From Bradyrhizobium sp. CB1015 (GTDB lineage Bacteria > Pseudomonadota > Alphaproteobacteria > Rhizobiales > Xanthobacteraceae), in contig NZ_CP104174.1 in NCBI RefSeq assembly GCF_025200925.1, positions 7,006,001-7,070,000 on the forward strand: a stretch of 64,000 nt of DNA, written 5' to 3'. The position numbers and the translations under genes are program-made. The first letter of the stretch is position 1. The number at the start of each line of letters is the position of its first letter. Below are positions 1 to 64,000 of the stretch, piece by piece. Below the pieces are notes generated by a model. The model was not told where the DNA came from and did not search any database. It saw only the letters and a list, made by a program, of their open reading frames with translations.

Positions 1-578
1 CGGACTTCCGCTATCTGCCCGGCGATGCCGGCGGCAATCTCGCTGAAGTCTCGCAAGCCGATCTCGTCATCGCCAGCTACGTTATCAATGAGCTCGACGA
101 GGCCGATCAGCGCAAGCTCGCAGAAGCCATGTGGGCCAAAGCGCGCCACGCGCTGGTCGTGATCGAGCCCGGCACGCCCGCCGGCTATGCCCGCAGCCTC
201 GCCCTGCGGCAGCAGCTGATCGCAGCTGGCGCCTTCGTCGCCGCCCCCTGCCCGCACGAAAAACCCTGCCCGCTCATCGCGCCCGACTGGTGCCATTTCA
301 GCCAGCGCCTGCCCCGGTCGCAGGCGCACCGCCAGATCAAGGGCGCCGAGGTGCCGTTCGAGGACGAGCGCTTCATCTACGTCGCACTGACCCGCACCCC
401 GCCCGCCAAACGCGCCGCGCGCGTTCTGGCGCCGCCGGACGTCGGCAAGGCCGAGATCGCGGCCAAGCTCTGCACGGAGGATGGTGTCGCGCCGGTAAAA
501 GTCCCGCGGCGCGACAAGGCAGCCTATGCCGGCGCCCGGCGCTGGCGCTGGGGCGATGCCGTCATGTCCGAAAGTTAA
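1..578 (+). CDS. Rsm22-like small ribosomal subunit methyltransferase, C-terminal part
   Basis: This is the 3' part of a gene whose start lies outside the window; it is open from the first codon (position 3) to the TAA ending at 578. The visible protein has the end of a Rossmann methyltransferase core (an ASYVINEL segment) followed by a Cys/His cluster (CPHEKPCP...W-CHF) near the middle of the visible part. That cluster is characteristic of the Rsm22/METTL17 family, which combines a SAM methyltransferase fold with a probable iron-sulfur site and associates with the small ribosomal subunit. Family assignment rests on the Cys pattern; the substrate is not known from sequence. The gene is followed by about 135 bases with no clear feature before lemA. 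Confidence 0.75.
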   Translation, partial: DFRYLPGDAGGNLAEVSQADLVIASYVINELDEADQRKLAEAMWAKARHALVVIEPGTPAGYARSLALRQQLIAAGAFVAAPCPHEKPCPLIAPDWCHFSQRLPRSQAHRQIKGAEVPFEDERFIYVALTRTPPAKRAARVLAPPDVGKAEIAAKLCTEDGVAPVKVPRRDKAAYAGARRWRWGDAVMSES

Positions 579-713
579 TTGTGCTGGCCGTGCCTGCCTT
601 GAACTCGAACGGTTCCTGATCCGACCAAGTCTTACCTTCCCGCGCCGGGCTCTCATCCTGCATCAATTTGGTCTACCCTAGCGCCCGCCTTCTTTCCTCT
701 TCAGGAGTTCTCC

Positions 714-1274
714 ATGTCGACCGGCTGGATCGTTCTCGGCGTCATCGTCGTCCTCGTGCTGTTCGCCTTCAGCGCCTACAACCGCCTGGTGGCGCTGAGC
801 CAGCGCGTCGGCCAGGCCTTTGCCGATATCGACGTGCAGCTCAAGCAGCGCCACGACCTGGTCCCGAACCTGGTCGAGACCGTGAAGGGCTATGCCTCGC
901 ATGAGCGCGGCACGCTCGACGACGTCATCAAGGCGCGCAATTCGGCGATGTCGGCGCAGGGCCCGGCGCAGGTGTCCGCGGCCGAGACCCAGCTGTCCGG
1001 CGCGCTCGGCCGGCTGATCGCGCTGTCGGAGGCCTATCCGGACCTCAAGGCCAACGCCAATTTCCAGCAGCTCGCATCCGAGCTTTCCGACCTCGAGAAC
1101 AAGATCGCAGCCAGCCGCCGCTTCTTCAACAACGCGGTCCAGGAATACAACACCGGCATCCAGCAGATGCCCGTAGCGCTGTTCGCCGGCATGTTCGGCT
1201 TCACCAGGAAGGACTTCTTCGATCTCGGCACCAGCCGCACCGAGGTCGAGGCTGCGCCGCAGGTGAAGTTCTGA
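714..1274 (+). CDS. lemA: LemA family protein
   Basis: A 186-residue protein with one N-terminal membrane segment (about residues 4-20) followed by a long helical domain. The conserved LemA stretch with QRHDLVPNLV (about residues 45-54) and the C-terminal YNTGIQ motif are present, and the length is normal for the family. An AGGAG ribosome binding site precedes the ATG. LemA proteins are membrane-anchored helical bundles of uncertain function with an N-out topology. The next gene, 32 bases downstream on the same strand, encodes an M48 membrane protease; LemA and M48 proteases are frequently paired in bacteria, so joint action in envelope quality control is a reasonable inference. Confidence 0.9.
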   Translation: MSTGWIVLGVIVVLVLFAFSAYNRLVALSQRVGQAFADIDVQLKQRHDLVPNLVETVKGYASHERGTLDDVIKARNSAMSAQGPAQVSAAETQLSGALGRLIALSEAYPDLKANANFQQLASELSDLENKIAASRRFFNNAVQEYNTGIQQMPVALFAGMFGFTRKDFFDLGTSRTEVEAAPQVKF

Positions 1275-1306
1275 TTTGAGCCGATAGGCCGGCAGGGCAC
1301 CGCGTC

Positions 1307-2521
1307 ATGGCCGCGTATGGTCTCTACACGCACATCGCATCGAACAAGTTTCGTTCGATGCTGCTGCTCGCCGGCCTGTTCGCGCTGGTCTATGTGCTGG
1401 TCTATGCCGGCGCGCTGGTGGCCGAGGTCGTCATCAACGGCGACGGCACGGTCGCCTATTATCTGAGCCGGGCCTTCGCTGACCTGCTCAAGGCTGCGCC
1501 CTTCGCGACCCTTGCGGCGATCGGCTGGATCGCGATTGCCTATTTCTTCCACCAGTCGATGATCGATGCCGTGACCGGCGGCCACGACGTCACCCGGCAG
1601 GAGGAGCCGCGGCTCTATAATCTGCTGGAAAACCTCTGCATCTCGCGCGGCATCACCATGCCGAAGCTGAAGATCATGGAGAGCCCGGCGCTGAATGCGT
1701 TCGCGACCGGCCTCAATCCACGGCAATATTCCATCACGGTCACCACCGGCCTCCTCGATGCCCTCGACGACAAGGAGATCGAGGCGGTGCTGGGCCACGA
1801 GCTGACCCACATCAAGAACGGCGACGTGCAGCTCATGGTGGTGGCCGTCATCATCGCCGGCGTGGTCGGCTTCTTCGGCGAATTGTTCTTCCGCCTGTTC
1901 ACGAATCTCAACTGGAGCTCGGGCTCCGGCGGCTCGTGGTCATCAGGCTCCTCCTCGTCGTCGCGGTCGTCCTCGTCGTCGAGCGACAGCAAGAGCTCCG
2001 GCGGCGGTGCGATCATCGTCATCATCATCGCAATCGTGCTGATCGTAGTGGCCTGGCTGCTCTCGCAGGTGGTGAAGCTCGCGCTGTCGCGGTCACGCGA
2101 ATATCTCGCCGATGCGGGCTCGGTCGAGCTGACGAAAGATCCCGACGCGATGATTTCGGCCCTGCGCAAGATCGAGGGCCGCGGCGAGCTGCCGGGCGCC
2201 ACCTCGGCGGTGATGGAGCTCTGCGTCGACAATCCGCGCGAAGGCTTCGCCGACCTGTTCGCGACCCATCCTTCCGTGCAGTCCCGGGTCGACGCGCTGG
2301 TCAAGTTCGCCGGCGGCCGTGATCCCGGTCCGCTGCCGGACCCCACCGAAGAGACGGAACAGCCCGAGACCGAACAGGCCGTCGCGCAGGACAGCCCGCC
2401 GCCGCTCTCGCAGGGGCCGTGGAGCGATGGAGCCGGTCCTGCCAACCCGCCGCCTATTCCCGCGCCTAGCCCTTCAGGAGCCCCGGCAACCAATCCGATG
2501 GGACCGTGGGGCCGTTACTGA
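1307..2521 (+). CDS. M48 family membrane zinc metalloprotease (HtpX-like)
   Basis: A 404-residue integral membrane protease. Two N-terminal membrane segments (about residues 18-40 and 60-85) are followed by the catalytic motif HELTH (residues 164-168, ligands His164 and His168, catalytic Glu165), and a downstream SREYLAD segment supplies the likely third zinc ligand. Between them lies an extreme Ser/Gly-rich linker (about residues 203-230) followed by a strongly hydrophobic Ile/Val segment. The C-terminal tail is Pro/Glu rich. The Ser-rich insertion and the tail are unusual compared with the shorter HtpX encoded later in this window (49980-50927), so the two are distinct M48 members. It is paired with lemA upstream. 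Confidence 0.88.
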   Translation: MAAYGLYTHIASNKFRSMLLLAGLFALVYVLVYAGALVAEVVINGDGTVAYYLSRAFADLLKAAPFATLAAIGWIAIAYFFHQSMIDAVTGGHDVTRQEEPRLYNLLENLCISRGITMPKLKIMESPALNAFATGLNPRQYSITVTTGLLDALDDKEIEAVLGHELTHIKNGDVQLMVVAVIIAGVVGFFGELFFRLFTNLNWSSGSGGSWSSGSSSSSRSSSSSSDSKSSGGGAIIVIIIAIVLIVVAWLLSQVVKLALSRSREYLADAGSVELTKDPDAMISALRKIEGRGELPGATSAVMELCVDNPREGFADLFATHPSVQSRVDALVKFAGGRDPGPLPDPTEETEQPETEQAVAQDSPPPLSQGPWSDGAGPANPPPIPAPSPSGAPATNPMGPWGRY

Positions 2522-2729
2522 CGGTGCGATTTGCCGCTTCATGCGGCGGGTTTCCCGGCAATCGGGAAAATCCTCGGGAATTGCCGTAACTGGAGCGCAA
2601 GGAATTGAATTCTCCCTTGTTTCTGCCATGTTCGCGCCCAACAGCAGACTCGGGACGTCCTTTCGGACATCGATTTGGGGCCCGGCCGATTGCGACCTCG
2701 CGATCGGGGGCGCGCGTTAGGGGACAGCA

Positions 2730-3482
2730 ATGGCAAAGCCGGCAGTGGTTGTGGTGGGCGCGGACAAGGGCGGGGTCGGCAAGACCACGGTATCGCGCAC
2801 CCTGCTCGATTATTTCTCGGCCAACAACGTGCCGACGCGGGCGTTCGACACGGAGTCGCCGCGCGGAACCCTGAAGCGCTTCCACCCCGACATCACCGAG
2901 ATCGTCGACATGACGACGACGTCCGACCAGATGAAGATCTTCGACACGCTCAATGCGGTCAGCCCTTCGGTCACCGTCATTGACGTCCGCGCCGGCCTGC
3001 TCTCGCCGGCGCTGGCTTCGCTCCGCGACATCGGCTTCCTCGACGCCGCCAAGGCCGGCCAGATCACCTTCGCCGTGTTCCACATCCTGGGCCCCTCGAT
3101 CGCCTCGCTGGAGGAGATCGCGGAGACGGCGGGCTTCATGACCGGTGCGAAATATTTCCTGGTGAAGAACTTCATCAACGACACCCAGTTCTTCCAATGG
3201 GACCAGGCGACCTATAATTCCTACTTCCACCGCATCAAGGACGCGACCGAGCTGACCATCCCCAAGCTCAACGAGATGGCCTATGAGCAGGTCGAGGTGT
3301 CCTCCGTCCCGTTCCTGAAATTCGTCGCCAACAAGGGCATCAACGACGAGGCCGCGAACTATTCGTTCGTGCTGCGCGGCTATGTCCGGCACTGGCTGGC
3401 CAATGTCTGGAGCGAGTTCGACCGCATCCGCCTGACCGACATCGTCGGTTCGAAGCCGGTGACCCGCAACAGCGAAAAATAG
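2730..3482 (+). CDS. ParA/MinD-like P-loop ATPase with deviant Walker A
   Basis: A 250-residue soluble ATPase. It begins with a deviant Walker A motif DKGGVGKTT (residues 12-20), with the signature lysine Lys13 that in ParA/MinD/SIMIBI ATPases contacts the nucleotide of the dimer partner. A VIDVRAG segment resembles a Walker B strand. It lacks the membrane-targeting helix of MinD and any DNA-binding N-terminal domain. It is followed 62 bases later by a second P-loop protein (3545-4213) that aligns with it over the first 80 residues (shared AFD and spacing), so the pair looks like a tandem duplication. No parB-like gene or parS site is seen nearby. The cargo is unknown; spatial positioning or partition-like functions are only an inference. 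Confidence 0.7.
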   Translation: MAKPAVVVVGADKGGVGKTTVSRTLLDYFSANNVPTRAFDTESPRGTLKRFHPDITEIVDMTTTSDQMKIFDTLNAVSPSVTVIDVRAGLLSPALASLRDIGFLDAAKAGQITFAVFHILGPSIASLEEIAETAGFMTGAKYFLVKNFINDTQFFQWDQATYNSYFHRIKDATELTIPKLNEMAYEQVEVSSVPFLKFVANKGINDEAANYSFVLRGYVRHWLANVWSEFDRIRLTDIVGSKPVTRNSEK

Positions 3483-3544
3483 TTGCGCAAGCCGGGGGGA
3501 TACGGCTGGATTGGGCGGTGAGTTGGCCCAGATAATAGCTGTCG

Positions 3545-4213
3545 ATGCCCGCAACGCCCGTCTACATCATCTGCTCGCCTCGCCCGCAGGTCGGCAAGAC
3601 CTTGCTGGCGCGGCTGCTCACTGAATTCCTGCTGCTCAAGAACGGCAACGTCGCGGCCTTCGACGTCAATCTGAAGGAGCCATCGCTGCTCGATTACCTG
3701 CCGAAGGTGACCGAGACCGCCGACGTGATCGACACCTTCGGCAAGATGCAGCTGATGGACCGCGTCATCGTCGATGACGGTCTTGCCAAGGTGATCGACC
3801 TCGGCTTCCACGCCTTCGACGAGTTCTTCAAGATGACCGACGAGATCGGCCTGCTGAAGGAGGCGGCGCGCCGCCATGTCGCTCCGCAGATCCTGTTCAT
3901 CGCCGATACCGACCGCGTCTCGGCGCGCGCCCACGAGAGGCTGCGCGGGCAGATCCCGCGGATGAACCTGGTCACGGTGGACAACGAATATGTCGTCCGC
4001 GGCGAGCTGCCCCCGGCGATGGGAGGCGGCCGGCTGTTCCGCCTTCCAGCGCTGCCGGGTTTCCTGAAGACCTATATCGACCGGCTGAATTTCTCCTTCA
4101 CCGGCTATCTGCGCCAGGAAAAGGACTCTTCCACCGAACTGCACCAGTGGACGCGGCGCAATTACATCGCCTTCCGGGAGCTCGAGCTCAGCCTGATATT
4201 GCAGCGGTCATAG
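3545..4213 (+). CDS. ParA-related P-loop protein lacking the signature lysine
   Basis: A 222-residue protein whose N-terminus (SPRPQVGKT, residues 11-19) aligns position for position with the Walker A of the preceding gene, but the signature Lys13 is replaced by Arg13 and the glycine pair is lost (Pro14-Gln15). The catalytic P-loop lysine Lys18 and Thr19 are kept. An AAFDVN segment follows at the same place as AFDTES in the upstream protein. It therefore looks like a diverged paralog that may bind nucleotide but contact a partner differently. The start ATG at 3545 sits 62 bases after the upstream stop and the two are likely cotranscribed. No specific function is known to me. Confidence 0.65.
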   Translation: MPATPVYIICSPRPQVGKTLLARLLTEFLLLKNGNVAAFDVNLKEPSLLDYLPKVTETADVIDTFGKMQLMDRVIVDDGLAKVIDLGFHAFDEFFKMTDEIGLLKEAARRHVAPQILFIADTDRVSARAHERLRGQIPRMNLVTVDNEYVVRGELPPAMGGGRLFRLPALPGFLKTYIDRLNFSFTGYLRQEKDSSTELHQWTRRNYIAFRELELSLILQRS

Positions 4214-4240
4214 AGTGCTCGGCCGACGAACTCGGTGTTT

Positions 4241-4394
4241 ACCTCTCCCCAGTGGGAGAGGTCGGATTGCGCTTGGCGATGCGAAGCATCGTCCAGAGTA
4301 ATCCGGGTGAGGGGCCGCAGCGATCAATGAGACCGCATCCCCTCACCCGGATCGCATCTTACGATGCGATCCGACCTCTCCCTACGGGAGAGGT
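4241..4394. repeat. long imperfect palindromic repeat
   Basis: A composite inverted repeat lies between the convergent ATPase and apt genes. It is bounded by ACCTCTCCC...GGGAGAGGT hairpins at both ends, and the central arms GGGTGAGGGG and CCCCTCACCC face each other. Such elements are common between genes in Bradyrhizobium genomes and may also act as a bidirectional terminator here. Confidence 0.8.
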
Positions 4395-4453
4395 GAACCG
4401 AGGCCGCAGCCGGCAGCAATCCAAACGAGATGAGCCTGAGCCACATTCTCCGC

Positions 4454-4993
4454 TCAGTGCCCCTCGAACGACATCAGCGTCCGCACCGGCACGTCCATGG
4501 CGCGCAGCTTGGCGGCGCCGCCGAGCTCGGGCAGGTCGATGATGAAGCAGGCGGCGACGACGTTGGCGCCGATCTGGCGCAGCAGCTTCACCGCGCCTTC
4601 CGCGGTGCCGCCGGTGGCGATGAGGTCATCGACCAGGATGACGCGCTCGCCGGGCGCGACCGCGTCGACATGCATCTCCATCTCGTCGATGCCGTATTCG
4701 AGCGAGTAGGCGATGCGCACCGTGGTGTGCGGCAGCTTGCCCTTCTTGCGGATCGGCACAAAGCCGGCCGAGAGCTGGTGCGCCACCGCGCCGCCGATGA
4801 TGAAGCCGCGCGCCTCCATGCCAGCGACCTTGTCGATCTTGTTGCCGGCCCAGGGGTTAACGAGCTCGTCCACGGCGCGGCGGAACGCGCGCGCATCCGC
4901 GAGCAAGGTGGTGATGTCGCGGAACATGATCCCGGGCTTGGGATAATCCGGGATGGTGCGGACGCTCGCCTTGATGTCGTGGTCAAAAGTCAT
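4454..4993 (-). CDS. apt: adenine phosphoribosyltransferase
   Basis: A 179-residue cytosolic purine-salvage enzyme that converts adenine and PRPP to AMP and pyrophosphate. The type I phosphoribosyltransferase PRPP-binding motif [12 protein letters not shown] is at residues 119-130, and the adenine-side N-terminal region with DYPKPGI at 16-22 is typical of Apt. The length matches the family. It converges with the ATPase pair across the palindromic repeat at 4241-4394 and is separated from trpE(G), on the same strand, by another repeat. Confidence 0.97.
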
Positions 4994-5018
4994 TGGTTAT
5001 CTCACTCTGGCTTTTCCA

Positions 5019-5134
5019 CCGTCATTGCGAGCGAAGCGAAGCAATCCAGATCTTCTCCCCGGCAACAGTCTGGATTGCTTCGTCGCCCGCGCAAAATCGC
5101 TTCGCAATTTGTCGCGGGCTCCTCGCAATGACGG
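5019..5134. repeat. palindromic repeat, CATTGCGAG family, copy 1
   Basis: Outer arms CCGTCATTGCGAG and CTCGCAATGACGG enclose inner copies of GAAGCAATCCAGA and TCTGGATTGCTTC. A second copy lies at 38373-38496, so this is a dispersed repeat and not a gene-specific structure. Confidence 0.85.
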
Positions 5135-5141
5135 TCCATAC

Positions 5142-7307
5142 TCAATTCGCCCCAGCATCCAGCCGGAACGCGTTTTCGACAATACGTAACCCCACGTCAC
5201 CGCCGAGCGACATCAGCGATTCCGGGTGGAATTGAACGCCGGCGACCGGCAGGGTCTTGTGCTCCAGCGCCATGGCAACGCCGTCCTCGGTGCTGGCGGT
5301 GACGCTCAGGACCTCCGGCATGCTGTCGCGCTCGACGAAGAGCGAGTGATAGCGGCCGATGACGATCTCGTTCGGCAGGTTGCGCATCAGGCGGCCGCCG
5401 CGGACCTGCACCCGCGAGGGCCGACCGTGGGCGGGATGGGTGAGCTGGCCGAGCTCGCCGCCGAAATATTCGCCGATTGCCTGCACGCCGAGGCAGACGC
5501 CGAACACCGGCAGCTTCTTCTCCAGCGCCGCATCAATCGTCTTCTTGATCCCGAAATCCTCAGGGCGCCCGGGGCCGGGCGACAGCACCAGCAAGTCCCA
5601 CCTCTTCTGCTTGAGCATGTCGAGCGCATGCACATAGCGGACCACGGTGACGCTGGCGCCGACCTGACGAAAATAATCGGCGAGCATGTGCACAAAACTG
5701 TCGTCATGGTCGATCAGCAGCACCTGCTTGCCGGAACCGGTGGCATCGGGCGCAAAGGTCGAGAGCGGCTTCGGCGGATCGCCGCGCAGCGCCTGGAACA
5801 GCGCGGCGGCCTTGACCTGGCACTCGCGGTCTTCTGCGGCGGGGTCTGAATCGAACAGGCAGGTGGCGCCGACGCGCACCTCGGCGAGGCCATCCTTCAT
5901 GCGAATGGTGCGGATGGTGAGGCCGGTGTTGATACTGCCGTCGAAATTCACCGCGCCGATCGCACCGGCATACCAGCGCCGCGGCGAGCGCTCGTGGTCC
6001 TCGACGAACTGCATCGCCCAGAGCTTTGGCGCACCCGTGACCGTGACCGCCCAGGCGTGGGTGAGGAAGGCATCGAGCGCGTCGAAGCCCGGGCGCAACA
6101 TGCCCTCGACGTGATCGACGGTGTGAAACAGCTTCGAGTAAGTCTCGATCTGGCGGCGCGCCAGCACCTTGATCGTGCCGGGCACGCAGACGCGCGCCTT
6201 GTCATTGCGATCGACGTCGGTGCACATGTTGAGCTCGAACTCGTCCTTCTCCGAGTTCAGCAGCTGGCGGATCTGCTCGGCATCGCCGATCGCATCAAGG
6301 CCACGCGCAATCGTGCCCGAGATCGGGCAGGTCTCGACGCGGCGGCCGTCCGAACGCACGAACATTTCGGGCGACGCCGAGACCAGGAATTCGCCTTCGC
6401 CGAGATTCATCAGCGCGCCGTAAGGCGCCGGGTTGATGACGCAGAGCCGCTGGAACACTTCGGCCGGCGAGCGGTCGCAGGGCTCGGCGAACAGCTGGCC
6501 GGGCACGGCCTCGAACAGATCGCCGCGGGCGAAGGCGGCGCGCGCTGTTTCGACGGTGGCCTGATATTCGCCCGGCGCGTGATCGGCAAATCCCTGCCGC
6601 GGCGTCTTCAGATAGGGGCTGTCGGCGGTCTCGCGCGGCAGGCCTTCGGTCGATTTGCCCTTCCAGGCGAAATCGTAAGAGAGCACGACGCCGCGGCCGG
6701 TGGCGCGGTCGTAGGCGAGCAGGCGATCGGGCACGTAGAGCACGATGTCGCGCTGGTCAGCTTCGCGCGCGCGTTTCTGCACGAGGTCCTCGATCTGGAA
6801 GACGAGGTCGTAGGCAAAGGCACCGAACAGGCCGAGCAGGCCGTCATCGTTGGCCGAGAAGGCGGCGACGAGATCGCGCACCAGCGACATTACGCTGGCA
6901 CGCCGCGTGCGCTGGTCCTCCTCGACCGGCGCATCGCCGCGGATGATGTGGCCGGCAAGCCGCGTCGCCGTCTTCTCGGAGATCACGACGCAGGGCTCGC
7001 GCAGGACGTCGCCGAGAAAAGCGATCAGCACCTCTCCGCGCGCGTTCAGCGCTTCCAGCCTGAAATTGACGCCCACGGTCTCGAGCTTGAGCGGCGGATC
7101 GGAGAAGCCGAGGTCGAAGCTCTCGTAGCGGCCGGGCACGGTCGTGCCCGAGGACAGCACCACGCCGCGGCGGCGGTCGAGCAGGCTCACGAGATCGTCG
7201 AGCCTGTTGGCGCCGCCGGTGAATTGCTCGGCCACGCGCGTGATCGCCAGACCCGCGCGGGTCACGTAGTCGCTTCGAGCCGGGAGGGCAAAGACTGTCC
7301 TGTTCAT
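5142..7307 (-). CDS. trpE(G): anthranilate synthase, fused TrpE-TrpG
   Basis: A 721-residue fusion of both anthranilate synthase components, first committed step of tryptophan synthesis (chorismate plus glutamine to anthranilate). Residues 1 to about 515 form the chorismate-binding TrpE part. From about 525 comes a glutamine amidotransferase with nucleophile Cys605 in FGVCLG and the GVQFHPES triad histidine near the C-terminus. Fused trpE(G) genes are typical of rhizobia. The gene is preceded by a 15-codon leader peptide with two adjacent Trp codons and a hairpin (7414-7471), which indicates tryptophan-dependent attenuation. No other trp genes are in the window, consistent with the split trp loci of rhizobia. 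Confidence 0.97.
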   Translation of the reverse strand: MNRTVFALPARSDYVTRAGLAITRVAEQFTGGANRLDDLVSLLDRRRGVVLSSGTTVPGRYESFDLGFSDPPLKLETVGVNFRLEALNARGEVLIAFLGDVLREPCVVISEKTATRLAGHIIRGDAPVEEDQRTRRASVMSLVRDLVAAFSANDDGLLGLFGAFAYDLVFQIEDLVQKRAREADQRDIVLYVPDRLLAYDRATGRGVVLSYDFAWKGKSTEGLPRETADSPYLKTPRQGFADHAPGEYQATVETARAAFARGDLFEAVPGQLFAEPCDRSPAEVFQRLCVINPAPYGALMNLGEGEFLVSASPEMFVRSDGRRVETCPISGTIARGLDAIGDAEQIRQLLNSEKDEFELNMCTDVDRNDKARVCVPGTIKVLARRQIETYSKLFHTVDHVEGMLRPGFDALDAFLTHAWAVTVTGAPKLWAMQFVEDHERSPRRWYAGAIGAVNFDGSINTGLTIRTIRMKDGLAEVRVGATCLFDSDPAAEDRECQVKAAALFQALRGDPPKPLSTFAPDATGSGKQVLLIDHDDSFVHMLADYFRQVGASVTVVRYVHALDMLKQKRWDLLVLSPGPGRPEDFGIKKTIDAALEKKLPVFGVCLGVQAIGEYFGGELGQLTHPAHGRPSRVQVRGGRLMRNLPNEIVIGRYHSLFVERDSMPEVLSVTASTEDGVAMALEHKTLPVAGVQFHPESLMSLGGDVGLRIVENAFRLDAGAN

Positions 7308-7413
7308 GTCGTCCTCTTACGAAACTTGCCGAGGGAACGCCACACAGGACAAACGATCAGGCCGCCGCGCTGTGCTGGCGACCTTCGACGATTTTGAGAA
7401 ATGAAATCGCACC

Positions 7414-7437
7414 GGCCACCTCTTTAGGAGGTGCGCC
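7414..7437 (-). promoter_or_regulatory. candidate trp attenuator hairpin
   Basis: On the minus strand, arms GGC-CACCTC and GAGGTG-GCC (one bulged base, five-base loop) overlap the last codons and the stop of trpL. A ribosome stalled on the adjacent Trp codons would cover the 5' arm, as expected for an attenuation switch. Alternative hairpins exist further downstream (for example CACAG/CTGTG arms between 7340 and 7380), and which is the terminator cannot be decided by eye. Confidence 0.6.
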
Positions 7438-7471
7438 ACCAAAGACGGGCTGGGCGGACGGCGGTGCTCAT
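7424..7471 (-). CDS. trpL: trp leader peptide (15 residues, two Trp)
   Basis: A short open frame encodes MSTAVRPARLWWRTS and ends 116 bases before the trpE(G) start. Two consecutive Trp codons near the end are the hallmark of a trp leader. There is no ribosome binding site before the ATG, but a promoter-like sequence places the transcription start on the A of the ATG, so translation would be leaderless. Leaderless trpL upstream of trpE(G) is established for Sinorhizobium meliloti, where the released leader RNA and peptide also act in trans. Identification here is by reading the sequence, not by homology search. Confidence 0.85.
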   Translation of the reverse strand: MSTAVRPARLWWRTS

Positions 7472-7477
7472 GGGGCG

Positions 7478-7507
7478 ATACTCACCATGGCCCGGGGGCG
7501 GCGTCAA
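7478..7507 (-). promoter_or_regulatory. promoter of trpL-trpE(G)
   Basis: On the minus strand a -35 box TTGACG (7502-7507) is followed by an 18-base spacer and a -10-like GAGTAT (7478-7483). Six bases separate the -10 box from the trpL ATG, which would put +1 at the start codon. The spacing is good for a housekeeping sigma factor. Confidence 0.6.
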
Positions 7508-7521
7508 GGTGCGGCAAGGCG

Positions 7522-7606
7522 GTAGCCCGGATGGAGCGGAAGCGCAATCCGGGGTTCGCGCCAAGACGAGAGGACCCCGGATTGCGCTGCGCTCCATCCG
7601 GGCTAC
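7522..7606. repeat. palindromic repeat, GTAGCCCGGATGGAGCG family, copy 1
   Basis: Arms GTAGCCCGGATGGAGCG and CGCTCCATCCGGGCTAC enclose a second pair CAATCCGGGG and CCCCGGATTG. Two further copies occur at 38537-38622 and 41762-41849 with nearly identical arms and different loops. It sits between the convergent-facing end of the dienelactone hydrolase gene and the trpL promoter. Confidence 0.9.
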
Positions 7607-7618
7607 AGGCTGCCGAGA

Positions 7619-8293
7619 TTACCCCAGATGCTTCCTGAAAAACTCCGTCGCCCGACCCCAGGCGAGCTCGGCGGCTTCGCGGTCGTGCACGGCCTGGCGC
7701 TGCTCGTTGACGAAGGCGTGCTCGGCGTCATAGCGGAACAGCTCCAGCGACTTGCCGGCGGCCTTCATGGCCTTTTCGAAGCCGTTGACCAGCTCCGGCG
7801 TACACCAATCGTCCTTGTTGGCGAAATGGGCCTGGAGCGGGATCTTGACGTCGGCGGGCTTGGCCGCCTGCTCGGGCGGAATGCCGTAGAATACGACGCC
7901 GGCCGCGAGCTCAGGGATCTTGGTCGCGCCGATGATGGTCACGGCGCCGCCGAGGCAGAAGCCTGTCAGCCCGACCTTGGCGCCGTTGCGCGACAGATAT
8001 TGCGCGGCGCCGCGCACGGTCTGCGTGGTGGCGTCCATGAAGTCGAGCGAGTTCATCTCCTTGTTGGCACTGTCCGTGTCGTGATACGGCACCACCTTGC
8101 CCTTGTAGAGATCGGGCGCCAGCGCGTCGAAGCCGGCCAGCGCGAAGCGGTCGCACAGGCCCTTGATCTGGTCGGACAGGCCCCACCATTCCTGGATCAC
8201 GACCACGCCCGGCGCGTTGCCGCGCGCGGCATTGGCGAGATAGCCCGAGGCGTCCTTGCCGTCCGGGCGCTTGAAGGTGATGCTGGTTCCCAT
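7619..8293 (-). CDS. dienelactone hydrolase family protein
   Basis: A 224-residue alpha/beta hydrolase. The nucleophile is Cys113 in GFCLGG, with Asp161/Asp162 and His192 (EHAF) in the expected triad positions, and the EWWGL segment near residue 35 is typical of the family. The founding enzyme opens dienelactone in chloroaromatic degradation, but many bacterial members have unknown substrates. The ATG at 8293 is chosen because GGAGGA lies just upstream and the protein begins at the usual place; the frame is open further upstream only by chance. No degradation genes are adjacent, so the substrate is not predicted. Confidence 0.88.
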   Translation of the reverse strand: MGTSITFKRPDGKDASGYLANAARGNAPGVVVIQEWWGLSDQIKGLCDRFALAGFDALAPDLYKGKVVPYHDTDSANKEMNSLDFMDATTQTVRGAAQYLSRNGAKVGLTGFCLGGAVTIIGATKIPELAAGVVFYGIPPEQAAKPADVKIPLQAHFANKDDWCTPELVNGFEKAMKAAGKSLELFRYDAEHAFVNEQRQAVHDREAAELAWGRATEFFRKHLG

Positions 8294-8377
8294 GGTGTCC
8301 TCCGGTGAGTTTCTGGGGGAGCGTTGGGGGTATTTTGGCGGGTGATAGCGCGATAGGCAATCGTGCCGAGCAACACA

Positions 8378-8499
8378 CTCTCGTGCCCCGGATGCAATGC
8401 AGTGCGCCGCCCTTCGCGGCGTGGTGCATTGCTGATCCGGGGCCCAGCCACACGCATGCTGGATCCCGGCTCGCGCTTCGCGCGTCCGGGACACGAGAG
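8378..8499. repeat. palindromic repeat, CTCGTGCCCCGGA family, copy 1
   Basis: Outer arms CTCTCGTGCCCCGGA (8378-8392) and TCCGGGACACGAGAG (8485-8499) flank inner inverted segments. It directly abuts the 3' end of the group II intron. A related element lies at 46237-46392. Confidence 0.8.
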
Positions 8500-8540
8500 C
8501 AATCGGGATAGGGGGAGCCTCGCGACTCCGCCCCTCCCAC

Positions 8541-8572
8541 ACCACCGTACGTACGGGTCCGTATACGGCGGT
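8541..8572 (-). ncRNA. group II intron domain V hairpin
   Basis: On the minus strand ACCGCCGTATACGG pairs with CCGTACGTACGGTGGT, giving a stem of the size expected for the catalytic domain V, located just after the end of the intron gene. A G-rich/C-rich stem between about 8508 and 8537 is a candidate domain VI. The assignment is by position and shape only. Confidence 0.6.
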
Positions 8573-8580
8573 TCGGTGGA

Positions 8581-9956
8581 TTATGCGGGCCGCTGTGCCG
8601 CGACGGAAGCCAAGCCGAGTGTGCCGAAGAACGCGATTGGCATGGCGATGGTGAGCGCAAGACTGTTGGCGAGCCGCCAAGGGCCATGCGGGCTGCCGGC
8701 GGTTTGTGCCGCCAGCTCCCGGCCGACGCCGCGACGTCGCAACTCGGCAAACGAGTGTCACCGCGCTTCCATTGTTTCCAGGCGATGGCGCGCAACCGCC
8801 GCCTGAGCCATTCGTCAAGTGTGCGCAATACCGACGGGGTTTGGCAGAAGCCGAAGTAGCCGCGCCATCCGATCAGATAGCGCGACAGCTCCTTGGCAAT
8901 CTGCGCGAGGCTTCGGCCGCAGGTGCGTCGCGTCAGTCCTCGGACCTTCGCCTTGAAGCGGGCGAGTACCTGCGGCGCGATGCGCCGGCGCGGTTCTTTT
9001 TCGCCGGTAAAGCTGAAGCCCAGGAACTTGCGAACGCTCGGTTTGGCGACCGCGCTCTTGGCTTTGTTGACCTTGAGCTTGAGGCGCTTTTCGAGGAACC
9101 GTTCGATGCCCGCCAGCACCCGCTCACCCGCCTTCCGACTGCGCACATAGATGTTGCAGTCGTCGGCATAGCGCACGAAGCGATGGCCGCGCTTCTCCAA
9201 TTCCTTGTCCAGCACATCCAGCATCAGGTTCGACAATAGCGGCGAGAGCGGACCGCCTTGCGGCGTGCCCTCCTCCGTCGGGCTGACCAGTCCTCCCTCC
9301 ATCGCACCCGTGGTCAAGAAGCCACGGATCAACTTGAGGAGGCGCTTGTCAGCCACCCGCCTGGCAATGAGCCCCATCAGGATGTCGTGGTTGACCCGGT
9401 CGAAGAACTTCTCCAGGTCGATGTCCACGACGACGGCATGTCCGGACGCAATATACGCCTGCGCCCGCTCCACCGCCTGATGCGCCGAGCGCCCCGGCCG
9501 GAAGCCGAAGCTGGTCTCGGAGAACGTCTCATCCCAATCCGCCTGTAGCACCTGCATCGCCGCCTGCTGGATGAAGCGGTCGAGCACCGTCGGGATGCCA
9601 AGCAGCCGTAGGCCGCCCGACGCCTTCGGTATCTCCACCCGCCGCACCGACTGCGGTTTGTAGGTGCCCTCAAGCAACTGGGCCCGGATCGTGGGCCAAT
9701 GCTCTTTCAGGTAGCCCGGCAGCTCGCCGACGGTCATCCCGTCGACGCCCGCCGCGCCCTTGTTGCGCGTCACTTGCGCCAACGCTTTCTTCAGATTCTC
9801 ACGCCCAACAACTGCTTCCATCGACGGCCCTTCGTCCGCCGGGCGTTCGAGGGCGGTGGCCGCCGCGCGCGCTACGGTCTCTCGGGCGGCGGCGTTCGGG
9901 GCTTCACCCTTCGTTCCGGTGCCCAAGTTCAGCTTGACCTGATTCTTCTGCCGCAT
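8581..9956 (-). pseudogene. ltrA: group II intron reverse transcriptase/maturase, frameshifted
   Basis: The RT domain is intact in one frame: fingers from about residue 50, FGFRPGRSAHQAV near 151-163, the catalytic YADD at residues 263-266, and the start of the maturase X domain. After residue about 401 (WKQWKRGDTR) the frame goes wrong at an AAA run near 8749-8751. Adding one base there restores the usual C-terminus, with AAQTAGSPHGPWRL and a TAA at 8581-8583, giving 458 residues. A one-base deletion therefore removes the last about 57 residues of the maturase. Without the correction the frame runs on through the repeat into the dienelactone hydrolase region. The intron may be unable to splice or move by itself, unless the shift is a sequencing error. 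Confidence 0.85.
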
Positions 9957-10377
9957 GGCTCGCGCGAGATCACCGTTCTACTAACCGCTTCTACCGTTTG
10001 GGCCTTCGGCGGCACGCCGCCGCCTACTATGCCCGCTGCTGACTTCTGCGCTGCGGTCAGATCGCCTTACGACGACCTCAGTCCCGTTGCCGGGACACAG
10101 CACAGACCTCCCGAGGTAAGACCGACCGCCTTCACCGCACGCTCGCCGGATTTACCACCCCGTCCCTTGATGACCATGGACTTCGCGATCATGTGCTCGC
10201 TCGTCCGGCCGGGTAGGCCTCGTTATCCGGTAATTGTCCATCGAGCCGCGGCTTTGCTCCACGCTGTCTTCAGACCCCACCTCGCGATGACGCCCTTGCG
10301 CTTCGCTAATCCTTCGCCGTCATCAGGCTGGATAGAGGACTTCCACCTCCAAGCTGTCGTTCATACTCGGCACACAC

Positions 10378-10404
10378 AAAAAAGCCCCCTAGCGGGGGCC
10401 TTTT
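10378..10404 (-). terminator. Rho-independent terminator of the cytochrome bc1 operon
   Basis: On the minus strand GGCCCCCGCTAGGGGGC is followed by six T. It lies 20 bases after the stop of the cytochrome b/c1 gene. The group II intron starts directly at the end of the T-tract. Confidence 0.92.
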
Positions 10405-10424
10405 CATTTCTCGTCTTTCGCCGC

Positions 10425-12497
<2,073 letters not shown>

Positions 12498-12559
12498 GAT
12501 GCGATCCTGAGGAAATAGTACGACGAGACGGCGCGAAGCTTCGGACGAAAGTCCGAGGC

Positions 12560-13090
12560 TCAGCCGATCTGGATTTTGGTGTCGGAAACGAACTGGTACG
12601 GCGGCACCGGCAGGTTCGAGGGCGCAGGGCCCTGGCGGATGCGGCCGGACGTATCGTACTGCGACCCATGACAGGGGCAGAAGAACCCGTCGTAATTGCC
12701 CTCATGAGCGATCGGGATGCAGCCAAGATGGGTGCAGATGCCGATCACGACCAGCCACTGGTCGTGGCCGGACTTGACGCGGGCCTCGTCGGACTGCGGA
12801 TCGGGCAGGCTCGCCACGTTGACGGCGCGCGCCTCATCGATCTGCTTCTTGGTGCGATGGCTGATGTAGATCGGCTTGCCGCGCCAGAACACCTTGATGT
12901 CCTGGCCTTCCGCGATCGGGCTGAGATCGACCTCGATCGGCGCACCGGCGGCGATGGTCGAGGCATCAGGATTCATTTGCGAGATGAAAGGCCAGAGCGC
13001 AGCCGCGCCCCCTACTGCTGCAGCTGCCCCTGTTGCAACGAATAAGAAATCACGGCGTGTCGGATGGTCCGCCGAAGACGCTGTCGTCAC
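12560..13090 (-). CDS. petA: ubiquinol-cytochrome c reductase Rieske iron-sulfur subunit
   Basis: A 176-residue Rieske protein. An N-terminal RRDFLF segment and a hydrophobic anchor (about residues 13-35) are followed by the soluble cluster domain, with CTHLGC and CPCHGS motifs providing two Cys and two His ligands to the 2Fe-2S cluster and two disulfide cysteines. The RRDF motif suggests Tat-dependent insertion. It is the first gene of the fbcFH operon (fbcF in B. japonicum nomenclature). The 280 bases upstream, shared with the divergent trmL gene, should hold the promoter; no specific box was recognised. Confidence 0.96.
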
Positions 13091-13370
13091 GATTCCAACC
13101 CTTTCTTCTTATGCGACCGGTGGAACCGCTCCGGGGGGCGCCCATGAGGTCCCCGGAAAGGCTGCCGGCGCCCGCGGCCCCCCGCGGCGGCAGAACTTTG
13201 CTTGCTCACGCCCAAAACGGGGAAAACAGCAGTCCAGAATCGTTCTATTGGCACCCTTGCCGGGCGAGCGCAAGCCCGCTAACGGCGTGGGAGCGTGCAA
13301 TGCACGAATTCCCCGACGGGCGATGTTTTATTGAGACATTTTGCGCCCGCAAGCCAACTCGCCGCCGCCC

Positions 13371-13829
13371 ATGCAGATCGCGCTTTTCCAGCCTGACATC
13401 CCCCAGAACACCGGCACGATTCTTCGCCTCTGTGCCTGCCTGGGCATGGGCGCCCATATCATCGAACCTGCGGGCTTCCCGGTCTCGGACCGCCTGTTCC
13501 GCCGGGCGGGAATGGATTACCTCGACCATGTCAGGCTGACCCGCCACGTCTCCTGGGCGACATTCGAGGACTGGCGCGCAGGCCAGGGCCACCGGCTGCT
13601 GGTGTTCACGACGAAGGCCGCCACCGACTACCGCGATTTTCATTACCAGAGCTCGGACATCCTGCTATTCGGGCGCGAGAGCGCCGGCGTCACCGATGCG
13701 GTGGTCGAGGCCGCCGATGCGCGCCTGGTGATCCCGATCAAGGCGGGGCTGCGGTCGCTCAATGTGGCCATGAGCGTGGCCATGGCCGCCGGCGAGGCGC
13801 TGCGGCAGATCCGGAACCCGCAAGTTTGA
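13371..13829 (+). CDS. trmL: tRNA (cytidine(34)-2'-O)-methyltransferase
   Basis: A 152-residue SPOUT-class methyltransferase of the TrmL/YibK type, which 2'-O-methylates the wobble base of certain leucine tRNAs. The N-terminus QPDIPQNTGTILR, the FGRESAGV loop and the VIPIK...SLNVAMSVAMA knot at the C-terminus are typical. The ATG at 13371 is chosen because it gives the family's usual N-terminus; an in-frame ATG 30 bases upstream (13341) is less likely. It is followed closely by queE, another tRNA modification gene. Confidence 0.93.
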   Translation: MQIALFQPDIPQNTGTILRLCACLGMGAHIIEPAGFPVSDRLFRRAGMDYLDHVRLTRHVSWATFEDWRAGQGHRLLVFTTKAATDYRDFHYQSSDILLFGRESAGVTDAVVEAADARLVIPIKAGLRSLNVAMSVAMAAGEALRQIRNPQV

Positions 13830-13847
13830 CAGGTTGAGGAGAGAGGC

Positions 13848-14480
13848 TTGAGTTACGCGGTCAAGGAAATCTTCCTGACCCTGCAAGGCGAAGGCGCCCA
13901 TGCCGGGCGCGCGTCGGTGTTCTGCCGCTTTGCCGGCTGCAACCTCTGGAGCGGCCGGGAGGCCGACCGCAGCGAGGCAACTTGCAAGTTCTGCGACACC
14001 GATTTCGTCGGCACCGACGGCACGCTCGGCGGGCGCTACGGCTCGGCCGCGGAACTCGCCGACACCATCGTTGCGCAATGGACAGGGGCTGCCGCCAACC
14101 GCTACGTGGTTCTGACCGGCGGCGAGCCGCTGCTGCAGGTCGACGCTGCGCTGATCAACGCGCTGCACGCGAGAGGCTTCGAGATCGGCGTCGAGACCAA
14201 CGGCACGATCGCAGCGCCCGAAGGGCTCGACTGGATCTGCGTCAGCCCCAAGGGCGGCAGCGAGCTGGTCGTGCGCCAGGGCCACGAGCTGAAGCTGGTC
14301 TATCCCCAGGCGCTGGCGATGCCCGACGCATTTGAGGATCTCGCCTTCGAGCGCTTCTCGCTGCAGCCGATGGACGGGCCCGAGGTCATCGAGAACACCG
14401 CGCGCGCGATCGACTATTGCCTGCGCCATCCGCAATGGCGGCTGAGCGTGCAGACGCACAAATCGCTCGGCATCAGATAG
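13848..14480 (+). CDS. queE: 7-carboxy-7-deazaguanine synthase
   Basis: A 210-residue radical SAM enzyme of queuosine (7-deazaguanine) synthesis that converts 6-carboxytetrahydropterin to 7-carboxy-7-deazaguanine. The cluster cysteines are Cys31, Cys46 and Cys49 in a CX14CX2C arrangement, the variant known for Burkholderia QueE, instead of the usual CX3CX2[10 protein letters not shown] substrate loop and GGEP motif are present. The start is TTG at 13848 with AGGAGAG upstream. It lies 18 bases after trmL and 13 bases before hemF, so an operon is likely. Confidence 0.94.
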
Positions 14481-14493
14481 GACGCGACCGGGA

Positions 14494-15387
14494 ATGAACA
14501 TGGACGTTACGACGATCGAAGACCGCAAGTCCCGCGCCCGCGCCTGGTTCGAGCGCTTGCGCGACGAGATCTGCGTGAGCTTCGAGCGGCTCGAGGACGA
14601 CGCGCCGCAAAGTCTCTATCCGGGCGAGGCCGGCCGCTTCAAGCGCACGCTTTGGCGGCGCACCGACCATACCGGCGCGGCCGGCGGCGGCGGCGCGATG
14701 TCGATGATGCATGGCCGGCTGTTCGAGAAGGTCGGCGTGCACTGCTCGACGGTGCACGGCGAGTTCGCACCCGAATTTCGGGCGCAGATCCCCGGCGCCG
14801 CGGAGGATCCAAAATTCTGGGCCTCCGGCATCTCGCTGATCGCGCACATGCGCAATCCCAACGTTCCCGCCGTGCACATGAATACGCGCTTCGTCGTCAC
14901 CACGAAGGCCTGGTTCGGCGGCGGCGCCGACCTGACGCCGGTGCTGGAGCGACGGCGGACGCAGGACGATGCCGACAGCATCGCCTTCCACGCCGCCATG
15001 AGAGAGGCCTGCAAGCAGCCGAGCGGCGTTGCCGATTACGACAAGTACAAGACATGGTGCGACGAGTATTTCTACCTGCCGCACCGGAAAGAGGCGCGCG
15101 GCATCGGCGGCATCTTCTACGACTGGCACGACAGCGGCGATTGGGATGCCGACCTCGCCTTCACCCAGGATGTCGGCCGCGCCTTCCTGAAGATCTATCC
15201 CGAGATCGTGCGGCGCAATTTCGCGAGCGCCTGGACGCCCGCGGACCGCGAGGAGCAATTGATCCGCCGCGGCCGCTACGTCGAGTTCAACCTGCTCTAC
15301 GACCGCGGCACCATTTTCGGACTGAAGACCGGCGGCAATGTGGACTCGATCCTGTCGTCGCTGCCGCCGGAGGTGAAGTGGCCATGA
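14494..15387 (+). CDS. hemF: oxygen-dependent coproporphyrinogen III oxidase
   Basis: A 297-residue cytosolic heme-synthesis enzyme that uses O2 to decarboxylate coproporphyrinogen III to protoporphyrinogen IX. Conserved family segments include the [11 protein letters not shown] loop, [10 protein letters not shown], and a C-terminal [12 protein letters not shown]. The length equals that of the E. coli enzyme. It overlaps the next gene by four bases (ATGA). Being between queE and a HAD phosphatase, it is probably cotranscribed with both. Confidence 0.97.
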
Positions 15388-16127
15388 ACGCCGTGCTGCC
15401 GCCGCTGCCCCGCGCCATGCTGATCGACATGGACGACACCATCCTGTCGGCCTATGGAAGGCCCGAGATCGCCTGGAACACGATCACGGCCGAATTCGCC
15501 GAAGAACTCGCCCCGCTGCCGCCGCCGATGGTCGCAACCGCGGTGCTGGCCTTCGCGCGAAACTTCTGGGCCAACGCGGAAGCGGCGTGGCGGATGAAGC
15601 TCGCCGAGGCGCGGCACCTGACGGTGAAGGGCGGTTTCGCCGCGCTCGCGGCCGCCGGCCACCGCGCCCTGCCCGACGACCTCGCCATCCGCCTCGCCGA
15701 CCGCTTCACCGCCTATCGCGAGGAGGAGATGTTCGTCTTTCCCGGCGCGCATGAGGCGATCGACCAGTTCAAGGCGCTCGGCATCAAGCTCGCGCTGGTC
15801 ACCAACGGGGCCGCCGACATGCAGCGCGCCAAGGTCGAACGCTTCGAGCTGGCGCATCGCTTCGACCACATCCAGATCGAAGGCGAGCACGGCTTCGGCA
15901 AGCCCGAGGAGCGCGCCTATCTGCACGCGATGCAGGCGCTCGGCGTCACCGCCGGGGATACCTGGATGATCGGCGACAATCTGGAATGGGAAGTCGTGAC
16001 GCCGCAGCGCCTCGGCATCTACGCGATCTGGATGGACGTGCATGGCGAGGGCCTGCCCGAGGGCTCGAGTGTCAAGCCCGACCGCATCATCCGCTCGTTG
16101 ACGGAGTTGGTGCCGGAGCGGCCGTAA
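15384..16127 (+). CDS. HAD family hydrolase (YjjG-like)
   Basis: A 247-residue phosphatase-type HAD protein. Motif I is DMDDT at residues 15-19 (nucleophile Asp15, acid/base Asp17), motif II is LVTNG, motif III a GKPEE lysine, and motif IV GDNLEWE. A helical cap (about residues 25-110) is of the C1 type, as in nucleotidases and phosphoglycolate-type phosphatases. The substrate is not predicted. The start ATG at 15384 overlaps the hemF stop. The 490 bases after it hold no gene but a large palindromic repeat (16345-16558). Confidence 0.9.
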
Positions 16128-16344
16128 CCAGCCGGCCAAAACAAAACTCGAAAAACAACCCCATGCACAGTAGGACGTTGCTGCGAAATCAACAGCTTAC
16201 GGATTTTACGAAACGAATTTGATCCGTCGGGCAAAATAGGGGTACTATGGCATCCTCCCGATCCCAGCCGGCGGTGCGCTTGCAAGCGGCCGTCCCGGCC
16301 GCCCACGGTCGCGGGCGGAGGCGGAGGAGCAGCCCCGCCCGATA

Positions 16345-16558
16345 GGCAGGGCAATCGCATATGGCTTTTCTGAAAGACCTGAGCGCGCGCCTCGTCCTTC
16401 GAGACGACCGCTTTCGCGGTCCCTCAGGATGAGGCTGAGCGGCACCGGCGCCTGCCAAAACAGCTCACATACTCCGCCCTCATCCTGAGGGCCCGTCGGA
16501 GGCGGGCGTCTCGAAGGATGGCCACAGGGGAGACGTCGCCATATGCGATTGCCCTGCC
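16345..16558. repeat. nested composite palindrome, copy 1
   Basis: Outer arms GGCAGGGCAATCGCATATGGC (16345-16365) and its complement (16538-16558) enclose an inner palindrome with CGTCCTTCGAGAC...CCTCAGGATGAGG and CCTCATCCTGAGG...GTCTCGAAGGATGG. The same two-layer organisation recurs at 54441-54684. The rest of the gap 16128-16621 shows no gene or other clear feature. Confidence 0.85.
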
Positions 16559-16621
16559 CCTGATAGGCACAGAACACGATCCCTTCCGCCGCCGCCGCCC
16601 GGCTCGCCCCTCACGCGCCAA

Positions 16622-16993
16622 TCATTGCGCAGCGTATCTCGCGGTCAGCGAATGACCGTGCAAGCTGCCGGAGAACACCACGATCGCTTTCGGCGAAAGC
16701 TCGGCCTGCAGCTTTCCCGTCATCATGTTGGGATTGGCCGGCGCAAGCGGAACGGTGACCGTCTTGCCGCCATCCTGAATCGTTGCGCGTCCGCGCATCT
16801 CCTTCGTCGAAAGCGGCGATCCATCGTCGTCCCCGACGTAAAAAACGATGTCCGTCCCCTTGCTGACAAATTCGATCGGATGCCCCTGCGATTTGACGAC
16901 GGGGCCGCCGTTGCTGCCTTTCGTCTGCGCCGCGGCAACATCCAGCGTCGCGATCATCACCGCCGTCATGGCGAGGCCGATATATGTTCTCAT
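16622..16993 (-). CDS. small secreted protein of the metal efflux operon
   Basis: A 123-residue protein with a signal peptide (residues 1 to about 22, ending AAAQ) and a compact beta-rich mature part. It has no cysteine and only three His in the mature part. It starts 30 bases after the CusA-like gene and is probably the last gene of that operon. I do not recognise the family; the mature domain repeats a KTVTVPLAP then LSPKAIVVFSG pattern reminiscent of small periplasmic metal or stress proteins. A periplasmic accessory role in metal handling is inferred from position only. Confidence 0.65.
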   Translation of the reverse strand: MRTYIGLAMTAVMIATLDVAAAQTKGSNGGPVVKSQGHPIEFVSKGTDIVFYVGDDDGSPLSTKEMRGRATIQDGGKTVTVPLAPANPNMMTGKLQAELSPKAIVVFSGSLHGHSLTARYAAQ

Positions 16994-17023
16994 TGTGGGC
17001 TCCTCGGTGGTTTTCCGCGTGCA

Positions 17024-20000
17024 TCAATAGGCTTCCGCGGGGGTGAACGTTGCGGCGTGTCCGGCCACCAGCCGCTGCAGCGGCTGCTGGCCGAACATCA
17101 GAAACAGAATCGGGGTCACGATTGTGTCGAGGACCGTGGCGCTGAGCAGGCCGCCGAAGATCGTCACGGCCACCGGGTGCAGGATTTCCCGGCCCGGCTC
17201 GTCCGCGCCGATCAAGAGTGGCGTGAGCGCTAGTCCTGCGCAAAGCGCCGTCATCAGTACCGGACTGAGGCGCTCCATGCTGCCGCGAATGACCAGCCCG
17301 GCCCCGAAATGCTCGCCTTCGTGGATGGCGAGATTGATGTAGTGCGAGATCTTCAAGATCCCGTTGCGCGCCGAGATGCCGGCCAGGGTGATGAAGCCGA
17401 TCATCGAGGCCACCGACAAGGGCTGCCCGGAGATCTCTAGCGCGGCGACGCTGCCGATCAGGGCGAGCGGAATACCTCCCATGATGATCAGCACCAGTGC
17501 GGTCGACCGGTAGCGGCTGTAGAGGACGACGAAGATCATCGCCATCGAGGCCAGCGACAGAATGCCGATGCGCCAGGACGCCTCCTGCTGGGCCTGGAAC
17601 GCGCCTTCGAGGCTGGTCGTGTAGCCCTGCGGAAAATCGAGTTCGCGAACCGACTTCTGAATGTCGGCAGCGATATCGGCGATGTCGCGGCGTCCGTCCC
17701 CGTTGCCGTAAACGACGATCCTGCGCTGGGTCCCCTCCCGCTGAATCTGGTTCGGCCCGTCTGTTTCGGCGACTTCGGCCAAAGCGCCCAGCGGGACGAA
17801 CTCCGAGCCGGTCGGGATGAGCAAATTTTGCAGTCCCGTCGTCGAACGGTCTTGCTCCGACAGGCGCATCACGACATCGAAACGGCGATTGCCGTCGACG
17901 ATCTGGGAGACTTTTCGGCCATTGGACAGCGCGTCAAGTGCCTGGGTGACCGCAGCCGGCGTCAGGCCGTGAAGCGCGGCGCGGGCATGATCGATTTGAA
18001 CCCGCACTTGCGGAATCAGCACCTGCTTCTCGACCTGGAGATCGACCAGACCCGGGATCGTCGATAGACGCTGGCGCACCGTTTCGGACAGCCGCCGCAA
18101 CATCTCGATGTCCTGCCCGAAGATCTTGAGCACGATCTGGGCACGAATACCCGACTGGAGATGATCGAGGCGATGGCTGATCGGCTGTCCGATGGCCACC
18201 GACGCCGGCAGCGCGGACAGGGCCTCCCGGATGCTCGCATAGATGTCCGCCTTCTGGCGCTTGGACGGCGTGAGGTCGACATCGATCTCGCTGTAGTGCA
18301 CGCCTTCGGCGTGCTCATCGAGCTCGGCGCGGCCGGTGCGGCGTCCGACCGATTTCACCTCGGGCACCTTTGCGAGCAGCTGCTCCGCCAATAGTCCAAG
18401 ACGGTTGGACTCCGCGAGCGAAATGCCGGGATTGTACTGCAGCGACAGGACCAGCGTCCCCTCGTTGAAGGGAGGAAGAAAGCTGCGGGGCATCTGGCTC
18501 GCGGCATAGCCCGCCACCGCGACCGCGGCGGCGACGAAGACCAGCACCAGGCCCTGCCGCTCGAAGGCCCAGCCGAGCACCCGCCGATTGGCCTGCTTCA
18601 GCTTCGTGACGACAAAGCTCTCGCGGTCACCTGAATGAGCTCGTCCCGAAAGCAGATAGTAGGACAGCACCGGCGTCACCGTGATCGAGGTCAGCAGCGA
18701 AGCGAGGATCGAGACCACATAGGCCACGCCAAGCGGCGTGAACAGCCGCCCTTCGATTCCCGGAAGGGCGAACAGCGGCACGAAGACGAGAACGATGATC
18801 ATCGTTGCATAGACGATACTGGAACGAACCTCCTGGCTCGCGCCGGAGATCACGTCGAGGACAGGACGCGGCGTGCTCGACGCAGCGTTCTCCCGCAGGC
18901 GCCGCAGGATGTTTTCGACGTCCACCACGGCATCGTCGACCAGCTCGCCGATCGCGATGGCGAGGCCGCCCAGCGTCATGGTGTTGATCGTGAGGCCGAA
19001 GGCGCGAAACACCAGGACCGTCACCAAGATCGATATCGGAATGGCCGTCAGCGACACGAACGCGGCGCGACCGTTCATCAGGAAGACGAACAGGACCATT
19101 GCGACGACGATCGCGGCCTCGGCCAGGACGCGCTCGACATTGCCGATGGAGGTCTCGATGAAGGTGGCCTGCCGGAACTGCACGTTGGTGACGTTGATGC
19201 CCCCGCGCATGGTGCGTTGCAGGTCGCGCAGCGTGGACTCGACATTGCGCGTCAATGCCACAGTATCCGCAGCCGGCTGCTTCATGACGCTGACGATGAC
19301 GGCGGGCTTGCCGTTATATCCGGCGTCGCCGCGCTTGGTCCGCGCGGCAAAATCCACCGCGGCAACCTGCTTCAGCAGGATCGGCTGCTCTCCGCGGCTG
19401 ACGACGACGGTGTTGCGGAGGTCCTCGATACGCCTGGTGAGACCGACATTGCGGATCAGATATTCGCGGCCATGCTGGTCAACGAAGCCGCCGCCGCTGT
19501 TGGTGCCGAACCTGGCGACCGCCTGCTCGATCTGATCATGCGTGACGCCGAGCGCCTGCATGGTGGCGACGTTCGGTGTCACGCGGTATTGGCGGACCTC
19601 GCCGCCGATGGGTATCACCTGGGCGACGCCGGGAATGGCGAGGAGTTGCGGCCGGACGACGAAGTCCGCGATCTCGCGCACGTCCATGGGTGAAGCCGTG
19701 CCATCGCTCGTCAGCGCGATCAGCATGATCTCGCCCATGATCGAGGTCACCGGGCCCATCTGGGGATTGGCCGCAGACGGCAATTGCTCGCGGATCAGCG
19801 CCAGCCGCTCCGAGACGAATTGCCGGGCGCGGTAGACGTCGACGCCCCAATCGAACTCGACATAGACGACCGACAGACCAACGCCCGAGACCGAGCGTAC
19901 CCGGATGACGCCCGGCATGCCGTTCATCGACGTCTCGATCGGGAACGTCACGAGCTGCTCGACTTCCTGGGGTGCCAATCCCTCTGCCTCGGTCAAGATG

Positions 20001-20143
20001 TTGACGGTCGGGCGGTTGATGTCCGGCAGGACGTCGACCGAAACGCTCGGCAGGACGAACAGGCCGTAGCCGACCAGGGCGGCGGCGACCGCCAGCACGA
20101 ACAGGCGATTGCGCAAGCTGGTCTGGACGATGAGCTTGAACAT
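17024..20143 (-). CDS. heavy-metal efflux RND pump, CusA/CzcA family
   Basis: A 1039-residue inner-membrane proton/metal antiporter with the usual 12 membrane helices and two large periplasmic domains (about residues 30-340 and 550-870). The proton-relay/metal helix contains [13 protein letters not shown] with Asp403 and Glu410. The position of CzcA's first aspartate is Ala397, as in CusA, so the A/D/E arrangement favours monovalent copper or silver over zinc/cobalt, but Glu400 nearby is unusual. It lies 6 bases after the adaptor gene. No outer-membrane factor gene is adjacent. Function as a metal pump is well supported; the metal is inferred. Confidence 0.9.
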
Positions 20144-20149
20144 GGTCGG

Positions 20150-21847
20150 CTACCGGATCTGGTTGATGAGGTCGGTGCCGCGAACGACGATATGCTCGCC
20201 TTCGTTGACACCGGCGGCCACAATGACGCGGGCTGCGTCCACCGGCACCACGCGAACCGGCTTCGGCTCGAAGCGCTCGGGCTCGGTGTGCAGCCAGACG
20301 ATATTCTCACCGTTGCCGCTTCGAACGACGGCATTGCGCGGCACGACCAGGCCAGACACGGGCGCTCCGGCCTGGATCATCACATTCAACGGCTGACCGA
20401 TGTTGAGACCTGCCGGTGGCTCCGGAATGGCGAACTGAACCACGGACGCATGCTGGCGCAGGGCCCGGCTCGTTCCGACGAAGCTCAGCGCAATCTGCTG
20501 CCCGTTCGGGGCCATTGCCGTTGCGGCTTCAGGCTGCTTCAAGCCTATTTCGTCATAGGCGAGCGCCTCGACCCAAAGGCTGCGGGGGTCCGCGATCTGA
20601 AACAGGACGTCTTGCGGCTGTATGACCTGGCCCGGCGCGACCTTGGCCGAGGTGATGATGCCGTCGGTCGATGCCCGCAGCTCCTCGAACCCGGTGCGGG
20701 AGTTGCGAACGGTTTCGCGGCGCGCCCGCAGGCCCTCCAATTCGCTTTCGAGGTCGTTGACTTGCCCTTGCGGCACCGCGCCGCGTTCGGCCAGCGGCCG
20801 GAGACGCCGCAGCTTGTTTTCCGTGACTGCCATCAGCTGTTCGATCTCGCCGACCTTCTCGAGGATCGTCGTGCGATCGGCGATTGGCAGATGCGGCTCG
20901 ATCCGAATGAGCAGATCGCCCTTGCGGACGGTTTGCCCGATGCGGGGTATGCCGTCATCGCCCGGAACCACGCGGCCGCCGTAGATGCTCTGCACGATGC
21001 TGCTGCGGTTGGGGTCGGCCATGACACGGCCGATCAGGGTGACGGCGGGATGAATCGTCTGCGGCTCGGCTGCAGCGGTGCGCACATCAAGCAGACGCTG
21101 CGTCGGCTTGGCCGCGAAGACGCTGCCGTCTTGCAGGCGCCGCGGGGCATCGCTCAGTGCGGGAATATCCGGCGGATTTGGTTGCGTTGCATTCGTCCGG
21201 CCCTCGCCGAACATGATGGCGGCGAGAATGACGAAGGCCCCTGCCACCACGGCGGACATTGAGGCGGCCATGAAGCGGCCACGCCGCTTCAAATAGGCGA
21301 AGAGAAGGCCGAATCCCAAGGCGGCGAGCGCGGAGGCGGCGATGGCCGCTCGGTTCGGGAGAAGCCAGCCGGGCGCGTGCTTCTGCTCCGCGGGCCGGGC
21401 CTCTGCACGCGGTATGAACGAGTCGACCAGCAGGTCATTTCCCCTGCCGGCGCTGATCGAGAAGATCACCTCGACCGATCCGGACGGTGTACCGTTCGGA
21501 ATCGGGGCGGTGTAGATGCCGTTCTCCCGGCTTGACGCCTCGATCGGGGCGGAATCGCCGATCGTGACTTGCAAGGCGGCGTCCGAAACCGGCTCGTTCG
21601 TCACCGCATCATCGATGAAGACGGACAGCTTACCGTCTTTCAGGATGCCGACGACTTCGTAGAGCTCGGAGCGCGCGGCAATCCTCGGATAGGCTGAGGA
21701 CACGACCGCCGTCTTCTCGGCGTTGCCGTGATCGTGCCCTTCATGGGCAAAGGCCCCCCAGACAAAGAACAAACTCGCCAACCAGACAGCGCCGGCCAGT
21801 CCAAGAGCTGCGAGCCGCCCTTTCGGGCAGCGCTGATTCATGAACAT
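20150..21847 (-). CDS. RND efflux periplasmic adaptor, CusB-like, with membrane-anchored N-terminal domain
   Basis: A 565-residue adaptor. After an N-terminal membrane segment comes a His-containing HEGHDHGN patch (about residues 35-42), then an extra beta domain (about 45-150), then two further membrane segments (about 168-190 and 195-213). Only after these comes the classical membrane-fusion part: beta-barrel, lipoyl and helical hairpin (about 250-480) and a C-terminal KPVRVVPV domain. The N-terminal extension and two internal helices are not part of ordinary CusB. An internal start near the second half would give a normal-sized adaptor, but the open frame and codon use continue through. 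It follows the His-rich gene by 51 bases. Confidence 0.87.
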   Translation of the reverse strand: MFMNQRCPKGRLAALGLAGAVWLASLFFVWGAFAHEGHDHGNAEKTAVVSSAYPRIAARSELYEVVGILKDGKLSVFIDDAVTNEPVSDAALQVTIGDSAPIEASSRENGIYTAPIPNGTPSGSVEVIFSISAGRGNDLLVDSFIPRAEARPAEQKHAPGWLLPNRAAIAASALAALGFGLLFAYLKRRGRFMAASMSAVVAGAFVILAAIMFGEGRTNATQPNPPDIPALSDAPRRLQDGSVFAAKPTQRLLDVRTAAAEPQTIHPAVTLIGRVMADPNRSSIVQSIYGGRVVPGDDGIPRIGQTVRKGDLLIRIEPHLPIADRTTILEKVGEIEQLMAVTENKLRRLRPLAERGAVPQGQVNDLESELEGLRARRETVRNSRTGFEELRASTDGIITSAKVAPGQVIQPQDVLFQIADPRSLWVEALAYDEIGLKQPEAATAMAPNGQQIALSFVGTSRALRQHASVVQFAIPEPPAGLNIGQPLNVMIQAGAPVSGLVVPRNAVVRSGNGENIVWLHTEPERFEPKPVRVVPVDAARVIVAAGVNEGEHIVVRGTDLINQIR

Positions 21848-21898
21848 CGAAAGATCCTTCAGACGTGCGAAAAGGCGGCGGCCGAAGCGCCGCCGGGA

Positions 21899-22330
21899 CT
21901 ACGCGATGCTGAAGGTACTTGGTGGGCGGACGAGTCCCTCGGGGCGTACCCCGACAATGGCCCGCGCGAGCGGCAGGTCCATGGCGCCGAGCACTTCGAA
22001 GGAACTGAGCAGGTGCATGACCTGCGCTGAGGCGATCGAGGTGCCAAACATGTCCCAGGCCACGCCCGGAACGCCGTCGTCGTCGTGATCCGGCCCGTCA
22101 TGGACGTGGCCTTCGGCGTCGTCGCCGGCGTGGGAATGCACGTGGCCTGCCAGCTGATCGTGGAAATGCAGGGAACCACTGAGCGTGACGGACGGCATCG
22201 GCATGGCACCGACAGCCGCCCTCACCTGCGACACCGAAATCAGGGCCACCTGAAGCACAAACGCGGATATCGCCACGAACATGGCCGTTCTGGCGAGTTG
22301 ACGAAGATGTTGGGGAACACCGTGCAGCAC
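21899..22330 (-). CDS. His-rich exported protein, first gene of the metal efflux operon
   Basis: A 143-residue protein with one N-terminal hydrophobic segment (about residues 15-38) and a strikingly His/Asp-rich stretch (about residues 53-85) with HFHDQ, HVHSH, HVHDG and DHDDDG. The C-terminus ends RPPSTFSIA. It has no Cys. The His cluster suggests metal binding outside the cytoplasm, in line with its place at the head of the CusB/CusA operon. It does not match a family I can name with confidence; a DUF2946-like protein is possible. The gene could buffer or deliver metal to the pump. Confidence 0.7.
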   Translation of the reverse strand: MLHGVPQHLRQLARTAMFVAISAFVLQVALISVSQVRAAVGAMPMPSVTLSGSLHFHDQLAGHVHSHAGDDAEGHVHDGPDHDDDGVPGVAWDMFGTSIASAQVMHLLSSFEVLGAMDLPLARAIVGVRPEGLVRPPSTFSIA

Positions 22331-22493
22331 GTCGAAAAACTAGGTCATGCCGACTGCGAATTCAAGGCGACGTTCCGAGCAGGCGCATCGCGTCGGAGGT
22401 GCCCCAGACGCCCTTCCCCGCTCGCTCGCCAAGCCGCCGCCGCCCGACATCCGACAGCCCGCCTGCCTCACTTGAAGTGAAATGCTTCACAAG

Positions 22494-22512
22494 CCGCAAT
22501 CCGGGATTGCGG
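22494..22512. repeat. short perfect hairpin
   Basis: CCGCAAT and ATTGCGG (7-bp arms, 5-base loop) lie in the divergent region between the metal efflux operon and the next gene, 39 bases before that gene's start. An adjacent GTGAA-ATGC-TTCAC repeat is at 22477-22490. Either could be an operator; no known consensus was recognised. Confidence 0.4.
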
Positions 22513-22551
22513 TAGCCTTGTGTCACGGGGCGTGGTGAGTTGGAGGCGACA

Positions 22552-23601
22552 ATGGAGCAGGACCTTCCGAAGCAGGCAGCGCGCACGCGATCCCCGGTGA
22601 AGGCGGCGGGTCTTTGGCAGAGAATTCAATCCTGGGACAGCCGTCTCTCGGTCACCAAGGGACTGACGGCCGTGACCCTGCTGACCGGCTTCCTGGGCGG
22701 ATATTTCCAGTATCTGAATTCCTATGAGCAGAAGGTCGGCGAGCAGGCCAAGGCGGACATGCAGAAGGCGACCGACACCTTCCTCGAGATCTCGGATGCC
22801 TTCGCCGACGTGCAGATCCAGCAGGAGACCATGCTGCGCGAGCAGTTCGGCTCGCTGAAGGCGCAGGCAACCCCCGCTTTCATCCCGGTGGATTCCAAGA
22901 CATTCGACTCGCTCTCGGACTATTGGAAGGCGCGCACGTCGCTGCGGCGGAACGGCGCCATCTTCGCGCGCAAGGCGGAGATCTACATCGACTGGCCCAG
23001 CGATCTCGGGCGCGATCCGGCCGCCGAGCACACGCTCGACCAGGATCCCCTGACGGCAACGCTGCTCATCAAGTATAATTTCGATTGCGATTCCGAAGCC
23101 AATCTCCCCCAGTTCAGAGGCGCGATCTTCAATGGCGCCGATCCCGGACGCCCAAGCGACGAATTGTGCAACGACCCGACGGCCAATGGGCTCAAGTCCT
23201 ACGTCAACCTTTGTGCCAGGCGGGCGGATGGCGAGATCGATGCGTTGCAGAAGGTCGTGACCATCAACTGGTGGAGCGCCAAGCACCACGTCCTGGTGAT
23301 GCATCATTGCTTCGAGGTGCTCCGCGGCGGGCCGAATGCGTTGCAAGCTCCGGCCCCCGGCAACGACGGCCCCAATGATCGCAAGCTCGAGAAGCCGCGC
23401 GACAGCAACGAGCACAGGCTGCAGCTTCAGGCCCGCCGGCTGGACGCGTTCATGACGCTGACCATGGCGCAGCTGGACCGCATCAGGGTGCGATACCGTC
23501 CCACCGGCTTCTTCTGCCATGTTCCGTTCGCACGCGATGCCATCGGCTATTTCAGCAATGAGTGCCTGCCGAACCAGCCGGTCACGAGCGAGCGCAGCTG
23601 A
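22552..23601 (+). CDS. hypothetical membrane-anchored protein with six cysteines
   Basis: A 349-residue protein of unknown function. A single membrane segment (about residues 34-56) follows a short basic N-terminus, then a helical, Gln/Glu/Lys-rich region (about 58-100) likely to form a coiled coil. The large C-terminal part has six cysteines (NFDCDSE, DELCND, NLCARR, HHCFEV, FFCHVP, NECLP), consistent with disulfides in the periplasm. The ATG at 22552 is chosen because GGAGG lies five bases upstream; an in-frame TTG at 22540 is less likely. It stands alone, divergent from the metal efflux operon. Confidence 0.7.
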   Translation: MEQDLPKQAARTRSPVKAAGLWQRIQSWDSRLSVTKGLTAVTLLTGFLGGYFQYLNSYEQKVGEQAKADMQKATDTFLEISDAFADVQIQQETMLREQFGSLKAQATPAFIPVDSKTFDSLSDYWKARTSLRRNGAIFARKAEIYIDWPSDLGRDPAAEHTLDQDPLTATLLIKYNFDCDSEANLPQFRGAIFNGADPGRPSDELCNDPTANGLKSYVNLCARRADGEIDALQKVVTINWWSAKHHVLVMHHCFEVLRGGPNALQAPAPGNDGPNDRKLEKPRDSNEHRLQLQARRLDAFMTLTMAQLDRIRVRYRPTGFFCHVPFARDAIGYFSNECLPNQPVTSERS

Positions 23602-23714
23602 GCCGTACCGCGATAGAGCGGCGGACTTTTTCGGCACCGGCAGCCGGCGTGATCGGCCTGTCATGACGGCCTGTTAGCGTCGGCCCTGTCGATCAACCCG
23701 AAAGGAGACAATCC

Positions 23715-23924
23715 ATGGATCTGAAGGCCGGCGATGTCGTGATGCTGAAATCCGGCGGTCAGCCGCTGACCGTCGCGGAGGTGAAGGACAACGAGGCGCT
23801 GTGCCTGTGGATGGGCATGGAAGGCGACCTGTTCCGCGAGACGCTGCCGCTCGCCGTGCTCGTGCAGGTGGAAGAAGAGGACGAGGAAGATGATGACGAA
23901 GACGAAGATGATGACGAGGAGTAG
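23715..23924 (+). CDS. DUF2158 family small protein with acidic tail
   Basis: A 69-residue protein. Residues 1-35 match the DUF2158/YodC pattern: GDVVMLKSGG, then TVAEV, then a Cys-x-Trp (CLWMG). The last 20 residues are almost only Glu and Asp. A strong AAAGGAGA site precedes the ATG. The family is small, soluble and uncharacterised. The acidic tail is a lineage-specific addition and could be a disordered, highly charged interaction tag. Confidence 0.8.
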   Translation: MDLKAGDVVMLKSGGQPLTVAEVKDNEALCLWMGMEGDLFRETLPLAVLVQVEEEDEEDDDEDEDDDEE

Positions 23925-23987
23925 GCACTTCTCGGACTGCATTCCCGCGAGAGCCGAGCTCTTCCCCTGATGACGGGCGCGGGTTGA

Positions 23988-24341
23988 TCAGACGAGGATA
24001 CGAGGCGCTGCCGTGGCTTTGTCGCCGGAATTCGGCGTCCCCGTCGGTTCAATCAAGAGGATGTGCACTTCCCCACGCGCCACCGGTCGGTGCTCAACGC
24101 CCTTCGGCACGACAAAGACCTCGCCGGGGTTGAGCGTGACCGTGCGGTCCCGCAGCTCGATGTCGAGCGTCCCGCTGAGCACGAGAAAGAAGTCGTCCGT
24201 GTCCTCGTGCTTGTGCCAATGAAATGGCCCCTCGAGCTTGGCCACCATGATGTCGTTGTCGTTATAGGTCGCCACCGTGCGCGGGGAGAAGCGATCGGTG
24301 AACGTTGCGAGCTTCTCGGCGAGATTTGCGGGTGCTTTCAT
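23988..24341 (-). CDS. cupin domain protein
   Basis: A 117-residue single-domain cupin. The first cupin motif is present as HWHKHEDTDDFFLVLSG (about residues 41-57) and the second as PGEVFVVPKGVEHRP (about residues 72-86), giving the usual two His, one Glu and one His metal ligand set. Small cupins of this type are often sugar isomerases, oxygenases or sensors, and the substrate cannot be told. It is convergent with the DUF2158 gene and is separated from cca by 165 bases with no gene. Confidence 0.88.
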   Translation of the reverse strand: MKAPANLAEKLATFTDRFSPRTVATYNDNDIMVAKLEGPFHWHKHEDTDDFFLVLSGTLDIELRDRTVTLNPGEVFVVPKGVEHRPVARGEVHILLIEPTGTPNSGDKATAAPRILV

Positions 24342-24506
24342 CGCGTTTCCTAGAGGTGAAGACTCCCAGCCCGCATATGGTGACGGGCTACCCTCCTGGA
24401 AGGGATAGCACGCCCAAGTTTGGGAACACGAGACTGCGAAGCGGCGGAATGTGGATCTACGCGACCCGAGCGTAGGATGGGTAGATCCCTTGCGAAACCA
24501 CGATGG

Positions 24507-25766
24507 TCAATCTTTCTGGTCGCGCTTGACGCGGGCGACAGCCTGATCGGCGATGGCGGCGAGTGCCGCTTCCTCTAATGGAAAATCCGCCGCGAGCCAA
24601 GCGTCCTCGGCGAGCGTCAACACGTGGCCGAGCGCGGGTCCTTCGGCCAGACCGCGGGCGATGAAGTCGGCGGCCTTCAGCGGAAATTTCGGCGCGGTCC
24701 AGCGCTGCGGCAGCTCGGCGAGCGCGCGCCAGCGCGGCGAATGCACATCAGCGGCGGCGCGTGCCCAGCCCAGCAATACGCGATCGTGATAGCGCTCGGG
24801 CCCGAGCCGGTACAGCAACCGCCGTGCATTGGCGTCGTCCTTGGTGGCGAAGCGCCACCAGCGGTGTCCCATCGAATCCAGCGCCTTGACCTCGGCATTG
24901 GAGAGCCGCAGGCGCGCCGCGACGCGCTTGGCGTCTTCGGTGACGGCGACCGAGAGCGCGGCGAGGCGCCGCGTGCTGCTGGCGGCGAGACCAAGCTCGC
25001 GCTCGATCGCGATCATCGTGTCCAGGGGACCCGTATAGACGACGCCGCCAATCAATGCCTGCAGCAATCCGCCCTCGGCCATAGCCCGCACGGCCGCGCC
25101 TGCACCCGCGGCGACCAGCAGCTTGAGCATCTCCATGCGCACCCGCTCGGCTGACAGGTTCGCCAGGCCCGCGCGTCGGCGGATGCAGGCGAGATAGCCG
25201 TCGCGGTCGGGCTCGCCGGCGCCGAAGGCGGCGTGGATGCGGAAGAAGCGCAGGATGCGCAAATAATCCTCGGCGATGCGCTGGTCGGGATCGCCGATGA
25301 AGCGCACGCGCCGCGCTTTGGCGTCGTTGATGCCGCCGACATAATCGTAGACGACGCCGCGCGCATCGACCGACAGGCCGTTCATGGTGAAGTCGCGCCG
25401 CTCGGCATCCTTCACCCAGTCGCGGCCGAACGCGACCTTGGCCTTGCGGCCGAAGGTCTCGGTGTCCTCGCGCAGCGTCGTGACTTCATAGGGGTGGGCG
25501 TCGATCACCAGCGTGACGGTGCCGTGGTCGATGCCGGTCGGCACGCTCTTGATGCCGGCAGCCTTGGCACGCCGTATCACCTCGTCCGGCAGCGCCGTGG
25601 TCGCGATGTCGATGTCGCCCGGCGCAAGACCGAGCAGTGCATTGCGCACGGCGCCGCCGACCACCCGCGCCTCCTCGCCATCGGTGCCGAGCAGCGCCAG
25701 GACGCGCGCGGTCCCGCCTGCGGTCAGCCAGGGCGCATCGGCAAGTAAAGGCTCTGCGCTCATCAA
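24507..25766 (-). CDS. cca: CCA tRNA nucleotidyltransferase
   Basis: A 419-residue class II nucleotidyltransferase that adds or repairs the 3' CCA end of tRNAs. The catalytic GGAVRNALLG is at about residues 37-46, with metal-binding Asp51 and Asp53 in DIDIAT, followed by the RRDFTMN motif and the RNA-binding helical region. The frame opens with two ATGs (25766 and 25763) and either may be used. It is the last gene of a tight operon DUF1285-nudix-DUF6111-cca. Confidence 0.95.
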   Translation of the reverse strand: MMSAEPLLADAPWLTAGGTARVLALLGTDGEEARVVGGAVRNALLGLAPGDIDIATTALPDEVIRRAKAAGIKSVPTGIDHGTVTLVIDAHPYEVTTLREDTETFGRKAKVAFGRDWVKDAERRDFTMNGLSVDARGVVYDYVGGINDAKARRVRFIGDPDQRIAEDYLRILRFFRIHAAFGAGEPDRDGYLACIRRRAGLANLSAERVRMEMLKLLVAAGAGAAVRAMAEGGLLQALIGGVVYTGPLDTMIAIERELGLAASSTRRLAALSVAVTEDAKRVAARLRLSNAEVKALDSMGHRWWRFATKDDANARRLLYRLGPERYHDRVLLGWARAAADVHSPRWRALAELPQRWTAPKFPLKAADFIARGLAEGPALGHVLTLAEDAWLAADFPLEEAALAAIADQAVARVKRDQKD

Positions 25767-25773
25767 TCGGCCC

Positions 25774-26037
25774 CTATTTTTCCACGCCCGGCACGAGCTT
25801 GCCGTTCTCGATATGGGCGGGGACGTAGGTCGAATCCGGCGGCGCGCCGGAGAAATGCGCGAGGCCGATCAGGCCGGCGATGACCAGCACGATCGCCGCC
25901 AGCGCAAGGCGCGCCACGATCGCGACCGGCCAGGAGGAGCGCGCGAACAGGCCGGAGCGGGTGGCGGCCAGGAACAGCGCATAGACGGCAAACGGGATGA
26001 GGAAGATTCCGATCTCGGTCAGAACCGTCCGGATCAT
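25774..26037 (-). CDS. DUF6111 family small membrane protein
   Basis: An 87-residue protein with two predicted membrane helices (about residues 5-27 and 38-63) and a short C-terminal tail. It matches the DUF6111 pattern, a short alphaproteobacterial membrane protein always found in this gene context. It overlaps the nudix gene by four bases and is seven bases before cca. Function unknown. Confidence 0.8.
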   Translation of the reverse strand: MIRTVLTEIGIFLIPFAVYALFLAATRSGLFARSSWPVAIVARLALAAIVLVIAGLIGLAHFSGAPPDSTYVPAHIENGKLVPGVEK

Positions 26038-26711
26038 GATGAATAGATCCGCTCATACAGCACACGCAGCATTCCGGCCGTCGCACCCCAGATGTAGCGT
26101 TCCGCGAACGGCATCGCGTAATAGGATCGCGGCGTGCCGCGGAATTCCTTGCTGTGCACCTGGTGGTTCACCGGATTCATCAGGAAGGATAGCGGCACCT
26201 CGAACGCATCATCAACCTCGGAATGGTTGATGCTGAGGGAAAAGCCGGGCCTGACCTTCGCGACCGTCGGCAGGATGCGGAAGCCGAAGGCGGTGCCGTA
26301 GAGATCGAGATAGCCGAGCGGCTCGACAAAGTCGCGTGACAGCCCGACCTCCTCCTCGGCCTCGCGCAGCGCCGCATCCAGCGGCGAGGCATCGGTCGCG
26401 TCGATCTTGCCGCCGGGAAACGCGATCTGGCCAGCATGGTCGTTCAGATGTGCCGAGCGCTGGGTCAGGAGGATGGTCGGCTCGGGATGATCGACCACCG
26501 CGATCAGGACCGCTGCCGGGCGCACCGGCTGCTCGCGCGCGATGATCTCGAGCATCTTGTCGGTGCCGGGGTCGCCCGAGGCGGGGATGATGTTGGGATC
26601 ATAGAGGCCCGGCGGCACGTCGAAGCCGAGCCTCGCCCTGGAGCGGGCGAAGAAATCCGCAGCGCCAAGCGCGACCGGCTCGTTGGTCAGGATAGGGTTG
26701 TTCAGATTCAA
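26034..26711 (-). CDS. nudix hydrolase, CoA pyrophosphatase type
   Basis: A 225-residue nudix protein. A UPF0035-type LLTQRS...HAGQIAFPGG segment (about 81-101) is followed by the nudix box ending REAEEEVGL (117-124). That combination is typical of CoA pyrophosphatases (NudL/NUDT7/8 type), which cleave CoA to 3',5'-ADP and phosphopantetheine. It overlaps the flanking genes by four bases on both sides, so translational coupling is likely. Confidence 0.88.
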   Translation of the reverse strand: MNLNNPILTNEPVALGAADFFARSRARLGFDVPPGLYDPNIIPASGDPGTDKMLEIIAREQPVRPAAVLIAVVDHPEPTILLTQRSAHLNDHAGQIAFPGGKIDATDASPLDAALREAEEEVGLSRDFVEPLGYLDLYGTAFGFRILPTVAKVRPGFSLSINHSEVDDAFEVPLSFLMNPVNHQVHSKEFRGTPRSYYAMPFAERYIWGATAGMLRVLYERIYSS

Positions 26712-27319
26712 AGCGCCGCCCTCACCTGCTCCGCGTCGGCCATGGCGAAGAATTCGCCGGCCGACTCGACACCGAACATCGGCTGGCCATCGACCATCCG
26801 CTCCTCGCCCATGTCAACCAGATCGTAGTAGAGCGCACGGGTCACCTTGGCCCAGAGATCGGCGCGAACGTGCAGATAGGGCGTCAGCCCGCCGTCCGCC
26901 GCCTGCTCGAAGCGCAGCCGGTGCGCGGCATCGCAGGTGACCCAGTCGTCGACATTGGTGCGGAAGCGCAGCACGCGATTGCTGTCCTCGCCGTCCTTCT
27001 GCATCTCGACCGCCATGAACGGCGCATCATCGACGCGGATGCCGACCTTCTCCACCGGCGTGACCAGGAAATGCTTGTCGCCCTCGCGCTTGAGGATGGT
27101 CGAGAACAGGCGGACGAGGGCGTGACGCCCGATTGGCGTCCCCATGTAGAACCAAGTACCATCGGAGGCGATTCGGATGTCGAGATCGCCGCAAAACGGC
27201 GGATTCCACAGATGCACCGGAGGCAGGCCCTTCTTGGCGCCTTCGGCACCGGCAGCACTTTTGGCGGCGGCAGTCAGCCCTTCAAGACCGCGATCGGCGC
27301 TCTGCCCTTGGTTCGCCAT
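26708..27319 (-). CDS. DUF1285 domain protein
   Basis: A 203-residue cytosolic protein of the DUF1285 family. After a low-complexity N-terminus the core runs from about residue 35 (WNPPFCGDLDIRI) to the end. DUF1285 proteins have a two-domain beta-rich fold and no known activity. It is the first gene of the operon and is divergent from the MoxR operon, across a 263-base gap that should hold both promoters. Confidence 0.85.
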   Translation of the reverse strand: MANQGQSADRGLEGLTAAAKSAAGAEGAKKGLPPVHLWNPPFCGDLDIRIASDGTWFYMGTPIGRHALVRLFSTILKREGDKHFLVTPVEKVGIRVDDAPFMAVEMQKDGEDSNRVLRFRTNVDDWVTCDAAHRLRFEQAADGGLTPYLHVRADLWAKVTRALYYDLVDMGEERMVDGQPMFGVESAGEFFAMADAEQVRAAL

Positions 27320-27582
27320 GGTTTGCCCTGACTTTGTGATTTGGCACGATTGGTGCAGGTCTACGTTGTCGATTGGTGCTCGGTTCCACCCCGGATTAGT
27401 CCGGTGTGCAGGTCGCCACTTCGTGATGCCCTACATACCCTTAAGCCGATAAGGTGGGGATAGGTTAATTCAACGAATACATGGTCTTCCTGCAAGTCTA
27501 GCATAGGGCCCATGTGCTGGCGCGCCGACGCAGGAAAGTGACGAGGCAAGCAAGCCGCGTGGCAGGCTGAAGGAGCAAGCGA

Positions 27583-28581
27583 ATGGCGGAGAGTGTCGAG
27601 AAACTCGAGGACGGGATCGTCCGTTCGGCCGAGCAGGTGTCGAGCCAGGTTCGCGCGGCCAAGGACGCGATCGCCTCCGTCATCTTCGGCCAGGATCGCG
27701 TGATCGAGAACACGCTGGTCACCATCCTCTCCGGCGGCCATGCACTCCTGATCGGCGTGCCCGGCCTTGCCAAGACCAAGCTGGTCGAGACGCTCGGCGT
27801 CACGCTCGGTCTCGACGCCAAGCGCATCCAGTTCACGCCCGATTTGATGCCCTCGGACATTCTCGGCGCCGAAGTGCTGGACGAGAGCACCGCGGGAAAG
27901 CGCGCCTTCCGCTTCATTGCCGGTCCCGTGTTCGCGCAGCTCCTGATGGCCGACGAGATCAACCGCGCCAGCCCGCGCACGCAATCGGCGCTGTTGCAGG
28001 CGATGCAGGAGCAGCACATCACCGTCGCCGGCGCGCGTCATGATCTGCCGAAACCCTTCCACGTGCTCGCGACGCAGAACCCATTGGAGCAGGAAGGCAC
28101 CTATCCGCTTCCGGAAGCGCAGCTCGACCGCTTCCTGATGGAGATCGACGTCGACTATCCCGACCGCGATGCCGAGCGCCGCATCCTGTTCGAGACGACG
28201 GGCGCAGAGGAGACGCTGGCCAAGGGCGCGATGACGCCCGATGCGCTGATCACCGCGCAGCGCCTGATCCGGCGCCTGCCGGTCGGCGATTCCGTGGTGG
28301 AGGCGATCCTGTCGCTGGTGCGCGCGGCCCGCCCGGGTCCGGACGCCGGCGAAGCCGGCAAGTTCATTGCATGGGGCCCCGGCCCGCGCGCCAGCCAATC
28401 GCTGATGCTGGCGGTGCGCGCGCGTGCGCTGATCGACGGGCGCCTGGCGCCCTCCATCGACGACGTGCTCGACCTTGCCGAGCCCGTGCTGAAGCACCGC
28501 ATGGCGCTGACGTTCCAGGCGCGTGCCGAAGGCCGCACGATTCCGGACGTGATCCGGCAATTGAAGACACGGATCGGTTGA
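27583..28581 (+). CDS. MoxR family AAA+ ATPase
   Basis: A 332-residue AAA+ ATPase of the MoxR clade. Walker A is GVPGLAKT (residues 58-65), Walker B LLMADEIN, and sensor 1 ATQNP. MoxR ATPases act as chaperones for VWA-domain partners. The next three genes encode a DUF58 protein, a BatA/DUF4159 membrane protein and a VWA-like membrane protein, which is the classic MoxR partner set. It overlaps the DUF58 start by one base. The start has an AGGAG-like site upstream. Confidence 0.94.
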   Translation: MAESVEKLEDGIVRSAEQVSSQVRAAKDAIASVIFGQDRVIENTLVTILSGGHALLIGVPGLAKTKLVETLGVTLGLDAKRIQFTPDLMPSDILGAEVLDESTAGKRAFRFIAGPVFAQLLMADEINRASPRTQSALLQAMQEQHITVAGARHDLPKPFHVLATQNPLEQEGTYPLPEAQLDRFLMEIDVDYPDRDAERRILFETTGAEETLAKGAMTPDALITAQRLIRRLPVGDSVVEAILSLVRAARPGPDAGEAGKFIAWGPGPRASQSLMLAVRARALIDGRLAPSIDDVLDLAEPVLKHRMALTFQARAEGRTIPDVIRQLKTRIG

Positions 28582-29522
28582 TGGCAGCAGAGAACGGGGC
28601 AGCGAAGGAGATACTGGCGATCCGACGTGCCGATGGCGAAAGCCGCACGCTCGCCGCTTCGTTACCGCGCCTTGTGCTCGAGGCCCGCCGCATCGCCGCC
28701 AACGTCATCCACGGCCTGCATGGAAGGCGCCGCGCCGGCTCCGGCGAAAATTTCTGGCAGTATCGCCGCTTCGTCTCGGGCGAGCCGGCACAGAACGTCG
28801 ACTGGCGCCGCTCGGCGCGCGACGACCATCTCTACGTCCGCGAGCTGGAATGGGAAGCCTCGCACACGGTCTGGATCTGGCCGGACCGCTCGCCCTCGAT
28901 GGCATTCGCCTCGAAGACCGCGCGCGAATCCAAGCTCGAGCGGACGCTGATCGTCGCCTTTGCGCTCGCCGAGCTGCTCGTCGCCGGCGGCGAGCGCGTC
29001 GGCATTCCCGGACTGATGGCGCCGACCGCCAGCCGCAGCGTCATCGACAAGATGGCGCAGGCGATGCTGCATGACGATGCCGACCGCCTCAGCCTGCCGC
29101 CGTCCTTCGTTCCGGCCGCGCTCGCCGAGATCATCGTGCTGTCGGATTTCTGGTCGCCTGTCTCCGAGATCAGGACGACGCTCGCCGGCCTCTCCGGCTC
29201 CGGCGCCCACGGCACCATGGTGCAGGTGGTCGATCCCGCCGAGGAATCGTTTCCCTATTCCGGCCGCGTCGAGTTCGTCGAGCCGGAAGGTTTTGGCGTG
29301 ATCACCGCCGGCCGCGCCGAGAGCTGGGCGCAGGATTACACCGCGCGCCTCGCGCTGCACCGCGACCAGATCCGCGCCGAGACGGGCAAGCTCGACTGGC
29401 TGTTCACGACGCACGCCACCGACCGCTCGGCCGCCGAGCTCTTGCTGTTCCTGCATGCGGGCATGCAGGTGAGCAAGTCGGGCGCACGTACCACGACGAT
29501 CAAGGGGGGGCCGGCCGCATGA
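28581..29522 (+). CDS. DUF58 domain protein (VWA-like MoxR partner)
   Basis: A 313-residue protein with the DUF58 hallmarks: GSGENFWQYRRFVSGEP and the DWRRSARDDHLYVRE core near residues 55-90. A MIDAS-like DRSPS (about residue 100) shows a VWA fold. It is soluble, with no clear membrane segment. The start ATG at 28581 shares a base with the MoxR stop. DUF58 proteins are the usual direct client or partner of MoxR ATPases. Confidence 0.9.
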   Translation: MAAENGAAKEILAIRRADGESRTLAASLPRLVLEARRIAANVIHGLHGRRRAGSGENFWQYRRFVSGEPAQNVDWRRSARDDHLYVRELEWEASHTVWIWPDRSPSMAFASKTARESKLERTLIVAFALAELLVAGGERVGIPGLMAPTASRSVIDKMAQAMLHDDADRLSLPPSFVPAALAEIIVLSDFWSPVSEIRTTLAGLSGSGAHGTMVQVVDPAEESFPYSGRVEFVEPEGFGVITAGRAESWAQDYTARLALHRDQIRAETGKLDWLFTTHATDRSAAELLLFLHAGMQVSKSGARTTTIKGGPAA

Positions 29523-32329
29523 TGGGATTGCCGCTCGCCTTCACGCAACCGCTGCTCCTGATCGGCCTCGTCAGCCTGCCCGTGCTGTGGTGGCTCTTGC
29601 GCGTGATGCCGCCGCGGCCGCGGCGCATCGAGTTTCCGCCGACGCGGCTGTTGTTCGACATCACGCCGCGCGAAGAGACGCCCTCGCGGACGCCGTGGTG
29701 GCTGACCGCGCTCCGCCTGCTCGCCGCCGCGCTGGTGATCTTCGCCGCCGCCGGCCCGATCTGGAATCCGCAAACGGGCCTTGCCGGCAGCAAGGCGCCG
29801 CTGATGATCATGTTCGACGACGGCTGGAGCGCCGCGTCGCACTGGGACGTCAGGATCAGGACCGCGGACGAGCTGATCGCCAATGCCGACAATGACGGCC
29901 GCGGCATCGCGCTGGTGCCGCTGTCCGAGCCGAACCGCGACATCACGCTGATGCCGGCAGGGGCGGCCCGCGTCGCGCTGCGGCAGCTCGCGCCAAAGCC
30001 CTATTCGGTCGACCGCGTCGAGACGCTGGCCGCGGTCGACCGTTTCCTCAAGGTCACCGGCGACTGCGAGATCGCCTGGCTGTCCGACGGCGTCGACACC
30101 GGCCGCGGCGAGGACTTCGTGGCCGGCCTCGGCAAGACCATCGGCGATCGCGCCCTGACCGTGTTCGAAGGCGGCGCCTCCTCGCCGCTGGCCCTGGTCG
30201 CCGCCGAGAACGCCGCAGCGAAGATGACGGTGAAGGTGCTGCGCACCGACAGCGGGATTGCGGTCGGCACGGTGCGCGCGCTTGACCAGAAGGCGTCGCC
30301 GATCGGCGAAGCGCGCTATTCGTTCGGTCCGCAGGACAAGGAAACCGAAGCGGCGTTCGACCTGCCGGTCGAGCTGCGCAACGATATCACGCGGCTCGAG
30401 ATCTCCGGCGAACGCTCCGCCGGCGCGGTGCAGCTGCTCGACAAGCGCTGGCGCCGCCGTGCCATCGGCATCGTCTCGGGCGCGACCAGCGAGACCGCGC
30501 AGCCGCTGCTGGCGCCGACCTTCTATCTCACCCGGGCACTGGCGCCGTTCGCCGACGTCAGGCTCGCCGACAAGGGCTCGCCGCAGCAGGGCATCACGCA
30601 GTTTCTGGACCAAAAGCTGCCGATGATCATCCTCGCCGATGTCGGCACCATCGCCCCCGAGCTGCGCGAACGCCTCAATGCCTGGGTGGACCAGGGCGGC
30701 GTGCTGGTGCGGTTCGCTGGGCCCCGGCTGGCACAGGCGGAGGACGACCTCGTGCCGGTGAAGCTGCGCAAGGGCGGCCGCACGCTCGGCGGCAGCCTGA
30801 CCTGGGAGAAGCCGCAGCATCTGGCCTCTTTCACCGCCGATGGTCCGTTCGCCGGCGTCGCGGTCCCCAAGGACGTCACCGTGAGCCGCCAGGTGCTGGC
30901 CGAGCCCGACGCCGTGCTCGCCACCAAGAGCTGGGCCTCGCTGGAAGACGGCACGCCGCTCGTCACCGGCGAGCATCGCGGCAAGGGCCTCGTCAGCCTG
31001 TTCCACGTCAGCGCCGACATGCGCTGGTCGGATCTGCCGATGTCGGGCACCTTCGTCGAAATGCTGCGGCGGGTGGTCGACATGTCCGGCTACACGGCGA
31101 AGCCCGGTGCCGGCGTTGCCAGCGAAGCGACCACTGACACGGTGGCGCCGCTGCACATCCTCGACGGATTTGGCGCGTTCGGTCCGCCGCCCGCGACGGC
31201 AAAGCCGCTGCCTGCGGACTATCGCGACCGCGCCACTCCTGACCATCCGCCCGGCTTCTACGGTCCGGCAGAAGGACCGCTCGCCGTGAACACGCTTGCC
31301 AGCGCCGACCGCATCGCCGCACTGAACACCGCGAGCCTGCGCGCCCGGCACGCCACCTACACCAATGCCGAGCCGCGCGACCTGCGCGGCTGGCTGCTGT
31401 CGACGGCGCTCGCGCTGTTCCTGATCGACGCCATCATCGTCGCGGTGCTCGGCGGCGGGCTTGCCGCGCTGCTGAGGCGCCGTGCTGCGCCCGCCACGAT
31501 CGTGCTCGCCCTGCTCGCGGGATTCTCTTTGCTCTCGCCCACGCCGTCGCGCGCCGACGGCGTATCCGACGAGTTCGCGATGAAGGCGGTGTCGCAGACC
31601 CGCCTCGCCTATGTCGTGACAGGCAATGCCGACGTCGATTCCATCGTCAAGGCGGGGATGAACGGGCTGACGCTGTTCCTGGCCCAGCGCACTGCGCTCG
31701 AGGCCGGCGATCCCGTCGGCGTCGATCCCGCGCGCGACGAGCTCGCCTTCTTCCCGCTGATCTACTGGCCGATCGTGCCGGGCGCGCCGAAGCCGCCGCA
31801 GGACGCCATCAACAGGATCGACGCCTACATGAAGCAGGGCGGCACCGTGCTGTTCGACACCCGCGACGCGATCGAGGCACCGCCCGGCGCGAACGGCGCG
31901 GCGCAGACCCCGGCCATGCAGACGCTGCGCGAAATCCTGTCCTCGCTCGACGTGCCCGAGCTCGAGCCGGTGCCGCGCGAGCACGTGCTGACCAAGACCT
32001 TCTACCTGCTGCGCGACTTCCCCGGCCGCTTCACCGCCGGCCAGACTTGGGTCGAGACCTTGCCGCGCGAAGATGACGATGAGAGCGCGCAGCGGCCGGC
32101 GCGCGGCGGCGACGGCGTCTCGCCGATCATCATCACTTCGAACGATCTGGCCGGCGCCTGGGCGGTACGGCCCGACGGACAGGCCATGCTGCCGGTGACC
32201 GGCGGCGACCCCCGCCAGCGCGAATTTGCCTACCGCGCCGGCGCCAACATCGTGATGTACACGCTGACCGGCAATTACAAGGCCGACCAGGTGCACGCTC
32301 CGGCGCTGATCGAACGGCTGGGGCAATAG
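29519..32329 (+). CDS. BatA-like N-terminus plus DUF4159 membrane protein
   Basis: A 936-residue membrane protein. The N-terminus (residues 1-85) has the aerotolerance-regulator layout: a membrane segment, a PPRP-RR-IEFPPTRLL loop and a second membrane segment. A long extracytoplasmic region follows. Two further hydrophobic segments lie around 620-640 and 655-675, and the C-terminal domain from about 690 matches DUF4159, including LAFFPLIYWP and a VMYTLTGNYKADQVHAP end. It overlaps the DUF58 gene by four bases. Members occur in alphaproteobacterial MoxR loci; the function is unknown, with a role in envelope stress or complex assembly inferred. Confidence 0.88.
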   Translation: MMGLPLAFTQPLLLIGLVSLPVLWWLLRVMPPRPRRIEFPPTRLLFDITPREETPSRTPWWLTALRLLAAALVIFAAAGPIWNPQTGLAGSKAPLMIMFDDGWSAASHWDVRIRTADELIANADNDGRGIALVPLSEPNRDITLMPAGAARVALRQLAPKPYSVDRVETLAAVDRFLKVTGDCEIAWLSDGVDTGRGEDFVAGLGKTIGDRALTVFEGGASSPLALVAAENAAAKMTVKVLRTDSGIAVGTVRALDQKASPIGEARYSFGPQDKETEAAFDLPVELRNDITRLEISGERSAGAVQLLDKRWRRRAIGIVSGATSETAQPLLAPTFYLTRALAPFADVRLADKGSPQQGITQFLDQKLPMIILADVGTIAPELRERLNAWVDQGGVLVRFAGPRLAQAEDDLVPVKLRKGGRTLGGSLTWEKPQHLASFTADGPFAGVAVPKDVTVSRQVLAEPDAVLATKSWASLEDGTPLVTGEHRGKGLVSLFHVSADMRWSDLPMSGTFVEMLRRVVDMSGYTAKPGAGVASEATTDTVAPLHILDGFGAFGPPPATAKPLPADYRDRATPDHPPGFYGPAEGPLAVNTLASADRIAALNTASLRARHATYTNAEPRDLRGWLLSTALALFLIDAIIVAVLGGGLAALLRRRAAPATIVLALLAGFSLLSPTPSRADGVSDEFAMKAVSQTRLAYVVTGNADVDSIVKAGMNGLTLFLAQRTALEAGDPVGVDPARDELAFFPLIYWPIVPGAPKPPQDAINRIDAYMKQGGTVLFDTRDAIEAPPGANGAAQTPAMQTLREILSSLDVPELEPVPREHVLTKTFYLLRDFPGRFTAGQTWVETLPREDDDESAQRPARGGDGVSPIIITSNDLAGAWAVRPDGQAMLPVTGGDPRQREFAYRAGANIVMYTLTGNYKADQVHAPALIERLGQ

Positions 32330-32361
32330 AGACGCGCATGACGAGCTCGATCCACACGTTC

Positions 32362-32463
32362 CGTCATTCCGGGATGGTCCGAAGGACCAGACCGCAGGTG
32401 CGCAATGCCCACCGGGGAATCTCGAGATTCCGGATTCGGTCCTGCGGACCGCTCCGGAATGAC
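32362..32463. repeat. palindromic repeat inside the MoxR operon
   Basis: Outer arms CCGTCATTCCGG and CCGGAATGACG enclose GGTCCGAAGGACC and CGGTCCTGCGGACCG hairpins. It fills the 151-base gap between the DUF4159 and VWA genes, which otherwise have operon-like spacing, and could process or attenuate the transcript. Confidence 0.8.
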
Positions 32464-32480
32464 GTTGATAGGTCTGTCTG

Positions 32481-34544
32481 ATGAATTACGGCATCGCGTT
32501 CACACCGCTTGTTCCCGCCATCGTGCTGTGGCTCGCGCTCGCCGCGATCGTCGTCATTGCGCTTGTGCTGCTGCTGGCGCGTGCGCGCGGCGCCGCGGTG
32601 CGCGTGGCGGCGCTGGCGCTGTTCCTGCTGGCGCTCGCCAACCCGTCCTTCACACGCGAGGACCGCGATCCCCTCACCTCGGTCGCCGCAATCGTCGTCG
32701 ACAAAAGCCCGAGCCAGAATTTCGGCAGCCGCAATCGTGAAGCTGCGCAGGCGCAGGAAGCGCTGGTCGACAGCCTGAAGAAGATCAAGGGCCTTGAGGT
32801 CCGCGTCGTCGAGGCCGGACAGGCCGACGGCGAGACCGACGGCACGAAACTGTTCGGGGCGCTGGCCTCGGCCTTGTCGGACGTCCCGGTCGACCGCGTC
32901 GCCGGCGCGTTCCTGATCACCGACGGCCGCGTCCACGATATTCCGGCGAACACCGCCGCGCTCGGCTTCCAGGCGCCGGTGCACGCGCTGGTCACCGGCC
33001 AGAAGGACGAGCGCGACCGCCGCATCGCGATCACGGCGGCGCCGCGCTTCGGCATCGTCGGGCAGAACCAGACCATTTCCTACCGCCTCGACGACCAGGG
33101 CGTTTCCGGCGAGCGCGCCAGGGTCACGGTCCGCCGCGACGGCGAGGTCATCAACGAGCGCACGCTATCGAGCGGCCAGGCCGCGAGCGTCGACGTCGAT
33201 ATCAAGCATGCCGGGCCGAACATCGTCGAGATCGAGGCCTCGCCGCTCGAGCGCGAACTGACGCCGGTGAACAACCGCGCCGTCGTGGCCATCGACGGCG
33301 TGCGCGACAAGCTGCGCGTGCTCCTGGTCTCGGGCGAGCCGCATTCGGGCGAGCGCACCTGGCGCAATCTGCTCAAGTCCGACGCCAGCGTCGACCTCGT
33401 GCATTTCACCATTCTGCGCCCGCCGGAGAAGCAGGACGGCACGCCGATCAACGAATTGTCGCTGATCGCGTTTCCGACCCGCGAGCTGTTCCAGCAGAAG
33501 ATCAACGAATTCCAGCTGATCATCTTCGACCGCTATGCCCGCCAGGGCGTGCTGCCGATCCCTTATTTCGAGAACATGGCGCGTTATGTGCGCGCAGGCG
33601 GCGCAGTGCTGGTCTCGGCCGGCCCCGACTACGCCTCGAACAGCAGCATCTGGCGCACGCCGCTCGATTCGGTGCTGCCGGCCGAACCCGTCGGCGTCAC
33701 CGAGAAGCCGTTCTATGCGCATCTGTCCGACATCGGCAAACGTCATCCCGTCACGCGCGGGCTCGAAGGCTCCGCCAGCGAGCCGCCGCGCTGGAGCCGG
33801 TTCTTCCGTACCGTCGATACCCGCAATGCGGTCAACCCGCCCGTCATGACCGGCGTCGACGGCAAGCCGCTGCTGTTCCTGTCGCGCTTCGGCGAGGGCC
33901 GCGTCGCGCTCTTGCTGTCCGATCACATCTGGCTGTGGGCGCGCGGCTATGAGGGCGGCGGTCCGCATCTCGACCTGCTCCGGCGGATGTCGCACTGGCT
34001 GATGAAGCAGCCTGATCTCGACGAAGAGGCGCTGCGCCTCCAGGTGCAGGGCAAGGACCTCGTCGTGGTGCGTCAGACCATGGCGGACAGCGTCCAGCCC
34101 GTCAGCGTGACCTCGCCGTCGGGCGTATCGCAGGATCTGACGCTCTCGCCCGGCGATCCCGGCGAGTGGCGCGCCAGCCTGCCGGCCAACGAGCTCGGCC
34201 TGTGGCAGGCCACCGACGGCACGCTGAAGGCGCTGATCAATGTCGGCCCGACCAATCCGAAGGAGTTTTCGGAAGTCACCTCCACGGTCGATACGTTGAA
34301 GCCGCTGACACAGGCGACGGGCGGCGATGCCGTGCGTGTGGCCAGCGGCTCGAGCGTCGAGCTGCCGCGCATCCTGCCGGTGCGCTCGGTCGGCATGTTC
34401 CACGGCGACGGCTGGATGGGCGTGCGGATGCGCGATGCCAGCGTGGTCAAGGGCGTCGGCGTGCTGCCGATCTTCTCCGGCCTGGTCGGTCTGTTGCTGC
34501 TGCTCGGCGCGTTTGCGGCGACTTGGGTCCGCGAGGGGCGCTGA
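32481..34544 (+). CDS. VWA/glutamine-amidotransferase-like membrane protein of the MoxR operon
   Basis: A 687-residue protein with two N-terminal membrane helices (about residues 8-32 and 41-58), one C-terminal helix (about 660-682) and a large domain between. A DKSPS MIDAS-like motif around residues 74-78 suggests a VWA fold, and a later region with LIIFDRYARQG and AGGAVLVSAGPDY resembles the GATase1-like fold of such proteins, with no obvious catalytic Cys. It is the fourth gene of the operon, although a repeat separates it from the third. Confidence 0.82.
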   Translation: MNYGIAFTPLVPAIVLWLALAAIVVIALVLLLARARGAAVRVAALALFLLALANPSFTREDRDPLTSVAAIVVDKSPSQNFGSRNREAAQAQEALVDSLKKIKGLEVRVVEAGQADGETDGTKLFGALASALSDVPVDRVAGAFLITDGRVHDIPANTAALGFQAPVHALVTGQKDERDRRIAITAAPRFGIVGQNQTISYRLDDQGVSGERARVTVRRDGEVINERTLSSGQAASVDVDIKHAGPNIVEIEASPLERELTPVNNRAVVAIDGVRDKLRVLLVSGEPHSGERTWRNLLKSDASVDLVHFTILRPPEKQDGTPINELSLIAFPTRELFQQKINEFQLIIFDRYARQGVLPIPYFENMARYVRAGGAVLVSAGPDYASNSSIWRTPLDSVLPAEPVGVTEKPFYAHLSDIGKRHPVTRGLEGSASEPPRWSRFFRTVDTRNAVNPPVMTGVDGKPLLFLSRFGEGRVALLLSDHIWLWARGYEGGGPHLDLLRRMSHWLMKQPDLDEEALRLQVQGKDLVVVRQTMADSVQPVSVTSPSGVSQDLTLSPGDPGEWRASLPANELGLWQATDGTLKALINVGPTNPKEFSEVTSTVDTLKPLTQATGGDAVRVASGSSVELPRILPVRSVGMFHGDGWMGVRMRDASVVKGVGVLPIFSGLVGLLLLLGAFAATWVREGR

Positions 34545-34799
34545 AAGCTGCTGACGAAAGCTCTCTGAATCCGCCCGCCGTCGGATGACAATCTCATGAA
34601 CATTAGTCGTGCGCGCGGTCGAGATGATCAACTGCGCGGCCCAACTTCGTGCGCTTCGCTGCCGGTCACCCCAGCTTGCGGAATTCGGGGAATTCTCTAG
34701 AATTTTGCGCCGGTGTCATACGGACCGAATGTTGAGGCCTACGGGCAAGTGCCGTTGCCACTCAGCATCTGCGCAGTCCCTGTCGGCTAGATTTTACAA

Positions 34800-35234
34800 A
34801 TGGGAATTGAGATGTTGACCGCAGAGGAGATCGTTCGCGTCAGGTCTTCCTTCGACAGGGTATTCGCGAACGCGACCGACATGACGACGACGTTCTACGA
34901 TCGGATGTTTGAACTTGCGCCGGAAATCCGACCGATGTTTCCGGCCGACATGACCAACCTCAAGCATGATTTCATCTCGAAGCTCGCGGTGTTGGTTGGC
35001 AGCCTCGATGAGACGACTGGCCTATTGTCGGGTGCCGACATCCTCGGCCGCAATCACATGCGCTATGGCGTGAGACCTGAGCACTACCCAGTCGTCGGCG
35101 AAGCTCTGATCTGGAGCTTTGCGCGCGGTCTTGGCGCGCATTGGACCGATGAGGTGGAGCAGGCCTGGCGTAAGGTTTACGGCATCATTGCTCAGCGTAT
35201 GATCGCTATTGACAGCAGTCCGTCGTCGTCGTGA
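34800..35234 (+). CDS. single-domain globin
   Basis: A 144-residue heme globin without a reductase domain. Conserved globin features are visible: the F/M B-C region FYDRMFELAPEIRPMF, a LKHDF E-helix region and the proximal histidine in VRPEHYPVVG. The length fits bacterial single-domain haemoglobins, which bind O2 or NO. The first ATG (34800) has no ribosome binding site; a second at 34812 follows a GGGA stretch and may be used. It is preceded by a 255-base gap without other features. Confidence 0.9.
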   Translation: MGIEMLTAEEIVRVRSSFDRVFANATDMTTTFYDRMFELAPEIRPMFPADMTNLKHDFISKLAVLVGSLDETTGLLSGADILGRNHMRYGVRPEHYPVVGEALIWSFARGLGAHWTDEVEQAWRKVYGIIAQRMIAIDSSPSSS

Positions 35235-35350
35235 CCGATCACAAGCCCTCTACGGCGCACGTAACCGTCGCTAGTTGCATGGACGACACATCGTGTGACT
35301 GGCCCGCCTGAGCAGATCGGCCGCGGTTGACATCTGCCATCCGGTCGGGC

Positions 35351-35369
35351 GATGTTACACTATAACATC
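35351..35369. promoter_or_regulatory. Zur-like operator palindrome
   Basis: GATGTTACACTATAACATC has perfect 7-bp arms GATGTTA/TAACATC around five bases. It closely resembles the alphaproteobacterial Zur box (TGTTATA-N-TATAACA). It lies 47 bases before the DUF2946 gene, in a position to control it and the following TonB receptor. Confidence 0.75.
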
Positions 35370-35415
35370 GCGGCGTCCCGGGATTGGCGCCCCGGTGTGG
35401 GGGTGGCGTTTCCAG

Positions 35416-35832
35416 ATGAAGTGGTTCCGGTCGAATAGCAGGCACGGCGCCCGGCTCGCGTTGTTCGCGATGCTGGTGCAGCTCGCGCTGACATTCGGGC
35501 ACAGCCACTGGTTCGCGCAGGCCGCACCCCTTGCTCAATCCTCAGCCCAGCAGACCGACAGCGCCAAGGACAGCACCAAGGGCGTTGCTGCGATCGACCG
35601 CGTCGCGGTGCAGAAGCAATCGCCGGGAAGTCCTGACCGCGAGCATTCGGGCGAGGACAATTGCGCCATCTGCGCCATCATTGCGATGGCGGGCACAATC
35701 GTGTCGGCGACGCCGCCTGTGCTGCTGCTGCCGCAGGCGATCGAGCTGCTCCAGCGCACCCTCGACGCCGAGTTCGCTCATCTGACATCGGCCGGCGCGG
35801 CGTTCCAGCCGCGCGGCCCTCCTGCGTCCTGA
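35416..35832 (+). CDS. DUF2946-like exported protein
   Basis: A 138-residue protein with a signal-type N-terminus (about residues 8-35). The mature part carries an HSHW patch, an HSGEDNCAICAI stretch (a Cys-x2-Cys pair) and the typical RGPPA ending of the DUF2946 family. The ATG at 35416 is preferred; a GTG at 35395 is in frame. The family is often next to copper or zinc transport genes and has no proven function. The Zur-like box upstream and the TonB receptor downstream point to zinc. Confidence 0.8.
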   Translation: MKWFRSNSRHGARLALFAMLVQLALTFGHSHWFAQAAPLAQSSAQQTDSAKDSTKGVAAIDRVAVQKQSPGSPDREHSGEDNCAICAIIAMAGTIVSATPPVLLLPQAIELLQRTLDAEFAHLTSAGAAFQPRGPPAS

Positions 35833-35977
35833 TCTCCAACGCTTGATCACGCCCAGCCTCGCCGCGCATCGGCAAGTCCCTGGGAGAAGTTGAAGTCGAA
35901 TTCCGTCGCGCCGCGACGGCAGGCCGCCTCCGATCAGCAGAGCATCATCCGGACGGCGCCTGACTGGAATCAGGACC

Positions 35978-38359
35978 ATGTCATTTCAATTGCGACGCGT
36001 GCAGCGCCTTGGCGGAGCAAGCCTGCTCCTGCTCGGCGCCGCCGCTACATCCGCGTTCGCCCAAGACTCGGCGCAACAGCCGGCACAAGACAAATCGTCG
36101 ACCGAGCTTCCCGCCGTCACCGTGACGGCCCCGAGCCCGATCGTACGTCGAGCGGTCGTGCCGTCGCGCAACGCAGGCCGCGGCACGCGGACCGCGCGGG
36201 TTCGCAGCCGCGAGCAGACGGCGGAAGCCGCGCCGGCAGCTGCCGTACCCGCCGCGCCCCAGCAGGGCGTGCTGCCGATCGTGACCAACCAGTTCGCGAC
36301 GGTCACCGTGGTGCCGAACGAGGAGATCCGCCGCGAGGGCGGCGGTCAGCTCGGCGATCTCCTGTTCTCCAAGCCCGGGATCACAGGATCGAGCTTCGCG
36401 CCCGGCGCTTCCAGCCGGCCGATCATCAGGGGTCTCGACGTCAACCGCGTCGGCATCGTCGAGAACGGCACCAATGGCGGCGGCGCCTCCGACCTCGGCG
36501 AGGATCATTTCGTCCCGATCGATCCGCTCGCGACCAACCAGGTCGAGGTGGTGCGCGGGCCGGCGGCGCTGCGCTATGGCTCGACCTCGATCGGCGGCGT
36601 GGTCAGCGCCACCAACAACCGGATTCCGGATGCGCTGCCCTCCTGCGCGCCGTCGTTCCAGGCCTACGGCCTGCCGACCAAGGCCCCGCTCGCGAACGCT
36701 GCGACCTCGCCCTGCGTCACCGCGGAGACGCGCACCGCCTTCAGCTCGGTCGACCGCGGCGTCGAAAGCGGCGTGCTGCTCGACACCGGCGGCGGCAATT
36801 TTGCCTTCCATGCCGACGCCTATGGCCGCACCACTTCGGACTATTACATCCCGAGCTATCCGTATCTGACCGACCAGTCGCGCCCGGTGAACGGTCGCCA
36901 GCCGAACTCGGCGACGCGCTCGGACGGCGCCTCGATCGGCGGCTCCTACTTCTTCCAGGGCGGCTATATCGGTGCGTCGATCACGCAGAACGATTCGCTC
37001 TACCACATCCCCGGCATCGACGGCGCCGACCACCAGACGCGGATCGATGGTCACCAGACCAAGATCAACGTCAAGGGCGAGTACCGCCCCGACGCGGCCG
37101 CGATCGATACGATCCGGTTCTGGGCCGGCGCGACCGACTACCGGCACAACGAGCTCGGCCTGGCCGATCCCGCCGACCTCAACAGCGACGGCATCCGGCA
37201 GACCTTCACCAACAAGGAGCAGGAGATCCGCACCGAGGTGCAGCTGATGCCGTTCAACGCACGCTTCGCCGAGGTGACGACGGCACTGGGCTTCCAGGTC
37301 GGGCATCAGGAATTGAGCGCGCCGAGCCCCGACAATCCCGGCACGCTGTTCAACGGGCTGTGGGATCCCAACACCAACACGCGCGTCGCGGCTTACGCCT
37401 TCAACGAGTTCAAGTTCTCGGAAGCGACGCGGGCGCAGATCGCCGGCCGCATCGAGCATGTCGAGCTGCACGGCACGACGCCGAACTTCCCGGCGGATTA
37501 CCTGCCCGACGGCACGCCGCAGGCGGCGGTCGCGCGCAATCCCGCCTACACGCCGAAGAGCGGCAGCATCGGCCTGCTGCAGGATCTGCCGGGCGGCATG
37601 GTCGGCAGCATCACCGCGCAATATGTCGAGCGCGCGCCGAAGGCAGCCGAGCTGTTTTCCCGCGGCCCGCATGACGCGACGGCGACGTTCGACATCGGCA
37701 ATCCCAACCTCACGATCGAGACCGCGAAATCGGTCGAGCTCGGCGTGCGCAAGGCGACGGGGCCGTTCCGGTTCGAGGCGACCGTCTACTACACGCATTT
37801 CGACAATTTCATCTATCGCCGCCTTACCGGCGTGATGTGCGACGACGACTTTGCATCCTGCGGCAATCCGGGGGCCGAGCTGAACCAGGCGGTCTACTCG
37901 CAGCGCAACGCGAACTTCCGCGGCGGCGAATTCCAGTCGCAGCTCGATATCGGCGCGTTCCAGGGCGGCATCTGGGGCATCGAGAACCAGCTCGACGTGG
38001 TCCGCGCCACTTTCTCCGACGGCACCAACGTGCCGCGGATTCCGCCGGTGCGCATGGGCGGCGGATTGTTCTGGCGCGACGACAACTGGCTGATGCGCGT
38101 CAACCTGTTGCACGCCTTCGCGCAGAACAACGTCGCCGTGATCGCGGAGACGCCGACGGCGGGCTACAATCTGTTGAAGGCCGAGATCAGCTACAAGACC
38201 AAGCTCGCCCCGAACTGGTTCGGCGCGCGCGAGATGATGGCCGGTATCGTCGGCAACAATCTCCTCAACGCGAACATCCGCAACTCGGTGTCCTACACCA
38301 AGGACGAGGTCTTGATGCCGGGCATCGGCGTGCGGGCGTTCGCGAATTTCAAGTTCTAG
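35978..38359 (+). CDS. TonB-dependent receptor, ZnuD-like
   Basis: A 793-residue outer-membrane receptor. A signal peptide (1-28, cleaved near AFAQ) is followed by a long Pro/Ala/Arg-rich linker, the plug domain from about residue 95 and a 22-strand barrel. The plug segment with SRPIIRGLD, DHFVPIDPLAT and EVVRGPAALRYGS resembles ZnuD-type zinc receptors from memory. The last residues RAFANFKF end in Phe, as barrels require. Placed 145 bases after the DUF2946 gene and behind a Zur-like box, it probably imports zinc or a zinc chelate under zinc limitation. Confidence 0.88.
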   Translation: MSFQLRRVQRLGGASLLLLGAAATSAFAQDSAQQPAQDKSSTELPAVTVTAPSPIVRRAVVPSRNAGRGTRTARVRSREQTAEAAPAAAVPAAPQQGVLPIVTNQFATVTVVPNEEIRREGGGQLGDLLFSKPGITGSSFAPGASSRPIIRGLDVNRVGIVENGTNGGGASDLGEDHFVPIDPLATNQVEVVRGPAALRYGSTSIGGVVSATNNRIPDALPSCAPSFQAYGLPTKAPLANAATSPCVTAETRTAFSSVDRGVESGVLLDTGGGNFAFHADAYGRTTSDYYIPSYPYLTDQSRPVNGRQPNSATRSDGASIGGSYFFQGGYIGASITQNDSLYHIPGIDGADHQTRIDGHQTKINVKGEYRPDAAAIDTIRFWAGATDYRHNELGLADPADLNSDGIRQTFTNKEQEIRTEVQLMPFNARFAEVTTALGFQVGHQELSAPSPDNPGTLFNGLWDPNTNTRVAAYAFNEFKFSEATRAQIAGRIEHVELHGTTPNFPADYLPDGTPQAAVARNPAYTPKSGSIGLLQDLPGGMVGSITAQYVERAPKAAELFSRGPHDATATFDIGNPNLTIETAKSVELGVRKATGPFRFEATVYYTHFDNFIYRRLTGVMCDDDFASCGNPGAELNQAVYSQRNANFRGGEFQSQLDIGAFQGGIWGIENQLDVVRATFSDGTNVPRIPPVRMGGGLFWRDDNWLMRVNLLHAFAQNNVAVIAETPTAGYNLLKAEISYKTKLAPNWFGAREMMAGIVGNNLLNANIRNSVSYTKDEVLMPGIGVRAFANFKF

Positions 38360-38372
38360 GTGACGACACACG

Positions 38373-38496
38373 CCGTCATTGCGAGGAGCCCTTGCGACGA
38401 AGCAATCCAGACTGCCTGCGCAGAAAGATTCTGGATTGCTTCGCGGAGCTTGTCATCGGGCCGCGCTTCGCGCGGACCCGGTGGCTCGCAATGACG
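38373..38496. repeat. palindromic repeat, CATTGCGAG family, copy 2
   Basis: Arms CCGTCATTGCGAG and CTCGCAATGACG enclose GAAGCAATCCAGA/TCTGGATTGCTTC, the same as in the copy at 5019-5134. Confidence 0.85.
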
Positions 38497-38536
38497 AGTA
38501 TGAGGCGCGGCTGCTGCACTCCCAATGTTCACTGTC

Positions 38537-38622
38537 GTAGCCCGGATGGAGCGCAGCGTAATCCGGGGTTCTCTCGCCGCGGAGGGACCTTCCCGGATTG
38601 CGCTGCGCTCCATCCGGGCTAC
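38537..38622. repeat. palindromic repeat, GTAGCCCGGATGGAGCG family, copy 2
   Basis: Arms identical to the copy at 7522-7606, with a different loop. It lies just before the end of the acetyltransferase gene. Confidence 0.9.
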
Positions 38623-38630
38623 GGGCCACT

Positions 38631-39146
38631 CTACACCCTCGCCTTGCTCCAATCGGGGCCGACTGCGCCCGACACGCCCTCGAAGGCGCCATCGACGAGC
38701 TCGAACACCAGGATGCGGGCGGCATCGACCGGGCCGGGCATGGTGACGCGGCCCTTCGGCACCGGCTTGAAACCGATGCGGCCGTAATAGGGCTCGTCGC
38801 CGACCAGCAGCACCAGGCGGTGTCCTTTCGCCTTGGCGTCCTTCACCGCGCGCTCCATCAATTGACGGCCGATGCCGCGGTCGCGGAATGGCGGCTCGAC
38901 GGTGAGCGGCCCGAGCAGCAGCGCCGGCGTGTCGCCGATCAGGATCGGCAATTGCCTGACGGAGCCGACCAGGAGCGTGCCGATGCGGGCCGTGAAGGAC
39001 AGTTCGAGCAGATGGTCGACGTGCTCGCGGATCCGGTAGGCGCTCAGCACGAAGCGGCCGGGGCCGAAGGTGCGTTCGTGCAGCCGCTCGATCGCCTGGG
39101 CGTCACCGGCGGCTTCGGGAAGGATGGTCAGTGAGAGATCGTTCAT
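38631..39146 (-). CDS. GNAT family N-acetyltransferase
   Basis: A 171-residue acetyltransferase. The acetyl-CoA motif A is RDRGIGRQL around residues 90-98, after LLLGPLTVEP, and the C-terminal YYGRIGFKPV matches the YhbS-type subfamily. The ATG at 39146 is taken because the family fold starts there; the open frame extends 90 bases further upstream without coding signs. Substrate unknown. Confidence 0.88.
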   Translation of the reverse strand: MNDLSLTILPEAAGDAQAIERLHERTFGPGRFVLSAYRIREHVDHLLELSFTARIGTLLVGSVRQLPILIGDTPALLLGPLTVEPPFRDRGIGRQLMERAVKDAKAKGHRLVLLVGDEPYYGRIGFKPVPKGRVTMPGPVDAARILVFELVDGAFEGVSGAVGPDWSKARV

Positions 39147-39232
39147 GTCAATTCGCGGAGTAGCACTTGCGCATGCGAAGGTCCATGGGCGCTGTCCGTG
39201 CCGGGCCCAGCGGGGTGAAGTGCAGGCCTGGC

Positions 39233-40174
39233 TCAACCCGCGTCCCGTTTCGACGCCGGCTGGGACAGGTAGGCCAGCATCTTCATCTCCCGCCGCCCTC
39301 GCGTCACCGTGTCGAGCACGAGCCCTGATGACACCGACAGCAGGGCCATGATCATCAGGCCCATCGACAGCACGGCCGTGGGCAGGCGCGGCACGAGGCC
39401 GGTTTCGATGAAGGTGATCACGATCGGGATCGCGAGGATGATCGACGCCAGCGCCAGCAGGATTCCGATCACCGTGAAGAAGCGCAGCGGCCGCTCGGCG
39501 CGATAGAGCTTGAGCATGGTACCGAGGATGCGAAAGCCGTCGCGCCAGGTGTTGAGCTTGGAGAACGAGCCTTCCGGGCGCGCATAATAGGGCGTCTCGA
39601 CCTCGGCGACCGGCAGCGACAATTCCAGCGCATAGACCGCAAGCTCGGTCTCGATCTCGAAACCGTCGGAGAGGACGGGGAAGGATTTGACGAAGCGGCG
39701 CGAGAACACCCGGTAGCCGGACAGGATGTCCTTGAAAGCGTGGCCGAAGGTCGAGGACAAAAAGCCCGTCAGCATGCGGTTGCCGGTGCGATGGCCGAGC
39801 CGGTAGGCGGCCTGGACCTGATCGACGCGAAGGCCGACCACCATGTCGAGATGCTCGTCGAGCAGCCTGTCGATCATGCGCGGCGCGCTCGGCGCATCGT
39901 AGGTGGCATCACCATCGACCAGCACATAGACGTCGGCCTCGACGTCAGCGAACATGCGGCGCACGACGTGACCCTTGCCCTGCCGGTGCTCGCTGCGCAC
40001 GATCGCGCCGGCTTCGCGCGCGACCGCGGCGGTCCGGTCGCGCGAATTGTTGTCGTAGACGTAGATCTCCGCCGCGGGCAGCGCCTTGCGGAAATCGGCA
40101 ACGACGGTCGCGACCGCGGCCTCCTCGTTGTAGCAGGGCACCAGCACCGCGATACGAAGTTGCGTTGAGCTCAT
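39233..40174 (-). CDS. family 2 glycosyltransferase with two C-terminal membrane helices
   Basis: A 313-residue GT2 enzyme of the dolichyl-phosphate-mannose-synthase type. It has VPCYNEE near residue 12, the DNNSRDRT loop and VLVDGDATYD with the DXD-like metal site. Two C-terminal membrane helices (about residues 225-247 and 258-282) anchor it. Such enzymes transfer a sugar to polyprenyl phosphate at the inner face of the membrane. The ATG at 40174 gives the normal N-terminus. No partner gene for lipid A or glycan assembly is adjacent. Confidence 0.88.
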   Translation of the reverse strand: MSSTQLRIAVLVPCYNEEAAVATVVADFRKALPAAEIYVYDNNSRDRTAAVAREAGAIVRSEHRQGKGHVVRRMFADVEADVYVLVDGDATYDAPSAPRMIDRLLDEHLDMVVGLRVDQVQAAYRLGHRTGNRMLTGFLSSTFGHAFKDILSGYRVFSRRFVKSFPVLSDGFEIETELAVYALELSLPVAEVETPYYARPEGSFSKLNTWRDGFRILGTMLKLYRAERPLRFFTVIGILLALASIILAIPIVITFIETGLVPRLPTAVLSMGLMIMALLSVSSGLVLDTVTRGRREMKMLAYLSQPASKRDAG

Positions 40175-40261
40175 CAGGGCAGCACTCCGAGGCTTGTCGG
40201 CTCGCGCCCGAGCGGCATGGCCTGCCGTGCGCATCGAGCGGGTTACTAGCACAAGCCGCCC

Positions 40262-40753
40262 TCAGCGCCACGTCGCAATCACGGGCCTGCTATCGAGCAC
40301 CTCGGCAATCCGCAGCCGCGTGCCCGGCGTGGTGCCCTCGGGCAACGCGGCATTGTCGAAGAACCCGCATTCGACGATCTCGCGGTTGGGCTCGGGGACG
40401 CGGTCCTGCCTGAACTGCCTGACCACGTAGACCGCGACGTGATCGCGGCGCGAAACGTGGCTGTTGAGGAAGACGCCGTGCAGGATCGCCTCGCCGGTCA
40501 GATCGATGTCGCCCTCCTCCTTGAGCTCGCGTCGCAGCGCCTCTTCCATGGTCTCGCCGAAATCGACGCCGCCGCCAGGCAAATACCAGCCGCTGACGTA
40601 GCTGTGCCTGACCAGGAACACGCGATTGTCGGCATCCAGCACCACGGCGCGGACGCCGAGCGTCATGCCGCGGACGAGCAGGAAATAGACGTGGAAGATC
40701 CGCCGCAGCAGCGGCTCGGCTTTCCGTCGGGCTCGGTTCAGACGTTCTCCCAT
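40262..40753 (-). CDS. nudix hydrolase
   Basis: A 163-residue nudix protein with the box GGGVDFGETMEEALRREL followed by KEEG (about residues 60-81). A basic N-terminal helix precedes the fold. The substrate is unknown. It is unrelated in sequence to the CoA-type nudix at 26034-26711. Confidence 0.85.
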   Translation of the reverse strand: MGERLNRARRKAEPLLRRIFHVYFLLVRGMTLGVRAVVLDADNRVFLVRHSYVSGWYLPGGGVDFGETMEEALRRELKEEGDIDLTGEAILHGVFLNSHVSRRDHVAVYVVRQFRQDRVPEPNREIVECGFFDNAALPEGTTPGTRLRIAEVLDSRPVIATWR

Positions 40754-40847
40754 CAGGCTTCCTTGGCGTCCCCCGTTTCAGGCCCTGCTTGCGCGGCGCG
40801 GGCGACCTTGCCATTACAGTGGAGCAATAGCGAGGCAATCGCGCGCC

Positions 40848-41732
40848 ATGGCTCCCTTCACGCTCGCCCATCTGTCCGATCCGCATCTAGCGCCCTTGCC
40901 GAAGCCGCGGCTGATCGAGCTCGCCGGCAAGCGCGCGCTCGGCTATGTCAACTGGACGCGCAACCGCCACAAGTACCAGCGCCGCGAGGTGCTCGATGCG
41001 CTCGTCGCCGACATGAAGGCGCAGGCGCCCGACCACATCGCAGTGACGGGCGATCTCGTCAACCTGGCGCTGGAGGCTGAGTTCGCGCCGGCGCTGGCCT
41101 GGCTCGAAAGCGTCGGCCCGCCCGACCGCGTGACCGCGATTCCCGGCAATCACGACGCCTATGTCAGCGCGACGCGTCATCGCTTCGGCGAGACGTTCCT
41201 GCACTACATCGCCGCGGACACACCCGGCGCCGCGGCCTTTCCCGCCGTGCGCCGGCGCGGGCCGCTGGCGCTGATCAGCCTGTCCACGGCGGTGCCGACC
41301 CTGCCGCTGATGGCGACCGGCACGCTCGGGCGCGATCAGCTCGCCGCCCTCGCGGAGGTGCTCGAACGGCTTGCGGCGGAAGACGTCTTCCGCGTGCTGC
41401 TGGTGCATCATCCGCTGAAATCCAGCGCGCGCCAGAAGCGGATGACGGACGCGCCGGCGCTGCTGGCGCTGTTGAAGCGCCACGGCGTCGAGCTGGTCCT
41501 GCACGGGCACGATCACATTCATTCGACGATGTGGTTCGAGAGTCCCAACGGCAACATCCCCGCGCTCGGCGTGCCGTCGGCCTCCGCGCTCGCGCACGGA
41601 CGCTATCCGGCGGCGGCGTATAATCTGTTCACTATCGAGAAGGACAATACCGGCTGGCGCTGCGAGCAGACGGTGCGAAGCCTCGGGGCTGGATTTCAGA
41701 TCGGGCAGATCAAGCATGTGCGGTTGATCTAG
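40848..41732 (+). CDS. calcineurin-like metallophosphoesterase
   Basis: A 294-residue phosphoesterase with the full motif set: SDPH (residues 10-13), GDLVN, GNHDAY, and HGHDH near residue 220. These provide the two-metal site. The layout is close to bacterial class III cyclic-nucleotide or UDP-sugar phosphodiesterases, and the substrate is not predictable from sequence. It is divergent from the nudix gene upstream. Confidence 0.9.
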   Translation: MAPFTLAHLSDPHLAPLPKPRLIELAGKRALGYVNWTRNRHKYQRREVLDALVADMKAQAPDHIAVTGDLVNLALEAEFAPALAWLESVGPPDRVTAIPGNHDAYVSATRHRFGETFLHYIAADTPGAAAFPAVRRRGPLALISLSTAVPTLPLMATGTLGRDQLAALAEVLERLAAEDVFRVLLVHHPLKSSARQKRMTDAPALLALLKRHGVELVLHGHDHIHSTMWFESPNGNIPALGVPSASALAHGRYPAAAYNLFTIEKDNTGWRCEQTVRSLGAGFQIGQIKHVRLI

Positions 41733-41761
41733 TCCCGCTGGCGCATGCGAAGCCCGGCTCC

Positions 41762-41849
41762 GTAGCCCGGATGGAGCGGAAGCATAATCCGGGACAGTGC
41801 ATCTGGAGCAACAGGTTTCCCGGATTGCGCTTCGCTCCATCCGGGCTAC
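41762..41849. repeat. palindromic repeat, GTAGCCCGGATGGAGCG family, copy 3
   Basis: Arms GTAGCCCGGATGGAGCG and CGCTCCATCCGGGCTAC as in the other two copies, between convergent genes. Confidence 0.9.
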
Positions 41850-41881
41850 GAGGGCTCCTCGCAATGACGACGGAGAGAAAT

Positions 41882-42436
41882 CTACCAGTTCCGCAAGACC
41901 GCTATCACCGCCACCCCGAACAACGCGGCAGCGCCGAGCACGAAGCCGAACACGAACGGCCAGAGGCGCGAGCGGCGCGGCGGCGCGGCGGCCCGGGCCT
42001 GCGGTTCGGGCGCAATCACCATCGCACGTTCGCGCTCGATCATGCGGCGTGCGACATAGTCGGTGACGGCCTCGACGATCACGGCGGTGTCGTGCGATTC
42101 GGCGAGCACGATGCGGCCGAAGCGGGTGTCCTGGACGAAGCGGTACATCCGCTTGTCGCGGCCCATCACGATGTGGGCGACGACGTCGATCCAGAGTCTC
42201 GGCGTGTCGCCCTGGCTGATGCCGCGGTCGAACAGGTCGATCTGATCAGGCACCTGCGCGAACAGCGGATCGAGCGCGTCGTTGAGGATCTCGAGCCGCG
42301 CCACCTCGGCGTCGCGCAGATCGACGACGACGCCGGTCCGGTCGGCCGCCTCGATCCGCGCGCGCAGCAGCGCATCGCGCAGCCGCACCGGGCGCGGCTG
42401 GCCGGGATGGGTCCCGCTGGTCTCGGGCTCTGACAT
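41882..42436 (-). CDS. hypothetical tail-anchored membrane protein
   Basis: A 184-residue protein with a single hydrophobic segment at the C-terminus (about residues 158-180). The soluble part (about residues 15-135) is helical and acidic with no motif I recognise. The C-terminal anchor and absence of a signal peptide suggest a tail-anchored protein facing the cytoplasm. It is separated from the aceA-side genes by a terminator-like hairpin. Confidence 0.75.
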   Translation of the reverse strand: MSEPETSGTHPGQPRPVRLRDALLRARIEAADRTGVVVDLRDAEVARLEILNDALDPLFAQVPDQIDLFDRGISQGDTPRLWIDVVAHIVMGRDKRMYRFVQDTRFGRIVLAESHDTAVIVEAVTDYVARRMIERERAMVIAPEPQARAAAPPRRSRLWPFVFGFVLGAAALFGVAVIAVLRNW

Positions 42437-42557
42437 TGTCGGCCTCGTCCTCGACTTATCCCCATTAACCTATCAGCAACCAAACCCTCCGCAAAGGCCC
42501 ACAATTCCAGAGACTTACGGCGCCCACAGCCGTTTCACCTGTGCCAAAAGCAGACGA

Positions 42558-42584
42558 TCCCACCCAGGCTAGGCCTGGATGGGA
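42558..42584 (-). terminator. terminator-like hairpin after the DUF4170 gene
   Basis: Arms TCCCACCCAGGC and GCCTGGATGGGA (one mismatch) with a three-base loop lie 47 bases after the DUF4170 stop. The minus strand beyond it has a modest T-run, so it may end the aceA-DUF4170 transcript. Confidence 0.55.
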
Positions 42585-42630
42585 CCATCCGTCCTTGGAC
42601 GTCTTCTTGTTTCAGCTCGGCAGCTGCCGA

Positions 42631-42843
42631 TCAGGCTGCCGGGGCGCGCTGCGGCTCTTCCACGATCGAGAAACGGACGCCGGCCATGTGACGGCTCTGT
42701 TCCGACACCTCGCGCCAGCAGTCCTCGGCTTCCTTGCGGGTCTTGAACGGACCTTTGACCTGGGCCGAACCTTCGACGAGCTTGTGGAAGTTCATCGAAC
42801 CGAACTCGCCGCCGATCACCCAGAAATTGCTGCCTTTGGTCAT
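42631..42843 (-). CDS. DUF4170 family small protein
   Basis: A 70-residue soluble protein with FWVIGGEF near the N-terminus and GPFKTRKEAEDCWRE (about residues 32-46), which match the DUF4170 pattern. It sits 71 bases after aceA on the same strand. Function unknown; cotranscription with isocitrate lyase is likely. Confidence 0.82.
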   Translation of the reverse strand: MTKGSNFWVIGGEFGSMNFHKLVEGSAQVKGPFKTRKEAEDCWREVSEQSRHMAGVRFSIVEEPQRAPAA

Positions 42844-42914
42844 TGTCAGTCTCCTGTTGAGGTGCGTGACCGGCCTGGACTCCAACCTGGCTTCCAGACC
42901 GGTCCGATCCGCCG

Positions 42915-44549
42915 TTAGCCGAACTGGTTCATCGTGTTGTGGACGCCGCCCGCCTTCAGGGCGGCTTCGCCTGCGAAGTACTCCTTGTGGTCGTCGCCGA
43001 TGTCGGAGCCGGCCATGTTCTGGTGCTTCACGCAGGCGATGCCCTGACGGATCTCGGCGCGCTGGACGTTCTTGACGTAGCCGAGCATGCCCTGCTCGCC
43101 GAAATACTCGCGGGCGAGATTGTCGGTCGAGAGCGCCGCCGTGTGATAGGTCGGCAACGTGATCAGGTGGTGGAAGATGCCGGCGCGCTTGGCCGAATCC
43201 GCCTGGAAGGTGCGGATGCGCTCGTCGGCTTCCTTCGCCAGCGGCGTGTCGTCGTACTCCGCCTTCATCAGCTCGGCACGGTTGTACTTGCTGACGTCCT
43301 GGCCCGCTTCCTTCATCGCGTCGTAGACCTGCCAACGGAAGTTGAGGGTCCAGTTGAACGACGGCGAGTTGTTGTAGGCGAGCTTGGCGTTCGGCACGAC
43401 CTTGCGGATGCGATCGACCATGCTGGCGATCTGCTCGATATGCGGCTTCTCGGTCTCGATCCAGAGCAGGTCGGCGCCGTTCTGCAGCGAGGTGATGCAA
43501 TCGAGCACGCAGCGGTCTGCACCGGTGCCGGGGCGGAACTGGTAGAGGTTCGAGGGCAGCCGCTTCGGACGCATCAGCTTGCCGTTGCGGTTGATGATGA
43601 CGTCGCCGTTGCGGGCGTTCTCCGCGGTGATTTCCTCGCAATCGAGGAAGCTGTTGTACTGGTCGCCGATGTCGCCGGGCTTGTGGCTGACGGCGATCTG
43701 CTGCGTCAGGCCGGCGCCGAGCGAGTCGGTGCGGGTCACGACGATGCCGTCTTCGACGCCGAGCTCGAGGAAGGCGTGGCGGCAGGCGCGGATCTTCGCC
43801 AGGAAGACGTCATGCGGCACGGTGACCTTGCCGTCCTGGTGGCCGCACTGCTTCTCGTCCGAAACCTGGTTCTCGATCTGCAGCGCGCAGGCACCCGCCT
43901 CGATCATCTTCTTGGCGAGCAGATAGGTCGCCTCCGCGTTGCCGAAGCCGGCATCGATGTCGGCGATGACGGGGACGACATGGGTCTGGAAGTTGTCGAT
44001 CTTCTCGATCAGCTCCTTCTCGCGGGTCTTGTCGCCTTCCTTGCGCGCCTTGTCGAGCAGACGGAAGATGTCGTTGAGCTCGCGCGAGTCGGCCTGACGC
44101 AGGAAGGTGTAGAGCTCCTCGATCAGCGCCGGCACCGCGGTCTTCTCGTGCATGGACTGGTCGGGAAGCGGACCGAACTCGGAGCGCAACGCCGCGATCA
44201 TCCAACCGGAGAGATAGAGATAGGTGCGGTCGGTCTTGCCGCCGAAGTGCTTCTTGACCGAGATCAGCTTCTGCTGGGCGATGAAGCCGTGCCAGCAGCC
44301 CAGCGACTGGGTGTACTTGGTGGGGTCCTTGTCATAGGCGGCCATGTCGGCGCGCATCACGGCAGCGGTGTAGCGGGCGATGTCGAGGCCGGTCTTGAAC
44401 CGGTTCTGCAGGCGCATGCGCGCGACGGCCTCGGCCGACACGCCGTTCCAGGTCGGCTGGGTCTCCAGGAGCGCCTGAGCCGCCTTGACCTCGTCCTGAT
44501 ACGAGGACGGACCCTGGAAGGTGCTGATACCGCGGGGCTGGTAGTTCAT
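42915..44549 (-). CDS. aceA: isocitrate lyase
   Basis: A 544-residue glyoxylate-cycle enzyme that cleaves isocitrate to succinate and glyoxylate. The catalytic cysteine Cys235 lies in EKQCGH, the longer-subfamily form of the KKCGH motif. Length and other segments fit the long isocitrate lyases of alphaproteobacteria. The ATG at 44549 follows AAGGATC and begins at MNYQPRG, while the frame remains open for another 60 bases upstream by chance. It is divergent from a ScfR/RamB-type regulator across an AT-rich region. Confidence 0.97.
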   Translation of the reverse strand: MNYQPRGISTFQGPSSYQDEVKAAQALLETQPTWNGVSAEAVARMRLQNRFKTGLDIARYTAAVMRADMAAYDKDPTKYTQSLGCWHGFIAQQKLISVKKHFGGKTDRTYLYLSGWMIAALRSEFGPLPDQSMHEKTAVPALIEELYTFLRQADSRELNDIFRLLDKARKEGDKTREKELIEKIDNFQTHVVPVIADIDAGFGNAEATYLLAKKMIEAGACALQIENQVSDEKQCGHQDGKVTVPHDVFLAKIRACRHAFLELGVEDGIVVTRTDSLGAGLTQQIAVSHKPGDIGDQYNSFLDCEEITAENARNGDVIINRNGKLMRPKRLPSNLYQFRPGTGADRCVLDCITSLQNGADLLWIETEKPHIEQIASMVDRIRKVVPNAKLAYNNSPSFNWTLNFRWQVYDAMKEAGQDVSKYNRAELMKAEYDDTPLAKEADERIRTFQADSAKRAGIFHHLITLPTYHTAALSTDNLAREYFGEQGMLGYVKNVQRAEIRQGIACVKHQNMAGSDIGDDHKEYFAGEAALKAGGVHNTMNQFG

Positions 44550-44715
44550 GTGCCTGATCCTTTCGCTGACGATGGCGATGGGTAGCCATCGACATTCTTG
44601 ACAATGCATTGCGAGATGCGTGTCAGGAGCTAAACGCGAAAAGACAAAGTTCGTATAGTGGCTTGTTTTTTATTGGTGATGTCATGTAACATATGAACGT
44701 GTAATAGATGTTATT

Positions 44716-44732
44716 TTGTAAATCTTGTAAAT
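44716..44732. promoter_or_regulatory. direct repeat TTGTAAAT in the aceA regulator intergenic region
   Basis: Two copies of TTGTAAAT (44716-44723 and 44725-44732) are nine bases apart in a markedly AT-rich stretch between aceA and the divergent regulator. They are candidate operators for that regulator, but no known consensus was matched. Confidence 0.45.
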
Positions 44733-44777
44733 ATTTGGTCAGCGATTCTGACCTTGATCAGTCTGGAGATCTGAGAA

Positions 44778-46223
44778 ATGGCCGCCGAGTCCGGCAAGAA
44801 ACTCTTCGTTGGCCCGCGCTTCCGGCGGATCCGGCAGCAATTGGGGCTGTCGCAGACCCAGATCGCCGAGGGGCTCGGGATCTCGCCCAGCTATGTCAAC
44901 CTGATCGAGCGCAACCAGCGCCCGGTCACGGCGCAGATCCTGCTGCGGCTGGCCGAGACCTACGATCTCGACTTGCGCGACCTCGCCACCGCGGACGAGG
45001 ACCGCTTCTTCGCCGAGCTGAACGAGATCTTCTCCGATCCCTTGTTCCGGCAGATCGACGTGCCCAAGCAGGAGCTGCGAGACCTCGCCGAGCTCTGCCC
45101 GGGCGTCACCCATGCACTGCAGCGGCTCTATGCGGCCTATACCGAGGCCCGCCAGGGCGAGACGCTGGCCGCTGCGCAGATGGCCGATCGCGACGTCGGC
45201 ACGCGCTTTGAAGCCAATCCGGTCGAGCGCGTGCGCGAGCTGATCGAGGCCAACCGCAACTATTTTCCGGAGCTGGAGCAGGCCGCGGAAAATCTGCGCG
45301 ACGAGCTGAACGTGCCCGCCGAGGGGCTGTATGCGGCGCTGGTCGCGCGCTTGCGTGAGAAGCACTCGATCCAGACCCGCATCATGCCGGTTGACGTGAT
45401 GCGCGAGACGCTCCGCCGCTTCGACCGCCACCGCCGGCAGCTGCTGATCTCGGAATTGGTCGATCCGCCCGGCCGCGCATTCCAGCTCGCCTTCCAGCTG
45501 GGCCTCGGGGAATGCGCGCAAGCGCTGGAGACCATCATCGGCCGTGCCGGCCCGCTGGACGACGCGCCGCGCCGGCTGTTCCGGATCACGCTCGGCAATT
45601 ATTTCGCGGCCGCCGTGATGATGCCCTACCCGGCGTTCCTCGCAGCCGCCGAAGCGCTGAACTACGACATCCACGTGCTGGCGCAGCGCTTCAATTCCGG
45701 CTTCGAGCAGGTCTGCCATCGCCTCACCACGCTGCAGCGGCCGAACGCGCGCGGCATTCCGTTCTTCCTGTTGCGCGTCGACAATGCCGGCAACGTCTCC
45801 AAGCGCTTCTCCTCCGGCACCTTCCCGTTCTCGAAATTCGGCGGCACATGTCCGCTCTGGAACGTGCATTCGACCTTCGACACGCCGGATCGCCTGCTCA
45901 AGCAGGTGATCGAGCTGCCCGACGGCACGCGCTATTTCTCGATCGCGCAGATGGTGCGCCGCCCCGTCGCGCCGCATCCGTTGCCGCAGCCGCGCTTCGC
46001 CATCGGCCTCGGCTGTGAGATCCGCCACGCCGCCCGCCTGACCTACGCCACCGGCATGGACCTGGAGAAGGCCGACGGCACCCCGATCGGCGTCAACTGC
46101 CGCCTGTGCGAGCGCGAGAACTGTGCTCAGCGCGCCGAGCCGCCGATCACGCGCACATTGATCCTGGATGAGACGACGCGGCGGGTGTCGAGCTTTGCGT
46201 TCTCGAATGCGCGGGAGTTGTGA
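44778..46223 (+). CDS. ScfR/RamB-type XRE transcriptional regulator (DUF2083)
   Basis: A 481-residue regulator. An XRE helix-turn-helix is at about residues 14-68 (LGLSQTQIAEGLGISPSYV...). A middle region resembles the IrrE/ImmA domain, but the usual HExxH is replaced (RITLGNYFAAA), so it should lack protease activity. The C-terminal DUF2083 part has a CRLCERENC motif. This family (ScfR, RamB) controls acetate and short-chain fatty-acid genes, including isocitrate lyase. Being divergent from aceA, it is a strong candidate regulator of aceA. Confidence 0.92.
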   Translation: MAAESGKKLFVGPRFRRIRQQLGLSQTQIAEGLGISPSYVNLIERNQRPVTAQILLRLAETYDLDLRDLATADEDRFFAELNEIFSDPLFRQIDVPKQELRDLAELCPGVTHALQRLYAAYTEARQGETLAAAQMADRDVGTRFEANPVERVRELIEANRNYFPELEQAAENLRDELNVPAEGLYAALVARLREKHSIQTRIMPVDVMRETLRRFDRHRRQLLISELVDPPGRAFQLAFQLGLGECAQALETIIGRAGPLDDAPRRLFRITLGNYFAAAVMMPYPAFLAAAEALNYDIHVLAQRFNSGFEQVCHRLTTLQRPNARGIPFFLLRVDNAGNVSKRFSSGTFPFSKFGGTCPLWNVHSTFDTPDRLLKQVIELPDGTRYFSIAQMVRRPVAPHPLPQPRFAIGLGCEIRHAARLTYATGMDLEKADGTPIGVNCRLCERENCAQRAEPPITRTLILDETTRRVSSFAFSNAREL

Positions 46224-46236
46224 GAGGATTGAGGTC

Positions 46237-46392
46237 TCGTGTCCCGGACGCGCTGCAGCGCTCTTACGCTGCTGCGCAGAGCCGGGACCCAGCGAGCCAC
46301 GCAACGCCGCACCATGGGCCCCGGCTCTGCAGCGCACCGCACCGGACGATGCTTCGCATCGCCCGGGGCGCTGCGCTGCGTCCGGGGCACGA
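46237..46392. repeat. palindromic repeat, CTCGTGCCCCGGA family, copy 2
   Basis: Outer arms CTCGTGTCCCGGACGCG and CGTCCGGGGCACGA flank GAGCCGGGACC/GGGCCCCGGCTC-type inner arms. Related to 8378-8499. Confidence 0.75.
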
Positions 46393-46403
46393 AACTATCG
46401 GTC

Positions 46404-46697
46404 CTACGCCAGCGTATGCACGATCACCGGTCCGGCGATGGCGCGGGCGTCGCCGGCAAGCAGCGGGCCGAGATCCTTCTCGATCCAGGCGATGGCGCGC
46501 TTGTTCGCTTCCTCGGCCTGCTCGAACTTGTCGAAGATCGAGATCGCGGTGACCGTGTCGTCGCCGGCATAGACGACGTAATAGGCGCGGAAACCGTCGA
46601 CGTCGCTGATGATGGGAACGGCGCCGTCCTTGATGCGGCGCGTCAGCTCTTCCGCGCTCCCGCTTTTCGCCTTGGCCTGACGGATGGCGGCATACAT
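46404..46697 (-). CDS. small alpha/beta-barrel (ABM-like) protein
   Basis: A 97-residue protein with a ferredoxin-like dimeric alpha/beta layout: YAAIRQAKAK strand, ELTRRIKDG helix, GFRAYYVVYAG and DTVTAISIFD strands. This fits the antibiotic-biosynthesis-monooxygenase-like superfamily. GGGAGGATGCC precedes the ATG at 46697. Function unknown. The gene is flanked by palindromic repeats on both sides. Confidence 0.78.
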   Translation of the reverse strand: MYAAIRQAKAKSGSAEELTRRIKDGAVPIISDVDGFRAYYVVYAGDDTVTAISIFDKFEQAEEANKRAIAWIEKDLGPLLAGDARAIAGPVIVHTLA

Positions 46698-46773
46698 GGC
46701 ATCCTCCCCTTCCGGCTGTCTGGACTTCCGGGCTTTGCTGCCCTCCGCTGAATCTACACCGTTAGCAGCCACT

Positions 46774-46904
46774 CCGTCATCCTGAGGCGCGAGGCATGGG
46801 ACGCAACGCGTCCCATGGGGAGCCTCGAAGGATGCACGGCCCCGATACAGCCGGGCCGTCGCCCTTCGAGGGCCGCTGAAGAAGCGGCCACCTCAGGGTG
46901 ACGG
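46774..46904. repeat. palindromic repeat of the CATCCTGAGG family
   Basis: Outer CCGTCATCCTGAGG and CCTCAGGGTGACGG, with inner GAGGCATGGGACGC/GCGTCCCATGGGGAGCCTC and CCTTCGAGG arms. The CATCCTGAGG and CCTTCGAG words are shared with the composite repeats at 16345 and 54441. Confidence 0.75.
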
Positions 46905-47079
46905 TGATAGGTTAGCGCTCGCGGAACCCTCCTTGGTTAACCCGATCCTAATCCGTCTCCGCGATCTGCAACCAACGGTTAAGCACGCCTCAACATCGGT
47001 GCCTTAGTCTCGCCGCACTCACTTTTCGCAAACAACGGCGGCCTAATCTGCCGGGCGAAGTGACATCAGGGGGTTCATC

Positions 47080-47880
47080 ATGCGCATTGCGTTGCTGCTG
47101 ACCGCGACCATTGTCGGCGCGCTCTTTGCCAATCCGTCCAATGCCGGTTCGCTCGATGCCGATGCGGCGCAGCCGCTGCCGCCGGGCTTCCAGAGCTACC
47201 GCGGCTACATGTTCGACACATCCGAGAACCGCGACCGCAAGGATGTCGACAAGCTCACCGAGAACCTGAAGAGCCAGATCGACGTCGTCGAAGGCGTCGG
47301 CCTCTCCCCGCGCGTGCTGCGCTTCTTCCACACCGTTCCGATCGTCGCGAGCGAGCTCGCCTGCCTCGACGAAGGCGCCGCCACCGCCTGCTACGGCCGG
47401 GTCACGCCGGACATGCAGCGCACCGCGCCCCGGACCCTGACGGTCTGGGACCCCGCCAAGCAGCGCTGGACCAACCCCAATGCCGTCGACCTCGCGGTCG
47501 ATTCGGGCCTCGGCGTGATCATGCTGCGGCCCGACATGATGCGCTACGAGAAGGAGGCCGTGCTGCTGCACGAGATGCTGCACGCCTTCCACGCGCGTCT
47601 TCTGCCGGACGGCTACGCCAACAAGGGCGTGATCGGCTATTATGCCCTGGCCAAGTCCAAGGACATGCTGCCGAAGGAATCCTATGCGATGAAGAACCCG
47701 ATGGAGTTCTTCGCCGTGACCGCCAGCATCTTCCTCTCCGGAAAGAGCGAATTCCACGATCCGAAGTCGCGCGAGGCGCTCAAGGAGAAGATGCCGGACT
47801 ATTACAAATACCTGGTCGGCGTGTTCGGCTTCGACCCCGAGCCGGCAGCCACGAACGGCCCGGTCGCCTCGCTCAAGTGA
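47080..47880 (+). CDS. secreted zincin-like putative metallopeptidase
   Basis: A 266-residue protein with a signal peptide (residues 1-22, ending NAG). It contains HEMLH at 164-168 and NPMEFFA at 206-212, where Glu209 could be the third zinc ligand. That spacing and the YAMKNPMEFFA segment are reminiscent of anthrax lethal factor-type zincins, from memory. Cys95 and Cys104 could form a disulfide. It is likely periplasmic or secreted, with an unknown substrate. A strong terminator follows. Confidence 0.72.
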   Translation: MRIALLLTATIVGALFANPSNAGSLDADAAQPLPPGFQSYRGYMFDTSENRDRKDVDKLTENLKSQIDVVEGVGLSPRVLRFFHTVPIVASELACLDEGAATACYGRVTPDMQRTAPRTLTVWDPAKQRWTNPNAVDLAVDSGLGVIMLRPDMMRYEKEAVLLHEMLHAFHARLLPDGYANKGVIGYYALAKSKDMLPKESYAMKNPMEFFAVTASIFLSGKSEFHDPKSREALKEKMPDYYKYLVGVFGFDPEPAATNGPVASLK

Positions 47881-47903
47881 GCGGAAGCAGCCAAGCCAAA
47901 GGA

Positions 47904-47928
47904 GCCGCGCGAACAGCGCGGCTTTTTT
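47904..47928 (+). terminator. Rho-independent terminator
   Basis: GCCGCGC-GAACA-GCGCGGC followed by six T, 24 bases after the zincin-like gene stop. Confidence 0.93.
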
Positions 47929-48040
47929 GTTTCGCATGCCGGAAGCTGCGGATGACGCACAGCCGGGAATTGCCAAGGCGGGGTCCGATCTGCATAGTCC
48001 CGCCCGCATCGATACCGTTTTTCGAAGGGGATAAGAGAAC

Positions 48041-48391
48041 ATGGCGGACGCCGACCTGGATGTCGTGATCCGGCAACTGGCCAGACAGCTGCATACGGGC
48101 CTGATGACCCGTGCCAAGGAGCGGCGGGATCGCTTCAACAGCCTTGCGGCCAAGGCCAAGGGCAAGGAGACCGGCGAGCGCTTCAAGATGATGGCCAAGG
48201 CCACCATGGAACAGGCCAATGCGGCCGCCAAGCGCCTGCAGATGTCCGCCGACAACGTCGCCGACAGCTACGCGCGATCGATGCGCCTGGCCGCCAGCAC
48301 GCCTGTTACGGTGAAGCCGGAAAAGAAGTCAAAGGACGAGAAGCCGGCGAAGAAGGCCGCAAAGAAAGCGAAGGCGAAGAAGAAGACGTAG
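48041..48391 (+). CDS. histone H1-like lysine-rich protein
   Basis: A 116-residue very basic protein. The N-terminal two thirds is helical (about residues 5-85), and the C-terminus (about 92-116) is a run of Lys, Ala and Pro with KKSKDEKPAKKAAKKAKAK, the composition of H1-type tails. It has no Cys or Trp. Binding of nucleic acid is inferred from charge. It is preceded by a GGGGATAAGAG site. Confidence 0.72.
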   Translation: MADADLDVVIRQLARQLHTGLMTRAKERRDRFNSLAAKAKGKETGERFKMMAKATMEQANAAAKRLQMSADNVADSYARSMRLAASTPVTVKPEKKSKDEKPAKKAAKKAKAKKKT

Positions 48392-48599
48392 GCGTTGCAC
48401 CTCCCTGATCGCCGCCGCGGGATTGGCGATCTGGAGGCTCGCCGCCCTGTCTACCTTATCATCTCCGACCGGAATCGGATCGCCGCGTTGCGCTTTCGCG
48501 AAACGCTCCCGCGCGCCCGCCGCAATCGGGGCGGCTGCGACCTCAACGATCCCTGCCGCCCTGGGCATGCGCTGCTCGAACGCAGTCGAGCGACATTCC

Positions 48600-48992
48600 T
48601 CACATGAATTGCCTCACACTTTGGAGAAATCGCTGTTTCTCGCCAGGCGCGTAACCTTGGGACGCTCCATAATAGGGTTCATTGAACTGATTATATGGTG
48701 CGGCCCGGTATTGGATCGGCGGCCTCGGTGGCGCGTAGGTCTGGCGATGATGACGCCGATCGTTCGTTCTGCTCGCCGCACCGGCGTAATAGGGATTGAG
48801 GACGCACATCTGACCGTTTGCCGACGCCCTGCATTGGTCCATCGTCGTGAAGCTGCATCGGTAATAAGGGGTCATTCCGCGAGAAACGACGTTCAAGCAA
48901 ACGGGAAAAGCCGGGTCATATCTTTGAGCCCGAGCGTCTCCCGCGATCAGCGCGATAGTCACGGTCAAAATCGTCAAAGCCCATTTGCACAT
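48600..48992 (-). CDS. DUF3551 family exported protein
   Basis: A 130-residue protein with a signal peptide (residues 1-22, ending ARAQ). The mature part carries the DUF3551 cysteine pattern: PVCLNV, YYRCSFTTMDQCRAS and GQMCVLNPYY. The family is abundant in Bradyrhizobium and uncharacterised. The ATG at 48992 has GGAGG upstream. The C-terminus is Tyr/Pro/Arg rich and unlike most members. Confidence 0.82.
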   Translation of the reverse strand: MCKWALTILTVTIALIAGDARAQRYDPAFPVCLNVVSRGMTPYYRCSFTTMDQCRASANGQMCVLNPYYAGAASRTNDRRHHRQTYAPPRPPIQYRAAPYNQFNEPYYGASQGYAPGEKQRFLQSVRQFM

Positions 48993-49200
48993 TGGAAGCT
49001 CCTCCAAGCGCGCACGACACGGATTCACTATGGCCCCGGCCAGCATAGATCCAATTCGATACTAGCCTAATTCGTTCATACGTGCAGGAGGCAGCCGTAA
49101 CCGTCGTGCTCTCGCATCTTTCACCCGTCTCGCCGCTATACGGCAAGCCACCTGTCCTACAGAAACGAGAAGGTGCTGCCGCTAACGCAGCGCCAGATCC

Positions 49201-49842
49201 TCACCTTCGCGGCGCGGCGACCTGTGTCGGCTCGGCGCTGGCGAGTTCCGCGAGCTTGGCGCGCGCGACCTCTCGCGCGTGAGCGTCCTTGCCGGCGGGC
49301 AGCGCCAGCGCGGCCTCGAAATCGGCGCGGGCGTCATCGGCCTGGCCGCGGGCGAGGAACGCAAGGCCGCGATCGAGACGGGCCTGCGCATCGGTGGGGT
49401 CGAGGCGGACCGCCGTGCTGTAGCTCAGGATGGCGCGATCGAGATCGCCGGTGGCGGCAAGCGCGAGACCGCGCTGGTGATAGGGTGCGGCGAGCTTGGG
49501 ATCATGCGCGATCGCCTCGTCGTAATCCGCAATGGCAAGCTCGAGGTCGCCGTTCTGCCGGCGCGCCAGCGCCCGGTCGCGATAGAGCGAAGCGCGGTTG
49601 GGATTGAGGTGAATGGCCTCGTCGAAATCGGCGATCGCCCGCCTGAAGTCGCCGTGACGCAGCGCGATCCGCCCGCGCCCCGCATAGGCGAAAGCGATCA
49701 GCGAGCCGCGCAACGGCGAGAAGCCGATCACGGCCGAGCAGATGTCGGGATCGTCCTCGTCGCCGCAATTGACGACCATGTGCGTGGACAAGCCGACGAG
49801 CACGCAAAGGACGATCAGCAATGGTACGGCAAATCTGGTCAT
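49201..49842 (-). CDS. TPR protein with N-terminal membrane segment
   Basis: A 213-residue protein with a membrane anchor or signal (about residues 5-22) and four or so tetratricopeptide repeats from about residue 55 to 180, each with the A-x-ADFDEAI-x-LNP-type end. The ATG at 49842 is preferred; an upstream in-frame GTG at 49899 would add 19 residues. TPR proteins of this kind are periplasmic scaffolds. It follows htpX, which lies on the same strand 81 bases upstream. Confidence 0.75.
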   Translation of the reverse strand: MTRFAVPLLIVLCVLVGLSTHMVVNCGDEDDPDICSAVIGFSPLRGSLIAFAYAGRGRIALRHGDFRRAIADFDEAIHLNPNRASLYRDRALARRQNGDLELAIADYDEAIAHDPKLAAPYHQRGLALAATGDLDRAILSYSTAVRLDPTDAQARLDRGLAFLARGQADDARADFEAALALPAGKDAHAREVARAKLAELASAEPTQVAAPRR

Positions 49843-49979
49843 CTTCGACGGTGGCCGGCAACGGGCCGGCCACGCATCCCCTTTCGAAGGAATGGTCACG
49901 TCGAGGTGTTAACACCGGTCGGGGACGCCCCTGTGTGCGCCAGATCACAAAGCCGGACGCAAATCCCTCGCCGGCTCCG

Positions 49980-50927
49980 TCAGCCCCAAGGACCACGTGA
50001 CGGGCCGCGTGAGGAGGAGCGGCCCCAGGGACCGCGCGGCGGATAGTTCTCGTTGGCGCCGACCGACGGCGCCGCGCGCGTGCCGAGCTCGGCCGCGAGC
50101 TGCTGGAGCGCGGCGACGCGGTTCTGCGTCGAGGGGTGGGTGGCAAACAGATTGTCCACGCCATGACCCGACAGCGGATTGATGATGAACATGTGCGCGG
50201 TCGCAGGGTTTCGCTCGGCCTCGTAGTTCGGCACCTGGTGCGCGGCGCCCTCGATCTTCACCAGCGCGGAAGCCAGCCACATCGGCTGTCCCACGATGCG
50301 CGCGCCGAGATTGTCGGCGGCATATTCGCGGGTACGGCTGATCGCCATCTGCACCAGCATGGCGCCGAGCGGAGCGAGGATCATCAACAGGATCGAGCCG
50401 ACGATGCCCGGACCGTTGTTGTTGTCGCGGTGGCCGCCGAAAAACATGCCGAACTGGGCAAGCATCGAGATCGCGCCGGCAATGGTCGCGGTAATTGTCA
50501 TCAGCAGCGTGTCGTGATGCTTGATGTGCGCGAGCTCGTGCGCGATCACGCCGGCGAGCTCCTCCCGGCTGAGCTGGTTCATCAGACCGGTGGTGACGGC
50601 GACCGCGGCATTTTCCGGATTGCGGCCAGTGGCGAACGCGTTGGGCTGGACCTCATCCATCACGAACACGCGCGGCATCGGAAGGCCGGCGCGGCCCGCA
50701 AGCTCGGCGACAAGGCCGACCAGCTCCGGCGCGGTCGAACGATCGACCTCATGGGCGCCGTACATCGACAGCACCATGCGGTCGGAGTTCCAGTAGGTGA
50801 AGAGGTTGGTTGCGGCGGCAATGACGAGCGCGATCATGGCGCCCGAGGCGCCGCCGATCAGATAGCCGACGCCCATGAACAGGGCGGTCAGGCCTGCGAG
50901 CAGCATTGCGGTACGAAGATAGTTCAT
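49980..50927 (-). CDS. htpX: zinc metalloprotease HtpX
   Basis: A 315-residue M48 protease of the inner membrane that degrades misfolded membrane proteins. N-terminal membrane segments (about residues 5-45), catalytic HELAH at 130-134, two further helices after it, and the SRTREYAAD segment with the third zinc ligand are all present. The C-terminus is Arg/Gly/Pro rich. It is the canonical HtpX and differs from the Ser-rich M48 protein at 1307-2521. Confidence 0.96.
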
Positions 50928-51112
50928 GGCCGTCTCTCCTGGCCGGCCGCGGCCTCTGCAAGCGCCGCAGGCCGGCCCACATCAGGTGGGGATGACCCCG
51001 GCCGGGCTGCAAGGTTTCCGGGTGCGTCGCGGAGCCGCGGCACTGGTTTGAGCGCCACCCTTCCATTAAACTTCGTCAAGAATCCCAGCGTCTCCTCCCT
51101 TCCGGAATCCTC

Positions 51113-52414
51113 ATGCTCCTGACCCGACTTGCGATCGCGGCCACCGCGATTCTCGCCTTCTCCGATCCTGCCTCAGCCCAGTTCGCGCCGCCGCCTGCCA
51201 GGCCTGCCGCGCCAAAAGCCATCCCGCCGTCGCCGCGCGCTGCCTCGTGCCACAATGGCGCGAGCTTCGATCGCTTCCTGGCCGACGTGAAGCAACAGGC
51301 GGTGGCCGCCGGCGTGTCGCAGCGGGCGATCGCGGAGGCATCGCCCTATCTCGTCTACGATCAGGGCATCGTCAACCGCGACCGCGGCCAGCGCGTGTTC
51401 GGTCAGATCTTCACCGAATTTGCCGGCCGCATGGCAGCGCCCTATCGCATGCAGAACGGGCAGCAGCACATCAAGCAATACGCCGCGGCGTTTGCACGCG
51501 CGGAAAAGGAATACGGCGTGCCGCCCGCCGTGATCGCCGCGTTCTGGGGCCTCGAGAGCGATTTCGGCGCCAACATGGGCAATCTGCCGACGCTGAAATC
51601 GCTGGTGTCGCTGGCCTATGATTGCCGCCGCTCCGAGATGTTCGTGAACGAGACCATCGCGGCGCTGAAGATCATCGACCGCGGCGATCTGCATCCCGAG
51701 GAGATGATCGGCTCCTGGGCCGGCGAGCTCGGCCAGACCCAATTCCTGCCCGTGCACTACGTCAACTACGCGGTCGACTATGACGGCGACGGACGGCGCG
51801 ACCTGTTGCGCTCGCCGGCCGACGTGATCGGCTCGACCGCGAACTACATCGCAAACGGACTGAAATGGCGGCGCGGCGAGCCATGGCTGGAGGAGATCAA
51901 GGTGCCGCCGAACCTGCCGTGGGAGAAGACCGATCTCACCGTGCGCGAGCCGCGATCGACATGGGCGCAACTCGGTGTCACCTATCCCGACGGCCGTCCC
52001 TTGCCGAACGACAATCTCGCAGCGTCCGTGCTGCTGCCGATGGGACGCTTCGGGCCGGCTTTCATGGCCTATCCGAATTTCGCGGCCTACACCGAGTGGA
52101 ACAACTCGCTGATCTATTCGACCACCGCGGGCTATCTCGCCTCGCGTATCGCCGGAGCCGCGCCGATGCGCAAGCCGACGGCGCCGGTCGCGCAATTGCC
52201 GTTCAACGAGCTCAAGGAATTGCAGCAGCTGCTGGTGCGCGCCGGCTTCAACGTCGGCAAGGTCGACGGTGTGCTGGGGCAGCAGAGCCGCGCCGCGGTC
52301 AAGGCGACGCAGGTCAAGTACGGCCTGCCGGCGGATTCCTGGCCGACCGCCGAGCTGCTTGCGCGTCTGCGCGGGGGCACGGCGCAGGCCCAGCCACAGA
52401 CGACGATCCGCTAA
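51113..52414 (+). CDS. lytic murein transglycosylase (MltB type) with peptidoglycan-binding domain
   Basis: A 433-residue secreted enzyme that cleaves the glycan strands of peptidoglycan. After a signal peptide (1-22) and a Pro-rich linker comes the SLT fold with catalytic Glu148 in WGLESDFG, the GELGQTQFLP motif and DYDGDGRRDL. The last about 60 residues form a peptidoglycan-binding type 1 domain (LQQLLVRAGFNVGKVDGVLG). The layout is the usual MltB/SltB form in alphaproteobacteria. A palindrome follows. Confidence 0.93.
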   Translation: MLLTRLAIAATAILAFSDPASAQFAPPPARPAAPKAIPPSPRAASCHNGASFDRFLADVKQQAVAAGVSQRAIAEASPYLVYDQGIVNRDRGQRVFGQIFTEFAGRMAAPYRMQNGQQHIKQYAAAFARAEKEYGVPPAVIAAFWGLESDFGANMGNLPTLKSLVSLAYDCRRSEMFVNETIAALKIIDRGDLHPEEMIGSWAGELGQTQFLPVHYVNYAVDYDGDGRRDLLRSPADVIGSTANYIANGLKWRRGEPWLEEIKVPPNLPWEKTDLTVREPRSTWAQLGVTYPDGRPLPNDNLAASVLLPMGRFGPAFMAYPNFAAYTEWNNSLIYSTTAGYLASRIAGAAPMRKPTAPVAQLPFNELKELQQLLVRAGFNVGKVDGVLGQQSRAAVKATQVKYGLPADSWPTAELLARLRGGTAQAQPQTTIR

Positions 52415-52422
52415 GCCCTCCT

Positions 52423-52486
52423 TGTCATGCCCCGGCTTGCCGTCTTCGCCGAAGCTTGGGCGAAGGCGGCAAGCCGGGCGATGACA
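52423..52486. repeat. palindromic repeat TGTCATGCCCCGGC
   Basis: Arms TGTCATGCCCCGGCTTGCCG and CGGCAAGCCGGGCGATGACA face each other, with GTCTTCGCC/GGCGAAG inside. It lies eight bases after the transglycosylase stop and may end its transcript. Confidence 0.8.
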
Positions 52487-52644
52487 GCGAGGGTGTGGCG
52501 GCGATGACAGCGAAGAAGGTGGCCGCGGTAGAATTTTCGCATCGCACAAGCCGCTTTCCGCGATTGTAATTTTCCATGAGGCTCCCATGTGAGTGGCTCA
52601 GGTTTTCTCCTGAGATTTTCTCCACCATTTGAAGCGAGCATCAC

Positions 52645-53148
52645 ATGTCCTTCTACGACGCCGTCGTCCCCGCCTACTTGCAGATGCTGAACAGCATGAT
52701 CGGCCTGCTGACCAAGGCCGAGGCGCATTGCGCGGCCAAGAAGATCGAGCCGAGCGTCCTGCTCGGCTCCCGCCTGTTCCCGGACATGTTGCCGCTGTCG
52801 AAACAGATCCAGCTGGTCAGCGACTATCCGACCAAAGGCTGCGCACGGCTGACGCAAAGCGAGGTCCCCTCGACGCCTGACACCGAAACGAGCTTTGCGG
52901 AGTTGAAGCAGCGGCTGGCGAAGACGATCGACTATGTCAAATCCTTCAAGCCCGAGCAGTTTGAGGGAGCCGACGCCAAGGACGTCACCTTTCCGGTCGG
53001 CCCCGGCAAGACCATCACCATGACGGGACAGCAATTCCTGAGCTCGTTCTCGCTGCCGAACCTCTATTTCCACGCGGCGACAGCCCACGGCATCTTGCGT
53101 CACAACGGCGTCGAGATCGGCAAGCGCGATTTCCTCGGCGCGAACTGA
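52645..53148 (+). CDS. DUF1993 family protein
   Basis: A 167-residue soluble helical protein of the DUF1993 family, a DinB/YfiT-like four-helix fold. The FYDAVVPAYLQML start and YFHAATAHGILRHNGV end match the family. Metal-binding histidines of DinB are partly kept (His154, His158-like in the HAATAHGILRHNG segment). No pathway partner is nearby. Confidence 0.85.
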   Translation: MSFYDAVVPAYLQMLNSMIGLLTKAEAHCAAKKIEPSVLLGSRLFPDMLPLSKQIQLVSDYPTKGCARLTQSEVPSTPDTETSFAELKQRLAKTIDYVKSFKPEQFEGADAKDVTFPVGPGKTITMTGQQFLSSFSLPNLYFHAATAHGILRHNGVEIGKRDFLGAN

Positions 53149-53327
53149 TTTGTGAAATCGCACGGCGCCGGCAGCGGAAATCCGCTGTCGCCGCCGGAAT
53201 TGCACATGAATTATGCTACGCGGGCGCTGCCGCGTAGCTCGCCTGCACTTTCCGTATGGCTCATCCCTTGCGCCTGATGTCGCGATGCACAAGTGTTCGA
53301 GACCTCTCACCGCCTGGAAGCACTCCC

Positions 53328-54428
<1,101 letters not shown>

Positions 54429-54440
54429 TTTTCCTTCTCC

Positions 54441-54684
54441 CTCTCCCCGCTTGCGGCAGGGCTATCGCATATGACTTGTGGCGGCGGCCTGCGAGCACGC
54501 CTCGTCCTTCGAGACGGCGCTTACGCGCCTCCTCAGGATGAGGCTAATCAGCGTCAGTGCTCGTTGAAACCGTTGCCGCGCACTCCGCCCTCATCCTGAG
54601 GAGCCCGCCCAAAGCGGGCGTCTCGAAGGATGGCCGCAGGGAAAAGCTCTCAAATGCGATAACCCTCCCGCAAGCGGGGAGAGG
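54441..54684. repeat. nested composite palindrome, copy 2
   Basis: Outer arms CTCTCCCCGCTTGCGGCAGGG plus TATCGCATATG, and CAAATGCGATAACCCTCC plus CGCAAGCGGGGAGAG. The inner palindrome has CGTCCTTCGAGACGG...CCTCAGGATGAGG and CCTCATCCTGAGG...GTCTCGAAGGATGG, as at 16345-16558. It fills most of the 54429-54745 gap; the rest is the terminator below. Confidence 0.85.
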
Positions 54685-54695
54685 CAAGGAAAGAA

Positions 54696-54721
54696 AAAGG
54701 CCGGGATTGCTCCCGGCCTTT
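54696..54721 (-). terminator. Rho-independent terminator of the glp operon
   Basis: On the minus strand AAGGCCGGGA-GCAA-TCCCGGCCTT followed by TTTTC, 25 bases after the glpV stop. Confidence 0.92.
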
Positions 54722-54745
54722 CGCATTTGATGACTTACGCGCCGC

Positions 54746-56542
54746 TTACTTCACTTCCGCGCGCTTGGGCGGCGTCGCGGGCCACGACTTGATCAGGGTG
54801 TCGTAGTCCACCGTCTCGCCCTTCGGCTTCTCATTGGCGAGCTTGCGCTGCGGCGCGATGGTGCCGTCCTTCTGGGCCTTGGCGAACCAGAATTCGGCCG
54901 ACTCCTTCTTGTGCAGCTTCGGACCGCAGGCGCCCTGCACGCCGGACTTCTCCAGACGCTCCAGCACGGAGTCCTGGGCCGCCGCGAGAGCATCCATCGC
55001 GGCTTGCGGCGTCTTCGCACCGGACGACGCATCGCCGATGTTCTGCCACCACAGCTGGGCGAGCTTCGGATAGTCGGGCACGTTGTTGCCGGTCGGGGTC
55101 CACTGCACGCGCGCGGGCGAGCGGTAGAACTCGATCAGGCCGCCGAGCTTCGGCGCACGCTCGGTGAACGACTTGTCCCAGATGTCGGATTCACGGATGA
55201 AGGTGAGACCGACATGGCTCTTCTTCAGGCTCACCGACTTGGAGACGATGAACTGGAGATAGAGCCAGGCCGCCTTGCGGCGATCCGGCGGAGTCGACTT
55301 CAGCAGCGTGGCGGAGCCGGCGTCCTGGTAGCCGAGCTTCATGCCTTCCTTCCAGTAGGAGCCGTGCGGCGACGGAGCCATACGCCACTTCGGCGTACCG
55401 TCCGCATTCACCACCGGCAGACCCGGCTTCACCATGTCGGCGGTGAAGGCGGTGTACCAGAACATCTGCTGGGCGATGTTGCCCTGCGACGGCACCGGGC
55501 CGGACTCGGAGAAGGTCATGCCCTGCGCCTGCGGCGGCGCATACTTCTTCATCCACTCGAGATACTTCGTGATCGAGTAGACTGCGGCCGGACCATTGGT
55601 GTCGCCGCCACGCTCCACCGAAGAGCCGACCGGGCGGCAGCCTTCCATGCGGATGCCCCATTCGTCGACCGGCAGACCGTTCGGAATGCCCTTGTCGCCG
55701 TTGCCGGCCATCGACAGCCAGGCGTCGGTGAAGCGCCATCCGAGCGAGGGGTCCTTCTTGCCATAGTCCATATGGCCGTAGACCTTGACGCCGTTGATCT
55801 CCTTGATGTCGTTGGTGAAGAATTCGGCGATGTCCTCATAGGCGGACCAGTTCACGGGCACGCCGAGCTCGTAGCCATACTTGGCCTTGAACTTGGCCTT
55901 GTAGTCGGGATTGGTGAACCAGTCGTAGCGGAACCAGTAGAGGTTCGCGAACTGCTGGTCGGGCAGCTGGTAGAGCTTGCCGTCCGGCCCGGTGCCGAAC
56001 GACTTGCCGATGAAGTCGTTGACGTCGAGCATGGGGTTGGTGACGTCCTTGCCCTCGCCGGTCATGTAGTCCGACAGCGCAATGGTCTGGCCGTAGCGGA
56101 AATGCGTGCCGATCAGGTCGGAATCGTTGATCCAGCCGTCATAGACGTTCTTGCCCGACTGCATCTGGGTCTGCAGCTTCTCGACGACGTCACCTTCCTG
56201 GATGAGATCGTGCTTGAGCTTGATGCCGGTGAGCTCGGAGAATGCCTTGGCCAGCGTCTGCGATTCATATTCATGAGTCGTGATCGTCTCGGAGACGACG
56301 TTGATCTCCATGCCCTTGAACGGCTCGGCGGCCTTGGCGAACCACTCCAGCTCCTTCTTCTGGTCTTCCTTCGACAGCGTCGAAGGCGTGAATTCCGCGA
56401 TCCACTTCTGGATCACGGCGTCGTCGGCGGCGCGAACCGGCGCCGCGACGGCGAACGACACTGCGATGATCGCAGCGGCGCTGGACATGGTCAGAAAACT
56501 ATTCTTGGTCAATGGACCTTTCCTTCTCCTAAACTGTCGCAT
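54746..56542 (-). CDS. glpV: glycerol ABC transporter substrate-binding protein
   Basis: A 598-residue periplasmic solute-binding protein with a signal peptide (about residues 1-38, after a basic MRQFRRRK start). The ATG at 56542 has GGAGG upstream, whereas an open frame extends 150 bases further only by chance. It belongs to the large solute-binding proteins of carbohydrate ABC importers. It is the last gene of the transporter operon, in the order of the glpSTPQUV glycerol locus known from Rhizobium leguminosarum, so glycerol is the likely substrate. Confidence 0.9.
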   Translation of the reverse strand: MRQFRRRKGPLTKNSFLTMSSAAAIIAVSFAVAAPVRAADDAVIQKWIAEFTPSTLSKEDQKKELEWFAKAAEPFKGMEINVVSETITTHEYESQTLAKAFSELTGIKLKHDLIQEGDVVEKLQTQMQSGKNVYDGWINDSDLIGTHFRYGQTIALSDYMTGEGKDVTNPMLDVNDFIGKSFGTGPDGKLYQLPDQQFANLYWFRYDWFTNPDYKAKFKAKYGYELGVPVNWSAYEDIAEFFTNDIKEINGVKVYGHMDYGKKDPSLGWRFTDAWLSMAGNGDKGIPNGLPVDEWGIRMEGCRPVGSSVERGGDTNGPAAVYSITKYLEWMKKYAPPQAQGMTFSESGPVPSQGNIAQQMFWYTAFTADMVKPGLPVVNADGTPKWRMAPSPHGSYWKEGMKLGYQDAGSATLLKSTPPDRRKAAWLYLQFIVSKSVSLKKSHVGLTFIRESDIWDKSFTERAPKLGGLIEFYRSPARVQWTPTGNNVPDYPKLAQLWWQNIGDASSGAKTPQAAMDALAAAQDSVLERLEKSGVQGACGPKLHKKESAEFWFAKAQKDGTIAPQRKLANEKPKGETVDYDTLIKSWPATPPKRAEVK

Positions 56543-56618
56543 GTTGTTCCTCCGTTGCAGCGACAAACTTTTATACAGGCCCGGGTTGGTCCCGGATCTG
56601 GCCGTCCCTTCGCAAGCT

Positions 56619-56948
56619 TCAGACCGTGCGGAAAATGAGCGCGGCCGTGACCAGCGAAATTCCTGATGCGAGCCACAGGCTCGAGATCTCAAACCCCTCC
56701 TCGCCGACCGGCAGCGTGGCGATCGCGTCGGTCCCGACGAGGCCGATCCATGCGAGGTGGATGACGGCGGCCGCGATCAGCGAGATGAACAGGCGGTCGC
56801 CGCGCGTGGTCGGGATGCGCAGCACGCCGACGCGCTCGGCCTCGGGATAGACCGCGGCGAGCCAGGTCATCACGGCAAGCGTCGAGGCCAGCGCGACGAA
56901 GAAGATCGCGGTCGGCAGCGTCCAGGCCATCCATGCGATGGATTCCAT
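56619..56948 (-). CDS. glpU: small membrane protein of the glycerol transporter (DUF2160)
   Basis: A 109-residue protein with three predicted membrane helices (about residues 10-32, 53-70, 88-105). AAGGAG precedes the ATG at 56948. Its place between the permeases and the binding protein matches GlpU, of unknown function, in the rhizobial glycerol locus. A palindromic repeat (56965-57009) separates it from glpQ. Confidence 0.82.
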   Translation of the reverse strand: MESIAWMAWTLPTAIFFVALASTLAVMTWLAAVYPEAERVGVLRIPTTRGDRLFISLIAAAVIHLAWIGLVGTDAIATLPVGEEGFEISSLWLASGISLVTAALIFRTV

Positions 56949-56964
56949 AGCTCTTACTCCTTGA

Positions 56965-57009
56965 GCATGATCTGGTCCGAAAACCGGTTTCCACTTTTCG
57001 GGATCATGC
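56965..57009. repeat. short palindromic intergenic repeat between glpQ and glpU
   Basis: Outer arms GCATGATC (56965-56972) and GATCATGC (57002-57009) enclose CCGAAAACCGG and CTTTTCGG. It closely resembles a dispersed rhizobial repeat I know from memory (GATC...CCGAAAACCGGTTTCCAC...GATCATGC). It lies within an operon and may fold in the mRNA. Confidence 0.8.
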
Positions 57010-57016
57010 GCGCCTC

Positions 57017-57822
57017 CTAGACCCGGCCGAGCGCGAAACCGCGCGCGATGTAGTTGCGGACGAACCAGATCACCAGCGCGCCCGGAATGATGGTGAGCAC
57101 GCCGGCGGCGGCCAGCAGGCCCCAATCCATGCCGGCTGCCGAGACCGTGCGCGTCATGATCGCGGCAATGGGCTTTGCGTGCACCGAGGTCAGCGTGCGC
57201 GCCAGCAGCAGCTCGACCCAGGAGAACATGAAGCAGAAGAAAGCGGCGACGCCGATGCCGCTCGCGATCAACGGCACCAGGATCTTGATGAAGAAGCGCG
57301 GGAAGGAATAGCCGTCGAGGAAGGCGGTCTCGTCGATCTCCCGCGGCACGCCGGAGACGAAGCCTTCGAGGATCCAGACCGCGAGCGGAACGTTGAAGAT
57401 GCAATGCGCGAGCGCGACGGCCCAGGGCGTATCGAACAGGCCGATCGCCGAATAGAGGTTGAAGAACGGCAGCGCATAGACCGCGGCCGGCGCCATGCGG
57501 TTCGACAACAGCCAGAAGAACAGGTGCTTGTCGCCGAGGAAACGGTAGCGCGAGAAGGCGTAAGCCGCCGGCAGCGCCACGGCGATCGAGATGATGGTGT
57601 TGAGGACGACGTATTCCAGCGAATTGATGTAGCCCGAATACCAGCTCTCGTCGGTGAAGATGCGCTTGTAGTGCTGCAGCGTCGGGGTGTGCGGCCACAG
57701 CGTCATCGTCGAGACGATCTCGCTGTTGGTCTTGAAGCTCATATTGACGAGCCAGTAGATCGGCAGCAGCAGGAAGACCAGGAACAGCCCCATGATGAGG
57801 CGGCGGCCGGGGATCGAATGCA

Positions 57823-57823
<1 letters not shown>
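57017..57823 (-). CDS. glpQ: glycerol ABC transporter permease
   Basis: A 268-residue inner-membrane permease with six helices and the EAA motif (DETAFLDGYSFPRFFIKILVP, around residues 167-187). The layout is that of carbohydrate importer permeases of the MalG type. It overlaps glpP by one base. It forms the translocation pore with GlpP. Confidence 0.92.
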
Positions 57824-59882
<2,059 letters not shown>

Positions 59883-59896
59883 GGCGCATCTCCCCC

Positions 59897-61036
59897 TTAA
59901 GAGCTTTTTCTGTTTGACGCGTTTTCTTCACGCGAACCGCTACGCACTTCGCTTGAGAACGCTATGCTCGGTGCCGCGACCAAGCGGTCGGCGGCATCGA
60001 AGACGAAGACGTCGTTGGGATCGAGCACGGCATCGAGCATCTGGCCCGGCTCGAACTCGTGCACCCCGTGCAGCACCGCCACCCAGTTCGATCCGTCGCG
60101 GGTCAGATGCACGAAGCTCTCCGAACCGGTGATCTCGGTCACCGTGACGGTGGCGTGGAAGGCGTGACGGTCCGCCTCGCCATTGGCAAGCCCGAGCTGA
60201 TGGGCGCGGAAACCGACACGATAGAAGCCGTCGGGCAGACCGGCATAAAGCCCGGACGCGGGCGCTGCACTCCCGCCAGCATATTGGACCATTCCATTCC
60301 CCTTCTCGAGGCCCACGAGATTCAGCGGCGGATCGGAGAACACCTGGGCGACGCGAAGCGTCTGCGGCCGGCGATAGACGTTGGTGGTCTCGCCCATCTG
60401 CAGCGCCTGGCCCTCCCACATGCACACCGTATTGCCACCGAGCAGCAGCGCCTCGGTCGGCTCGGTGGTGGCATAGACGAAGATCGCGCCCGAGGCTTCG
60501 AAGATGCGCGGCAGCTCGGCCCGCAGCTCCTCGCGCAGCTTGTAGTCGAGATTGGCGAGCGGCTCGTCGAGCAGCACGAGGTCGGCGCCCTTGACCAGCG
60601 CGCGCGCGATCGCGGTGCGCTGCTGCTGGCCGCCGGAGAGCTGGAGCGGCGTGCGCTTCAGGAACGGCTCGAGCCGCAGCAGCTTTGCGGCCTCCGCCAC
60701 GCGCGCCTCGATCTCGTCGCGCGGCTTGCCCTGCACGCGCAGCGGCGAGGCGATGTTCTCGTAGACCGTCAGCGAGGGGTAATTGATGAACTGCTGATAG
60801 ACCATCGCGACCGAGCGCTGGCGCACGTCGGCGCCGGTGACGTCCTTGCCGTTGACGAACACCTTGCCCGTGGTCGGCTTGTCGAGGCCGGCGAGCAACC
60901 GCATGATCGAGGTCTTGCCTGACAGCGTCGGCCCGAGCAGCACGTTGAGCGTACCGCTCTCGAGCGTCAGCGAGACGTCGCGGATGTGCGGCACGCCTTC
61001 CACGGTCCGGGTCACGTGATCGAGTGTCACGGTCAT
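59897..61036 (-). CDS. glpS: glycerol ABC transporter ATPase lacking the switch histidine
   Basis: A 379-residue ABC ATPase. Walker A is GPTLSGKT (35-42), with an atypical Leu in the P-loop, and the signature LSGGQ is intact at 133-137. Walker B ends at Asp157-Glu158. At the switch position the usual His is Thr191 (YATTEPTEAL). The last residues (SREENASNRKSS) are encoded by a palindromic repeat (59901-59966). The ATG at 61036 overlaps the glpD stop by four bases. It pairs with GlpT. Confidence 0.92.
   Translation of the reverse strand: MTVTLDHVTRTVEGVPHIRDVSLTLESGTLNVLLGPTLSGKTSIMRLLAGLDKPTTGKVFVNGKDVTGADVRQRSVAMVYQQFINYPSLTVYENIASPLRVQGKPRDEIEARVAEAAKLLRLEPFLKRTPLQLSGGQQQRTAIARALVKGADLVLLDEPLANLDYKLREELRAELPRIFEASGAIFVYATTEPTEALLLGGNTVCMWEGQALQMGETTNVYRRPQTLRVAQVFSDPPLNLVGLEKGNGMVQYAGGSAAPASGLYAGLPDGFYRVGFRAHQLGLANGEADRHAFHATVTVTEITGSESFVHLTRDGSNWVAVLHGVHEFEPGQMLDAVLDPNDVFVFDAADRLVAAPSIAFSSEVRSGSREENASNRKSS
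59901..59966. repeat. palindromic repeat forming the 3' end of glpS
   Basis: An imperfect palindrome with GCGTTTTC...GCGAA and TTCGC...GAGAACGC. The element resembles a widespread rhizobial repeat (TTCACGCGAACCG...CTTCGCT...AAACGC) known to me from memory. Here it codes for the C-terminal about 20 residues of GlpS and its stop is just beyond it. Confidence 0.75.
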
Positions 61037-62583
61037 GAGCGTCCTCCCGCTTCCAGCAGGGGACTTTGCGCCACGCCGTGGCTCCTGATCCAGTCGTCGA
61101 GGGCCGCGATCTCGTCGGCAGATAGTCGCAGGCCGAGCTTGGAACGACGCCAGACCACGTCCTCGGCGGTGACGGCCCATTCATTGGCCATGAGATAGCG
61201 GACCTCGCGTTCGGTCAGCGTGGCGCCAAAGGCCTGGCCGAGATCCGCTGCCGATTTGGCATCGCCGAGCAGCTTGATGGCACGGGTGCCATAGGCGCGC
61301 GCCAGGCGCCGCGCATGCTCATGGCTGAGGAAGGGATAGCCGGACTGCAGCTCGGCGATCAGGCCGTCGATGTCGGATACGTTCATGTCGCCGCCCGGCA
61401 GCGGCCATTTGCCGGTCCAGCCTTCGCGCGCTTTGGCGCTGCGCAGATAGGGCGCAAGGCGCTCCAGCGCCTCCTCGGCGAGCCTGCGATAGGTCGTGAT
61501 CTTGCCGCCATAGATCGACAGCAGCGGCACGCCGCCGGGCGTGTCGAGCTCGAACACGTAATCGCGCGTCGCGGCCTTGGCCTCGCTGGCGCCGTCGTCA
61601 TAGAGCGGACGCACGCCGGAATAGGTCCAGACCACGTCGGTGGGCGCGACAGGCTTGGCCAGATATTCGCTGGCCGCCTTGCAGAGATATTCGATCTCTT
61701 CAGTCGTCGCCTTCACCTTGGCGGGATCGCCGTCATAGTCGCGATCGGTGGTGCCGATCAGAGTGAAGTCGTCCTGGTACGGGATCACGAAGATGATGCG
61801 GCCGTCGGCATTCTGGAACATGTAGGCGCGGTCGTGGTCGTAGAGCTTCTTCACCACGATGTGCGAGCCCTGCACCAGGCGCACCTTGGCTTTCGCATTG
61901 ACGCCGGCGCCACGGCCGAGCACGTCCTCGACCCAGGGTCCGCCGGCATTGATCAGCGCCTTGGCCCGGATCTGCGAGCGCGCGCCAGTCAGCGTGTCGA
62001 TCATGCTGACGGTCCAGACGCCGTCCGACTGGCGAATCTCGGTGGCGCGGGTGCGGGTGCGGATCTCGGCGCCCTTGTCGGCGGCATCGCGCGCATTGAG
62101 CACGACGAGGCGGGCGTCGTCGACGAAGCAGTCCGAATATTCGAAGGCGCGGCTGTAGCGATTCGGGATCAGCGGCTTGCCGACCTGATCGCGCTTGAGA
62201 TCGACCGAGCGGGTCGCCGGCAACAGGTGACGGCCGCCGATGTGATCATAGAGGAAGAGGCCGAGGCGTAGCAGCCAAGCCGGGCGCAGGCCGGCGTGAT
62301 GCGGCAAAACGAAACGCAGGGGCCGGATGATGTGGGGCGCGATGCCCCAGAGGATCTCGCGCTCGATCAGCGCCTCGCGGACCAGCCGAAACTCGTAATA
62401 TTCGAGATAGCGCAGGCCGCCATGCACGAGCTTGGTCGACCAGGACGATGTCCCGCTCGCCAGGTCGTTCATTTCGCACAGGAAAACCGTGTTGCCGCGG
62501 CCCACCGCGTCGCGCGCGATGCCGCAGCCGTTAACACCGCCTCCAATGATGGCGAGATCGAAAATACGCTCCAACAGACGCAT
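61033..62583 (-). CDS. glpD: aerobic glycerol-3-phosphate dehydrogenase
   Basis: A 516-residue FAD enzyme of the inner membrane that oxidises glycerol-3-phosphate to dihydroxyacetone phosphate and reduces quinone. The FAD motif GGGVNGCG is at residues 14-21, followed by the SSWSTKLVHGGLRYLE family signature. It is the first gene of the operon, and the palindrome at 62616-62652 lies just upstream. Confidence 0.97.
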   Translation of the reverse strand: MRLLERIFDLAIIGGGVNGCGIARDAVGRGNTVFLCEMNDLASGTSSWSTKLVHGGLRYLEYYEFRLVREALIEREILWGIAPHIIRPLRFVLPHHAGLRPAWLLRLGLFLYDHIGGRHLLPATRSVDLKRDQVGKPLIPNRYSRAFEYSDCFVDDARLVVLNARDAADKGAEIRTRTRATEIRQSDGVWTVSMIDTLTGARSQIRAKALINAGGPWVEDVLGRGAGVNAKAKVRLVQGSHIVVKKLYDHDRAYMFQNADGRIIFVIPYQDDFTLIGTTDRDYDGDPAKVKATTEEIEYLCKAASEYLAKPVAPTDVVWTYSGVRPLYDDGASEAKAATRDYVFELDTPGGVPLLSIYGGKITTYRRLAEEALERLAPYLRSAKAREGWTGKWPLPGGDMNVSDIDGLIAELQSGYPFLSHEHARRLARAYGTRAIKLLGDAKSAADLGQAFGATLTEREVRYLMANEWAVTAEDVVWRRSKLGLRLSADEIAALDDWIRSHGVAQSPLLEAGGRS

Positions 62584-62615
62584 CCCCCGGCGACCGCCCG
62601 TTCGTCGAGCGGTTA

Positions 62616-62652
62616 CTTTCGTTTTTGATTAGATCACACCCGAAAACGAAAG
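62616..62652 (-). promoter_or_regulatory. candidate GlpR operator upstream of glpD
   Basis: Perfect 10-bp arms CTTTCGTTTT (62616-62625) and AAAACGAAAG (62643-62652) are 17 bases apart. A third half-like GCGAAAG is at 62678-62684. TTTCG/CGAAA words are typical of DeoR-family operators, so this fits the GlpR encoded nearby. Confidence 0.65.
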
Positions 62653-62791
62653 CAAGATGAAAGAGAGGCGACAGGAAGCGAAAGAGGAACTTTTTTGGTA
62701 GGCAATGAGGCGGCGAAATCGACAGGTGAATGGATGGAATTGCGTCAAGCCGCACGATTGAAAGGTAGCCCCCATGGGCCGGGCCAGCTTG

Positions 62792-62813
62792 TATGTAGCA
62801 ACATTTCTACATA
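62792..62813. promoter_or_regulatory. palindromic operator upstream of the toxin-antitoxin pair
   Basis: TATGTAG (62792-62798) and CTACATA (62807-62813) are perfect 7-bp arms eight bases apart, 43 bases before the antitoxin ATG. Phd-type antitoxins bind palindromes of this kind in their own promoter. Confidence 0.65.
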
Positions 62814-62855
62814 AATTGCACAACACAGCATAGCCACCGCTTGGAGGCTCAGACC

Positions 62856-63107
62856 ATGGTGACCACCCTGACCAGCCGAGAATTCAATCAAGACACCAGC
62901 GGCGCCAAGAAAGCGGCATCGCAAGGACCCGTTTTCATTACGGACCGCGGCCGTCCGGCCCATGTCCTGCTAACGATTGAGGATTACTTGCGCCTGACCG
63001 GCGGACACATGAGCCTTGCGGAAGCTCTGGCGCAGACGAACGCGGATTTTGATTTCGATCCGCCTCGCGTTGGTGAGGGCATCTTCAGGGCTGCTGATCT
63101 CGACTGA
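62856..63107 (+). CDS. Phd/YefM family antitoxin
   Basis: An 83-residue antitoxin: TSREFNQDTSGAKKAA at the N-terminus is the Phd/YefM DNA-binding fold, with a GRPAHVLLTIEDYLRL core, then a disordered acidic C-terminus that should bind the toxin. The ATG at 62856 has GGAGG upstream. Its stop overlaps the toxin start (TGATG), as in many such pairs. Confidence 0.9.
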   Translation: MVTTLTSREFNQDTSGAKKAASQGPVFITDRGRPAHVLLTIEDYLRLTGGHMSLAEALAQTNADFDFDPPRVGEGIFRAADLD

Positions 63108-63523
63108 TGTTCCTGCTGGACACCAATGTCATTTCCGAATTGAGGCGACCGGACAAGGCAGATCGGCGCGTCGTTGCCTGGGCAGGCGCAATTCCAGCAG
63201 CAAACTTCTTCATCTCAGTCATTTCAATTCTCGAGATCGAACTTGGCGCTCGCCTGATCGAACGCAAGGACGCAGCGCAAAGTGCCATCTTGCGCAGCTG
63301 GATCGACAGCCAGATTCTGGCTCGCTTCGAGGGCCGGATCCTGGCCATCGATACGGCTGTCGCGCAACGTTGCGCGCAACTTCATGTTCCCAACCCACGC
63401 GCTGAACGCGACGCGCTCATTGCTGCAACCGCGCTAGTTCATGGTTTGACGGTTGTTACGCGCAATGTAGAGGACTTCAAATCGACGGACGTCGCGCTAC
63501 TCAACCCGTGGGACGGCGCTTAG
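63107..63523 (+). CDS. vapC: VapC-like PIN domain toxin
   Basis: A 138-residue PIN-domain ribonuclease toxin (FitB/VapC type). The acidic metal site is formed by Asp5 (LLDTNVISE), Glu43 (ILEIELG), Asp102 (ERDALIAATAL) and Asp123 (NVEDF). All four are kept, so the enzyme should be active. It shares one base with the antitoxin stop and is convergent with glpR, three bases away. Confidence 0.92.
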   Translation: MFLLDTNVISELRRPDKADRRVVAWAGAIPAANFFISVISILEIELGARLIERKDAAQSAILRSWIDSQILARFEGRILAIDTAVAQRCAQLHVPNPRAERDALIAATALVHGLTVVTRNVEDFKSTDVALLNPWDGA

Positions 63524-63526
63524 ACT

Positions 63527-64000
63527 CTATCTCAGCCGCACCACCGGTGCGGCTTCCGGCGCGGCATCCTGGGCGTCCGCCGGCGCATCATCGATATCTG
63601 CCCCCTTCGGCATCGCCTCGACCACCTCGATGCCCTTGCTGTGGCAGATGGTGGCGAGGCGCTCGGGCAGCTCCTGGTCGGTGACGAAGGTCTGGATCTG
63701 GGTGATGTGGGCGATGCGCACCGGCGCGCTGCGGCGGAGTTTTGTGGAATCGGCGACCAGCATGACGCTGCGGGCGTTGGCGATGATGGCCTGCGCCACC
63801 TGCACCTCGCGATAGTCGAAGTCGAGCAGCGCGCCCTCCTCATCGATCGCCGAGGCGCCGATGATGGCATAGTCGACCTTGAACTGACCGATCAGCTGCG
63901 TCGCGGTCGAGCCGACCACGGCGCCGTCGGCGCGCCGCACCGTGCCGCCGGCGACGACCACCTCGATGCGCGGATGGCGGTAGAGCAGCATGGCGACATT
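63527..64000 (-). CDS. glpR: DeoR/GlpR family regulator, C-terminal part
   Basis: The visible 157 residues are the sugar-phosphate sensor domain of a DeoR-family repressor: GGTVRRADGAVVGSTA, then YAIIGASAIDEEGALLDFDYREVQVAQAII, and VLVADSTKLRR-like end. The helix-turn-helix N-terminus lies outside the window. The last about 28 residues are Ala/Asp/Pro rich. Its position upstream of glpD makes it the likely GlpR. Confidence 0.88.
   Translation of the reverse strand, partial: NVAMLLYRHPRIEVVVAGGTVRRADGAVVGSTATQLIGQFKVDYAIIGASAIDEEGALLDFDYREVQVAQAIIANARSVMLVADSTKLRRSAPVRIAHITQIQTFVTDQELPERLATICHSKGIEVVEAMPKGADIDDAPADAQDAAPEAAPVVRLR

Follow-up and report, generated by a model that had tools for sequence, protein, structure and literature searches.

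A probable transcription attenuator with a tandem-Trp leader peptide ahead of the fused trpE(G) gene in Bradyrhizobium sp. CB1015

The window, a stretch of 64,000 nucleotides (G000:C1:7006001-7070000), belongs to an 8.41-Mb single-contig Bradyrhizobium genome, and the feature described here lies on its minus strand (Table 1). The product of trpE(G) matches PRK13566 with 1154.8 bits (cut-off 645) and TIGR01815, TrpE-clade3, with 991 bits (cut-off 739.15), and by TrpE(G) the closest named relatives of the genome are Bradyrhizobium species. This trpE(G) is the only full-length match of its kind in the genome, the two others covering the amidotransferase part alone. Ahead of it lies the short ORF trpL, with its ATG at 7471-7469, 164 nt before trpE(G), and its TAA at 7426-7424; the codons are ATG AGC ACC GCC GTC CGC CCA GCC CGT CTT TGG TGG CGC ACC TCC TAA. 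On the minus strand the order is TTGACG, an 18-nt spacer, GAGTAT, 6 nt and the ATG. The initial annotation had described a 15-codon frame with two adjacent Trp codons and a hairpin over its stop, preceded by these two promoter elements with this spacer, and direct reading bears out all of it. The leader core had a single match in the genome, the trpL locus itself, when up to three mismatches were allowed, and a plasmid search with 7380-7620 (near mode) gave zero matches. A second trpD-like gene was also observed in the genome, at G000:C1:1742539-1743513, with a score of 304.3 bits, over the curated cut-off, as compared to 403.3 bits for the main trpD.

Table 1. Elements of the trpL-trpE(G) leader region, in window positions.
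Feature	Position	Strand	Basis
-35 element TTGACG	7502-7507	-	TTGAC spacing conserved
-10-like element GAGTAT, with a mostly conserved GGT before it	7478-7483	-	sequence, spacing
trpL, putative leaderless leader ORF MSTAVRPARLWWRTS, 15 codons, TAA stop	7424-7471	-	sequence, conservation, near-identity to Bja-peTrpL
Protector hairpin (1:2), stop codon in loop	7413-7438	-	folding, family alignment
Segment 2, GGUGGCC, antiterminator 5' arm, within protector 3' arm	7414-7420	-	pairing conserved
Segment 3, GGUCGCC, common to antiterminator and terminator	7377-7383	-	alignment, folding
Segment 4, GGCGGCC	7360-7366	-	alignment, folding
Terminator hairpin (3:4)	7354-7387	-	folding, family alignment
Weak U-tract UUUGUCCUGU after the terminator	7344-7353	-	rejected by strict terminator scan
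Conserved UGUGUGGCGUUCC; may pair with about 7383-7370 as the 3' arm of an alternative hairpin	7334-7346	-	suggestive only
Shine-Dalgarno-like AAGAGGA of trpE(G)	7312-7318	-	sequence, conserved
trpE(G), fused anthranilate synthase, 721 aa	5142-7307	-	profile matches above curated cut-offs

The conservation of the leader was followed through genomes with a fused trpE(G), which is what our surveys cover. From 363 candidates in a genome scan 80 loci were retained, and a Trp-Trp frame stands 161-175 nt ahead of trpE(G) in all 80. Together with the window and 11 further family genomes these make up a Bradyrhizobium-type set of 92 leaders, 84 of them distinct, and the ATG is exactly 10 codons ahead of TGGTGG in 92/92. 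The family sample comprised 198 genomes, 81 with a fused-trpE(G) match, of which 12 were already included; 67 of the 69 others were retrieved, two loci with a match starting at residue 18 or later being left out. The Trp pair is present in 65/67 of these further family loci, and the remaining two, from one genus, have Trp-Arg at the same place. The latter two leaders, L172 and L175, have Arg for the second Trp (FWRPTF). They retain TTGAC at 36 nt upstream of the ATG, as well as a T5 run preceded by a GC-rich inverted repeat. An order-wide sample of 297 genomes contained 82 besides the window's own with a fused trpE(G) match, and 80 were retrieved. Outside the family, 63/69 of the retrieved fused-trpE(G) loci in the order have a Trp leader; the run of Trp codons is three long in 57 of these leaders, two long in 3 and four long in 3. 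The six loci with no Trp-Trp leader nearby (L150, L156, L159, L160, L162 and L163) are all the retrieved genomes of one genus in family f16, and their trpE(G) is fused. The ORF, its position and its conservation are thus established.

The spacing of the promoter is conserved together with the ORF. Among the Bradyrhizobium-type leaders, 92/92 have TTGAC at 35-38 nt upstream of the ATG, and 65/65 further family leaders carrying Trp-Trp have it at 34-39 nt. In 56/63 leaders from outside the family, an in-frame ATG has TTG 33-39 nt ahead of it; when the upstream sequence was put through 500 simple shuffles, the mean was 9.4 and the highest value 17. If the spacer is fixed at 18, the distance from the end of the -10 to the ATG is 5-8 nt in 92/92. 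In 87/92 leaders, counting from the fifth base past the -10, a purine is first met at the A of the ATG, and this A is accordingly the first base suited to a start. GAGTAT matches TATAAT at 3/6 positions, and strict scans of 7300-7560 gave 0 promoters and 0 terminators. The spacing lends comparative support to the proposal in the initial annotation that the promoter places +1 on the ATG, and a leaderless trpL start, with +1 at or beside the A of ATG 7471, is strongly suggested by the sequence comparisons. In S. meliloti, rnTrpL begins with the ATG of trpL (PMC7298713). A start-site study of B. japonicum reports 192 starts exactly on start codons, and neither trpL nor trpE is named in its main text (PMC4842269).

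It is conceivable that the transcript starts further upstream, with trpL an ordinary leadered ORF or read from ATG 7488. This would agree with the weak -10, and 33/80 relatives have an upstream ATG that shares the frame of trpL, but in 47/80 and in the window it is out of frame, the window reading ATG GTG AGT ATC GCC CCA TGA from there. ATG 7488 also sits between the -35 and the -10. Furthermore, no Shine-Dalgarno is visible before 7471 in the window sequence, conservation is poor upstream of the -35, the TTGAC distance is kept throughout the 92 leaders, and the trpL mRNA of S. meliloti is leaderless with Ribo-seq support (PMC10117765). We consider an upstream start improbable, and keep the leaderless start in what follows.

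Downstream of the start, three pairings are possible, and they are mutually exclusive. The protector arms are 7438-7428 and 7422-7413, with one bulged base and the UAA within the loop. This 26-nt hairpin has a folding energy of -15.1 kcal/mol and a z-score of -4.79, and 0/200 shuffles were as good. The terminator has a core in which 7383-7377 pairs with 7366-7360, extended to 7387-7354; over the full length it reaches -17.3 kcal/mol (z -2.77, 2/200 shuffles as good), and when cut to 7361-7386 it reaches -10.9 kcal/mol (8/200 as good). The antiterminator stretch 7378-7422, which is one base short of segment 3, has a z-score of -1.20 with 27/200 shuffles as good, and the 92-nt stretch 7380-7471 folds no better than shuffles (z -0.28, 66/200 as good).

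In the Bradyrhizobium-type set the proportion of paired cells was 98.9% for the protector, 96.9% for the terminator and 100% for the antiterminator. The initial annotation had proposed conservation across Bradyrhizobium genomes as a check, and this protector figure, together with the Trp-Trp codons in 92/92 leaders, speaks in its favour. These leaders are too alike for covariation among them to say much, and pairing was also compared in a wider alignment, A2, of 84 sequences: the window, 62 distinct of the 65 family leaders, and 21 Bradyrhizobium-type leaders picked for spread. In A2 the protector has 96.1% of its cells paired and the terminator 94.0%, each with 24 cells of two-sided change, a number reached in 0/500 shuffles, though these cell counts are inflated by shared ancestry and just one or two pairs carry the signal. 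In the protector it is one pair only, C-G to U-A in 24 sequences, with 19 unpaired there. In the terminator there is C-G to U-A in 22 sequences, with 21 unpaired there, and A-U to G-C in 2. In neither hairpin does the count of two-sided pairs, or that of pair types, rise above the shuffles. The antiterminator has 98.3% of its cells paired through G-C/G-U tolerance, with zero two-sided changes. Segment 3 has two places that vary, for the most part as C or U, and the antiterminator partner is kept each time, which is how, on the aligned sequences, an arm shared by two helices should behave.

Two other helices were considered. An outer stem, helix D (7435-7430 with 7413-7408), was rejected: one of its pairs is unpaired in 8/84 Bradyrhizobium-type leaders and in 25/84 sequences of the family alignment, and its single two-sided change was equalled by 80/500 shuffles. 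A helix between leader positions 5-10 and 58-63 has 98.6% of its cells paired and zero two-sided changes, and was not used.

The pairings also explain the end of the peptide, because codons 13-15 (CGC ACC TCC), which encode its RTS tail, form the 5' arm of the protector. The N-terminal part of the peptide is variable in sequence, and its length differs too in some genera. Thr14, encoded by three paired bases, is kept in 80/80 loci and 64/65 family leaders; the difference between Arg13 and Pro13 falls at the bulged base, and that between Ser15 and Phe15 (TCC/TTC) is the position that switches from C-G to U-A together with its partner. The tail of the peptide thus follows the RNA, which bears on claims that the peptide has a trans function of its own. 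The tail had been noted as unlike that of S. meliloti, and it does differ, yet it is the tail published for Bradyrhizobium (PMC7298713).

The hairpin over the stop codon was rejected as a terminator; it is the 1:2 protector, and the terminator lies downstream at 7354-7387. Thus the initial annotation was supported in placing an attenuator before trpE(G), while the terminator and most of the antiterminator lie downstream of the stretch 7414-7507 to which it had assigned the attenuator. It was mostly right, and anatomically incomplete. The terminator hairpin is conserved, but its U-tract is weak and the strict scan for terminators was empty. In other families of the order, a hairpin was seen beyond the stop, and a clear U-run often accompanies it (selected leaders, without a shuffle control), and among other Rhizobiales leaders that were folded we found hairpins of the kind seen here, several of the 21 with a stronger U-run. 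A loose search (5 U in 10, no shuffle control) matched 137/140 leaders, a count that we set aside as evidence because several of the matches (among them L086, L185 and L229) are clearly not the terminator.

Ahead of a trp gene, the feature combines a short ORF in which Trp codons stand in tandem with protector, antiterminator and terminator pairings that are mutually exclusive. Very probably it controls trpE(G) by ribosome-mediated transcription attenuation, has a leaderless leader peptide and is orthologous to trpL/rnTrpL of B. japonicum. The course of events that we infer for it is the following. RNA polymerase would start at or next to the A of ATG 7471, and a ribosome would initiate on the bare 5' AUG and read the 15 codons. 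When charged tRNA-Trp is scarce, the ribosome would stall at codons 11-12 and cover the 5' arm of the protector, so that segment 2 could pair with segment 3 before segment 4 exists, giving readthrough into trpE(G). When Trp is plentiful, a ribosome at the UAA in the protector loop would cover segment 2, segment 3 would pair with segment 4, and termination at about 7344-7353 would release a small RNA of about 120 nt. The terminator would be expected to form also when there is no translation.

Folding with parts of the RNA covered showed how the pairings compete. With a ribosome covering the RNA to +46 (a Trp codon in the A site) and the RNA extending to +105, the mean pair probability of the antiterminator was 1.0. 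With the ribosome on the stop codon the antiterminator had 0, and the terminator 1.0 at +122. At equilibrium with a stalled ribosome and RNA to +122, the terminator had 0.98 as compared to 0.02 for the antiterminator. That the terminator wins at this length even when the ribosome is stalled implies that antitermination is possible only if the antiterminator is formed ahead of the terminator, which is also the case in classical attenuation. Without a ribosome, at +122, the terminator had 0.99 and the protector only 0.40, because other partners are available at the 5' end of the leader. The mean pair probability of the protector without a ribosome varied between 0.06 and 0.45 with the length of the RNA.

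An attenuator of this kind is already known in the genus. Bja-peTrpL of B. japonicum (B. diazoefficiens) 110spc4 is a peptide of 15 aa, MSTAVAPARLWWRTS (Melior et al. 2020, PMC7298713). It agrees with the peptide of the window in 14/15 residues, in the Trp pair, in the RTS tail and in its position before trpE(G); the present peptide, from a different Bradyrhizobium genome, has Arg6 where Bja-peTrpL has Ala6. The homologous locus and the nearly identical peptide in that paper (PMC7298713) mean that the trpL attenuator is real, correctly read and ordinary, and already published for Bradyrhizobium. The present analysis places its terminator and antiterminator, and indicates that the published attenuator is widespread, in genus and family alike, wherever trpE(G) is fused. 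It does not open a new class of regulation. The trpLE(G) system of S. meliloti (rnTrpL, also RcsR1) has a fused trpE(G) like that of the window, and trpL at the 5' end of the RNA, as is suggested for the window, but its 14-residue peTrpL has three Trp codons and unrelated flanking residues. The window is not filed under the E. coli type of leader in Rfam, Trp_leader RF00513, against which it scores 17.4 bits as compared to a gathering cut-off of 41. The trpL of E. coli likewise has tandem Trp codons and the 1:2 / 2:3 / 3:4 logic, and it has a ribosome binding site. Transcription of trp in E. coli is repressed at high Trp, unlike that of trpLE(G) in S. meliloti (PMC7298713).

Trans action of both the RNA and the peptide has been described for S. 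meliloti, and also for Bradyrhizobium (PMC7298713). In B. japonicum, Bja-peTrpL is reported to act in trans on a multidrug-pump repressor mRNA, and its overproduction lowers the mRNA of the smeR homolog and raises tetracycline resistance (PMC7298713). For action of the sRNA on trpDC mRNA, a crude duplex score of the leader against 2500 nt of the trpD locus in its own genome gave no signal: it was -105.1, with 7/60 random window stretches lower. This score, a sum over long duplexes, tests trans targeting poorly. Any trans action in the present strain is likewise something that we infer. These published effects (PMC7298713), together with the poor U-tract UUUGUCCUGU and the empty strict scan, could mean that attenuation in cis is weak or lost in Bradyrhizobium, and that the leader is kept mainly for its trans-acting RNA and peptide. 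Against this stand the conserved Trp-Trp codons and pairings, and that the protector pairing is kept in 24/84 sequences by a base change which alters residue 15 (Ser/Phe). That the pairing is kept while the residue changes favours a role for the RNA, and we find it quite improbable that attenuation in cis has given way in this manner. A chance ORF with a chance hairpin in a 5' untranslated region, which the unremarkable folding of the 92-nt leader stretch and the empty strict scans might suggest, is refuted by the conservation and the two-sided changes, and has next to no probability left. Attenuation in cis is thus the reading that we retain.

A further conserved block follows the terminator. 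TGTGTGG was observed after the leader ORF or trp terminator in 54/65 family leaders (L164-L230), as compared to 1/69 outside the family. The copy in the window is able to base-pair with the terminator loop and segment 3, a stretch for which folding gives -20.1 kcal/mol. In the folding calculations the terminator probability without a ribosome was 0.96 at +140 and 0.08 at +160, and with a ribosome on the leader it had dropped to 0.03-0.09 already at +140; the TGTGTGG block may be what causes this late loss. The corresponding hairpin after the terminator, hairpin X, has 88.5% of its cells paired in A2, with 8/500 shuffles as high, and its covariation score is above all 500 shuffles, while its two-sided changes do not exceed shuffles: 5 cells, with 64/500 as high, and 2 pairs, with 376/500. 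The block could be a hairpin that exists only in the readthrough RNA, or it could be kept for another reason. It is an unlikely, though not far-fetched, suggestion that the family has a second, readthrough-only element, in which the UGUGUGGCG block pairs back (7334-7383), undoes the terminator once the polymerase has passed, and sets the stability or translation of the trpE(G) mRNA.

It was also possible to observe two other elements in this part of the window. A group II intron lies at 8502-10291 on the minus strand, with matches to Rfam RF02001, RF01998 and RF00029, and TIGR04416 identifies a reverse transcriptase/maturase domain in it (405.5 bits, cut-off 300). It is flanked by a hydrolase-like ORF, for which the YghX family model scores below its cut-off, and by a cytochrome b-type gene. 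Just upstream of the trpL -35, at 7514-7608, there is a palindromic dispersed repeat, presumably a REP-type element. Among the 40 of 138 candidates that were scored, at least 82 matches were counted over both strands, spread over about 40 genomic places.
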